Part shown: one piece after another, positions 1 to 42,841 of the stretch
Layout: each line of letters starts with the position of its first letter
Numbering within the stretch: the first letter of the stretch is position 1
DNA from: Oceanobacillus indicireducens
Lineage (GTDB): Bacteria > Bacillota > Bacilli > Bacillales > Amphibacillaceae
Assembly: GCF_014647195.1 (NCBI RefSeq)
Contig: NZ_BMOS01000028.1
Coordinates: forward strand, 1 to 42,841
Length of the DNA stretch: 42,841 nucleotides
Direction of reading: 5' to 3'
The notes under the pieces: model-generated
Databases searched by the model: none
The model's input: only the letters and a program-made list of their open reading frames with translations
What the model was told of the DNA's origin: nothing
Made by a program: the position numbers and the translations under genes

Positions 1-70
1 TTGTATAAAATTTAACTTAGATGTGTCCATGAAACTATACTAGCATCAATTAGATCGGAGGGTATAACTT

Positions 71-505
71 TTGAAGTTCAAAGCAAACAAAGACTTAGCT
101 TATCGAATAATAATTTGGGGATCAGCACTGTTATTCTTAGGACTATCACTTGGACTATTCATACCGATTTACCATAAAGCAGGACTCGCCGCAAGTTTAA
201 TCTTTTCTTTGATATTTGGGATTTTCGCCATTGTTATTTTATGGTTTTGGTACCGAACATTTTACTTTGTAACAAATGATTATTTAATTATTCATATTGG
301 CTCATTTAAACGCCGAATTGAGCTCGAAACCATTAAAAAAATCGAAAAAACTAATACTCAATTAGCCTCAGCTGCTCTTTCCAAAGAACGTTATTACGTA
401 TACTATGGTTCCAGTGATTTTACAATCATCACTCCAGAAAATATGGACCAGTTTATACAAGTGATCAATGAACGAAAGGACGAACCGGTAGAGTTTCTGA
501 AATAG
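71..505 (+). CDS. PH-like (bPH_4/YyaB-type) small membrane protein
   Basis: This 144-residue protein has two hydrophobic helices near the N-terminus (about residues 11-30 and 38-60) joined by a short loop. A roughly 80-residue beta-rich cytoplasmic tail follows (from FYFVTNDYLIIHIG to the end). This layout is typical of the bacterial PH-like family represented by YyaB (PF06713), whose function is unknown. The TTG start is preferred because GGAGGG at 57-62 sits 8 nt upstream. It appears monocistronic and is followed by a terminator at 585-622. No catalytic residues are visible. The family call rests on topology and on the pattern of the tail; no specific role is inferred. Confidence 0.75.
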   Translation: MKFKANKDLAYRIIIWGSALLFLGLSLGLFIPIYHKAGLAASLIFSLIFGIFAIVILWFWYRTFYFVTNDYLIIHIGSFKRRIELETIKKIEKTNTQLASAALSKERYYVYYGSSDFTIITPENMDQFIQVINERKDEPVEFLK

Positions 506-584
506 AATGTGTACATTCATTTCCAGTGATTAGACCTGTATTTCCGAATAGATGATTCCACGGTGAAGGAACACTATGAAAAGG

Positions 585-622
585 TTAAGCCGCAATTATT
601 TCATGCGGCTTAATCTTTTTTT
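585..622 (+). terminator. Intrinsic terminator after the PH-like gene
   Basis: A 9-bp perfect stem (TTAAGCCGC / GCGGCTTAA) with an 11-nt loop is followed directly by TCTTTTTTT. Confidence 0.85.
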
Positions 623-933
623 GGTAAGGTCGGCTAGCAATAGTATTTGTCTGTTTAATTCAATGATTCTGTAATTTCGATAATGTATGCCTCTCTCTAA
701 AGCTGTGAAGAAACTGAGTTTCCTCCCCATAGATATGCGTTTTGATATACCCATAGTTCGCCGTTAGTGGTAAACTACGATTAAATGCGTGACATATCCT
801 AAGAGTGAAGGATAGAGATGGTTCTTATATGTTTAAAAAAAGAAAATAGAACTAATTGATAAATATTTATCCAATTTTTAATATATTGTGACTATTTGTA
901 ATAACCTCTTAAACGAGCTGTAACCACAGACGT
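623..933. other. Noncoding stretch upstream of the LysM gene
   Basis: No credible ORF is seen here. A plausible sigma-A promoter lies at 856-884 (TTGATA, 17 bp, TAATAT). A perfect 14-bp palindrome (GATAAATATTTATC, 858-871) overlaps its -35 and spacer and could be an operator. Everything upstream of about 840 is featureless to me. Confidence 0.4.
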
Positions 934-979
934 GTCCCCCTGTGCTAGGATTAGACTTAATCAATAACAAAAGGGGGAC
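934..979 (+). promoter_or_regulatory. Leader hairpin sequestering the Shine-Dalgarno of the LysM/3D gene
   Basis: GTCCCCCT at 934-941 is exactly complementary to AGGGGGAC at 972-979, which contains the entire Shine-Dalgarno of the gene starting at 985. The 8-bp G/C-rich stem encloses a 30-nt A/U-rich loop. If it forms in the mRNA it would block ribosome binding. Translational control is inferred from this geometry. Confidence 0.55.
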
Positions 980-984
980 TACTA

Positions 985-1839
985 ATGAAAAAGTTAGTAT
1001 CCGTATTGATAGGGCTGGTTATTATAGGGATTGCTGCGACTTCAGTGTCAGCAGCTGATTATGAGGTACAAAAGGGAGACAGTCTTTGGAAAATAGCGAA
1101 TGAAAATAATACAACTGTTGAAATATTGATGGAAATAAATGGACTCAAATCGTCATTAATTCATCCGAAACAAGTATTGAAACTCGGAGTAGAGACGGAG
1201 GCGGAGTTTTATATTGTACAAGAGGGAGATACCCTGACACATATTAGTAATTCCTATAGTGATGATGTAACGGTCGATAAACTGAGGGAATGGAATAATC
1301 TAACCTCCGACCTAATTATAACGGGACAGCGTTTAAATGTGAATGGTGTGGGAGTTGAACCAACAGTAAGTGAAGAGTCGGAGCAAACAGCAGATGAACC
1401 GGAAGTTGAGACAGGTACTGACGCAAATGAAGAGCATCAAGAGGCAGTGGAAGAGAGTCAGGATTCAGCGGAAGAGAGTCAAGAGGCTGTAGAAGAGCAA
1501 GTTGAATCGGCCAACAAGGTTGAGGAAACAACAACCGGGGAAGTTAGAGGAGAAACATTTGCTGTTGAAGCAACCGCCTATACTGCAGGCTGTTCCGGCT
1601 GTTCTGGTGTTACTGCAACTGGAATTAATCTGAATAACGACCCTTATGCAAAAGTTATTGCTGTAGATCCTAATGTTATTCCGCTAGGTACACAAGTCTA
1701 TGTAGAAGGCTATGGATATGCTGTGGCAGGTGATACAGGTGGAGCCATCAAAGGAAATAAAATAGATGTACATCTCCCAACAAAAGAAGAAGCATACAAC
1801 TGGGGAAGAAAAACAGTAAACATCACGCTTATAGAGTGA
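985..1839 (+). CDS. Secreted LysM-3D domain cell-wall protein (YocH-like)
   Basis: This 284-residue exported protein probably binds and trims peptidoglycan. A Sec signal peptide spans residues 1-24 (cleavage near SVSA-AD). Two LysM domains follow at about 25-67 and 75-119, each beginning with a V-Q-x-G-D-[ST]-L signature. A Glu-rich, low-complexity linker runs from about 125 to 185. The C-terminal 3D domain (about 190-284) carries the family's Asp-rich motif DTGGAIKGNKIDV. Proteins of this architecture (YocH in Bacillus subtilis) are muralytic autolysins, often of the lytic-transglycosylase-like double-psi beta-barrel fold. The ATG lies 5 nt after AGGGGGAC, which is part of the leader hairpin. 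The gene is alone in its transcription unit. Confidence 0.88.
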   Translation: MKKLVSVLIGLVIIGIAATSVSAADYEVQKGDSLWKIANENNTTVEILMEINGLKSSLIHPKQVLKLGVETEAEFYIVQEGDTLTHISNSYSDDVTVDKLREWNNLTSDLIITGQRLNVNGVGVEPTVSEESEQTADEPEVETGTDANEEHQEAVEESQDSAEESQEAVEEQVESANKVEETTTGEVRGETFAVEATAYTAGCSGCSGVTATGINLNNDPYAKVIAVDPNVIPLGTQVYVEGYGYAVAGDTGGAIKGNKIDVHLPTKEEAYNWGRKTVNITLIE

Positions 1840-1949
1840 TAAGGAAGCTTATTTTTATAAGAACTTAATCTGTCTTTATTATATAGTTTATAAGTTCCTT
1901 GTCTCAGGTTCTTCATTCTTTCTTATCTCCTATGTCTGATAATTGTAAT

Positions 1950-1978
1950 TTGTCTAAAACTAGGAAGTGCTATAAAAT
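1950..1978 (+). promoter_or_regulatory. Probable sigma-A promoter of the LysR pseudogene
   Basis: TTGTCT (1950-1955) and TAAAAT (1973-1978) are separated by 17 bp, about 80 bp upstream of the pseudogene start. Confidence 0.5.
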
Positions 1979-2059
1979 GGAAGTAAATCATGTATAACGA
2001 TTTATAATGACAGATGCCATCACAAATACTGAGCGGTAGAGTAGACAAGGAGGGAAAGA

Positions 2060-2976
2060 ATGGAAATTAAAGACTTGCTAATTTTTTAAAGTGTTGCTCG
2101 TAATGGAAGTATTAGTAAAGCTGCAGATGAACTTAATTATGTACAATCTCATATCACTTCTCGAATTAAGTCATTAGAATTAAGTTTGAAAACACGACTA
2201 TTTGATCGTCATAGTAAAGGAACGACATTAAATTCGGAAGGAAAGAGGCTTTTAGTCCATTCAGAGAAGATTTTACACATGATAGAAGAGATGAAGAAAG
2301 AATTTCAAGAATGTAGCAATCCCTCAGGTACTCTCGAGATTGGGACTGTTGAGACCGTCACGAAGCTACCGATGATTTTATCCAACTTTCATAAAAATTA
2401 TCCCAATGTGGAGTTAACACTAAAAACGGGTGTTAACAATGATTTAATAAATGATATTTTGAATCGCAAATTAGACGGTGCCTTTGTTACAGGATTTGGG
2501 AGGCACCCCGATATTGAGCAGATTGAAGTTTTTAAGGAAGAACTCGTTTTAATAGCAGATAACAAAGAAGTTAGTTATAGCAGTTTGAAAAATAGGCCAA
2601 TGCTTGTTTTTAGTAAGGGATGCAGTTATCGAGCGCGGCTGGAGAATTGGTTACATGATAGCGGAATTGTGAATGCTAAAGTAATGGAATTTGGAACATT
2701 GGAAACGATTCTGGAAAGTGTGATAGCTGGGCTTGGGATCAGTCTTGTACCCAAATCCACTGTTCGTTATTTAAAGTAGCTGGGGATGTTCGGTGTTACC
2801 CAGTACCTAAAAAATATAGTGAGATATCAACTGTCTTCATTAGACAGGCAGATACGTATTTAACAAAAACGCTGCAAAAGTTTATTGATACCATTCATAT
2901 ATTAGAAAATGAAATTCCCCGTCCGTTCGTTAATCCAAATGTAGATATCTCGGCAATTAAAGAATATTCCGTTTGA
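2060..2976 (+). pseudogene. LysR-family transcriptional regulator, broken by a nonsense codon and a frameshift
   Basis: Read from ATG 2060 (AAGGAGGG just upstream), codons 1-9 give MEIKDLLIF, then TAA at 2087 interrupts what is otherwise a typical LysR helix-turn-helix start (SVARNGSISKAADELNYVQS). The frame continues through the linker and effector domain to TAG at 2777. There a 1-nt slip into another frame resumes homologous-looking sequence (AGDVRCYPVPKKYSEIS...) ending at TGA 2974-2976. The intact protein would have been about 305 residues, normal for the family. Two independent lesions argue for a pseudogene rather than a sequencing error, although each is a single base. The regulon is unknown; the next gene is a GlcG/HbpS-like protein on the same strand. 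Confidence 0.85.
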
Positions 2977-3015
2977 AGGCAACTTTGTTCTTTTTATCAT
3001 ATAAAAAACATACAT

Positions 3016-3047
3016 CAGTGGGTGTTTTCATACCCACTGTTTTTTTT
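3016..3047 (+). terminator. Intrinsic terminator after the LysR pseudogene
   Basis: An 8-bp perfect stem (CAGTGGGT / ACCCACTG) with an 8-nt loop is followed by eight T. Confidence 0.9.
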
Positions 3048-3125
3048 ATAACTTTTTACAGTCCTATTTCTAATTTAAAAGAATGATATCAGTTTTACAG
3101 ATGAAGGAATATCAATATTAGCTAT

Positions 3126-3154
3126 TTTACGGAAGGGAAAGTAACTTTTATACT
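3126..3154 (+). promoter_or_regulatory. Candidate promoter of the GlcG/HbpS-like gene
   Basis: TTTACG (3126-3131), a 17-bp spacer and TATACT (3149-3154) lie about 60 bp before the start codon. Confidence 0.4.
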
Positions 3155-3212
3155 AAGGATGGAGATGATTTTTATAAAATTCCTACAATAAGGGGCGGGA
3201 GGAGTGTAGTAC

Positions 3213-3626
3213 ATGACGAAAATGAATCTTGAGTTAGCAAAGCAACTTATCGAAGGTGCCGAGAAAAAAGCAGCAGAACTTGGAATACAAATGGTTATCT
3301 CTGTTGTGGATGAGGGTGGAAATCTTATCGCAGTACATCGTATGGATGATGCCTGGTTGGCTAGCGTTGACATCGCACAAAATAAAGTGTGGACTTCTGT
3401 TGCTTTAAAAATGCCAACATCCAATTTAGCTGAAGCGACTGTTCCGCACGCTGAACTCTATGGATTAAACACGACAAATAATGGGCGGTTAGTTCTCTTT
3501 GGCGGAGGCATCCCCTTAGTTGAAAATGATAAAGTGATTGGGGCTGTTGGTGCAAGTGGAAGTGCTGTTGAGCATGATATCCAAGTTGCACAAGCAGCAG
3601 TTGATGTTTTTGAAAACTTGAAGTAA
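3213..3626 (+). CDS. GlcG/HbpS-like protein (haem-degrading/DUF336 family)
   Basis: This 137-residue soluble protein spans the full GlcG/HbpS fold (PF03928). Family hallmarks are the N-terminal helix followed by VVDEGGNLIAVHRMDDA, the AQNKVWTSVAL helix, the glycine-rich FGGGIPL turn, and the terminal VGASGSAVEHDIQVAQAAV helix. Members include the haem-binding HbpS sensor accessory, GlcG and the PduO C-terminal domain; the biochemical role is often unclear. The start has a strong GGAGGAG 9 nt upstream. It sits behind the remains of a LysR regulator and ahead of a terminator, so it is probably monocistronic. No signal peptide is present, so secretion like Streptomyces HbpS is not indicated. Confidence 0.85.
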   Translation: MTKMNLELAKQLIEGAEKKAAELGIQMVISVVDEGGNLIAVHRMDDAWLASVDIAQNKVWTSVALKMPTSNLAEATVPHAELYGLNTTNNGRLVLFGGGIPLVENDKVIGAVGASGSAVEHDIQVAQAAVDVFENLK

Positions 3627-3676
3627 GATGAGCGGTCAGAGCACTTGTCTTATCCAAGCGAGGCTTTGAAGTTATG

Positions 3677-3733
3677 GGATTAGTTCCTTGCTGTTGCTAA
3701 AGTCTTAGCATGGGAGGGGACTGATCCTTTTTT
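3677..3733 (+). terminator. Intrinsic terminator after the GlcG/HbpS-like gene
   Basis: An 11-bp stem with G-U pairs (GGATTAGTTCC, 3677-3687; GGGACTGATCC, 3717-3727) is followed by TTTTTT. Confidence 0.7.
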
Positions 3734-3908
3734 ATTGTTCAAACCGAAGTTTCAACCTTAATGCAGAGCAGTCAAAATAACACCGAACGATACGTTTTTC
3801 CAGGAATAGCGTAACAGTGCAGGTATGGAACCTCAAGCCGTAAGTTATTAAGGTGACCCTAAGAAGCGTGCTGTTGGTGGCTGGGTTTCCACTAATCCAA
3901 AGAAACCG

Positions 3909-4078
3909 CTAGGAAACTAATTTCTTGAAAAAGCTTTATCTGCTATAATAAATTAATTGAACAAATATTAAAGATGAAGGATAAGTTTTTTCTGCTGTAT
4001 ATTAAAAGAATGATATAGATGACCAAGGCATATATTTACCGTTGGCTATTCTTTTTTATGCTGAAAATGGGTAGATAA
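3909..4078 (+). pseudogene. Decayed partial copy of the YczE-family gene (promoter, leader and first codons)
   Basis: The sequence aligns with 6938-7100. It shares the CTAATTTCT block, AAAAAGCTTTAT, a perfect TATAAT (3944-3949 versus 6971-6976), AAATATTAA, and a similar leader up to the start codon. ATG 4019 begins MTKAYIYRWLFFFM, matching MKKAFVYRWVFFFI of the intact gene at 7039. After about 14 codons similarity stops and a TAA closes the frame at 4076-4078. The Shine-Dalgarno has also decayed. I read this as a truncated duplicate. The 20-codon frame is unlikely to be functional. Confidence 0.75.
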
Positions 4079-4396
4079 ATTAAAACAATTTAGGGGGGTA
4101 GATAAGGAGCGCTAACAACCTAATTTATTCAATTAACACTCCGTGGGAAAAGAGCAAAAACTCCCACTGAATGAGGTTTTATTTTATCGTAATTATGGAG
4201 CGCTATTTCTAGAGCGATAGGAATGGCGCTCTAGTCATAATTTTTGCGCTGTTAGAAGCGGACCAGATGGGGGTAATTATTCTTTAATGAGGATAAGATT
4301 TGTGCCCTTTATCATCCTATAGTAAACTTTGGTGATTGATACGTGAATGGATGAATAGTATAAGTTATGTATCCGAAGAAAGGAATGATCGTAACG
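4079..4396. other. Intergenic region with degenerate repeat copies
   Basis: 4138-4175 is a degenerate member of the CATTCAGTG-type hairpin repeat family seen intact at 13533-13558; its arms are GTGGGA and TCCCAC, followed by ACTGAATGAGG. 4199-4234 holds GAGCGC...GCGCTC arms around an internal AGAGCGAT. No gene is apparent. Confidence 0.45.
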
Positions 4397-6511
4397 ATGG
4401 AGAATAAATTAATTATGAAATCCTATTATCAAACGATTATAGATGAAAATGAAAATGAGCACCCAATCAAGATACTGGGTGAGATGTATATGGAAGAAAT
4501 GAAGAAGGAACAGCCTGAACTGTCTGCAATCCGTTTTGCTCAAGGAGAAGTTTATTTCTTGAATCAAGATTATGAAGCTGCGATTTATAAGTGGCAGCAC
4601 CCTTTAGACAAATCCTTAATACCATGGGGACAGAAAAATATAGCAGATGCGCACATGGAAATGGGGTTATTGGAGTACGCAGAGAAGTTTTATAAGGAAG
4701 TGGAGACGGATTCCGTTACATTAAAAACAGAAGTCATGCTGCAACTTTTCTCGCTGTATATCCAACAAGACCAAATGGAAAAGTCCGTTGATATCATTAA
4801 AAAAGCGGTTCAATTGAATCCAGATTATGCTGATGTAACAGAAATAGCAAAGCGTTATTTTGAGAGTATCAAAGATTGGGATAGTGCAATCGAACTTGCA
4901 GTTAATGAAGCAATCCGGACGGAATCTCTGTCCTGGTTTGAGGTATTAGAAGGGTATGCCAACCTTGGCGTCACATCTAACCATGATCCTGCTTATTTCA
5001 ATAACGTGTTAGTTACATTATACTCTATTGATAAATATCATTTTGAACGTTTGACGGATGGATTATGGAGGAGCTTTAAGCAAAGCGAGTATTATTTTCG
5101 TTGGCTAGAAGAGGTGAACCAGCTTCTCTTGTACCAAAACATGGAAGCCTCTTACAACTGGAGGAAACTACCAAGTCTATTTAAAGAAGGGTACTATTAT
5201 TTAATTAGTGGTAGATTTTTAATAGATGATGTTTCAAATTTAGTGCAAGATCATTTAACGAATTGGTTAGCGGTATCTTCGACTTCCGATCGTCTCATCT
5301 CTTCGGCCGCAATACTAGCCTGGAATGAGCTTTTCCCTTCAGCGATGGATACATCATTGATTCAGGAAGCAGAACAAGCGTTTAAAAATGCAAGTCCGGA
5401 TCAAAGTGGCAAAGAAGAAGGAATAAAGCTTTTGGATTCTATTAAAGTGTGGGCGGAGAAAGAAGGTTTACTAGAAGGGTTAACAGAATTTATGGGATCT
5501 AGGCTAGATGAATATAAAATAGAAGAGGTAGGCCCAACAAGGATTCGAGAAGTTATTAAAGATGCATTAGCATACATTTCAGACCAGCAGGCAGAGCTCG
5601 AGAATGTTATTTTGCGGGAAATTGATTGGAGTGAGGAGGTCTTAACAGAACTGCATGATTTCCATCAAGAGATACTTGATGTGGAGAAAGATAAGGCCAA
5701 CATCATGATAAGTTCGTTCCGTGATTTAAAGAATAAATTAATGGAGAAAGCGCAAGTTAAACTACCTGAGTTACTCAAGAACTGTTCCGATTTAGTGAAA
5801 GAGGACAGCGACTTTTCCAAACTTCATCTTGTATTGAATGAAGAAATGAATAACCGGATGGCACAGTACATGGAAAAGGAAGTCTTAGCCGAATTTAAAT
5901 CTGTGACAGAGGAATGGTTAGATACTTGCGAAAGAGAGTTTCAAGAAAGCCAGATGCTATTTGATGAAGTGAGTGAAAATATAAACCAGCAATTTAAACA
6001 AGAGAAAGTTGTATTGTCAGGTGACTTTAAAATATTGGATGACTGGAAGCGGGATATCGAGCGGATATCAAGGGGATTATTACGCTTTGAAGAAGTAAAT
6101 ATTTTGTTGCGGAATAATCCTTCCCAGTTGTTATTAAAAGGAGCTGGAAAACTGTTAGCTCCCCTGTCAAAAAATAAAGAGATGCTCCTCGGGAGGTATA
6201 GGGACTATATCGAGAATGCTGATTACAGTGAAGTCGCGGAGGAAATGACAAAAACATTTACCCAGCAATTACAGTTTTTTGAGGAATCCATCGGATGGGA
6301 TGTAAACAAGTTTTTCTTCAATCCACAGGAAGAGCTCCATCGTATAATAGAGGAAGTACAAGCAGCTATTGAAGAAAAGAACGGTTCTTTAAATGAGATG
6401 CGTGAACAACCTGAAATCTATCAAGATCCTCTTTTCTTGTTCGAGTTAAAACTGCGGCATTATGATTTAATGAATGGGATAGATACGATGAGTTATATTG
6501 GGGGTTATTAG
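4397..6511 (+). CDS. TPR-containing, dynamin-related protein lacking a visible GTPase domain
   Basis: About 704 residues, cytoplasmic and almost wholly helical. Residues 1-170 look like tetratricopeptide-type helical hairpins (FAQGEVYFLNQDYEAAIYKW, AVQLNPDYADV). The second half is long amphipathic helix with a C-terminal region (KLLAPLSKNKEMLLGRYRDY, then QLQFFEESIGWDVNKFFFNP) resembling the stalk/effector part of large bacterial dynamin-family GTPases that also begin with TPRs. No P-loop (GxxxxGK[ST]) or TKxD motif is present, so the GTPase module is absent. ATG 4397 is chosen (AAAGGA at 4379-4384); upstream in-frame ATGs at 4367 and 4385 lack ribosome binding sites. The dynamin relationship is my reading from pattern and needs a profile search. 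Confidence 0.55.
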   Translation: MENKLIMKSYYQTIIDENENEHPIKILGEMYMEEMKKEQPELSAIRFAQGEVYFLNQDYEAAIYKWQHPLDKSLIPWGQKNIADAHMEMGLLEYAEKFYKEVETDSVTLKTEVMLQLFSLYIQQDQMEKSVDIIKKAVQLNPDYADVTEIAKRYFESIKDWDSAIELAVNEAIRTESLSWFEVLEGYANLGVTSNHDPAYFNNVLVTLYSIDKYHFERLTDGLWRSFKQSEYYFRWLEEVNQLLLYQNMEASYNWRKLPSLFKEGYYYLISGRFLIDDVSNLVQDHLTNWLAVSSTSDRLISSAAILAWNELFPSAMDTSLIQEAEQAFKNASPDQSGKEEGIKLLDSIKVWAEKEGLLEGLTEFMGSRLDEYKIEEVGPTRIREVIKDALAYISDQQAELENVILREIDWSEEVLTELHDFHQEILDVEKDKANIMISSFRDLKNKLMEKAQVKLPELLKNCSDLVKEDSDFSKLHLVLNEEMNNRMAQYMEKEVLAEFKSVTEEWLDTCEREFQESQMLFDEVSENINQQFKQEKVVLSGDFKILDDWKRDIERISRGLLRFEEVNILLRNNPSQLLLKGAGKLLAPLSKNKEMLLGRYRDYIENADYSEVAEEMTKTFTQQLQFFEESIGWDVNKFFFNPQEELHRIIEEVQAAIEEKNGSLNEMREQPEIYQDPLFLFELKLRHYDLMNGIDTMSYIGGY

Positions 6512-6575
6512 GGGGGCTTTAAGCGGGTTTGAGTTTCTCTTATGTAGTGGAAAAAGCGCTAAGCTAGAACAGACA

Positions 6576-6615
6576 ATAGCTATTGGAAGCTAACTTCCAA
6601 TAGCTATTTGCTTTT
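6576..6615 (+). terminator. Strong intrinsic terminator
   Basis: A perfect 14-bp stem (ATAGCTATTGGAAG, 6576-6589; complement 6594-6607) with a 4-nt loop is followed by TTGCTTTT. Confidence 0.85.
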
Positions 6616-7038
6616 CACTGCTAGTGGTTTTAAATGATGCAATTGCAGGCTCAGTGTACGCAAACCGTACCATCATATCTGTTTATTTCATCTTTCTTCA
6701 CTGCAATAATCATCAAATCAAATGTTTTATAAGTATAATTAACACTTTTGCTATTTTCAATTTACTCCCCCTCGTAAAGTAACTTATTTTTAGGAAGGAA
6801 CTTTTTTAACCACTTTAATTGATAACTACACATAGTTCAATAAGATTGTAGCTTAATAATTTAAGAAAAACAAATAAAATTGTAATTTTCCCAAAATAGG
6901 AAAGCTGGATGTTTACGGTTCAATTAACCACTTACCAAGCAACTAATTTCTCGTAAAAAGCTTTATTAGCTATAATAGATTAGTTGAATAAATATTAATG
7001 CAGATTTTTGCCGTATCTAAATAGAAAGAAGGATGTAG
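6616..7038. other. Noncoding region before the YczE gene, with its promoter
   Basis: The only signal I can support is the -10 element TATAAT at 6971-6976. It lies inside the block shared with 3909-4018. A good -35 is not obvious 16-18 bp upstream. The rest is A/T-rich and featureless to me. Confidence 0.4.
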
Positions 7039-7710
7039 ATGAAAAAAGCTTTTGTTTACCGCTGGGTTTTCTTTTTTATCGGAATTATGCTGCTAGGTCT
7101 CGGAGTATCGTTAACCATCAAAGGTCAGCGGTTTGGTGTGGGCTCTTGGGATGTGTTGCATATTGGTCTATTTCAAAATCTCGGGTTATCGATTGGCATG
7201 TGGTCCATTATCGCAGGGATTATCGTAATTACGATTGCTTCTATTGGTTTACGTGAATTTCCAAAACTAGGTACCTTTTTAAATATGGTTTCGGTCGGTT
7301 TATTTATCGATTTTTTTAATTGGCTGATTCCCGATCCACATACATTTACGCTGCAACTGGTCAGTTTTATTCTCGGCATTTTATTATTAGGTAGTGGTTC
7401 GGGTATTTATATTTCAGCAAATTTAGGAGCAGGTCCGCGAGATAGTCTGATGCTGCTCATTGTTAAAAAGTTTAAATTAAGTATACGAGTTGCACGTACG
7501 ATGATGGAAGTCAGTGTTGCGGTCGCTGGATTTTTATTAGGCGGACCGATTGGTGTCGGTACTGTAGTTATGGTCTTTGCACTTGGCCCGGTGATGCAGG
7601 TGGCATTAGGAAACAGTAAAAAAATATTAGACAATTTGATTGCGGAGAAGCAGGTTTCTAATTATTCAAGAAGCAGAGATGGCTTAACATCTAACGATAA
7701 TGCTGTTTAA
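7039..7710 (+). CDS. YczE/YyaS/YitT-type integral membrane protein
   Basis: This 223-residue protein has about five transmembrane helices and belongs to the COG2364 (YczE) family. The family pattern is two similar halves, each with a G-x-G-S/P-R/W-D loop: FGVGSWDVLHIGL in the first half and LGAGPRDSLMLLI in the second. A further glycine-rich helix (GGPIGVGTVVMVF) precedes a short charged tail. The substrate is unknown; the fold resembles small permeases or energy-coupling membrane subunits. The start follows AAGAAGGATG. A degenerate copy of its promoter and first 14 codons lies at 3909-4078. Confidence 0.8.
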   Translation: MKKAFVYRWVFFFIGIMLLGLGVSLTIKGQRFGVGSWDVLHIGLFQNLGLSIGMWSIIAGIIVITIASIGLREFPKLGTFLNMVSVGLFIDFFNWLIPDPHTFTLQLVSFILGILLLGSGSGIYISANLGAGPRDSLMLLIVKKFKLSIRVARTMMEVSVAVAGFLLGGPIGVGTVVMVFALGPVMQVALGNSKKILDNLIAEKQVSNYSRSRDGLTSNDNAV

Positions 7711-7843
7711 ATCATCGTCTCTCCCTAGAAGACATGTCAATTCTATACACATATTGAACGTGATGAATACAAGGAAGTTTCCAGGAGCATTTCCTCATAT
7801 TCTTGCATAGGCTATTGCATGTTATATGAGAGGATGTGTGCAT

Positions 7844-9259
7844 TTGGAATTGACCATTTCTCATTTATTATACGGCTTGTTTACGCTTTTGATTATTATG
7901 ACGATGATTTTCCGCAAAGGTGTTGTGTTACTAACCTTACTCGGAACATTTGTCATTGCATGGGTGTATAAAGGGGATATTATCAGCGGATTTACTTCCA
8001 TTTTCAATGCGAATTTAGTTGCTGCACAGGAGTTATTTAGTATATTTTTAATTATTACGTTTATGTTGGCGCTCCTTCATTCTTTACGTGATTTAGGTGC
8101 GGATAAGCGAATGATCCAGCCCATCCAGAGATTTATGGTGAACGGACATATTTCTTTTTTCGTATTGGTAGGAGTTACGTATATTATATCCTTGTTCTTT
8201 TGGCCGACACCTGCTGTACCATTAATATGTGCGTTACTTGTACCAGCTGCTGTGCGGGCGGGATTACCAGCTATGATAGCTGCAGTTGCGATTGCGCTTG
8301 CTGGGCAGGGAATGGCATTATCATCAGATTATGTTGTGCAAGTGGCGCCGGGTCTATCGGCAGCATCTGCTGGCATCGATGCTGAGTCTGTAGCCGATAA
8401 AGCGCTTGTCATGTCATTGATTGCTGGTGGTGTAGCAATTCTTTTAGCCTATCTATTTTACCGGAAATCCATCCGTTCCAAAGATGATCCGCTAAACGAA
8501 GTGGACTTACAAACATTACAAACCTCCGAAACCTCTACAAATAAAGTAAGAACAACTCATTTGACTACTTGGAGCAAGATTTTTGCAATTTTAGTCCCTT
8601 TATCCCTTCTTATTGTTGTTATATATATGATGTACAATAAGCTTTTTTCAAGAAGCAGTGAATTGGTCGGGGGAGATGGCGCTGCATTTATTGGTGGCGT
8701 TGCGGTAATACTTTTATTGTTATCGACCGTTGCTTTTGGAAAGCATCATGCCCTGGACTATATTAGTAATCATATTACGGAAGGCTTTGTATTTGCTTTT
8801 AAAGCAATGGGCCCGGTTATTCCAATTGCAGGCTTTTTCTTTTTAGGCAGCCCTGACTTTTCTGGTAATATTTTAGGCGTAGAAGAAGGGCCTGCATTAT
8901 TGTTTGACCTTGTTACTTCTACACAGGAATACTTACCGCAGAGTGCACTGCTCGCAGGATTAAGTATGTTGATTATTGGGATCATCACAGGACTCGATGG
9001 CTCAGGTTTCTCTGGCTTGCCACTTACGGGAGCTCTTGCAGCTTCACTGGAAACAAGTTCGATTGACGTGTCAACATTAGCGGCAATTGGACAAATGGGT
9101 GCAATATGGACAGGTGGAGGAACGATTATCGCATGGTCGTCCTTGATTGCAATTGCAGGCTTCTGTGGAGTGTCTGTCATGGATCTCGTTCGTAAAAACT
9201 TTTTCCCTGTCATTATTGGTTTAATTGTGATGACTTTTATTGCAGTATTTTTTCTATAA
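7844..9259 (+). CDS. Multi-pass membrane transporter, ion-transporter superfamily type (YhfA-like)
   Basis: About 471 residues and 11-12 predicted transmembrane helices, with a polar cytoplasmic loop near residues 205-240. The pattern (two related halves, a proline in FFWPTPAVPL, and GLDGSGFSGLPL plus a glycine-rich GQMGAIWTGGGTIIAW motif in the second half) fits the GntP/DctM-like ion-transporter superfamily. It also fits the uncharacterised Bacillus YhfA group. The probable substrate is an organic anion, but nothing in the window identifies it. TTG 7844 is preferred over ATG 7826 because GAGAGGA (7828-7834) ends 9 nt before it; the ATG has no ribosome binding site. The protein then begins MELTISHLLYGL. 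Confidence 0.7.
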   Translation: MELTISHLLYGLFTLLIIMTMIFRKGVVLLTLLGTFVIAWVYKGDIISGFTSIFNANLVAAQELFSIFLIITFMLALLHSLRDLGADKRMIQPIQRFMVNGHISFFVLVGVTYIISLFFWPTPAVPLICALLVPAAVRAGLPAMIAAVAIALAGQGMALSSDYVVQVAPGLSAASAGIDAESVADKALVMSLIAGGVAILLAYLFYRKSIRSKDDPLNEVDLQTLQTSETSTNKVRTTHLTTWSKIFAILVPLSLLIVVIYMMYNKLFSRSSELVGGDGAAFIGGVAVILLLLSTVAFGKHHALDYISNHITEGFVFAFKAMGPVIPIAGFFFLGSPDFSGNILGVEEGPALLFDLVTSTQEYLPQSALLAGLSMLIIGIITGLDGSGFSGLPLTGALAASLETSSIDVSTLAAIGQMGAIWTGGGTIIAWSSLIAIAGFCGVSVMDLVRKNFFPVIIGLIVMTFIAVFFL

Positions 9260-9293
9260 TTGCTTATTAAACAATCGGAATAACGAATTTAAG

Positions 9294-9337
9294 AAAGCAT
9301 CAATCTTTTGATTATCAGGGGATTGGTGCTTTTTCTT
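9294..9337 (+). terminator. Intrinsic terminator after the permease
   Basis: A 12-bp stem with wobble pairs (AAAGCATCAATC, 9294-9305; GATTGGTGCTTT, 9321-9332) leads into a T-rich run. Confidence 0.75.
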
Positions 9338-9584
9338 ATGGTATAGGAGAATATAAAATACAAGGGTAGTATTATCTTAAATATTTAACAGTCCGGTGCG
9401 GACCTGAACAATAAGGACAACTATTATAATTTAAACGGATGATTTGGTCATGTTCGGGCAAAATGAAGATGGAGAAAGGTTGACGAAACTTTAATAAACA
9501 TTGTTGCGTTTCCGAATGACTACTGAGGCAATAATAAACAGCCATTTTACCCTTGGAAATTCGTAAAGGAGGTCACCCTGTGAT
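9338..9584. other. Noncoding region before the DUF421 gene
   Basis: It contains a possible -10 (TATAAT, 9425-9430) without a convincing -35. A small hairpin GTCCG/CGGAC lies near 9391-9403. No other signal is seen except the Shine-Dalgarno AAAGGAGGT at 9565-9573. Confidence 0.35.
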
Positions 9585-10187
9585 ATGAGTTTCTTGTTAA
9601 GAGCTTTTATCATTTTGATTGTCGGATATTTTTTAATGAGATTCGTTGGTAAGAAGACGGCAAGTGAAATGACTGGTATTGAAATTATTACGCTTTTGGC
9701 AATGGCTTCTATGATTGGACATGGGGTGGGGGAGGATGGATTATGGAAAACAATTTTGGTTTTATGTTTATTCATTGCTCTATTGATCACTGTCCAATTT
9801 CTTTCGGTAAAATTTGATTTTGCAGAAAAGTGGATAATGGGTAAAGCAATACTAGTTATACAAAACGGACAAGTTTTAAGTAGGAATTTAAAAAAGCTGC
9901 GTATGTCCGTTGACCAATTAGAATCTAAATTAAGAGAACAGGGGATATCTTCCATAACCGATGTGAAAACTTGTACAATAGAAATTAGTGGTCAATTAGG
10001 CTATGAATTAGTGGATGAAGCAAAGCCTGTTACATTTAGGGACCTGCAATCCTTAGCAGCGCAACAACAATTGCCGCCACTTCTTCATCGCCCGAACAAT
10101 CCAAATGATAATCTTTTCAATGAAGTGATTCAACAGGAAAATAAAAATCAAAAAGACTTAAGCCTGGATCGTCGAGAATTAAAATAA
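9585..10187 (+). CDS. DUF421 (YetF/YdfS-like) membrane protein
   Basis: This 200-residue protein has three N-terminal transmembrane segments (about 5-22, 30-45, 57-75) and a cytoplasmic DUF421 domain. The family signature is seen in GYFLMRFVGKKTASEMTGIEIITLLAMASMIG and in the later KAILVIQNGQVLSRNLKKLRMSVDQLESKLREQGI segment. Family members include Bacillus subtilis YetF and YdfS; some occur in spore membranes, but the biochemical role is unknown. The ATG is fixed by the near-perfect AAAGGAGGT 11 nt upstream; the GTG at 9580 is followed at once by a stop. It is a single-gene unit. Confidence 0.85.
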   Translation: MSFLLRAFIILIVGYFLMRFVGKKTASEMTGIEIITLLAMASMIGHGVGEDGLWKTILVLCLFIALLITVQFLSVKFDFAEKWIMGKAILVIQNGQVLSRNLKKLRMSVDQLESKLREQGISSITDVKTCTIEISGQLGYELVDEAKPVTFRDLQSLAAQQQLPPLLHRPNNPNDNLFNEVIQQENKNQKDLSLDRRELK

Positions 10188-10236
10188 ACTAATGTATTAA
10201 CATGAAAAAAGAATCTATTTGTTAAAAGTAATTATG

Positions 10237-10280
10237 AAAGCAGTGAGCAAAGCGATATACTCACTGCTTTTTGTGTTTTT
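10237..10280 (+). terminator. Intrinsic terminator after the DUF421 gene
   Basis: A perfect 11-bp stem (AAAGCAGTGAG / CTCACTGCTTT) with a 12-nt loop is followed by TTGTGTTTTT. Confidence 0.88.
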
Positions 10281-10402
10281 AAATTTCATGAATGGAAAAG
10301 ATGACACATTACGTGTGGAAAATACGGCGGTTAGTAGTTTATCGGATCCATGCTTTTGTATCTTCAGGGCTTAAAAATTGGATCAGGAATGGGGACGACT
10401 GT

Positions 10403-11830
10403 TTATAAAGACAACATAATAGAATGACGTTTTTTATTGATTTCTTGGGAGATTTCCTGCTCCAACGCAAAGCCGAATTGATACAAAGTTGCTTCGTCAA
10501 ATTCTTTTCCTATAAGCTGTACTCCGATAGGAAGGCTGTCTTTTGAAAAGCCGCATGGAACAGTTAAGCTAGGGAACCCATTCAAATTAGTCGGGGACGT
10601 GAGTTTCGTAATAGTTGAGCGGATATGATTCCCATACCTGTTCGTAATTGTTACATCTCTACTTCCAATATCGGGTGGTAAAATAGACATGGTAGGCGTG
10701 AGTAAAATATCACAATCGTCTAGTGCCTCGTTGAATTCCTTTTTCGCTAATTCTCTATTTTGGAGTGCACGGGCGAATTCAAAGCCTTTTGTTAGAAGGC
10801 CTGTTTGTAATCTTTCTTTGACTTCCTCATCCCAAAGGTCCGGATATTCCTTAAGGTTATTCTCATGAACAGTGTAGGCTTCCGTTCGCAGAATTATCCG
10901 TTGTGCCTCTAAACTTCTCTCACTGATGGAAAGTTTAATTTGTCTTATTTCCGCTCCTAACATTTCAAATGTGTGAATCACGTTTTTGATGGCAGATTGA
11001 ATTTCTTCATCAATATCTTCGTAATAATAAGCTGTGGGGATACCGATTATTTTTCCTTTCATATCTTTCCCTAATAGGCGAGTGTAATCTTCTTTTTTCC
11101 GTCGAATAGACTTGGGATCCTCTCGGTCGTACGCAACCATCTCATTTAATAGCAAAGCATTATCAATTACAGATCTTGTCAGTGGTCCAACATGATCAAG
11201 TGACCAAGAAAGGGGATAGACACCCCGATTACTAATACTTCCAAATGTCGGTTTCATGCCTACAATTCCGCAAAAAGATGCTGGAACCCGGACGGAACCA
11301 CCTGTATCGGTTCCTAAGGCGCCGAAACATAGATATGCTGACACGGCAGCAGCTGATCCCCCACTGGATCCGCCTGTCATTTTCTTTATATTATAAGGAT
11401 TGTGTGCCGGTCCAACATGAGAACGGTCTCCAGTCGGACCAAAGGCAAATTGATGTGTATTATTTTTACCGATTATAATGGCACCTGCTTTGATTAATCT
11501 ATTAATTACGAAAGCATTTTCTTTTGGTGAGAAATTCCTATATATTTCGGAACCCATCGTTGTTTTAATCCCTTTTGTAAAGATATTATCTTTAATCCCA
11601 ATAGGTATGCCATGCAGAGGTCCTTTATAGTTGCCTTGCTTGATTTCTTTTTCCATCTCATTTGCATCTTTAAGAGCCTTGTCCTCATTCACTGTAATAT
11701 AAGCATTTAATGAAGGGTCTGTTTTTTTAATTCGGTCAATTGTGCTTTTAACGAGTTGTACTGGAGAGATTTCACCCTTCTTTATTTGTTTTGCCAGACT
11801 GTGGATCTCCTTAGATAAAAAATCATTCAT
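10403..11830 (-). CDS. Amidase-signature family amidohydrolase
   Basis: A 475-residue cytosolic hydrolase of the GatA/amidase-signature family. The complete Ser-cisSer-Lys triad is present: Lys80 (GIPIGIKDN), Ser155 in GGSSGGS and nucleophile Ser179 in GTDTGGSVRVPAS. It is not embedded with gatC and gatB, so it is more likely a small-molecule amidase than the tRNA amidotransferase subunit. The start MNDFLSK (codon at 11828-11830) is preferred because AAAGGGGGAAGG lies just upstream; an ATG 39 nt earlier has no site. It is transcribed divergently from the sodium:solute symporter at 11954 with a 123-bp shared promoter region, which suggests uptake and hydrolysis of a common amide. The substrate is unknown. 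Confidence 0.87.
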   Translation of the reverse strand: MNDFLSKEIHSLAKQIKKGEISPVQLVKSTIDRIKKTDPSLNAYITVNEDKALKDANEMEKEIKQGNYKGPLHGIPIGIKDNIFTKGIKTTMGSEIYRNFSPKENAFVINRLIKAGAIIIGKNNTHQFAFGPTGDRSHVGPAHNPYNIKKMTGGSSGGSAAAVSAYLCFGALGTDTGGSVRVPASFCGIVGMKPTFGSISNRGVYPLSWSLDHVGPLTRSVIDNALLLNEMVAYDREDPKSIRRKKEDYTRLLGKDMKGKIIGIPTAYYYEDIDEEIQSAIKNVIHTFEMLGAEIRQIKLSISERSLEAQRIILRTEAYTVHENNLKEYPDLWDEEVKERLQTGLLTKGFEFARALQNRELAKKEFNEALDDCDILLTPTMSILPPDIGSRDVTITNRYGNHIRSTITKLTSPTNLNGFPSLTVPCGFSKDSLPIGVQLIGKEFDEATLYQFGFALEQEISQEINKKRHSIMLSL

Positions 11831-11953
11831 AAAACCTTCCCCCTTTTGATATGTTGATAGTACAAACACTTTATGCTCTAGGAATTGTATTATTGCCTAT
11901 TAAAGTCAATTAAAAATTATTTCGGAAATATTATGGTCAGTAGGAGTGAAACG

Positions 11954-13420
11954 ATGTTATCAACATGGTTCTGGATTCAATTAATTATTTTTATTTTAGT
12001 TATGGCTATAGTTATCGTCGTTGCGACGAAAAGGACGAAAACAATTGATGACTTTGCCATAAGTGGAGCAAATTTAGGGCCTGTTGTATTAGGCTTATCC
12101 TTCGCTGCAACGGTAATGAGTGCTGCGACATTTATGGGGTATCCAGGATATTCGCATGCCTGGGGTTTCAGTAATTTATGGCTTTATTTATCGTTATCTG
12201 TAGCAACTCCCATCGGCTTTCTTACAGTTGGAAAAATGGTCAGAAAAGTTAATACAAAGCAACGTTCCTTATCCCTTCCCGACTGGCTTGGAGACTATTA
12301 TAACAGTGACTTTCTAAGGGTTGGCTCCGGACTTATCATGTTATTTAATCTATTTTATATCGCTGCTCAATTCTCCGCAGGTGCACAAATTTTCGAGAAA
12401 ATTGTGGGGACTAGTTATGGCATCGGACTAGTTATTATTGCTGTTATTGTTATAGCGTATGTGTTCGTAGGGGGTTCCTATGCCGACGTTTATACGGATG
12501 CCATCCAAGCGATGTTAATGATTATAGTTGCTGTAATTGTATTTATTTCCGGTATTGTTATATTCGGTGACGGAAATATTAATGCGGCTTTTTCTAACAT
12601 TACCGAGAACTTCAAAGAACAAGACGGGAATTTATTAAAGGTTTTCAATCCAGAATCGAATTACTATGCCTTTTCAGCAGTGCTAGGTTTATTTATCATT
12701 CAATTTGCTTTTGCATCTCAGCCACAACTATTCAACAAAGTCTTATCACTTAAAAAACCTAGTGATTTACGAAAAATGTTTATTGTTTATATTATTGCTA
12801 CGGTGCTTTGCTTACTTGTTTTATTCGGTGGTTTCTATAGTCGTGTTGCTGTACCAGAGTTGCAAAATGCTGACCTAGGTTTACTTGCTTATGTAGAGTG
12901 GAGCATGCCGGCGTTTTTAGGAGCATTAGTTGTAGTTACGATTTTGGCTGCTGCCCTATCAACAACAGACGGATTATTCGTCGTCATGTCTACTGTATTT
13001 GCGAATGACATTTATAGAAAATTTTTAGTTAAACGAGGAATTGTTAAAGTAACCGATGAACAGATGCAAAAGACGGCTATGAGTATTAGTCGCTGGGCTG
13101 TTATTGTTATTGGAATACTTGCCTGCTTTCTCGTATTAAGTCCGCCTCCATTTCTTGGCGACTTGATGTGGATTGGGATTTCCGGAGTTTCTGCGGGCAC
13201 GCTTGGTCCAATTATGTACGCTGTTTTCAGCCGGAAAAAAGCCTCTCCACGTGCAGCAGAAGCGTCTATGGTTATTGGGCTTGTATCTTATTTAATGATC
13301 GTATTCACAGGAATTGAATCCAGTCCACTCGCAGCTGGAGGGTGGGCAACTTGTGTGGGGATTGCTGTAATGATCATTTTGGCTAATGTATTAAAGCGCC
13401 CAGATGATCAGACTGCGTAA
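11954..13420 (+). CDS. Sodium:solute symporter (SSS family)
   Basis: A 488-residue transporter with about 13 transmembrane helices. SSS-family features are ATVMSAATFMGYPGYSHAWGF near the N-terminus, the SLSLPDWLGDYYNS segment, GGSYADVYTDAIQAMLMI, and AAALSTTDGLFVVMSTVFANDIY, which carries the Ser/Thr pair expected at the second sodium site. It imports an organic solute with Na+. Choosing ATG 11954 (TAGGAG 7 nt upstream) removes 23 poorly supported residues. It is divergent from the amidase and followed by a 33-residue membrane peptide and a terminator. The closest functional analogues are pantothenate/proline-type symporters, but the substrate cannot be read from the sequence. Confidence 0.87.
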   Translation: MLSTWFWIQLIIFILVMAIVIVVATKRTKTIDDFAISGANLGPVVLGLSFAATVMSAATFMGYPGYSHAWGFSNLWLYLSLSVATPIGFLTVGKMVRKVNTKQRSLSLPDWLGDYYNSDFLRVGSGLIMLFNLFYIAAQFSAGAQIFEKIVGTSYGIGLVIIAVIVIAYVFVGGSYADVYTDAIQAMLMIIVAVIVFISGIVIFGDGNINAAFSNITENFKEQDGNLLKVFNPESNYYAFSAVLGLFIIQFAFASQPQLFNKVLSLKKPSDLRKMFIVYIIATVLCLLVLFGGFYSRVAVPELQNADLGLLAYVEWSMPAFLGALVVVTILAAALSTTDGLFVVMSTVFANDIYRKFLVKRGIVKVTDEQMQKTAMSISRWAVIVIGILACFLVLSPPPFLGDLMWIGISGVSAGTLGPIMYAVFSRKKASPRAAEASMVIGLVSYLMIVFTGIESSPLAAGGWATCVGIAVMIILANVLKRPDDQTA

Positions 13421-13435
13421 TTTTATCACGCATTG

Positions 13436-13509
13436 ACGGTCTGTAATACCCCCACCTCTAAACATGAAGGAAGCCCAACATGTGAAGGTGGAGGAGATAT
13501 ACAGTCCGT
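13436..13509 (+). promoter_or_regulatory. Long imperfect hairpin between the symporter and the small membrane peptide
   Basis: The arms 13436-13466 and 13479-13509 pair over about 30 nt with bulges. The best blocks are CCACCT/AGGTGG and CATG/CATG. There is no U-tract, so it is more likely an mRNA processing or stability structure than a terminator. It lies 15 nt after the symporter stop. Confidence 0.45.
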
Positions 13510-13532
13510 AAATCCCGATCCTGTTCGACTAA

Positions 13533-13558
13533 CATTCAGTGGAGACCCTCACTGAATG
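13533..13558. repeat. CATTCAGTG hairpin repeat (best copy)
   Basis: Perfect 9-bp arms CATTCAGTG / CACTGAATG with an 8-nt loop are followed by AAGTTTCACTTTATTTAATCG. Degenerate relatives occur at 4138-4195 and 22980-23033. Confidence 0.65.
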
Positions 13559-13613
13559 AAGTTTCACTTTATTTAATCGTAGGATACTGATTCGGAAGGG
13601 AGAATAATAATCA

Positions 13614-13715
13614 ATGTGGATTAACCCAATGTTATCGATTTGGTTGTATATGGCTATAGGTGGCTTGATTGTACAAGGGATCATTTTATGGAAGTTTTAT
13701 GGACCGGAAGATTAG
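13614..13715 (+). CDS. 33-residue single-span membrane peptide downstream of the SSS symporter
   Basis: The frame encodes 33 residues beginning MWINPMLSIWLYM and ending KFYGPED. It is one hydrophobic helix (about residues 6-27) with a short charged tail. GGAAGGGAG lies about 11 nt upstream, and the next sequence is a strong terminator at 13742-13783. So it looks like the last gene of the symporter transcription unit. Some SSS transporters have small partner membrane proteins (for example YhdT with PanF), but I do not recognise this one. The position, ribosome binding site and clean hydrophobic composition support coding; the role as a transporter accessory is inference. Confidence 0.55.
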   Translation: MWINPMLSIWLYMAIGGLIVQGIILWKFYGPED

Positions 13716-13741
13716 GAAGATAGGAATGACAGAAGTTTAAT

Positions 13742-13783
13742 AAAAGGTGTATTCTCTTATGATTAGGAGACACACCTTTTTAG
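13742..13783 (+). terminator. Intrinsic terminator of the symporter/peptide unit
   Basis: AAAAGGTGT (13742-13750) pairs with ACACCTTTT (13772-13780). An inner TTCTC/GGAGA extension lies between them. Confidence 0.75.
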
Positions 13784-13872
13784 TATATCAGCGAGCAATT
13801 AACTATCATCTATGTCAAATGCAGAGACATCTTTATTTTGCTTTTCATATAATGATGGTGAGGTGGTTAGCC

Positions 13873-14142
13873 ATGGTAGAGATTCTTATGATGGGGACAA
13901 TAATCGCTCCTGTTACAACAGGCATTGTTCAGGCATTAAAAGTTTCCAAAATAGTGCCTAAGCGGTATTTACCTTTAGCATCCATTTTTATTGGTGTTGC
14001 GCTTGGAGCGTCTGCAACATTTCTTGGAGCGGATCTTCTTGTCCGCAGCTGGGCTGGAGGAATTAGTGGACTTGCCGCCACAGGATTGTTTGAATTGAGT
14101 AAGAATGGAAGAGATATAAACGATCCAGAGGAAGAGGAGTAA
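13873..14142 (+). CDS. Orphan A118-type phage holin
   Basis: An 89-residue protein with a hydrophobic N-terminal helix, a loop with KVSKIVPKRYLP, two further glycine/alanine-rich helices (SIFIGVALGASATFL and AGGISGLAATGLFE) and an acidic C-terminus. This order closely matches the Listeria phage A118 holin family (PF06946). That family has the same VPxxxLPxxSIxIGxxLGAxATFL and WAGxxxGxxxTGLFE pattern. Holins make membrane lesions that release endolysin. No endolysin or other phage gene is adjacent, so this is a domesticated or residual copy. ATG 13873 follows GAGGTGG; the longer upstream frame overlaps the preceding terminator and is rejected. Confidence 0.82.
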   Translation: MVEILMMGTIIAPVTTGIVQALKVSKIVPKRYLPLASIFIGVALGASATFLGADLLVRSWAGGISGLAATGLFELSKNGRDINDPEEEE

Positions 14143-14164
14143 ACTCATTCATACTTACTTTGCT

Positions 14165-14198
14165 AAAGAGCGCGCTAATTAAAATGCGCGCTCTTTTA
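14165..14198 (+). terminator. Intrinsic terminator after the holin gene
   Basis: A perfect 11-bp stem (AAAGAGCGCGC / GCGCGCTCTTT) with a 10-nt loop is followed by TA-rich sequence. Confidence 0.85.
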
Positions 14199-14262
14199 TG
14201 TATCATTTTACATTATATGTGAAGAATAAAGGTGCTTGTAATTATTCGCTGGAGGTAATGTT

Positions 14263-15285
14263 ATGACTAACTCTAATACACAACTAACATCATCTGAAAT
14301 CGCAGCAATTTGGACATCCTACATGAATGACAGTATGAATCAATGTATATTAGAATATTTTTTAAAAGACGTTGAGGATTCGGAAATCCGATCACTTGTC
14401 CAACAGACTTATGATTTTATAAGTACACATGTTAATAAATTAGACCAACTTTTTATTATGGAGAAGCTCCCGCTGCCAGCTGGCTTTGGTAAGGAAGATG
14501 TCAATCTGAATGCACCGCGCTTATATACCGACGGGTTTATGCTTGAATATATTGGGCATTTGACTAGGGTTGGATTAGTTGCGTACAGTGGTTTTATCAC
14601 CACAAGTGCCAGGAAAGATATTAAAACTATTTTTAAGGAAGGAATCACGGGAGTATTGGAGTTGTATGATAGGGCAACGGATATTTCCGTAGATAAAGGT
14701 TTATTTGTGCGGCCTCCATATATTCCTTATCCAACAAAAGCAGACATGATTGACAGCAAGAAATATTTTAGTGGAATGAATCCATTCAGTAATAAGCGAC
14801 CACTAAATGCAGTGGAAATATCTTATCTTCATATGAACGTACGGACTAATATGATTGGAGGGAAGCTTGCAATAAGCTTTGCGCAAGTCTCTGCCGTTGA
14901 GAAGGTGCAGAACTGGATGCTTAGAGGGAGAGATATTACGAAAAAACATATTGGAATCTTTGCTAAGATACTTTCCGACAATGATTTGCTAGCACCTCTT
15001 TCATCAGATGTTTCCATAACGGATTCAACGATTCCCCCTTTCTCGGAAAAGTTAGGGATGTTCTTGTTCGCAGAGTTGTGTGCGTTAGGAATTGGAAATT
15101 ATGCAACGGCTGCTGGAGCAAGTCAGCGGCATGATCTTATCGTGAATTATGAACGTTTATCCCTTGAAGTAGCACAATATGCGAAAGATGGAGCAGAGAT
15201 TATGATTGAAAACGGATGGTTGGAGCAACCTCCAGGTACAGTGGATAAAGAGAAGCTTGCGAAAAGCAAAAACAAACATAATTAA
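14263..15285 (+). CDS. DUF3231 family protein
   Basis: This 340-residue protein is made of two related helical halves (about 1-165 and 170-335), as expected for DUF3231 (PF11553), a family common in Bacillaceae and thought to adopt a ferritin-like four-helix arrangement. Each half starts with a helix carrying a W-x-x-Y or L-H-M-N segment and contains conserved motifs (LPLPAGFGKEDVNLNAPRL; FVRPPYIPYPTKAD) typical of the family. There is no signal peptide or transmembrane span. The function is unknown; some relatives are sporulation-associated. GGAGGTAATG precedes the start. Another small gene follows 37 nt downstream and may be co-transcribed. Confidence 0.82.
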   Translation: MTNSNTQLTSSEIAAIWTSYMNDSMNQCILEYFLKDVEDSEIRSLVQQTYDFISTHVNKLDQLFIMEKLPLPAGFGKEDVNLNAPRLYTDGFMLEYIGHLTRVGLVAYSGFITTSARKDIKTIFKEGITGVLELYDRATDISVDKGLFVRPPYIPYPTKADMIDSKKYFSGMNPFSNKRPLNAVEISYLHMNVRTNMIGGKLAISFAQVSAVEKVQNWMLRGRDITKKHIGIFAKILSDNDLLAPLSSDVSITDSTIPPFSEKLGMFLFAELCALGIGNYATAAGASQRHDLIVNYERLSLEVAQYAKDGAEIMIENGWLEQPPGTVDKEKLAKSKNKHN

Positions 15286-15322
15286 TATGCTATCAAACGT
15301 TTAATCTGTAGGATGTGAAAGG

Positions 15323-15793
15323 ATGAAGCAATCACCGCTTGAAAAAATATTTTGGAGTATTGCTCTGCCGGGTTTTGGACAATTGTTGAATGGGAAAATC
15401 GTGAAAGGTCTTATCTTCATTACAGCTGAATTCATGATTAATGTGAAATCAAATTTGAATCAGGTGATCATTTATAGTTTCCGAGGAGAGATGCAAACGG
15501 CCATTGCGGAGACGAATTATCTTTGGCTTATGTTCTATCCATGTGTATATATGTTTGCCATTTGGGATGCTTATCGGGATGCAGGAGGAGCGAGGTCTCC
15601 TTACTCTTTTCTCCCATTTGTTTTCAGCGCATACTTCGGAACAATTGGATTAATCTACTCCTCCACCTTGAGAATATTCGGTGCGTTAATTGGTCCTGTT
15701 TTCTTGCCGATTATATTCTTATGTATCGGAACCTTTGTTGGACTTGCTATTGTATCGATCATCAAGCAGATGAGGAAAGTGGCTGGGACATAA
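15323..15793 (+). CDS. TM2-like small membrane protein
   Basis: A 156-residue protein with about four hydrophobic segments. It opens with ALPGFGQLLNGKIVKGLIFI, the pattern of TM2/DUF5683-like membrane proteins (Pro-Gly-x-Gly-Gln then a Gly turn). A central WDAYRDAGGA loop separates the halves. The stop codon lies inside the stem of the following terminator. It probably shares a transcript with the DUF3231 gene upstream. No enzymatic motif is visible; the biochemical role is unknown. Confidence 0.6.
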   Translation: MKQSPLEKIFWSIALPGFGQLLNGKIVKGLIFITAEFMINVKSNLNQVIIYSFRGEMQTAIAETNYLWLMFYPCVYMFAIWDAYRDAGGARSPYSFLPFVFSAYFGTIGLIYSSTLRIFGALIGPVFLPIIFLCIGTFVGLAIVSIIKQMRKVAGT

Positions 15794-15868
15794 CAACACG
15801 GGCGCTTGCGCCTTTGTGTGGATTTAACTCATTTAGAATAGTTATGTCCTAGCCATTTCAGCTTTTTT
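15780..15868 (+). terminator. Branched intrinsic terminator
   Basis: Outer arms 15780-15794 and 15841-15855 pair over 15 nt with one wobble. Inside is a second hairpin ACACGGGCGC / GCGCC...GTGT (about 15797-15819). A T-run follows at 15862-15868. The outer stem includes the stop codon of the upstream gene. Confidence 0.75.
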
Positions 15869-15970
15869 TATGACTCAACTTTTGCACCCTGAAAATATTA
15901 AAGCAAATCATCCTAATTAAGCGCCCCTAACCGTTATTAATTAAAAAAGTCTTCTCAAAATGAATGAATG

Positions 15971-16045
15971 CTTTCATTCAACGTAAGTATCTTGCTGTCA
16001 TTATTTTGGTGTCCTGATTACCGTTCAGTTGCCCGGTGGACGGAT
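15971..16045. repeat. Dispersed repeat, left module (copy 1)
   Basis: From CTTTCATTCAACGTAAGTAT to CGGTGGACGGAT this segment aligns in direct orientation with 42604-42681 at roughly three-quarters identity by eye. Confidence 0.7.
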
Positions 16046-16049
16046 ACTT

Positions 16050-16325
16050 TCCCAGTTAAGTAAGCTAATCATGCATATGGGAAAATAAAACCCAGTTGTT
16101 TTCCCGTTAAAGTAAGCTGAATATGCTGATGGGAGAATAACCCCAGGTTGTTTTCCAATTAAAGTAAGCTGAACATGCTGATGGGAGAAAAAACCCAGTT
16201 GTTTTCCCATTAAAGTAAGCTGAACAGATTGATGGGAGAATAAACCTCAGTAATTTTCCCATTAAAGTAAGGTGAGCATGCGAATGGGAAAATAAACCTC
16301 AGTAGTTTTCCCATTAGAGTAAGGT
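16050..16325. repeat. 52-bp tandem hairpin repeat, about 5-6 units
   Basis: The anchor GTAAGCT/GTAAGGT recurs at 16060, 16112, 16164, 16215, 16267 and 16319, a period of 52 (once 51) bp. Each unit contains an inverted repeat of the form ATGGGA...TCCCAT around AATAAACCTCAG-like loops. The best is AATGGGAAAA / TTTTCCCATT near 16283-16316. The period is not a multiple of three, and no frame is preserved through the array. Confidence 0.9.
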
Positions 16326-16345
16326 GAGCCCCTTTAGTGCTCAGC

Positions 16346-16415
16346 CCGAGGCGGTCTAAGAACGCTCTTGTATGTGGCAACGTCTGCATGAGCACATCCT
16401 ATGCGTCGAGGCTCA
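16346..16415. repeat. Dispersed repeat, core module (inverted relative to 42703-42772)
   Basis: About 70 bp (CCGAGGCGGTC to CGAGGCTCA) is the reverse complement of 42703-42772 with roughly 7 mismatches counted by eye. Confidence 0.85.
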
Positions 16416-16521
16416 CAGCCCTCTGCGGAAAGCGAGAGGTGTCGGGACTGCGGACCTTTAGATAGCCAAGGAATACATAACTGTTTCAGACGGCAAATGT
16501 TGAGTTATGATTTATGAAGTT
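16416..16521. other. Intergenic tail of the repeat region
   Basis: G/C-richer sequence (CTCTGCGGAAAGCGAGAGG) resembles the dispersed Bacillaceae intergenic repeats. No gene is seen. Confidence 0.4.
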
Positions 16522-16836
16522 TTATGAAATCAGCTTCAAACCAACTGCACCACCTAGTACCATACTAATAAAAACAATCCTTCTCCAGTCCTTGGATTCT
16601 CCGTAAATTAACATACCTAAAATTGCTCCCCCGGAAGCGCCGATCCCTGTCCAAACTGCATAAGCTGTTCCCATCGGAAGCGTCCTCATGGCATATGCAA
16701 GAAAAATAAAACTAGCCCCAAATCCAAGAATCAACAAACCTAATGCTTTAAAGTTTCGGTCGATATGCAATTTATTGATCATAGCAACACCGAACATTTC
16801 AAATATACCTGCCAAAATTAACGAAGTCCATGCCAT
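16522..16836 (-). CDS. ykkD: SMR-family transporter subunit YkkD
   Basis: This 104-residue, four-helix small multidrug resistance protein carries the essential membrane Glu13 (LAGIFEMFGVA) and the conserved PMGTAYAVWTGIGASGG loop of helix 3. The sequence pattern matches Bacillus subtilis YkkD rather than YkkC. YkkD functions only with YkkC as a heteromeric exporter. Under a guanidine riboswitch the likely substrate is guanidinium, with H+ exchange. Its ATG overlaps the stop of ykkC by one base (TAATG), so translation is probably coupled. It is the last gene of the guanidine-controlled operon. Confidence 0.93.
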   Translation of the reverse strand: MAWTSLILAGIFEMFGVAMINKLHIDRNFKALGLLILGFGASFIFLAYAMRTLPMGTAYAVWTGIGASGGAILGMLIYGESKDWRRIVFISMVLGGAVGLKLIS

Positions 16837-17177
16837 TAGGATTCACCGCCTTCCCTAACGTTATCCGGTGTCACTAATTTCAAACCAACGACACCTGCTA
16901 ATAAAATAAGAATTAATATTACTTTCTCTAACCCGAATGGTTCTCCAAAGAATACTATCTCAGAAAAAACGGTTCCCGCTGTTCCTAAACCGACAAAAAC
17001 CGCATAGACCGTACCAACCGGGAGTTTCCTTCCAGCCATAATCATTAAATAGAAGCTGATATAGATGGCGACAACCGTTCCAGCCCAAGTCCAAAAATCT
17101 TGTGCGTGTTTTAAACCAATCACCCAAAAAACTTCAAAGAAAGCAGCAATAATCACTTTCATCCATTCTTTATTCAA
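16836..17177 (-). CDS. ykkC: SMR-family transporter subunit YkkC
   Basis: This 113-residue, four-helix SMR protein has Glu15 followed by Trp18 ([13 protein letters not shown]), the Gdx-type signature for guanidinium recognition, and the helix-3 motif [23 protein letters not shown]. It forms a heteromer with YkkD. The TTG start at 17177 is supported by GGAGGT (17187-17192) 9 nt upstream and gives [10 protein letters not shown]. The upstream leader is a guanidine-I riboswitch with its terminator just before the ribosome binding site, so guanidinium should relieve termination and induce export. Confidence 0.93.
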
Positions 17178-17212
17178 TTGTATTGCACCTCCAAAATAAG
17201 AATTTCCGAAAA

Positions 17213-17345
17213 ACAAAAAAGCCTGGGAGAAACTGTGAAAATACAGTATCTCCCAGGCTTTTATCCTTCCGTGGCACAGCAAAGCTGCGAGTTTTCTCTC
17301 GGTCTCAGACCAACAAAGTTGCGGAACCCTAGAAAACATTCAACT
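17213..17345 (-). promoter_or_regulatory. Guanidine-I (ykkC) riboswitch with terminator
   Basis: Read on the minus strand, the leader shows the ykkC-motif blocks in order: CTAGGGTTCCG, GGTCTGAGACCGAGAGAAAA, a variable hairpin, then ACGGAAGGATAAAAGCCTGGGAGA. The 3' block forms one arm of an intrinsic terminator (GCCTGGGAGA...TCTCCCAGGC, plus strand 17221-17258) with a U-tract at 17213-17219. The arrangement predicts guanidinium-dependent antitermination of ykkC-ykkD. Confidence 0.95.
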
Positions 17346-17361
17346 TATGCAATTACTTTTT

Positions 17362-17390
17362 ACTATACAGGAGTAGGAGCGATTTTTCAA
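17362..17390 (-). promoter_or_regulatory. Sigma-A promoter of the ykkC-ykkD operon
   Basis: On the minus strand TTGAAA (17390-17385), a 17-bp spacer and TATAGT (17367-17362) place the transcription start about 10 nt before the riboswitch. Confidence 0.8.
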
Positions 17391-17490
17391 GAGAAGGGGA
17401 TTTAATTATTGAGTCAAGTTTTCACATTGGAATAATCTAGTCCTTACCAAGTATACTAAAGGGTAATGACAAGCTATAAAAGGAGAGCTT

Positions 17491-18951
17491 ATGACGAATT
17501 TATTTAATTTCAACTTGGAGAACACGTACGCGGAACTCCCTGAAACTTTTTATCAAAAATTGAGGCCGAACCCGGTGGCGAATCCTCAACTTGTTTTTTA
17601 TAATGAGGAACTTGGAAAAGCACTTGGTCTCAATAATGAAGAAATGCAAAGTGATGAAGCAATCGCTATTTATGGGGGAAATGCTCTCCCGCCAAATGCG
17701 ATACCGCTAGCTCAAAGTTATGCCGGTCACCAATTCGGTCATTTCACGATGCTCGGTGATGGACGTGCGGTACTGCTTGGGGAACAAGTGACACCTGACT
17801 CCAAACGCTTCGATATCCAGCTGAAGGGTGCAGGGAGGACAGCCTATTCCCGTGGTGGTGATGGCCGGGCTGCACTTGGGCCAATGATTAGGGAGTACAT
17901 GGTTAGTGAAGCGATGCATGGCTTAAATATCCCTACTACAAGGGGCCTTGCTGTAGTGACGACAGGGGAAGGGATTCGCCGGGAGACGATACTCCCGGGT
18001 GCGATTTTGACGAGGGTGGCTTCCAGTCATATTCGGGTAGGTACATTTCAATTTGCAGCCCACTTCTGTGAAATAGATGAACTTGTGCAACTTACTGATT
18101 ATACAATTGAGCGGCATGATCCAGAAGTAAAACATGCGGAAAATCCGTACCTCGCTTTTTTGAGAAACGTGTTGGATCGGCAGGCGCAATTAGTCGCGAA
18201 ATGGCAGCTCGTCGGGTTTATTCATGGCGTGATGAATACCGATAATATGACGATCAGCGGTGAAACAATTGATTATGGTCCATGTGCTTTCATGGATGCG
18301 TATCATCAGGATATTGTATTCAGTTCGATTGATGTGAATGGGCGTTATGCCTACCGGAATCAGCCGAGCATTGCCGCATGGAATCTGGCGCGCTTTGCGG
18401 AGACACTGCTTCCTTTACTCGGAAGGAGCAAGGAAGAAGCCTTGAAATATGCACAAGAAGCTATTTCAGAATTTGGTCCCTTATATAAGAAATATTGGCT
18501 GAAAGGGATGCGACAGAAACTCGGGATATTTGGTGAAAGAGAAGGGGATGAAGCCCTCATTGAAGAACTGCTCACGTTGATGCAACATTATCATGCCGAT
18601 TATACGAATACGTTCTTAGCGTTAACTTATGGCAAAGAAGAAGATTTTCCGCTTGGACGTATGGATGAATTTAAAAAGTGGAAAATCAAATGGCAGGAAA
18701 GGATCAAAATACAAAGCGAGACGCAGGAAGCAAGCAACAAGCTTATGTATGAGCATAATCCAGCATTGATTCCGAGAAATAAGTGGGTAGAGGACGCCAT
18801 CGAAGCGGCTGTTCAAAAGGAAGATTATACGCCAGCAGAAGAATTAATTCATCTCTTGAAAAATCCCTTTGCCCATACAGATGAACAGAAGGAATTTGCG
18901 AAAAGAAATTATGACACCGGAACTTCTTATCAAACATTTTGCGGGACGTAA
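17491..18951 (+). CDS. selO: Protein adenylyltransferase SelO (YdiU/UPF0061)
   Basis: A full-length 486-residue SelO pseudokinase that transfers AMP from ATP to protein Ser/Thr/Tyr. Visible landmarks are Lys112 in [18 protein letters not shown] (nucleotide binding), the HGVMNTDNM segment (Asp251-Asn252) and the metal-binding DYGPCAFMD motif (Asp261). The C-terminus ends [14 protein letters not shown], with a Cys where animal homologues have selenocysteine. In bacteria SelO is linked to redox stress through glutaredoxin/glutathionylation targets. AAAGGAG lies just before the ATG. The gene stands alone, ended by a strong terminator; its stop codon is within the stem. Confidence 0.95.
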
Positions 18952-18998
18952 AAAAGAGAAAGAAACGTAATAATGAAGCGCGTTTCTTTCTCTTTTTT
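18950..18998 (+). terminator. 18-bp terminator after selO
   Basis: A perfect 18-bp A/T-rich stem spans 18950-18967 and 18981-18998, with a 13-nt loop; the T-run is the end of the second arm. Confidence 0.85.
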
Positions 18999-19053
18999 AT
19001 CACATTCTCCTTACAACGCATAATTTCTTCTTCCATCCATAAAAGGAGTCCCA

Positions 19054-19128
19054 TTAGACTATCGCTTTAGCTGCTTCCATTGCTGATAAGCTTCCTTTAA
19101 ACGAATCTGGTTCGATAATAATATTCAA
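19054..19128 (-). pseudogene. Relic of the glycerate kinase N-terminus
   Basis: On the minus strand, TTG 19128 opens a 24-codon frame beginning MNIIIEPDSFKGSLSAMEAA and ending in TAA (19056-19054). This matches the highly characteristic start of GarK/GlxK-type glycerate kinases (M-K-I-[IV]-I-A-P-D-S-F-K-x-S-L-S-A). Nothing recognisable as the remaining 350 or so residues follows downstream, so it is a truncated remnant. Glycerate kinase makes phosphoglycerate, close to the substrate of the neighbouring SerA. No independent function is expected. Confidence 0.7.
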
Positions 19129-19238
19129 AAAGTCCACCCTTTCGAAACAACTACAATAATGTGAATACATTATATAAGAGACGGTCTATAATGGGAAAGA
19201 CCATTATTGAAAAACTTTAAAAAATCCCTGTTTATCCA
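19129..19238. other. A/T-rich spacer between the relic and the serA promoter
   Basis: It contains a small GGTCT/AGACC inverted repeat around 19184-19203; otherwise there is no signal. Confidence 0.3.
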
Positions 19239-19267
19239 TTGAAAAAATAATTTAATTCTGATAAGAT
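19239..19267 (+). promoter_or_regulatory. Sigma-A promoter of the serA leader
   Basis: TTGAAA (19239-19244), a 17-bp spacer and TAAGAT (19262-19267) predict a start near 19274, just before the ZTP aptamer. Confidence 0.75.
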
Positions 19268-19281
19268 AACATCAACAATTG

Positions 19282-19391
19282 AAACGTTATGTGTAACTGG
19301 CGAAACGCGGAGACCACCGCGGGGGAGCACATAATGAAATCATGTCGATCGCCTGGGCAGAGGTAAGGGATTTTTAACTCCTTGCCTTTTT
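19282..19391 (+). promoter_or_regulatory. ZTP (pfl) riboswitch with terminator
   Basis: P1 pairs TTATGTG (19287-19293) with CACATAA (19328-19334). Inside are the conserved AACTGGCGAA, the CGCGG/CCGCG hairpin and GGGGGAGCA. The 3' half has the invariant CGCCTGGGCA (19350-19359). Immediately after it, AGGTAAGGGA / TCCTTGCCT (19361-19387) forms a terminator with a T-run to 19391. ZTP riboswitches bind Z nucleotides that build up when 10-formyl-tetrahydrofolate is low, and typically activate expression. Confidence 0.92.
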
Positions 19392-19412
19392 ATGTTTAAG
19401 GAGGCGACTTGA

Positions 19413-19451
19413 ATGAATAGAATATTCAAAAGCGACGAATGTTATGGGTGA
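19413..19451 (+). CDS. 12-codon leader ORF between the two riboswitches
   Basis: AAGGAGG (19398-19404) sits 8 nt before ATG 19413, the best ribosome binding site in this leader. The frame is MNRIFKSDECYG followed by TGA at 19449-19451. It starts right after the ZTP terminator and its end overlaps the 5' flank of the glycine aptamer. It may be a leader peptide, or the stump of a gene once controlled by the ZTP switch. No biased run of Gly or Ser codons is present, so classic attenuation by amino-acid starvation is not indicated. Confidence 0.4.
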   Translation: MNRIFKSDECYG

Positions 19452-19460
19452 CACTATAAC

Positions 19461-19597
19461 GGGAGCGGCTTCTGGAGAGAATGCATATGCATCGCCGAAG
19501 GGTTCAAAATCTCAGGCAAAAGGACAGAAGAACAACAAAGGTTTATTTGTTGTTTTCTAGATCTTTCTGAGATTGGGGTTTTTTCCAGTCTCTTTTT
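19461..19597 (+). promoter_or_regulatory. Glycine riboswitch (single gcvT-type aptamer) with terminator
   Basis: P1 pairs CTTCTG (19469-19474) with CAGAAG (19525-19530). The conserved core reads GGAGAG, CGCCGAAGGG, then TCTCAGGCAAAAGGACAGA. Only one complete aptamer is visible. Downstream are a 9-bp hairpin (AACAACAAA / TTTGTTGTT, 19531-19554) and a terminator (GAGATTGG / CCAGTCTC, 19569-19592, T-run to 19597). Whether glycine turns serA on or off cannot be decided by eye. Confidence 0.93.
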
Positions 19598-19664
19598 ATG
19601 TTTCTAGGCTGCGTTGTGGAGATTAGAAAGAAAAGTAAGAGTAAAAAGGAGAAAGAGTAGAGAG

Positions 19665-20864
19665 ATGACAACAATAACTTTAGACAAAACAAAAAGAATT
19701 AAAACGTTGAATCATATTGCTGAGGTAGGCCTCGCAATATTTAATGAAGAAGATTACACGATTGATAATGAAGCAAATGATCCGGATGCAATTGTTGTCC
19801 GGAGTTATCCGATGCACAACATGGCATTCGGTGGAAATTTAAAAGCTATCGCACGTGCTGGCGCGGGTGTGAATAATATTCCCGTTGATACTTGTTCCAA
19901 TCAAGGTATTGTTGTATTCAATACTCCTGGGGCAAATGCGAATGCCGTAAAAGAACTCGTGCTTACTTCTATTATGGCATCCTCTCGTAACCTGTTTAAC
20001 GGAGTCGATTGGGTGAAAGATTTAAAAGGCAAAGGGGAAGAAGTACCGCAGCTCGTTGAACAAGGGAAAAAGCAATTTGTCGGACGTGAGGCGAAAGGGA
20101 AGAAGCTAGGCGTCATTGGACTTGGTGCAATTGGAGCGATGGTTGCTAATGATGCACTGAATCTTGATATGGATGTTATTGGGTTTGACCCGTATATTTC
20201 TGTTGATACGGCTTGGGAACTATCCCGGAATATTAAGCGTGCGATGTCTCTTGGAGATGTATTTGAACAGGCGGATTTTATCACAATTCATGTTCCCCTT
20301 ACAAATGAGACAGCAGGTATGCTAAATAGGGAAGCTTTTGAACAGATGAAGCCAGGCGTCCATATTCTGAACTTCTCGCGTGGCGGGCTTGTCGATGAAG
20401 ATGCGCTTGAAGTGGCTCTGGAGAAGGGCCGTGTCGGTAAATACATTACTGATTTCCCTAATGATCGCTTACTTCATATGGAAAATGCGATAACATTACC
20501 CCATCTTGGTGCGTCAACGATTGAATCAGAGGAAAATTGTGCACGAATGGCAACTCGCCAGGTGAGAGATTTCCTAGAGACAGGTAATATTAAAAACGCG
20601 GTGAACTTCCCGAATGCGTTTCTTCCTTATACAGGAAAGCGCCGGGTTACGGTTTTCCATCATAATGTACCGAATATGCTCGGCCAAATTAGTGCGATTA
20701 TTTCTAAAAGGGGCCTAAATATTGCGGCAATGATTAACAAAAGCCGTGGTGACTTGGCATATACGATGATTGATATTGACGAGAAAGTGAACGGGGACGT
20801 CATTCCAGGAATGGAAGCCGAAATTAATACAATCGAGGATGTAATCCGAATTCGCACAATCTAA
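19665..20864 (+). CDS. serA: D-3-phosphoglycerate dehydrogenase with C-terminal ACT domain
   Basis: A 399-residue enzyme that oxidises 3-phosphoglycerate to 3-phosphohydroxypyruvate, the first step of serine synthesis. Seen in order are the 2-hydroxyacid dehydrogenase catalytic lobe, the NAD-binding GLGAIG (152-157), substrate-binding Arg239 in NFSRGG, catalytic His280 in LPHLGAST, and an ACT regulatory domain from about 327. It belongs to the short (about 390-residue) class without the extra intervening domain. ATG 19665 is chosen; AAAGGAG is 13 nt upstream, slightly far, and upstream in-frame codons give an unlikely Arg/Lys-rich extension. Expression should depend on the ZTP and glycine riboswitches in its leader. 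serC and serB are not adjacent. Confidence 0.93.
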   Translation: MTTITLDKTKRIKTLNHIAEVGLAIFNEEDYTIDNEANDPDAIVVRSYPMHNMAFGGNLKAIARAGAGVNNIPVDTCSNQGIVVFNTPGANANAVKELVLTSIMASSRNLFNGVDWVKDLKGKGEEVPQLVEQGKKQFVGREAKGKKLGVIGLGAIGAMVANDALNLDMDVIGFDPYISVDTAWELSRNIKRAMSLGDVFEQADFITIHVPLTNETAGMLNREAFEQMKPGVHILNFSRGGLVDEDALEVALEKGRVGKYITDFPNDRLLHMENAITLPHLGASTIESEENCARMATRQVRDFLETGNIKNAVNFPNAFLPYTGKRRVTVFHHNVPNMLGQISAIISKRGLNIAAMINKSRGDLAYTMIDIDEKVNGDVIPGMEAEINTIEDVIRIRTI

Positions 20865-20867
20865 TCC

Positions 20868-20897
20868 AAATGGGACAGAGGCTCTGTCCCATTTTTT
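20868..20897 (+). terminator. Intrinsic terminator after serA
   Basis: A perfect 12-bp stem (AAATGGGACAGA / TCTGTCCCATTT) with a 3-nt loop has a T-run at its end. Confidence 0.9.
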
Positions 20898-20996
20898 CGT
20901 TGTAAAGGAAAATTTTAAACAAGATGTTGTGAGAGATTCTAGCGCTTATGTCCGTTCTGACTCTTATCAATCAAAATCAATATGGAAAGCATGAAA

Positions 20997-21030
20997 ACCA
21001 GCTGGAATGTGTTAGTTTTTCCAGCCGGTT
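20997..21030 (-). terminator. Terminator after cotA
   Basis: On the minus strand AACCGGCTGG pairs with CCAGCTGGTT around a 14-nt loop and leads into TTTTCATG. On the plus strand the stem is also followed by a T-rich stretch, so it may act both ways. Confidence 0.7.
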
Positions 21031-21033
21031 TCA

Positions 21034-22578
21034 TTATTTTTTGTCCTTTCTTTCATCTGTAATTACGCGATACGGGCGCATCATGTCATAATCTTCATGT
21101 TCGAGGATGTGGCAATGCCAGACGTATTCACCGGTATAGGGACCGAAATTTGCAATCACGCGGGTCATCGTTCCAGCGGGTACTTCAATTGTATCTTTCC
21201 AACTGCGATTATTCGCAAGAGGAGCTTGTGGTGCTCCTGTAAACAAAAGGGTCCCATCTTCATTGAATCGTTCAAGATCAAAGGTCTGATGATCCAGCAC
21301 TTGAAATTGAATAAGATGAATATGGATTGGATGGGAGAAGTTGGTTGTGTTTATGAATGCCCAAATCTCTGTCGAATCTAACTGTGGATTTTCCGTAACT
21401 GGATCATGCCATTTCAGATTATTTAAAAGCAGTAAAGGACGATCATATTCATCAGTGGAACCAACTAGTTTTAAATAACGGACCGTCTTAATTTCATCTT
21501 GTTTTAAGGAAGGGACATAGGAAAGGTTAACAGGTAAATTACTCGTATCTTTACTTTTTAGCTTTTCTGTAACCCGGAATTGCATAATTTCTCCCATTCC
21601 GTCAGCTGGATCAGCACCTGGTCCAAGATTATTTTTTAGTATAATCGTTTGGCCTTCTAATTCCGAAAAATCGATGATGACATCGATACGCTCGGCAGGC
21701 TGCAGCCCGATTTCTTCCATTTCGACGCGTTTTCTAAGCAGCCCGCCATCTGAGCCGATTTGATGTAAAACCTCTCCATTATCAAGCGACAGCCGGTAAC
21801 CTCTCGTGTTGGAGCCATTTAAAATACGGAAACGGTATTTCCGAGGTTCTACTTCCAAATATGGCCAAATTTTTCCGTTTACAACAATTGTATCTCCTAA
21901 AAATGCTGGCACAATGGAAGGGTTCGGTAAATTGGGATCAGCGTCATTTGGTTGCGCTGGGTAGGATAAGGAGCCGTCTGGATGGAAGCTCCGATCGACA
22001 ATCATTAATGGAATTTCGTAGTCACCACTTGGGAGGTTTAGGGATGCTTCATGTTTATCCCGTAAAATGTACATTCCGGCAAGCCCGGCATATACATTGA
22101 GCCTTGTCAGTCCCATTGCATGATCGTGATACCAAAGTAAGCTGCTGCGCTGATGGTTTGGATAATGAAACGTCCGTTGTGTAAATGTTGGCCCTGTAAC
22201 TTGGAAATTTCTTGTATACCAAGCATCAGGATGCCCATCGCTTTCTGGCTTTGTTTCCATCCCGTGTAAATGGACAACTGTACGGACGGTAGGGAGTTTA
22301 TCCAAATCATGGATGGAAGTATCAACGGGCAGGATATGTCTGTTCGGCAGCTCATTATGCCATGTTACAGATACCGGTTCATCACGGAATGCTTCAATCA
22401 GCGGTCCAGGAAATTGCCTATTATATCCCCATAATGTGGTTCGCGGCAAGTCACGGTGTAATTTGGCCCGGAATTCTTCCATCGTTATATCGTAATGTGC
22501 ACCATTCCTTGTTTTTTTACTTGGTTGAAGTGTGTTTAAAAGCGGTAGAGGATCCACAAATTTTTCCAGTCGTTGCAT
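21034..22578 (-). CDS. cotA: CotA-type multicopper oxidase (spore-coat laccase)
   Basis: A 514-residue three-cupredoxin laccase with all four copper-binding motifs: HLHG (His103, His105), WYHDHAMG (His151, His153), HPIHIH, and HCHILEHEDYDMM (His488, Cys489, His490, His494, axial Met499). Spacing and length match Bacillus subtilis CotA, an outer spore-coat enzyme that oxidises phenolics and bilirubin-like substrates and makes the brown spore pigment. There is no signal peptide, as expected for a coat protein made in the mother cell. GAGGTG lies 6 nt before the ATG. It is monocistronic. A sporulation sigma-K promoter would be expected but I cannot confirm one. Confidence 0.92.
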   Translation of the reverse strand: MQRLEKFVDPLPLLNTLQPSKKTRNGAHYDITMEEFRAKLHRDLPRTTLWGYNRQFPGPLIEAFRDEPVSVTWHNELPNRHILPVDTSIHDLDKLPTVRTVVHLHGMETKPESDGHPDAWYTRNFQVTGPTFTQRTFHYPNHQRSSLLWYHDHAMGLTRLNVYAGLAGMYILRDKHEASLNLPSGDYEIPLMIVDRSFHPDGSLSYPAQPNDADPNLPNPSIVPAFLGDTIVVNGKIWPYLEVEPRKYRFRILNGSNTRGYRLSLDNGEVLHQIGSDGGLLRKRVEMEEIGLQPAERIDVIIDFSELEGQTIILKNNLGPGADPADGMGEIMQFRVTEKLKSKDTSNLPVNLSYVPSLKQDEIKTVRYLKLVGSTDEYDRPLLLLNNLKWHDPVTENPQLDSTEIWAFINTTNFSHPIHIHLIQFQVLDHQTFDLERFNEDGTLLFTGAPQAPLANNRSWKDTIEVPAGTMTRVIANFGPYTGEYVWHCHILEHEDYDMMRPYRVITDERKDKK

Positions 22579-23097
22579 TCTTTCACCTCAAATCTTCCTT
22601 ATAACTAAACTCTCGCTCCTGAAAAAATCAATCTTACCAGGGATTTATAGTCGATGATGTGTATAGTTAGGCATGGTATTGCAACAAAAGGCATTCTCCT
22701 TAAATAAACTGTGGGCCTAAATGAAAGTTTCACTTACGCTGAATGGAAGTTCTTTCAATTTTTTTAAGATGTATCCTGTGTTTCAGGTTACGAAAGTTGA
22801 GCTTATAATAGTAAATGCAGTAATTTTTAATTGGGAAAGGCGAATGTACTATATAGCTATGAAAGTAGGCGCGACTATCGAGTGTAACAGGCTGGATGCA
22901 TCACGCTTCAGGGTTTTCGGAAACACGTTAATACGAAATGGGGAGATCTACCATCCAGTAGTAGCTCGATTCGTCTATACCATTCAGTGGGGAATAAAAA
23001 GTACCTTTTATTAAATGGAGTTTCACTTTAATGGTGATGGTTGGAACATATGAAGTATGATAAAATATGAAGGATCTAATTTGAAGGAGGAATAATA
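22579..23097. other. Intergenic region with repeat fragments upstream of dgk
   Basis: 22727-22746 (GTTTCACTTACGCTGAATGG) is the reverse complement of part of the dispersed repeat near 42604. 22980-23033 is a degenerate CATTCAGTG hairpin repeat followed by GTTTCACTTTA. The stretch between them is bounded by opposed repeats and has no convincing gene. The Shine-Dalgarno of dgk (AAGGAGGA) closes the region. Confidence 0.5.
22980..23033. repeat. CATTCAGTG hairpin repeat, degenerate copy
   Basis: It keeps the left arm CATTCAGTG and the flank GGAGTTTCACTTTA of the 13533 copy; the right arm has drifted (ATTAAATGG). Confidence 0.55.
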
Positions 23098-23739
23098 ATG
23101 ACGAAGGTACCTTTTCTTGCGGTTGAAGGTCCAATTGGTATTGGTAAGACTTCACTTGCAAAAAAGATCGCCAGTCATTTTGAATTTCATTTGTTGAAAG
23201 AGATTGTAAGTGAGAATCCTTTTCTTGACAAATTTTATGAAGATATAAATGAGTGGAGTTTTCAAACAGAAATGTTTTTCCTGTGTAATCGATATAAACA
23301 GTTAGAAGATATAGATAAGGACTATTTGAAGCATGGTCATCCGGTCGTAGCGGACTATCATATGGCGAAAAATATGATATTCGCAAAACGGACTTTAGAT
23401 GAAGGTCAGTTTGATAAATACAGGCAGATTTATGAGATTTTAACGAAGGATATGCCGCAACCTAATCTTGTCATTTATATAACCGGTAGTCTCGATACGA
23501 TTATGGAACGAATTAGGAAGCGGGGAAGAAAAATCGAGAAAAATATTGAATCGGAGTACTTACAGCAACTGTCGCGGGATTATAAACAATTCATGAACGA
23601 ATTTGAAAAAGAAAATCCCGATATCCCGCTAATTCGGATTAACGGGGATGAGATGGATTTCATGCAAAATCAGGATCATCTGGAAAAAATTTTAAACATG
23701 GTTAACGAACAGCTGACAATTAAAGGAGCAAGCAAATGA
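23098..23739 (+). CDS. dgk: Deoxyguanosine kinase
   Basis: A 213-residue deoxynucleoside kinase of the dNK/DCK family. It has the P-loop GPIGIGKTS (11-19), the SENPFLDKFYED substrate segment and the RKRGRKIE lid-type Arg cluster. The match to Bacillus subtilis Dgk (YaaG) and its pairing with dck identify it as the salvage kinase for dGuo and dIno. AAGGAGGA precedes the ATG by 8 nt. Its stop overlaps the ATG of the next gene (ATGA), so the two are translationally coupled; the products can also associate in relatives. Confidence 0.92.
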   Translation: MTKVPFLAVEGPIGIGKTSLAKKIASHFEFHLLKEIVSENPFLDKFYEDINEWSFQTEMFFLCNRYKQLEDIDKDYLKHGHPVVADYHMAKNMIFAKRTLDEGQFDKYRQIYEILTKDMPQPNLVIYITGSLDTIMERIRKRGRKIEKNIESEYLQQLSRDYKQFMNEFEKENPDIPLIRINGDEMDFMQNQDHLEKILNMVNEQLTIKGASK

Positions 23740-24428
23740 ATTGGAGAGAGAAATACGGTATACCGAATGATGCAGTAATTACGATTGCCGGTACGGTAGG
23801 TGTTGGGAAATCGACGATGACTACAGCTTTGGCGGAGGCACTCGATTTTAAAACATCTTTTGAAAAAGTGGATCATAATCCATATCTGGAAAGCTTTTAT
23901 AAGGATTTTGAGCGTTGGAGTTTCCATTTACAAATTTATTTCCTGGCGGAGCGTTTTAAGGAACAAAAGAAAATATTTGAATACGGTGGTGGTTTTGTTC
24001 AAGATCGCTCGATTTATGAAGATACTGGAATTTTTGCGAGAATGCATTACGAAAAAGGAACAATGTCACCTACGGATTATGAAACATATAAAAACCTATT
24101 CGATGCGATGGTCATGACGCCATATTTCCCGCACCCAGATTTATTGATTTATTTGGAAGGATCTTTAGATGAAATAATTGGTCGTATTCGCCAGCGGGGG
24201 CGAGAGATGGAGCGGAAGACACCGGTTAGTTACTGGGAAGAAATGCATGACCGGTATAGTAAGTGGATTGACAGCTTTAATGCCTGTCCTGTTTTACGAA
24301 TTAATATTGCAGATTATGATTTGAAACAGGAGGAATCTCTTGAACTGATTCTAGAGAAAGTTGGCCGGCGGATTGGCAAGCGTAAGATGAGATCCATGAT
24401 TCCAATAAATGAGGACTATCGGCTGTAA
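23736..24428 (+). CDS. dck: Deoxyadenosine/deoxycytidine kinase
   Basis: A 230-residue deoxynucleoside kinase with P-loop GTVGVGKST (19-27), the DRS motif (Asp90-Arg91-Ser92 in VQDRSIYEDTGIFA) and the RQRGREME lid. It phosphorylates deoxyadenosine and deoxycytidine for dNTP salvage, like Bacillus subtilis Dck (YaaF). It overlaps dgk by 4 nt, with AAAGGAG inside the end of dgk serving as ribosome binding site. A coiled-coil gene follows 67 nt later and may be co-transcribed. Confidence 0.93.
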   Translation: MNWREKYGIPNDAVITIAGTVGVGKSTMTTALAEALDFKTSFEKVDHNPYLESFYKDFERWSFHLQIYFLAERFKEQKKIFEYGGGFVQDRSIYEDTGIFARMHYEKGTMSPTDYETYKNLFDAMVMTPYFPHPDLLIYLEGSLDEIIGRIRQRGREMERKTPVSYWEEMHDRYSKWIDSFNACPVLRINIADYDLKQEESLELILEKVGRRIGKRKMRSMIPINEDYRL

Positions 24429-24495
24429 TGAAGAATTCCCTAACGGTCGATTTCTTGCATAAAATAAGGGGAGTAACCAAGTAAGGGGTGAAACC

Positions 24496-25050
24496 ATGGG
24501 ATTATATATCAATGGCGATTACGAAGATATTTATCAGACGGATGAAACGGTTGATGATAATAATCAGGTAATATATTTTCATAACCGTACTACTGAAAGG
24601 CTTAAAGAACAAACGCAATTCAATGAATCGGTCGAGAAGCATGTAGCGGAAATAAAATCATCAACTGACAGGCAACATGTGCTGAATATGCAGAAATGGC
24701 AGGAATTCGAGACGGAATATAGAAGACTGTTAACGAAATTAGCAGCTATTTCAGAGGAGAATGAACGGCTTGCAAAACAAGTTACAGCATATATGGAACG
24801 TCAGGAGGAGATCACGAACCAATTAGCCATTGACAAGAACAGGATGAAAGGTCTGGAGAAGCGAGTCGAGGAGCAGGAAGCAATGACAGCAAAGGTAGTG
24901 CGGCAACTGGATCATTTTCGCAGTGTCTTATATGAACGCACGAACTATTTAGCTGAAAAGGTTGAGGAAGCGACAGCATCTATTATCCGGTTTTTAAAAA
25001 ATGAACCATACACATCAAGTACAAAGGAAAAAGAAAAGGCGATACGTTGA
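24496..25050 (+). CDS. Hypothetical coiled-coil protein
   Basis: A 184-residue, highly charged protein. After a short N-terminal tail with MGLYINGDYEDIYQ it is predicted to be a continuous coiled coil from about residue 32 to 165, rich in Glu, Lys, Gln and heptad Leu/Val. There is no signal peptide, transmembrane span or known motif. AAGGGGTG lies 5 nt upstream of the ATG. Position after dgk-dck is not informative about function. I do not recognise the family. Confidence 0.7.
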   Translation: MGLYINGDYEDIYQTDETVDDNNQVIYFHNRTTERLKEQTQFNESVEKHVAEIKSSTDRQHVLNMQKWQEFETEYRRLLTKLAAISEENERLAKQVTAYMERQEEITNQLAIDKNRMKGLEKRVEEQEAMTAKVVRQLDHFRSVLYERTNYLAEKVEEATASIIRFLKNEPYTSSTKEKEKAIR

Positions 25051-25073
25051 GTCGGGATATAAGTTGGAAAGAA

Positions 25074-25106
25074 AATAGGGCGGGGACATTTATCCCCAGC
25101 CCTATT
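25074..25106. terminator. Bidirectional terminator between convergent genes
   Basis: AATAGGGC + GGGGA pairs with TCCCC + GCCCTATT around a short loop. The minus-strand T-run (TTTTCTTT) serves the PfoR-like gene, whose stop lies in the stem. Confidence 0.75.
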
Positions 25107-26139
25107 CAAAGTTCAATTTATAGTCATCTGCTTTAATCATTTTTAATTTCCGGGAGAACACATAGATTAATCCTAAGTTTAATATAATTGGCAAGATGAG
25201 GAACGTGCCAAGCATAATCGTAATATTATTTAACGTCCAGCCGCCCTCAGCAAGATTAATATAATTTAAAGGCCCGACTAGTCCAGATAAACCGAAACCC
25301 GCACTATAAGGCGTCCCTTGAATATTTAATACCCCCGCAAGTCCTCCAAGGAAAGCTGCGGTAATCAGCATAGGAAACGCAATTTTCGGTTTCATGATGA
25401 AGTTCCGCATTTGAATCTTCGGGGAACCAAGCACATGGGCAAGAGCTGTACCGAGCGAGTTTGCTTTATAGCTTGCAATCGCAAGCCCAACACCTGCTGC
25501 TACAATCCCGAGATTTGCCACTCCAGAGCCGATACCGGAAAGCATAATTACCGTTGCAACACCAACAGTAGAGATAGGGGAGAGGATAATGAGACAGAAA
25601 ATCACTGCAATCATTGCCCCCATCAAAACCGGCTGCATATTTGTAACAGCAGCAACCAATTCTCCTAACAATCCGGTTGAATGACGGATGAAAGGAAGTA
25701 AAGCATAACCTATCATACCTGGAACAATAATACTTAAAGTCGGTATTAATAGAATGGAATAGCCTTTCAAACGATTTCCAATCCATAGAACAAATAAGAC
25801 AGCAAGTGCCGCCGTAATACCAGTGTTAATCACGATCCCGATACCGTTTAATGCGAATAGCCCTTCTTCGGTTTTCATAATAGCCCCGCTGCCGATCGTC
25901 GCTGCAATGCCGACAGAAGCTGTTTGAATCGGTGTTAACTTAAATGTTACTCCAACCATTACTCCAATTAAAATCGGCAGTAAACTCATGACCATTACGG
26001 TTATATCAAATAAATGCTCCAAAGCTGGAAAATATGGAATTAATATTTTTAAAATTTCACCTAATAAAGCATTTGGAATTAGTGCGACAACAATCCCGAT
26101 ACTCATTCCGTTTAATAACTTACTGAAAAAATCCTTCAT
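25102..26139 (-). CDS. PTS EIIC-like membrane protein (PfoR/PTS_EIIC_2 family)
   Basis: About 345 residues with some 9-10 transmembrane helices. The family pattern (PF13303) is seen in LLNGMSIGIVVALIPNALLGEILK, ILIGVMVGVTFKLTPIQTASVGIAATIGSGA and the long KANSLGTALAHVLGSPKIQMRNFI segment. Relatives are annotated as PTS subunit IIC or, in clostridia, as the PfoR toxin regulator; whether they transport sugar is unclear because no EIIA/EIIB partner is nearby here. ATG at 26139 (MKDFFSKLL) is preferred over a farther upstream start; GGGGGAGA lies about 12 nt before it. It is a single-gene unit. Confidence 0.78.
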   Translation of the reverse strand: MKDFFSKLLNGMSIGIVVALIPNALLGEILKILIPYFPALEHLFDITVMVMSLLPILIGVMVGVTFKLTPIQTASVGIAATIGSGAIMKTEEGLFALNGIGIVINTGITAALAVLFVLWIGNRLKGYSILLIPTLSIIVPGMIGYALLPFIRHSTGLLGELVAAVTNMQPVLMGAMIAVIFCLIILSPISTVGVATVIMLSGIGSGVANLGIVAAGVGLAIASYKANSLGTALAHVLGSPKIQMRNFIMKPKIAFPMLITAAFLGGLAGVLNIQGTPYSAGFGLSGLVGPLNYINLAEGGWTLNNITIMLGTFLILPIILNLGLIYVFSRKLKMIKADDYKLNFE

Positions 26140-26300
26140 CCCCGCTCGTCTCCCCCAAACAAAGTAATAGCAGTAAATTATAAGATGAGTTTCGTTAATA
26201 GTCAACCATTTTTCTTTTGCGGAGTAATGCTTTTATGTATTAAAGTGAATGAGTGGCAAAAAAGGTTGGAATAGAAGCCAATTCAGTTTCGCTTTTCTCA

Positions 26301-26337
26301 AAAATAAAACAGCTCTGTCACTTTTTGGACGAGCTGT
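26301..26337 (-). terminator. Terminator after the RDD gene
   Basis: On the minus strand ACAGCTC pairs with GAGCTGT around a 15-nt loop and is followed by TTTATTTT. Confidence 0.75.
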
Positions 26338-26344
26338 AGATTAT

Positions 26345-26740
26345 TTATTTAGTTGTTTCCATTACAATTGTTCCAACTTTGCGGTCATGAGGGAATAGTT
26401 TTCCTGCTTGGCCTTCAAAGCTATCCCTATTCTTTATGTACGCGATGGTGCTAGTAGTGTCCCGGTGCAGCATTCTTTTTAAGATCTGTTCGTTCGTCAA
26501 TTCCTTGCCGTCTTCACTTTTTAGTTCGATTCCCATTAGTTTGTAACCAATTGTCTGTCCACTGTTTTTGAGTTGCACATATTCTAATGTGTACTGGCTC
26601 AGAATTGGTAACACAATCATATGGAATGCTTCGTTTTTTATTTTTTTCCGTAAGAAATATTCTGCAGCTAGAGAAGCTGCCGTGCTAATACAGCCATCAA
26701 TTAGTGAGGCCTTTAAGCGTTTTTTCGTCAATGGTTTCAT
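26345..26740 (-). CDS. RDD-family membrane protein
   Basis: About 131 residues. The N-terminal segment KKRLKASLIDGCISTAASLAAEYFL is the RDD-type first helix (basic residues then an Asp), and QTIGYKLMGIELKSEDGKELT is the conserved loop (G-K-x-x-x-G-I-x-[LV]) of the family (PF06271). RDD proteins are small membrane proteins, some acting as Na+/H+ antiporters. Two consecutive ATGs occur; the second (26740) has better spacing from AGGGAGGA. It is monocistronic. Confidence 0.8.
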   Translation of the reverse strand: MKPLTKKRLKASLIDGCISTAASLAAEYFLRKKIKNEAFHMIVLPILSQYTLEYVQLKNSGQTIGYKLMGIELKSEDGKELTNEQILKRMLHRDTTSTIAYIKNRDSFEGQAGKLFPHDRKVGTIVMETTK

Positions 26741-27209
26741 CATAATTCCTCCCTTTGTCCTCATTACATACCTCTACCATATACGGAAATTGATTAGAAT
26801 AGGTTTCATTTTTTAATAGAATATCTTTTGAGTTTGTGTTGTCGATTTTCGTTCTGCGGGAAAGAAATGCTGTCGTAAGGTAGAGGCTCTTTCAATAAAT
26901 CTAGCATGAACGCTCGTTTTATGACGAAAAGGCATGAACTATGGATAATATTTCTACTATCTAGTTCTTAAGCAAGATAAGGTACGGATTATCTTTTTTC
27001 CGATTTAAAGAAATATCTATTAAAAGAAACCGTTTTGGGAGATAAATCCTATCCTTTAAGACTCTGATCATTTCTTCCTCTTTTAAAAGATCTCTCGTAA
27101 AGACTCTTTCCTCCTATGAGAAAAATAGTTTAATTATCCGATTCTTTTTATAACTCCATCTGATACGATGGGACGTAACATCAATCGTAACAAATAGAGG
27201 GGGAGGGGT
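26741..27209. other. Noncoding region before the exported coiled-coil cassette
   Basis: A terminator-like hairpin (AAGATAA / TTATCTT, 26974-26995, then TTTT) lies in the middle. It could end an unannotated short transcript or act as an attenuator for the downstream operon. I find no clear sigma-A promoter. GGGGGAGGGG precedes the first gene. Confidence 0.35.
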
Positions 27210-27632
27210 ATGAGGAAAACGATTCGGACTGGACTCATGGGGTTACTATTTCTTTTTGCTTTTAATATATCTATTATAGCAGCAAGTGACTACACTCCTT
27301 GGAAATTACATAAAGATTCAGCCCAAGAAATAGTTCAGACCATTCGGACGTACTTCCATAAGCAATCTATTAAACCAATAGAGGAATGGGACGGGCAAAG
27401 AGAAGAGCAAGTTGCGGAATTGGAGGTGTTGTTGGATGGCGAAAAATCACAGATTATCACGGAAGTAAGGAATTACGGGAAGGGATTGGAAGCGCAATTA
27501 AATAATTTATTGGAAAAGCAATCGGTAATAGAAGTGTACGCTACTTATGAAACAGAGAGAAATGAGCAGATGCATGTAGAAGTGGAAGAAGAGATTGCAA
27601 TATTTTTAGATGAATTATTATCAAAAAAATAA
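27210..27632 (+). CDS. Exported coiled-coil protein 1 of a three-gene cassette
   Basis: 140 residues with a Sec signal peptide (RKTIRTGLMGLLFLFAFNISIIAA, cleavage near AA-SD). The mature part is helical and acidic, and includes a W-x-x-H-x-x-S start, then a coiled coil (REEQVAELEVLLDGEKSQII to the end). No enzymatic motif or cysteine is present. GGGGGAGGGG is 4-6 nt upstream of the ATG. It is followed after 17 nt by a second exported helical protein, then a third that overlaps. No known family is recognised. Confidence 0.75.
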   Translation: MRKTIRTGLMGLLFLFAFNISIIAASDYTPWKLHKDSAQEIVQTIRTYFHKQSIKPIEEWDGQREEQVAELEVLLDGEKSQIITEVRNYGKGLEAQLNNLLEKQSVIEVYATYETERNEQMHVEVEEEIAIFLDELLSKK

Positions 27633-27649
27633 AAAGGGGGAGTTATTAG

Positions 27650-28432
27650 GTGAAATCATTTTTAAAATCATTCAAAGGGAAGATCATTTCGATTGGACTT
27701 GCTGTTGTTGTCGTCTGGAGTGCTGGAGCGGTATTTGCTTCATCACATGCGGGAGAGCAGCTTCGTGCTTGGTACAATGGGTTGTTTAATCAGTCTGTTG
27801 CGGAAGTGGAAGCTGATACTGAAGCATATATGGAAAGCAGATTACCGGGGCTGCAAGCTGAATATGACCAACTGAAAGCACAGGCTGGCATTGATATTGA
27901 TTTAAGCAGAGAGCTTGCAACTGGAGAGACATTGGAAGAAATTATCCGAGCGAAACTTGAACATATCGGAGAAATTGATGCAGAACAACAGGAGATTCTT
28001 GCTGGAATTGGCTTGGAGTTTTATAATGTGTTCCTTGATGGATATTTAGAAATCCAAGGCAATGCGAATGATGCGCTAAACTTTGCAACAGATGATCTCA
28101 CTGCATTCACAGCAGACAGTGGGAATGCTGCGATTAAACAATTAGCAGCGGATATCCATCAGGCTAAGGACGCAGCAGTTGCAGAGCTGGAAGAAGCGAT
28201 TCGTCAGGCCCAGGAAACTCTTGCAGCAGAAGTGTCTAAGAACCAAGAAATTACGACTAGAAATCTAATCAATCAAGTGGATTGGGCAATTCGTGATCTT
28301 CGTGAAAGTGTTACCGAAGTAGTCACAACGCTCGTTACAAATCAACAAGAGCTTATTACTGTAACAGCCCAGCAACTCGGAGAAGAAGCAAAAACAGCGC
28401 TTGATGACGTTGTATCGAGTATTAATGAATAG
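27650..28432 (+). CDS. Exported coiled-coil protein 2 of a three-gene cassette
   Basis: 260 residues. A signal peptide or N-terminal anchor (residues 5-30, ending AGAVFA-SS) is followed by a long Ala/Glu/Gln-rich helical region. The first part of the mature chain (EQLRAWYNGLFNQSVAEVEADTEAYM) resembles the same region in the third protein (GILTSWLDDKTEQSIAEIDSAIKEEQ), which suggests duplication. There are no cysteines or catalytic motifs. The GTG start is supported by AAGGGGGAG 7 nt upstream. The family is unknown; a cell-surface filament, spacer or scaffold role is possible but unproven. Confidence 0.78.
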   Translation: MKSFLKSFKGKIISIGLAVVVVWSAGAVFASSHAGEQLRAWYNGLFNQSVAEVEADTEAYMESRLPGLQAEYDQLKAQAGIDIDLSRELATGETLEEIIRAKLEHIGEIDAEQQEILAGIGLEFYNVFLDGYLEIQGNANDALNFATDDLTAFTADSGNAAIKQLAADIHQAKDAAVAELEEAIRQAQETLAAEVSKNQEITTRNLINQVDWAIRDLRESVTEVVTTLVTNQQELITVTAQQLGEEAKTALDDVVSSINE

Positions 28433-28865
28433 GAAGCAAGTGATCCCACTCGCATTACTTATCATGCTCCTGTTTGGCAGAGGACTTACTGCTACTGTTG
28501 CAGATTCCTCCCTCTCAGGAATTCTGACGAGCTGGCTCGATGACAAAACGGAACAGTCGATTGCAGAAATAGACAGCGCAATTAAGGAAGAGCAAGCAAT
28601 CCAGACAGAACGCCTGAAAGAAGTTCTCGCTGAAGAAATCAAGGAAGTAGAAAAAGAGTGGGAGACATTTATTGAAGCCGAGAAGCAAAAACAGTTGGCA
28701 GCCCTAAGGGAGTATACGGATAAGCATATCGCTGAACGAATTGGAGTTACAGAGATGGACCCGGAGAAGCAAGCAGCTGTAGAAAAAGAATTGGAGCGCA
28801 TTTTTCAAGAAGCGGTCAACGAAATGGAAAATATTATGCTTGAAATGGAAGAAGAAGTGGAGTGA
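28425..28865 (+). CDS. Exported coiled-coil protein 3 of a three-gene cassette
   Basis: 146 residues beginning MNRKQVIPLALLIMLLFG, a signal peptide with cleavage near ATVA-DS. The mature part is an almost continuous Glu/Lys-rich coiled coil. It overlaps the preceding gene by 8 nt (ATGAATAG), so translation is probably coupled; an earlier in-frame ATG at 28401 would overlap further and has no ribosome binding site. Its N-terminal module is similar to that of the upstream protein. The transcript ends at a terminator whose stem includes the end of this gene. The family is not recognised. Confidence 0.75.
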   Translation: MNRKQVIPLALLIMLLFGRGLTATVADSSLSGILTSWLDDKTEQSIAEIDSAIKEEQAIQTERLKEVLAEEIKEVEKEWETFIEAEKQKQLAALREYTDKHIAERIGVTEMDPEKQAAVEKELERIFQEAVNEMENIMLEMEEEVE

Positions 28866-28892
28866 AATGTTTTCATACGCTCCACTTCTTTT
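28854..28892 (+). terminator. Terminator of the exported coiled-coil operon
   Basis: A perfect 9-bp stem (GAAGTGGAG / CTCCACTTC) around a 17-nt loop is followed by TTTTG; the stop codon is in the loop. Confidence 0.8.
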
Positions 28893-29037
28893 GCGTTCCA
28901 CGAAAGATTCCTATTCCCAGTTCGTTTCAATTGTATTACATAACGATATTATTTAAAATACTTATTAATGGTAACTAACTTATGTATTCAATTGGTAATT
29001 TGTAAATATGTATGAAGCATTTAAGGAGTGGACAATA

Positions 29038-29604
29038 ATGAAAGTGGCATTACTGCAAGGGTCAATCGTCGGCTCAAAGACGAGAACAGCCCTCCAGCAT
29101 GTGGAGTCGGTATTCAGAGATAAATATCCGAACATCGAGGTCACGATGCTTGATTTGGCTGATTATGATATCCCGTTTAGCGATGGTAGAAATTATTTGG
29201 AGTATACAGGGGATGCGGGCTTTGTAACGAGGACCTTGATGGAGGCTGATGCGATCGTTGTGGGAACTCCCATTTTCCAAGCTTCGATTCCAGCCACACT
29301 GAAGAATATATTTGATATGCTTCCAGAGCAGGCGTTGCAGGATAAAGTCGTTAGCATTGTCGTTACAGCGGGCTCGTCCAAGCATTATTTAATCCCAGAA
29401 ACGCAAATAAAGCCGATTATATCATATATGAAAGGGCAACTCACTCAGTCCTATGTATTTATTGGAGAAAAAGATTTCTACCGGAAAGAAATCATTAATG
29501 ATGATATTCATTTCCGAATTGAACGTCTGATCGAGGATATGGTTTCATTAACAGATGCGCTAAAAGATATCCGGGATGCGAAAGAAGCAGAATACGGATT
29601 TTAA
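29038..29604 (+). CDS. NAD(P)H-dependent FMN reductase (flavodoxin-like fold)
   Basis: About 188 residues. The N-terminal VALLQGSIVGSKTRTAL is the FMN phosphate-binding loop of the SsuE/azoreductase-type flavodoxin-like fold, and ADAIVVGTPIFQASIPATLKNIFDML carries the family's G-T-P-x-[FY]-x-x-S-x-[PS]-x-x-L-K motif. It is expected to reduce FMN or a quinone-like acceptor with NAD(P)H in the cytosol. ATG 29038 is preferred, with AAGGAG 9 nt upstream; an upstream in-frame ATG at 29008 lacks a site. It is a single-gene unit closed by a strong terminator. The exact substrate is unknown. Confidence 0.85.
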   Translation: MKVALLQGSIVGSKTRTALQHVESVFRDKYPNIEVTMLDLADYDIPFSDGRNYLEYTGDAGFVTRTLMEADAIVVGTPIFQASIPATLKNIFDMLPEQALQDKVVSIVVTAGSSKHYLIPETQIKPIISYMKGQLTQSYVFIGEKDFYRKEIINDDIHFRIERLIEDMVSLTDALKDIRDAKEAEYGF

Positions 29605-29607
29605 GTG

Positions 29608-29650
29608 AAATCGGCTAAAGAGAAACAATCGCTCTTTAGCCGGTTTCTTT
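29608..29650 (+). terminator. Terminator after the FMN reductase
   Basis: A 15-bp stem (AAATCGGCTAAAGAG / CTCTTTAGCCGGTTT, with G-U) is followed by CTTTTC. Confidence 0.85.
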
Positions 29651-29858
29651 TCGTGCATCGGAAACTTTATAATAAAAATGCTGTGGCTTACTAAGATTTC
29701 CAGGGCTAGCCATGTCTGCTCTGTACCTTTGTTTTTAATTCGCTATTTCGTTTGCTTTATCCTAGTAATTTATATTAAAATTTAAATATTGCTGAAAAGT
29801 AAAATGTGAAAAACATCACTTTATAGATGTGGAATATATACGGAAAAGAGGAATTGCA

Positions 29859-31031
29859 GTGAATATCGGAATTGATAAGATTGGTTTTTATGCGCCACAT
29901 TATTATGTGGATATGATTAAGCTTGCCGAAGCGAGAGGGATTGACCCGGATAAGTTTACAATTGGAATTGGCCAGGATGAAATGGCGCTTGCCCCAGTTA
30001 CACAAGATGCGGTAACACTCGCTGCCAATGCTGCTTTACGGGTTATCGATGAGGAAGATAGGGAGAAAATTGACCTTGTCCTGTTCGGCACGGAATCAGG
30101 AATTGACCATTCCAAATCAGCAGCAGTTTATCTTCACCACTTATTAGGCTTGAATCCTTATGCGCGCGCTGTTGAATTAAAGCAAGCTTGCTACAGTGCA
30201 ACCGCAGGAATTCAAATGGCTAAAGGTCATATCGCTTTAAACCCGGAAAGTAAAGTGTTGGTTATTGGTGCAGATATTGCAAGATACGGTTTAGCTACTC
30301 CTGGTGAATCAACACAAGGAGCAGGGGCGGTCGCAATGGTTGTGAGCAAGGATCCGAAGTTACTTGCTCTAGAAAATGAAAGTACATATTTCACGAATGA
30401 CATTATGGATTTCTGGCGCCCACTTTACTCAGAAATAGCTTATGTCGACGGTAAATTCTCGAACGAACAATATATTCACTTTTTCAACACGGTGTGGGAA
30501 AAGTATAAAGAGCAAACTGGACGTAGCTTAGAAGATTTTTCAGCTCTCTGTTTTCACGTGCCATATACGAAGATGGGCTTGAAAGCATTACGTACGATTC
30601 TTGATGAAGCAACCGAATCAGGTAGTGAACGTTTGAAAGCAAATTATGAGACAAGTATTCAATATAACCGGAAAGTCGGTAATATTTACACAGGTTCCTT
30701 GTACTTGAGTTTACTTTCACTCTTAGAGCAGAATGACAGATTGGAAGGTGGCGAGCGAATTGGATTATATAGTTACGGTTCCGGCGCTGTCGGCGAGTTC
30801 TTTACTGGAATTTTGCAACCAAACTATCAAGACCGCCTATATGTTCATCAACATGAAGAACTCTTTAATGCACGTAAGGAAGTAAGCATAGAAGAGTATG
30901 AGGAGATATTTGAAGAAACTCTTTCAGCAGACGGCTCATCAACCGAGTTTGACCGTGCAAATGATCCCGCTCCAGTCTATTTATCCGGTATAGAAGATCA
31001 CAAACGAATCTATGTAAACCGTATTAAATAA
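29859..31031 (+). CDS. mvaS: Hydroxymethylglutaryl-CoA synthase
   Basis: A 390-residue thiolase-fold enzyme that condenses acetyl-CoA with acetoacetyl-CoA to HMG-CoA, the entry step of the mevalonate route to isoprenoids. Using GTG 29859 as start (AAGAGGA 6 nt upstream), the catalytic residues fall at Glu79 (GTESGIDHSKS), Cys111 (KQACYSATAG) and His233 (FHVPYTKMG). These are the same numbers as in characterised Gram-positive MvaS, which supports this start. No mvaA, mvaK or thiolase gene is adjacent. It is followed directly by a shared terminator with the convergent YneR-type gene. Confidence 0.94.
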   Translation: MNIGIDKIGFYAPHYYVDMIKLAEARGIDPDKFTIGIGQDEMALAPVTQDAVTLAANAALRVIDEEDREKIDLVLFGTESGIDHSKSAAVYLHHLLGLNPYARAVELKQACYSATAGIQMAKGHIALNPESKVLVIGADIARYGLATPGESTQGAGAVAMVVSKDPKLLALENESTYFTNDIMDFWRPLYSEIAYVDGKFSNEQYIHFFNTVWEKYKEQTGRSLEDFSALCFHVPYTKMGLKALRTILDEATESGSERLKANYETSIQYNRKVGNIYTGSLYLSLLSLLEQNDRLEGGERIGLYSYGSGAVGEFFTGILQPNYQDRLYVHQHEELFNARKEVSIEEYEEIFEETLSADGSSTEFDRANDPAPVYLSGIEDHKRIYVNRIK

Positions 31032-31062
31032 AAAAGCTGAGACTCCGTGTCTCAGTTTTTTT
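31029..31062. terminator. Bidirectional terminator between mvaS and the YneR-type gene
   Basis: CTGAGAC / GTCTCAG (31037-31055) is flanked by A- and T-runs on both sides, so it can act for both convergent genes. Confidence 0.85.
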
Positions 31063-31351
31063 ACTCCACAAAATGGTAGGTTACTTCATCGAGTTCTTCA
31101 TTATATTCTACGTGGAAGTTATATCCGCTGAAAAACCAGTCGTCGCTTTTTTCTATAAAATACGTAATACCATCCACTGTTTCTGTAACTAGCGGATCAT
31201 TCGGACGGTCAATATTAATTGCAACGGAGAAATTATCGTGGATTTCAGTTTTTCCATAGACCTTCCCAAAAAATCGGACACTGTCTCCTTTTTCTAAGCC
31301 CATTTCTTCAATATACCACTGATGTGCCTTATCTGATACTTGTATTTTCAT
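31061..31351 (-). CDS. YneR/HesB-like protein
   Basis: This 96-residue small protein follows the HesB/IscA-like fold. It opens MKIQVSDKAHQWYIEEMGLEKGDSVRFF, as in Bacillus subtilis YneR, and lacks the three cysteines that bind Fe-S clusters in true IscA. So it is annotated with the HesB-like family but is unlikely to carry a cluster in the IscA manner. Its function is unknown. The gene stands alone and ends in the terminator shared with mvaS. Confidence 0.78.
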   Translation of the reverse strand: MKIQVSDKAHQWYIEEMGLEKGDSVRFFGKVYGKTEIHDNFSVAINIDRPNDPLVTETVDGITYFIEKSDDWFFSGYNFHVEYNEELDEVTYHFVE

Positions 31352-31509
31352 GATGTATGTACAGAGATATCTCTGTATCCTCCTCTCAAAGGTATGACCT
31401 GTCTTTAGTCTATCATATTCCCGTTTCTTAAGAAAAGATAACGATTTAGCCAGAAAGCGCGTTAAGATGGTAGGATATGAGATAGAAATTGGCAGGAAGG
31501 TTGTTTCGA

Positions 31510-31983
31510 ATGAGTATATGGCTATACCTAAATCTGCTACTATTCATCATTGTTCTTCTTACACTGGATTATAATTACGCGCATCTCCCCATTCATATCA
31601 TACTCGGACTAGCAGGTCTATTTTTGATCTTATTCAATTGGACAAGGCATGCATTTTTTTCAACTATCCGGAATACTTCTGATCGAAAGAAGAAAATTAA
31701 GCTTGCAACTATCTCGAAAAGGATTTATCCGTTTCACCGTTGGATTGGTACAACGACGCTTGTTCTCATTATTCTCCATGCGACCATCATTATACACCGG
31801 TTTGGTTTCTTATGGACGAATATGAAAATGTGGAGCGGAATTGGTGCAATTATTATTCTTATCTGCATGGTTCTTTCCGGATGGCTGCGATTATATTTTC
31901 CAAGTGTGAAGAAGCGTCGGGCACATATTATCTTCGGGTTTTTATTATTTTACTTTATCGTCATTCATACTGTTCTTTTTTAA
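31510..31983 (+). CDS. His-rich four-helix membrane protein (possible b-haem cytochrome)
   Basis: About 157 residues with some five hydrophobic segments. Histidines lie in or at the ends of several helices (NWTRHAFF, PFHRWIG, LILHATIIIHRFG, KRRAHIIFG, VIHTVLF). This pattern is common in ferric-reductase-like or cytochrome b561-like proteins that hold haem b. ATG 31510 follows AGGAAGG by 9 nt; a TTG at 31489 is less likely. A molybdoenzyme gene lies 260 bp downstream on the same strand, so an electron-transfer link is possible but unproven. Confidence 0.55.
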   Translation: MSIWLYLNLLLFIIVLLTLDYNYAHLPIHIILGLAGLFLILFNWTRHAFFSTIRNTSDRKKKIKLATISKRIYPFHRWIGTTTLVLIILHATIIIHRFGFLWTNMKMWSGIGAIIILICMVLSGWLRLYFPSVKKRRAHIIFGFLLFYFIVIHTVLF

Positions 31984-32047
31984 AATACAGTATGATTTCA
32001 TGAGTTTGTAGGCGTTTACATATGTGCTTTGTTGTTGTAAAATATAG

Positions 32048-32157
32048 AAAACTCGTAAATTAATTTATAACTCAACATTATTGCACCTAAAAATCGAAAC
32101 AGATTAATCATATTGAGCTCATAGAATCAACGAAATATATAACAATTTACGAGTTTT
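32048..32157. repeat. 14-bp inverted repeat upstream of the molybdoenzyme gene
   Basis: AAAACTCGTAAATT (32048-32061) is the exact reverse complement of AATTTACGAGTTTT (32144-32157), 82 bp apart. It could be a paired operator or a large stem-loop ending the upstream transcript; the second arm runs into TTTTTAA. Confidence 0.6.
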
Positions 32158-32243
32158 TAATGAGATACCGAGCTGTTTCAGACTGAAAAGTGATATGGAA
32201 AATAAAACAAAAATCTGTTTATTATTGATGAGGAGGGGTTAAG

Positions 32244-34595
32244 TTGGGGAAAACGAAACATACTGGTCCGGTAAAATTAACGAAGCGACCAGATCCGAGT
32301 CTCTGGGTAAGTAAAGTGCCTTTTGGGCTTGGGAAGGTGAAGCCGCACCATATTCGCGACACGATGAAAGTAGTTTGGGAAAATAAAGATAATCTGCCTT
32401 ATGCTACAAGGATTCTTACGCAGGGTGTCTGTGATGGCTGCGCACTCGGCGTTTCCGGCCTGCAGGATCAGACGCTGAAAGGCCCACACCTTTGTACGAC
32501 TCGTCTCAATGTGCTTCGTCTGAACACGATGCCCGCAATTAAGGAGGAAATCTTGCATTCCGATATAGAAGAATTAAAGAAGCTTTCGAGCACCGAACTG
32601 AGGAAGCTGGGCCGGATTCCGTATCCGCTCATTCGGGAACCGGGAGACGATCGTTTCAGGAGATTATCCTGGGACGCGGCGCTTGACCGGATTGCGCAAA
32701 AAATGCGGTCGCTTGATCCGAAACGATATGGTTTTTATACGACTTCGAGAGGGATTACAAATGAAGTGTATTATACACTAGCAAAGGTTTCCCGTTTTCT
32801 CGGTACAAATAATATTGATAATGCATCACGAATCTGCCACTCACCTTCCAAAACAGCCCTTACGAGATCAGTTGGTGTCGGCGCATCGACTTGTAACTAT
32901 AAAGACTGGATTGGTACAGATGTCCTGCTCTTCTGGGGATCTGTTGCAGCAAACAATCAGCCGGTATCAACGAAATATATGTATGCGGCTAAACGAAAAG
33001 GGACAAAAATCATTATCATCAATCCGTACTATGAACCTGCAATGGATGAATACTGGGTGCCATCGATTCCGGAATCTGCTTTATTTGGGACAAAAATTGC
33101 GGATGACGTGTATCAAGTGAATATTGGCGGTGATATTGCCTTTATGCATGGCATTATGAAGCATTGGTTTGAAATGGAAGAGAATGTCCCTGGTTCTGCG
33201 CTTGACCATGAATTTATTGCGGAACATGTAAACGGTCTGGAAGAACTCAAGCAAAAGGTGGTGGCTTACGATTGGGAAACATTGGAGGCTTCTTCCGGGA
33301 TTACGAAAGAAAGAATGCTAGAATTAGCCCAACTGCTTGCCAAATCAAAATCCGCCGTATTTGTTTGGTCGATGGGTCTCACTCAACACCGCTTTGGAAC
33401 GGATAATGTGTCCCAGGTAGCGAATCTTGCTTTACTTCGTGGCTTTTTAGGGAGAGAACATTGTGGGTTAATGCCAATTCGTGGCCATTCCGGTGTACAG
33501 GGGTCTGGAGAAATGGGAGCAGATCCGTTTGTCTTGCCTGGTGGCGGGATGGATAAGGACAACCGGGAACGGGTCGAACAGATTTGGGGTTTCCCGATTC
33601 CGAAATGGCAAGGTGATATTGTCGGCGTATCCTTGGAAAATGCTTTGCTTCCTGAAAATCATGAACGTCATCTTTCTCTCTATTATTTATCTGGCGGTAA
33701 TTTCCTGGAAACGATGCCGAATCCGGATTTTGTGGAACGTTGCTTAGCGAATATCGATCTCCGAGTGCATCAGGATATCATCTTCAACACATCTACCTTA
33801 GTCGATGCGAAAGAAGCGGTCATTGTTCTTCCAGCCATGACAAGGTATGAGCAAGAAGGGGGAGGAACCTCAACATCGACAGAGCGGATGGTTTATTTTT
33901 CACCAGAGATTAAGGGACCACGGATTGAAGAAGCAAGATGTGAGTGGGAAGTTTATGTGGACTTAGCGAAACGCGTTAAGCCGGAAGAGAGCGATTTAAT
34001 CAATTTCACATCCGCAGCTGAGATTCGAGAAGAAATTGCGAAAGCTGCGCCGAATTATGACGGCATTCAGCATTTGAAGAATCGCGGCGATTTGTTCCAG
34101 TGGGGAGGAGCCTGGCTCTGTGAAGACGGAATATGCCCGACACCGGACGGAAGAGGTAATCTAATTGCGGTGGAAATTCCCGAACACCGGAAGCCGGAAG
34201 GGCATTTCCATGTAACGACGAGAAGAGGAAAACAATTCAATTCAATGATATATGACGAACTAGATCCATTTAATGCAGCGGACCGGGATGATGTACTGAT
34301 GAATGAATTGGATGCAGCAGAACTTGGTGTTGCGGAAGGAGATCCCATTGTTGTCTATAATCAATATGGCATGTATAAAGGGCAAGCGAAGTTCGTAAAT
34401 ATTAAAGCCGGAAATATTGAACTTCATTGGCCAGAGGGGAATGTAGTCATCCCGCAAGGCGTATATGAAGAATTTGCGGGGATACCGGAATATACAACCC
34501 TTGTTATTGTGGAAAAGGCTGATAGTTTCTATGCGCATAAAGATATGAAATATAAAGAGAAGCGGATCGAGGAGCTGGAAATGGAGCCAAGCTAA
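32244..34595 (+). CDS. FdhF/YdeP-family molybdopterin oxidoreductase
   Basis: A 783-residue molybdenum-bis-MGD enzyme of the FdhF/YdeP (formate-dehydrogenase-alpha-like) family. The N-terminus has Cys63-x2-Cys66 (GVCDGC) and Cys84, a reduced iron-sulfur-type motif seen in this family. RICHSPS places Cys198 where formate dehydrogenases have the Mo-ligating Cys/Sec. Typical MGD segments follow (GSVAANNQPVSTKY, RGHSGVQGSGEMGADPF) and a C-terminal molybdopterin dinucleotide-binding domain. It is cytoplasmic, with no Tat signal. The TTG start is backed by GAGGAGGGG. fdhD is 12 bp downstream. The physiological substrate of this family is often unknown. Confidence 0.9.
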   Translation: MGKTKHTGPVKLTKRPDPSLWVSKVPFGLGKVKPHHIRDTMKVVWENKDNLPYATRILTQGVCDGCALGVSGLQDQTLKGPHLCTTRLNVLRLNTMPAIKEEILHSDIEELKKLSSTELRKLGRIPYPLIREPGDDRFRRLSWDAALDRIAQKMRSLDPKRYGFYTTSRGITNEVYYTLAKVSRFLGTNNIDNASRICHSPSKTALTRSVGVGASTCNYKDWIGTDVLLFWGSVAANNQPVSTKYMYAAKRKGTKIIIINPYYEPAMDEYWVPSIPESALFGTKIADDVYQVNIGGDIAFMHGIMKHWFEMEENVPGSALDHEFIAEHVNGLEELKQKVVAYDWETLEASSGITKERMLELAQLLAKSKSAVFVWSMGLTQHRFGTDNVSQVANLALLRGFLGREHCGLMPIRGHSGVQGSGEMGADPFVLPGGGMDKDNRERVEQIWGFPIPKWQGDIVGVSLENALLPENHERHLSLYYLSGGNFLETMPNPDFVERCLANIDLRVHQDIIFNTSTLVDAKEAVIVLPAMTRYEQEGGGTSTSTERMVYFSPEIKGPRIEEARCEWEVYVDLAKRVKPEESDLINFTSAAEIREEIAKAAPNYDGIQHLKNRGDLFQWGGAWLCEDGICPTPDGRGNLIAVEIPEHRKPEGHFHVTTRRGKQFNSMIYDELDPFNAADRDDVLMNELDAAELGVAEGDPIVVYNQYGMYKGQAKFVNIKAGNIELHWPEGNVVIPQGVYEEFAGIPEYTTLVIVEKADSFYAHKDMKYKEKRIEELEMEPS

Positions 34596-34607
34596 GGAGG
34601 GATTCCG

Positions 34608-35420
34608 ATGAGCATTGTCGATGAACCGGGGTGGAAGACGATTAAGATTAAGGGAACCCATCAAGAAAATGTGTCGGAAGCAATAGCGGCAGAGTTTCCC
34701 TTAACCTTGATGCTGGATGGTCATGAGTTTGCGACGATTGTTTGTTCTCCAGGTCAACTGGAAGATTTAGTCGTCGGATTTCTTGCTTCGGAAGGGGTCA
34801 TCCGTACAGCTGCTGAAATAAAAGAGATCCAAGTTGATGTGTATACAGGTTTCTCCCATATCGCACTCCATAAACCAGTGCAACCGGATCAATTTGATCA
34901 CTCCAGCCGTATGATTGGATCTTGTTGCGGGAAAAGCCGCCAGTTTTATTTTAAAAGTGATGCCCGGGTAGCGAAGACGATAACTAGCGAGCTTGAAGTA
35001 ACGGTTGATCAGTGCATGCAATTGATGAAAAGGTTGATGAATAGCTCACCTGAATTTGAACGGACTGGAGGCGTCCATAATGCGGCGCTTGCAACACCAA
35101 CTGATTTATTGTTCACCCGAACAGATATTGGCAGGCATAATGCGCTTGATAAAGTATTTGGGGCCATGCTCCAAGGTAACATTCCTGCAAGGGGAAAACT
35201 TGTTGTCTTCAGTGGGAGAGTCTCGTCAGAAGTATTATTGAAAATTTCAAAAATGGGAATCGGGATTATTTTGTCCAAATCCGCTGTTACAGATCTTGCT
35301 GTGAAACTAGCTGATGAACTTGGAATAACGGTTATTGGATTTTTGCGGGGCGACCGGATGAATATTTATACACGTCCTGACCGTGTGCTTGGTATCGACC
35401 CTTATTTGCAGCGCGATTAG
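34608..35420 (+). CDS. fdhD: Formate dehydrogenase accessory sulfurtransferase FdhD
   Basis: A 270-residue protein that delivers sulfur from a cysteine desulfurase to the molybdenum cofactor of formate-dehydrogenase-like enzymes. The conserved cysteines are in GSCCGKS (Cys106-Cys107), followed by FERTGGVHNAAL and DIGRHNALDKVFG, all FdhD signatures. AAGGAGG is just upstream. The gap to the molybdoenzyme gene is only 12 bp, so the two are co-expressed and FdhD presumably matures that enzyme. Confidence 0.95.
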   Translation: MSIVDEPGWKTIKIKGTHQENVSEAIAAEFPLTLMLDGHEFATIVCSPGQLEDLVVGFLASEGVIRTAAEIKEIQVDVYTGFSHIALHKPVQPDQFDHSSRMIGSCCGKSRQFYFKSDARVAKTITSELEVTVDQCMQLMKRLMNSSPEFERTGGVHNAALATPTDLLFTRTDIGRHNALDKVFGAMLQGNIPARGKLVVFSGRVSSEVLLKISKMGIGIILSKSAVTDLAVKLADELGITVIGFLRGDRMNIYTRPDRVLGIDPYLQRD

Positions 35421-35470
35421 TCATGTGCTACCATTTTTGTGATAAGTTGTGATGTGAAGGAGGATGTGAC

Positions 35471-35704
35471 TTGATTAAAGTATTACTATTTGCTGAATTA
35501 CAGGAAACAACTGGGAAGTCGAATCTGGATATTCCAGTACAAAATATCACTGTCCAGCAATTGAAAGAAAAACTTAAAACAAATTATCCACAGCTGAATT
35601 TACATGACGTGATGACAGCTATTAATGAAGAATATGCGAGAGAAGATGACGCAATTACGTCAGGTGATACCGTTGCTTTTATTCCTCCGGTCAGTGGTGG
35701 TTAA
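35471..35704 (+). CDS. moaD: Molybdopterin synthase small subunit MoaD
   Basis: A 77-residue beta-grasp, ubiquitin-like sulfur carrier ending in the required Gly-Gly (PPVSGG). It is thiocarboxylated at the C-terminus and donates sulfur to form the molybdopterin dithiolene. The TTG start follows GAAGGAGGATG. The large subunit moaE is absent from this window. It lies between fdhD and mobA in the same direction, with short gaps, consistent with an operon. Confidence 0.93.
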   Translation: MIKVLLFAELQETTGKSNLDIPVQNITVQQLKEKLKTNYPQLNLHDVMTAINEEYAREDDAITSGDTVAFIPPVSGG

Positions 35705-35710
35705 TTTGGC

Positions 35711-36289
35711 ATGGTGATGGGAACTATTGTTGGTGTAATTCTAGCAGGTGGGAAATCACGTAGATTCGGAAGTCCCAAATCGTTTGCGGTGAAAGATAAC
35801 AAAGCATTTTTTCAGTGGTCGCTTGATGCGATTACACCAGTTGTTGATGAAACGATTCTTATTACAAATCAAGACCTGGAAGGAAAGTTTCCACGAGAAT
35901 TGGAAGTGGAGATTGTTACCGATATGGAAAAGTTTGCCGGGAAAGGTCCGCTTGCTGGGCTATATACTGCAATGCAAGAGAAAAAAGCTTGTTGGTATGC
36001 GGTTATACCAACAGATGTCCCGTTTATGGCAAAGGAAGTTTTCGAGCGATTACTAACGGAAAGAAAGGGAGTACAAGCGGTAATTCCAGTAGTTAATGAA
36101 AGACTGCAACCATTGATTGGACTTTATCATCATACACTTAAACAACGAATCAAGATATTGCTCGAAACGGATAGATTGCATATGCGTGCACTGCTAGATG
36201 AAGCGGACGTGAAATATGTGCCGTTTTCTGATGAATTGCCTTTTATTAACATAAATCGGTTAGAGGACTATAACAGCCATATTCGATGA
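35711..36289 (+). CDS. mobA: Molybdenum cofactor guanylyltransferase MobA
   Basis: A 192-residue nucleotidyltransferase that joins GMP to molybdopterin to make the guanine dinucleotide cofactor needed by FdhF-type enzymes. It starts with VGVILAGGKSRRFGSPKSF, the GTP-binding signature of the family. It also has a later IPTDVPFM segment with the metal-binding Asp. ATG 35711 lies only 6 bp after moaD; an alternative ATG at 35717 is possible. The presence of mobA with fdhD fits a bis-MGD enzyme as the client. Confidence 0.92.
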   Translation: MVMGTIVGVILAGGKSRRFGSPKSFAVKDNKAFFQWSLDAITPVVDETILITNQDLEGKFPRELEVEIVTDMEKFAGKGPLAGLYTAMQEKKACWYAVIPTDVPFMAKEVFERLLTERKGVQAVIPVVNERLQPLIGLYHHTLKQRIKILLETDRLHMRALLDEADVKYVPFSDELPFININRLEDYNSHIR

Positions 36290-36307
36290 GGGATCGAGGG
36301 ATTAGTG

Positions 36308-36820
36308 ATGCATGAGGAGCATAAAACACTTGCGCCAAATTTCATTAATTGCGCAGTGTTAACGATTAGTGACACAAGAAATAAGCAAAATGACAAGAGT
36401 GGAAAACTGATTATTGATTTATTGAATAACGATAAACATGAGGTTACTTGTTATGAAATTGTCCCGGATGATGCGGAAGTCATTAAAGCAACAATGAAAT
36501 TACTAGTTAAAAATCAGTCGGTAGATGCGATTATACTAAATGGAGGTACTGGAATTGCTGCTAGGGATGTGACGATTGAAGCGGTGCAGCCTCTTTTTGC
36601 AAAAGAATTGCCGGGATTTGGCGAATTGTTCCGGATGATTAGTTACGAAGAGGATATTGGAAGTGCAAGTATGTTGTCCCGAGCGACATGCGGATCCATT
36701 AATCACCGTCTCGTCTTCATCATACCTGGTTCAACAGGAGCCGTCCGACTAGCGATGGAGAAACTTATCCTACCAGAAATCGCTCATGGCGTTCATGAAC
36801 TGAAAAAGGATTTAAGCTGA
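36308..36820 (+). CDS. moaB: Molybdenum cofactor biosynthesis protein MoaB
   Basis: A 170-residue MoaB/Mog-type protein that adenylylates molybdopterin before metal insertion. Landmarks are AVLTISDTRNKQNDKSGKLI and LNGGTGIAARDVTIEA, the molybdopterin-binding motifs. ATG 36308 follows GAGGG by 7 nt; a GTG three bases earlier is less likely. The gene ends inside a terminator hairpin shared with the convergent moaC. Confidence 0.92.
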   Translation: MHEEHKTLAPNFINCAVLTISDTRNKQNDKSGKLIIDLLNNDKHEVTCYEIVPDDAEVIKATMKLLVKNQSVDAIILNGGTGIAARDVTIEAVQPLFAKELPGFGELFRMISYEEDIGSASMLSRATCGSINHRLVFIIPGSTGAVRLAMEKLILPEIAHGVHELKKDLS

Positions 36821-36867
36821 GATTACAAGCGGAGTATCAAGACTTCCGCTTGTAATCTCCGCTTTTT
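36819..36867 (+). terminator. Terminator formed by the 3' ends of moaB and moaC
   Basis: A perfect 15-bp stem (36819-36833 with 36845-36859) includes the moaB stop. Its second arm and T-run (36863-36867) lie in moaC coding sequence. On the plus strand it is a clear terminator. Confidence 0.8.
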
Positions 36868-37325
36868 CCGCCGCTTTTTTGGAGCAGATAGGTTTCTCCG
36901 ATTACAATTCCTTTATCAATTGCCTTACACATATCATAGATAGTTAAGGCGGCTGTCGTAACGGCAGTTAGTGCTTCCATTTCCACGCCGGTATTGCCGA
37001 TTGTTTTTACTTCCGCTAGAATAATTAATTCATAGTCTCCTGAATCCGATCGATTCCATTCAAACTGAATAGAAACACCACTGATTGGAATCGGATGACA
37101 CATTGGAATCAAGTTGGATGTTTGCTTCGTCCCCATGATGCCGGCAACTTCTGCAACCCCAAGGACATCTCCTTTTTTATTCTTCTGTTCCACAATATTG
37201 TTATAGATCTCCTGAGACATCTTCACACTAGATCTTGCTGTTGCTGTACGATTGGTTGCCTGCTTTTCTGTTATATCGACCATCCTGGCCCGTCCTTGCT
37301 CATCGAAATGCGTAAACTCCTGCAT
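36837..37325 (-). CDS. moaC: Cyclic pyranopterin monophosphate synthase MoaC
   Basis: A 162-residue enzyme that converts the MoaA product into cyclic pyranopterin monophosphate. Family motifs are MCHPIPI and [29 protein letters not shown], containing the active-site Lys/Asp environment. The start at 37325 (MQEFTHFDE) is preferred because GAGGGGG lies 6 nt upstream; two earlier in-frame ATGs are too close to it. It converges on moaB and its coding end forms part of the shared hairpin. Confidence 0.94.
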
Positions 37326-37575
37326 ATTCATCCCCCTCATATCTGTTTATTACAGTTTAATGAATTGCGTTCTTGTTGACAAATATCAACGTAACCCAGT
37401 GCTAAAGTCTTTCTTTTAAATAAATACTTGAACCATTTCTAAAAAAAGGCTCACCAGCGGCCTGTGGGAAGGCGCGGTCGTGAAAGCCGGAAAGAAGGTT
37501 TCCGTTCATGTTTCTTAATTATACCCCAAATAAAATAAGTGATTACGCCTTTTTGTCACTAGTTTTTTAAATATC
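37326..37575. other. Intergenic region between moaC and uvrB
   Basis: The minus strand carries a structured stretch at 37442-37510. It has a small hairpin (CGGAAA/TTTCCG), then a longer G/C-rich imperfect hairpin (GGCTTTCAC... / ...GTGAGCC) followed by seven U. That is an intrinsic-terminator geometry about 115 nt before moaC. It could be an attenuator or the end of a small RNA. I could not match it to a known riboswitch. Confidence 0.4.
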
Positions 37576-37595
37576 AAACGAATAGACGTTCGTTT
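37576..37595 (+). promoter_or_regulatory. LexA (SOS) box of the uvrBA operon
   Basis: AAACGAA-N6-TTCGTTT is an extended palindrome containing CGAAT-N4-GTTCG, one mismatch from the Bacillus SOS consensus CGAAC-N4-GTTCG. A -10 (TAAAAT, 37623-37628) lies 28 bp downstream. Confidence 0.85.
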
Positions 37596-37658
37596 TTCTT
37601 TAATTATTTCATCCGTTTGTGGTAAAATAGTTACTAGATATTTAGGGAGGCAGAACTC

Positions 37659-39641
37659 GTGAATAATAAGTTTGAACTCGTATCGAATTACGAACCGGCT
37701 GGTGATCAGCCACAAGCAATCGACGAACTTGTGCAAAAGGTTTTGGCAGGTCAAAGACACCAAACACTACTTGGTGCAACTGGAACAGGGAAAACATTTA
37801 CCGTATCGAACGTGGTAAAGGAAATCAACCGTCCGACATTAGTAATTGCTCATAATAAAACCTTAGCGGGTCAACTATATAGTGAGTTTAAAGAGTTTTT
37901 CCCAAATAACGCAGTAGAATATTTTGTCAGTTATTATGACTATTATCAGCCAGAAGCTTATGTACCATCAACAGACACTTTCATTGAAAAAGATGCAAGT
38001 GTTAACGATGAAATAGATAAACTCCGGCACTCCGCAACCTCGGCTCTGTTTGAGCGCGAGGATGTACTTATTGTTGCCAGTGTATCCTGTATTTACGGTC
38101 TCGGTAGTCCAGAAGAGTATGGTAGTCAAGTCCTTTCCTTACGAATGGGGATGGAGAAGGACCGTGACCAGTTATTACGGGATCTAGTAGATATACAATA
38201 TGCAAGAAATGATATCGAATTCCAGCGGGGGACGTTCCGCGTTCGTGGTGATTCGGTGGAAATTATCCCTGCATCCAGGGAAGAACATTGTATCCGGATT
38301 GAATTTTTTGGTGATGAAATCGATCGAATTCGTGAGGTGGATGCCCTAACCGGCGAAATTATCGGTGATAGGGAACACGTGGCAATTTTCCCGGCATCTC
38401 ACTTCGTTACCCGCGAAGATATTATGAAAAAAGCAATTCAGAACATCGAAAAAGAGCTGGAAGAACGTTTGAAAGTATTACGTTCAGAAAATAAACTGCT
38501 GGAAGCGCAGCGGATTGAACAGCGGACGAATTATGATCTTGAGATGATGCGTGAGATGGGCTTTTGTTCCGGAATCGAGAACTATTCCCGGCATCTTACA
38601 TTAAGAGAGGCTGGAGCGACCCCGTATACATTGCTTGATTATTTCCCAGATGACTTTTTAGTCGTTATTGATGAGTCCCATGTTACATTACCGCAAATTC
38701 GGGGGATGTATAATGGAGACCAGGCAAGAAAGCAAGTGCTTGTCGATCATGGTTTCCGGCTGCCATCCGCACTTGATAACCGGCCACTTCGTTTTGAAGA
38801 ATTCGAAGAGAAGACGAACCAGCTCATTTATGTGTCAGCAACACCAGGTCCCTATGAACTGGAGCATACTCCGGAAATGACGGAACAAATTATCCGACCG
38901 ACGGGATTACTTGATCCGAAAATTGAAGTACGTCCTATCGAAGGGCAAATTGATGACCTGATTGAAGAAATCAATGAACGGACCGAAAGGAATGAACGGG
39001 TCCTGGTCACAACACTAACGAAGAAAATGTCAGAGGATTTGACCGACTATTTGAAGGAGCTTGGTATAAAAGTAGCCTACTTACATTCAGAAATTAAAAC
39101 CCTCGAACGAATCGAAGTTATTCGCGATTTACGGGTTGGAAAATATGATGTTTTGATTGGAATCAACCTACTTCGGGAAGGATTAGATATACCGGAAGTT
39201 TCGCTTGTCGTTATTCTGGATGCGGATAAAGAGGGCTTCCTGCGCTCTGAACGTTCCCTTATTCAAACGATCGGCCGTGCTGCCCGTAATGAAAAAGGGG
39301 AAGTTATTATGTATGCCGACAAGATTACGGATTCGATGCAGAAGGCAATAGATGAAACAAATCGTAGACGGCAAATCCAGATTGCCTATAATGAAGAACA
39401 TGGAATTACACCAAAAACAATCAAAAAAGATATTCGCGATGTCATAAAAGCAACGATTGAAGCAGCAGACGAAGAAACAGAAGAGAAGAAAATTACTAGC
39501 TTTGCCCAAGTTACGAAGAAGAATCGCCCGCAAGTTATCGAACAACTCGAGAAGGAAATGCGGGAAGCAGCAAAAGCGCTTGATTTTGAAAAAGCAGCAG
39601 AGCTTCGTGATATTGTTTTCGAACTTAAAGCGGAAGGATGA
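37659..39641 (+). CDS. uvrB: Excinuclease ABC subunit B
   Basis: A 660-residue helicase-like damage-verification subunit of nucleotide excision repair. It has Walker A GATGTGKT (39-46), the beta-hairpin segment [12 protein letters not shown] that probes DNA, the DESH-type motif DESHVTLPQ, helicase motifs V/VI ([23 protein letters not shown]) and a C-terminal UVR motif that contacts UvrC. The length is standard. The GTG start follows GGGAGG by about 9 nt. uvrA overlaps by 4 nt, and the LexA box indicates SOS induction of both. Confidence 0.97.
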
Positions 39642-42532
39642 GCATGTACATGCCAGAGAAAAAACAAATTGTAGTACAAGGAGCGAGAGAGCATAACTTA
39701 AAAGGGATAGATGTGACGATACCGAAAAATAAATTGGTCGTCGTCACAGGTCTATCCGGTTCAGGGAAATCCTCTCTCGCCTTTGATACGATCTATGCAG
39801 AAGGACAAAGACGTTATGTTGAGTCATTGTCCGCCTATGCCAGAATGTTTCTAGGTCAAACGAATAAACCGGATGTAGATGTGATTGAAGGCTTATCACC
39901 GGCGATTTCAATTGACCAGAAAACGACAAGTAACAACCCGAGATCAACCGTTGCAACTGTAACGGAAATTTATGATTATTTACGATTGTTATATGCGCGA
40001 GTAGGACATCCAACATGTCCGATTCACGGCATTGAAATCACTTCACAAACGGTTCAACAGATGGTCGACCGCGTGATGGAGTATCCAGAACGGACGAGAA
40101 TGCAGATTCTTGCTCCTGTTGTTTCTGGAAGAAAGGGGGAGCATGTCAAGGTATTAGAGAAGCTCCGTCAAGAAGGTTATGTTCGCTTGCGAATTGACGG
40201 CGAGATGCGGGAAATCCATGAAGATATTAGTCTTGAGAAGAATAAGAAACATTCGATTGAAGTAGTCATCGACCGAATTGTCGTTAAACCGGACATTGAA
40301 GGCCGGCTTGCAGACTCGATTGAAACGGGGCTCCGGTTAGGTGAGGGGCGGATAATTGTTGATGTGATCGGTGAGGAAGAACTCATATTCAGTGAGGATC
40401 ACTCGTGTCCGATTTGCGGATTTTCCATTGGAGAAATTGAGCCAAGGCTATTCTCTTTTAATAGTCCGTTCGGGGCTTGTCCAACTTGTGATGGACTTGG
40501 TACGAAACTTGAAGTTGACCTAGACCTTGTGATCCCTGACTGGGATTTAACACTTGAGGAGCATGCGATTGTACCTTGGAAGCCCATTAGCTCTCAATAC
40601 TACCCTCAGCTTTTAAAGAGTGTGTGTGACCATTACGGTATACCAATGGATATTCCGGTTAAAGATATCCCGAAAAAACAAATGGACATCATTTTATATG
40701 GGAGCGGCAAAGAGAAAATTCGTTTTTATTTCAAAAATGACTTCGGAAAAGTCCGTGACGTGGATATTATCTTTGAAGGTGTGATGAATAACATCAACCG
40801 CCGATACCATGAAACGTCATCTGACTTTACAAGAGAGACATTGGAGAAATATATGGCGGTAAACAATTGTAAGACTTGTAAAGGACACCGCCTGAAAAAA
40901 GAAGCGTTATCTGTTCTCATTGACGGTAAACATATTAGCAAGATCACCGAGTATTCTGTTGTGGACGCAATGGATTTCATTAAAAATCTGAAGCTCTCTG
41001 AAAAAGAACAACAGATTGCTAAACTCGTCCTTAAAGAAATTGAGAATCGGCTAAGCTTTTTAAATAATGTCGGGCTGGATTATTTAACACTTTCCCGTTC
41101 AGCAGGAACACTTTCCGGCGGAGAAGCACAGCGAATCCGTCTCGCAACTCAGATCGGTTCCGCTTTAACAGGTGTTCTTTATGTGTTGGACGAACCATCT
41201 ATTGGCTTGCATCAGCGTGATAATGATAAGTTGATTGAATCATTGAAAAAAATGCGTGACCTTGATAATACGTTAATTGTCGTTGAGCATGATGAAGATA
41301 CAATGCTTGCAGCGGATTGGCTCATCGATATTGGTCCAGGTGCAGGTGAACATGGCGGTAAGATTATCGCAAGTGATACTCCGGAAAATGTGATGAATGA
41401 TGATGAATCCCTAACTGGCAGATATTTGGCTGGTAAAGAATTCATTCCGTTACCGGCAACAAGGCGGAAACCGGATGATCGTTATATAGAAGTCATTGGG
41501 GCCGAAGAAAATAACTTGAAAAAAGTAAACGCGAAAATTCCAATCGGATTATTCAATGTAGTGACAGGTGTTTCAGGGTCAGGCAAAAGTACCCTCGTAA
41601 ATGAAATAATCTATAAAGCCTTGTCCACAAAGCTTTACCGTGCTCGTTTACGGAAACCGGGTAAGCATAAAGAAATTAAAGGCATCGAATATCTAGATAA
41701 AATCATTGAAATCGATCAGTCACCGATTGGTAGAACCCCGCGTTCAAATCCGGCAACCTATACGGGTGTATTCGATGATATCCGTGATGTATTTGCCCAG
41801 ACGAACGAAGCGAAAATCCGTGGTTATAAAAAAGGACGGTTCAGCTTTAATGTAAAAGGCGGCCGTTGCGAAGCATGTAAGGGTGACGGGATTATTAAAA
41901 TTGAAATGCATTTTCTCCCGGATGTTTACGTCCCGTGCGAGGTCTGTCATGGACAGCGTTATAACCGGGAGACGCTAGAAGTGAAATATAAAGGTAAAAG
42001 TATTGCTGATGTTTTGGATATGCGAGTAGAGGAAGCACGTGAATTCTTCAGCGCAATTCCTAAAATTAAGCGTAAAATCGAGACAATCTATGACGTCGGC
42101 CTTGGTTATATAAGACTGGGTCAACCTGCAACGACTTTATCTGGCGGGGAAGCTCAACGCGTGAAGCTTGCAAGTGAACTCCATAAACGTTCAAACGGGA
42201 AATCCTTGTATATTCTGGACGAACCGACAACAGGTCTCCACACAGATGACATTAAACGATTATTGACGGTGCTTCATCGCCTTGTTGAAAATGGTGATAC
42301 TGTACTAATCATCGAACATAATCTCGATGTCATTAAAACTGCCGACCATATTATCGACTTAGGTCCTGAAGGTGGAGCAGGTGGCGGGAAGGTTATTGCG
42401 ACTGGAACACCTGAGGACATCGCCCGAAAATCGGATAAATCCTACACAGGAAAATACTTGAAACCCATCCTGGAGCGTGACCGGAAACGGATGGATGAAA
42501 GAATGAAGGAAAAAGAAACATTAAGCAATTAA
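39638..42532 (+). CDS. uvrA: Excinuclease ABC subunit A
   Basis: A 964-residue ABC-type DNA damage sensor. It has two ATPase modules (Walker [10 protein letters not shown] at 38-46 and GVSGSGKST in the second half; signature [12 protein letters not shown] and [12 protein letters not shown]). Two zinc modules are seen: CPIC...CPTC in the first half and CEAC...CEVC in the second. It loads UvrB on lesions. Its ATG overlaps the uvrB stop (ATGA), so the two are translationally coupled; nearby ATGs at 39644 and 39650 are alternatives. A strong terminator follows. Confidence 0.97.
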
Positions 42533-42540
42533 TCAATTAC

Positions 42541-42586
42541 AAACACCCCAGACACCTAGCTTTCAGCAGTTTTGGGGTGTTTTTAT
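42541..42586 (+). terminator. Terminator after uvrA
   Basis: A 10-bp stem (AAACACCCCA / TGGGGTGTTT) around a 22-nt loop is followed by TTTT. Confidence 0.88.
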
Positions 42587-42603
42587 ATCCTAAACACTAC
42601 ACA

Positions 42604-42681
42604 CTTTCATTCAGCGTAAGTATTTTGTGCATTCATTTAATTTGGCGCTCTAATCGCCGTTCAGTTTCCCGGAGGACGGAT
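42604..42681. repeat. Dispersed repeat, left module (copy 2)
   Basis: From CTTTCATTCAGCGTAAGTAT to GGAGGACGGAT it aligns in direct orientation with 15971-16045. Confidence 0.7.
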
Positions 42682-42841
42682 GCGCATCCTAGGGCTCCGC
42701 GCTGAGCCTCGACGCACAGGATGTGCTAATGCAGACGTTGCCACATACGAGAGCGTTCTTAGTCTGTCTCGGAAGAAAAGCACTTCCTGCGAGGTCTCAT
42801 CGTCTCCGCTTTCCCGCAGGAGTCACCGTCCTCCGGGAAAC
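42664..42841. mobile_element. MITE-like foldback element with 16-bp terminal inverted repeats
   Basis: GTTTCCCGGAGGACGG (42664-42679) is the exact reverse complement of CCGTCCTCCGGGAAAC (42826-42841), the last bases of the window. The 178-bp interior carries the 70-bp core also found inverted at 16346-16415 and no ORF. The right terminal repeat may extend beyond the window, so the true boundary is unknown. No transposase gene is seen here; mobility is inferred only from the structure. Confidence 0.6.

What the first reader, a model, noticed from the sequence alone, without database searches (positions are those of the whole stretch)
19282..19664. Stacked ZTP and glycine riboswitches in front of serA
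The leader of a phosphoglycerate dehydrogenase gene carries a complete ZTP aptamer with its own terminator, then a complete glycine aptamer with a second terminator, behind one good sigma-A promoter. Both aptamers keep their invariant blocks. Two different metabolite switches in series could act as a logic gate: low 10-formyl-folate (high ZTP) would open the first, and glycine status would set the second, matching serine/one-carbon supply to need. I do not recall a described ZTP-glycine tandem on serA, but I cannot search for one.
Basis: partly seen in the sequence, partly recalled or inferred. Interest (0 to 1): 0.82.

Follow-up and report, generated by a model that had tools for sequence, protein, structure and literature searches.

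The report
ZTP plus glycine riboswitches before serA
The start of a serine-synthesis gene's message carries two RNA sensors in a row, one that should switch the gene on when one-carbon folate runs low and one that should switch it off when glycine is plentiful; this pairing was already described in 2022, and this is one more, well-conserved example.

Summary
A complete ZTP aptamer (19283-19365, 64.6 bits, cut-off 39) with a terminator is followed by a glycine singlet aptamer (19462-19537, 50.3 bits, cut-off 32) with its own terminator, behind one promoter-like site and ahead of a serA-type gene starting at 19665. No promoter-like site between them beats shuffled sequence. The kind is not new: PMC9481103 (2022; passages seen) lists five ZTP/glycine tandems in Bacillus and Oceanobacillus before the same gene and predicts ZTP ON, glycine OFF. 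My folds lean to the same glycine-OFF sign: an aptamer-core strand can pair with the terminator's 5' arm, and that antiterminator fold beats aptamer-plus-terminator in 7 of 8 homologous leaders; the unconstrained minimum holds the antiterminator in only 5 of 8. Of 159 genomes of the family, 8 carry ZTP-glycine before serA or serC-serA. They form one clade among ZTP-only leaders, so the glycine switch was probably added once. No ligand was tested. Two relatives of the theme may be unreported: guanine/ZTP on serA (5 genomes) and ZTP/double-glycine before a Na+:alanine symporter (3 genomes).

The parts
19239..19267 (+). promoter-like site TTGAAA-17-TAAGAT
   Evidence: best-scoring site at the matching place in 7 of 8 tandem leaders
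19283..19365 (+). ZTP (ZMP-ZTP, pfl) riboswitch aptamer
   Evidence: RF01750, 64.6 bits, cut-off 39
19359..19391 (+). terminator 1 of the ZTP switch, with T run
   Evidence: fold and coordinates; not in the pattern list
19398..19404 (+). AAGGAGG, Shine-Dalgarno-like run behind terminator 1, role unknown
   Evidence: a similar purine run at 38-43 nt after CGCCTGGGCA in 11 of 11 tandem leaders
19431..19461 (+). k-turn strand and ghost helix ahead of the glycine aptamer
   Evidence: sub-threshold RF03166 match 19431-19531, 49.7 bits; helix 19440-19461 in the folds
19462..19537 (+). glycine riboswitch aptamer (singlet)
   Evidence: RF00504, 50.3 bits, cut-off 32
19508..19515 (+). AATCTCAG, aptamer-core strand that can serve as 5' side of an antiterminator
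19567..19574 (+). CTGAGATT, 3' side of the antiterminator, overlaps the 5' arm of terminator 2
19569..19597 (+). terminator 2 of the glycine switch, with T run
   Evidence: stem formed in 100% of cells over 8 leaders
19665..20864 (+). serA-type phosphoglycerate dehydrogenase gene, 399 aa
   Evidence: below NCBIfam equivalog cut-offs

Best explanation
The leader is a ZTP/glycine tandem riboswitch of the published A AND NOT B kind. Transcription starts a few bases behind the promoter-like site. Without ZMP/ZTP most polymerases stop at terminator 1; when 10-formyl-THF is short, ZTP binds and lets them pass (class knowledge, not shown here). Polymerases that pass meet the glycine switch: without glycine the strand AATCTCAG pairs with CTGAGATT and keeps terminator 2 from forming, so serA is made; with glycine the aptamer holds that strand, terminator 2 forms and serA is off (sign inferred from competing folds). 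So serA is expressed when one-carbon units are short and glycine is not already abundant. The glycine switch was probably added once, behind an older ZTP switch.
For: Both aptamers pass Rfam cut-offs. The same order ZTP, terminator, glycine, terminator, serA or serC-serA is found in 8 of 159 family genomes; these form one SerA clade (99/91, one change in 98% of 200 bootstrap trees) nested beside ZTP-only rows, and their glycine elements form one clade of 43 (99/99). All 32 family genomes with this SerA (E <= 1e-90) have ZTP upstream of it. With each state enforced, antiterminator is lower than aptamer plus terminator in 7 of 8 leaders (window -50.6 against -46.7 kcal/mol). No promoter signal in the linker above shuffles. 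Glycine elements of the same type stand before amino-acid permease genes in 10 of 28 readable loci, where an OFF switch makes sense. PMC9481103 predicts the same logic.
Against: No ligand test. In L081 the energies go the other way (-52.0 against -53.1), and the unconstrained minimum holds terminator 2 rather than the antiterminator in 3 of 8 leaders, the window among them by 0.3 kcal/mol (L063 by 4.4, L081 by 2.8). Covariation is scarce: 2 compensatory cells, reached by 21 or 29 of 500 shuffles. In a short window fragment terminator 1 and ZTP stem P3 form together, so how ZTP would block it is not plain from that fold.
Confidence: 0.8

Rival explanations
1. Glycine acts as an ON switch here, making ZTP AND glycine, as in gcvT-type glycine riboswitches (recalled).
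For: Unconstrained minimum folds of the window, L063 and L081 keep terminator 2 without ligand.
Against: The antiterminator is built from an aptamer-core strand, so ligand binding should remove it; aptamer plus terminator is less stable than the antiterminator state in 7 of 8. PMC9481103 also predicts OFF.
Confidence: 0.08
2. The two switches are uncoupled: an unseen promoter or RNA cleavage between them gives the glycine switch its own transcript, so serA follows glycine largely without ZTP.
For: A TAGAAT-like box lies ahead of the glycine element in several leaders, the window included.
Against: No linker site beats shuffles in any of 8 leaders; all 8 keep the ZTP aptamer above cut-off although they have diverged.
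Confidence: 0.07
3. One of the two aptamers is a relic and only one ligand matters.
For: serC has left this operon in the window's genome and in G074, so the locus has been rearranged.
Against: Both aptamers and both terminator hairpins are readable in 8 of 8 leaders although SerA identity to the window falls to 68-79 per cent.
Confidence: 0.05

Closest known systems
Tandem ZTP/glycine riboswitches (PMC9481103, RNA Biol 2022; five examples in Bacillus and Oceanobacillus)
   Same: Order ZTP then glycine, same target step (3-phosphoglycerate to serine), predicted A AND NOT B
   Different: Nothing tested sets this one apart; whether it is one of the five is unknown to me. Here the host clade, a single origin and an explicit antiterminator are added.
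Tandem ZTP/THF-I riboswitches (PMC9481103, passages)
   Same: ZTP ON switch followed by an OFF switch, A AND NOT B
   Different: Second ligand is THF, not glycine
Tandem glycine/T box-Ser leaders of serC, serA, serS (PMC9481103, passages)
   Same: Glycine OFF switch on serine genes with a second sensor
   Different: The partner is a T box, and glycine comes first with two aptamers
Singlet glycine riboswitches with a ghost aptamer (PMC9481103, passages)
   Same: One glycine aptamer with an adjacent ghost helix
   Different: Here it sits behind another riboswitch

Membership tests
ZTP riboswitch RF01750 | score above the Rfam gathering cut-off over the full model | tested here: met
   64.6 bits, cut-off 39, model 1-86
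ZTP riboswitch RF01750 | binds ZMP/ZTP and raises expression | not testable with these tools
   class knowledge only
Glycine riboswitch RF00504 | score above the Rfam gathering cut-off over the full model | tested here: met
   50.3 bits, cut-off 32, model 1-94
Glycine-GGAnGA RF03166 | score above the Rfam gathering cut-off | tested here: not met
   49.7 bits, cut-off 110; used only to see the ghost helix
Tandem ZTP/glycine A AND NOT B gate | ZTP then glycine switch, each with its own terminator, before a 3-phosphoglycerate-to-serine gene | tested here: met
Tandem ZTP/glycine A AND NOT B gate | both switches in one transcript | tested here: inconclusive
   no internal promoter signal above shuffles; transcript ends not mapped
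Tandem ZTP/glycine A AND NOT B gate | glycine switch is OFF | tested here: inconclusive
   enforced folds favour it in 7 of 8, unconstrained minima in 5 of 8
Phosphoglycerate dehydrogenase TIGR01327 / PRK11790 | score above the curated equivalog cut-off | tested here: not met
   262 of 454 and 193 of 404 bits; PDB matches and the serC neighbourhood in relatives still point to a PGDH-type enzyme

The most novel reading that the evidence does not exclude
In this family the old ZTP switch on serine-supply genes is a socket into which second sensors have been plugged: glycine behind it (this window), guanine ahead of it on serA (5 genomes, one of them apparently Aquibacillus saliphilus KHM2), and a double glycine aptamer behind it before a Na+:alanine symporter gene (3 genomes). 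Guanine/ZTP, predicted NOT guanine AND ZTP, is not among the combinations in Table 2 of PMC9481103 and would be a new natural two-input gate linking purine sufficiency to serine synthesis.
Probability: 0.5. Interest if true: 0.55.

Novelty: new member of a known kind. Interest (0 to 1): 0.32.

Why it matters
It extends a gate known to me from five predicted published cases to a clade of eight, gives it a likely origin (one addition of a glycine OFF-type switch behind an older ZTP switch) and an explicit antiterminator that a bench test can break. It ties serine synthesis to one-carbon shortage and glycine excess in one RNA. The related guanine/ZTP leaders suggest that cells build new gates by adding a second module to a fixed one.

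Tried and rejected
uORF between the aptamers (19413-19451, 12 codons, behind the AAGGAGG): its start codon is missing in the closest relative L033, and the linkers differ in length and frame. Dropped as a leader peptide; a likeness of its first residues (MNRIF) to the SerC start (MNRVF) is noted but unproven.

Internal promoter: no support. Covariation of the glycine platform: too little variation to decide. Overlap of ZTP stem P3 with terminator 1 in the window: not seen in a shorter fragment, seen in a longer one; left open. Source of the glycine switch: a match to the DUF711 protein whose operon often carries such a switch was not found at E 1e-50 in any of the 8 tandem genomes and was found in both ZTP-only sisters tested, but the element tree puts the tandem elements nearer the permease type at an open fork (84/97), so the source is unsettled. 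Guanine/ZTP beyond the family: not searched, because the match lists are cut.

Reading that I dropped: the 18 loci brought in were read as if on the plus strand; and the places show 10 of them (L178, L181, L182, L187-L191, L194, L195) on the minus strand, so their downstream genes are not counted here.

Full report
What is there. An Rfam scan of the window at gathering cut-offs gives three hits: guanidine-I on the minus strand (17248-17343), ZTP at 19283-19365 and glycine at 19462-19537. Both aptamers in the finding are full length and above their cut-offs. A promoter-like site lies at 19239-19267. Terminator 1 follows the ZTP aptamer at once; terminator 2 lies at 19569-19597. A ghost helix sits ahead of the glycine aptamer. 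The gene starts at 19665.

The gene. The 399-aa product matches D-3-phosphoglycerate dehydrogenases in the PDB (best E 6.3e-42) and the 2-hydroxyacid dehydrogenase Pfam domains. It stays under the curated NCBIfam cut-offs. In 11 of the 32 family genomes that have this SerA, an ORF of serC size or a broken serC lies between the riboswitches and serA; 8 of the 11 are confirmed by a SerC search, one of them (G153) with a stop inside (the other three were not in that search). In the window's genome serC is on another contig, C8, and the genome has no second ZTP aptamer.

Distribution. I searched the 159 held genomes of the family; above 40 genomes that search uses stricter filters that lose some weak matches. 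RF01750 has 66 hits in 53 genomes. The window's SerA has a match at E 1e-90 or better in 32 genomes, and all 32 have a ZTP aptamer upstream of it. All 66 ZTP hits (65 fetched, and the window) were scanned with Rfam. Eleven have glycine aptamers directly behind ZTP: 8 with one aptamer before serA or serC-serA (G000, G068, G074, G075, G081, G152, G153, G154), and 3 with two aptamers (G064, G067, G090) before a 491-492-aa protein; that of G090 is a Na+:alanine symporter by Pfam (PF01235, 518 bits), the other two are plainly alike in sequence. From a named set of 80 loci I scanned 18 (Bacilli and a few others): 12 have ZTP close upstream of serA, none has glycine. One of the 12, L108, has the contig length of G010 and is probably that genome, so 11 lie elsewhere.

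Origin. In a SerA tree of 44 rows (32 family, 12 named) the 8 glycine-tandem rows are one clade, support 99/91, one change in 98 per cent of 200 bootstrap trees, beside ZTP-only rows of the same genus. Their glycine elements also form one clade of 43 elements, 99/99. A covariance model of the glycine element with its platform finds matches in 145 of 397 genomes of the order and 54 of 159 of the family. I read the downstream gene at 28 loci of known strand: 10 amino-acid permeases, 17 ACT/DUF711 operons, 1 unclear (one protein of each kind checked by Pfam); 10 further loci were misread for strand and dropped. Whether ZTP lies beside the elements of the wider order was not checked. So ZTP on serA looks like the older state and the glycine switch like one later addition.

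Mechanism. The strand AATCTCAG (19508-19515) is part of the glycine aptamer core. It is complementary to CTGAGATT (19567-19574), which holds most of the 5' arm of terminator 2. I folded 8 leaders with each state enforced: the antiterminator state is lower than aptamer plus terminator in 7 of 8 (window -50.6 against -46.7 kcal/mol) and higher in L081 (-52.0 against -53.1). Against this, the unconstrained minimum fold holds the antiterminator in 5 of 8 and terminator 2 in 3 (window, L063, L081). On balance this gives antitermination without glycine and termination with it. Seven of the eight antiterminator pairs are formed in at least 7 of 8 rows, the innermost in 3 of 8. Compensatory change is scarce (2 cells, reached in 21 or 29 of 500 shuffles), so the support is complementarity and energy, not covariation. 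The ZTP direction (ON) rests on the class. In the longer fragments the sequence behind the terminator can pair into P3 in several leaders, in line with a strand-displacement read-out; in a shorter window fragment terminator and P3 coexist.

Linker. Upstream of the ZTP aptamer a TTGnAn-17-TAnnAT site with TG is the best in 7 of 8 leaders (in L061 another site scores higher). Between the aptamers the best site is matched by 45 to 169 of 200 shuffles. A Shine-Dalgarno-like run lies 38-43 nt after CGCCTGGGCA in 11 of 11 tandem leaders and 38-50 nt in 22 of 32 serA loci, often without a start codon behind it. I cannot explain it.

Literature. PMC9481103 (passages found by search; [quoted passage not shown] So the finding is a further member of a published kind. 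Searches for the pair listed 11, 3 and 1 papers, of which I opened PMC9481103, PMC2864571 and PMC13273304 by passages only; the last two passages do not name the pair. The 2015 ZTP paper is not held.

Related and possibly new. In 5 of the 32 serA leaders a purine aptamer (71-78 bits, cut-off 37) lies upstream of ZTP on the same strand. The gap from the guanine terminator to the ZTP aptamer is 19, 28, 31, 58 and 86 nt. In the three leaders scored no promoter there beats shuffles (71, 133 and 182 of 200 as high). The C in GACTACG marks guanine specificity (recalled rule). In L038 a 12-bp helix can join the aptamer's 3' strand to the terminator's 5' arm, and in L077 the minimum fold is such an antiterminator, but in 4 of 5 the minimum fold holds the terminator, so the OFF sign is weak. 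G009 keeps what looks like a decayed remnant without an Rfam match. Table 2 of PMC9481103 as shown does not list guanine/ZTP. Two searches listed 9 and 1 papers; of these I opened PMC9481103 and PMC9295807 by passages, and neither names it. A search for ZTP riboswitch, glycine riboswitch and symporter listed none.

Verdict. Observation confirmed, logic-gate reading well supported but untested, kind already published.

Noticed in passing
L038:23-127, L062:3386-3489 (-), L070:46-150, L076:3458-3561 (-), L077:56-160; also L108:2997-3101: Purine (guanine-type) aptamer ahead of the ZTP aptamer on the same strand, before serA, in 5 family genomes. Possible guanine/ZTP gate not in Table 2 of PMC9481103.
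   Followed up: partly
L080:2904-3279 (-), L082:2920-3279 (-), L086:2905-3280 (-): ZTP aptamer followed by two glycine aptamers before a Na+:alanine symporter-type gene in 3 genomes of the window's genus.
   Followed up: partly
window 19398-19404 and the same spot in relatives: Shine-Dalgarno-like purine run 38-43 nt after CGCCTGGGCA in 11 of 11 tandem leaders and 38-50 nt in 22 of 32 serA loci, often with no start codon behind it. Role unknown; mRNA protection or pairing with the ZTP aptamer are guesses.
   Followed up: partly
window 17248-17343 (-): Guanidine-I riboswitch, 72.5 bits, cut-off 63, ahead of two SMR-type transporter genes.
   Followed up: no
L196 (G009), upstream of its ZTP aptamer: Sequence like the 3' half of the guanine aptamer and its platform, without an Rfam purine match: probably a decayed copy.
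   Followed up: partly
L061 and L081 (G152, G075), between terminator 2 and serC: About 615-670 bases between the glycine terminator and the serC ORF, much more than in other tandem leaders.
   Followed up: no
G153:C1:3719560-3720411 (-): serC behind the tandem leader carries a stop inside the match (306-aa open frame).
   Followed up: no
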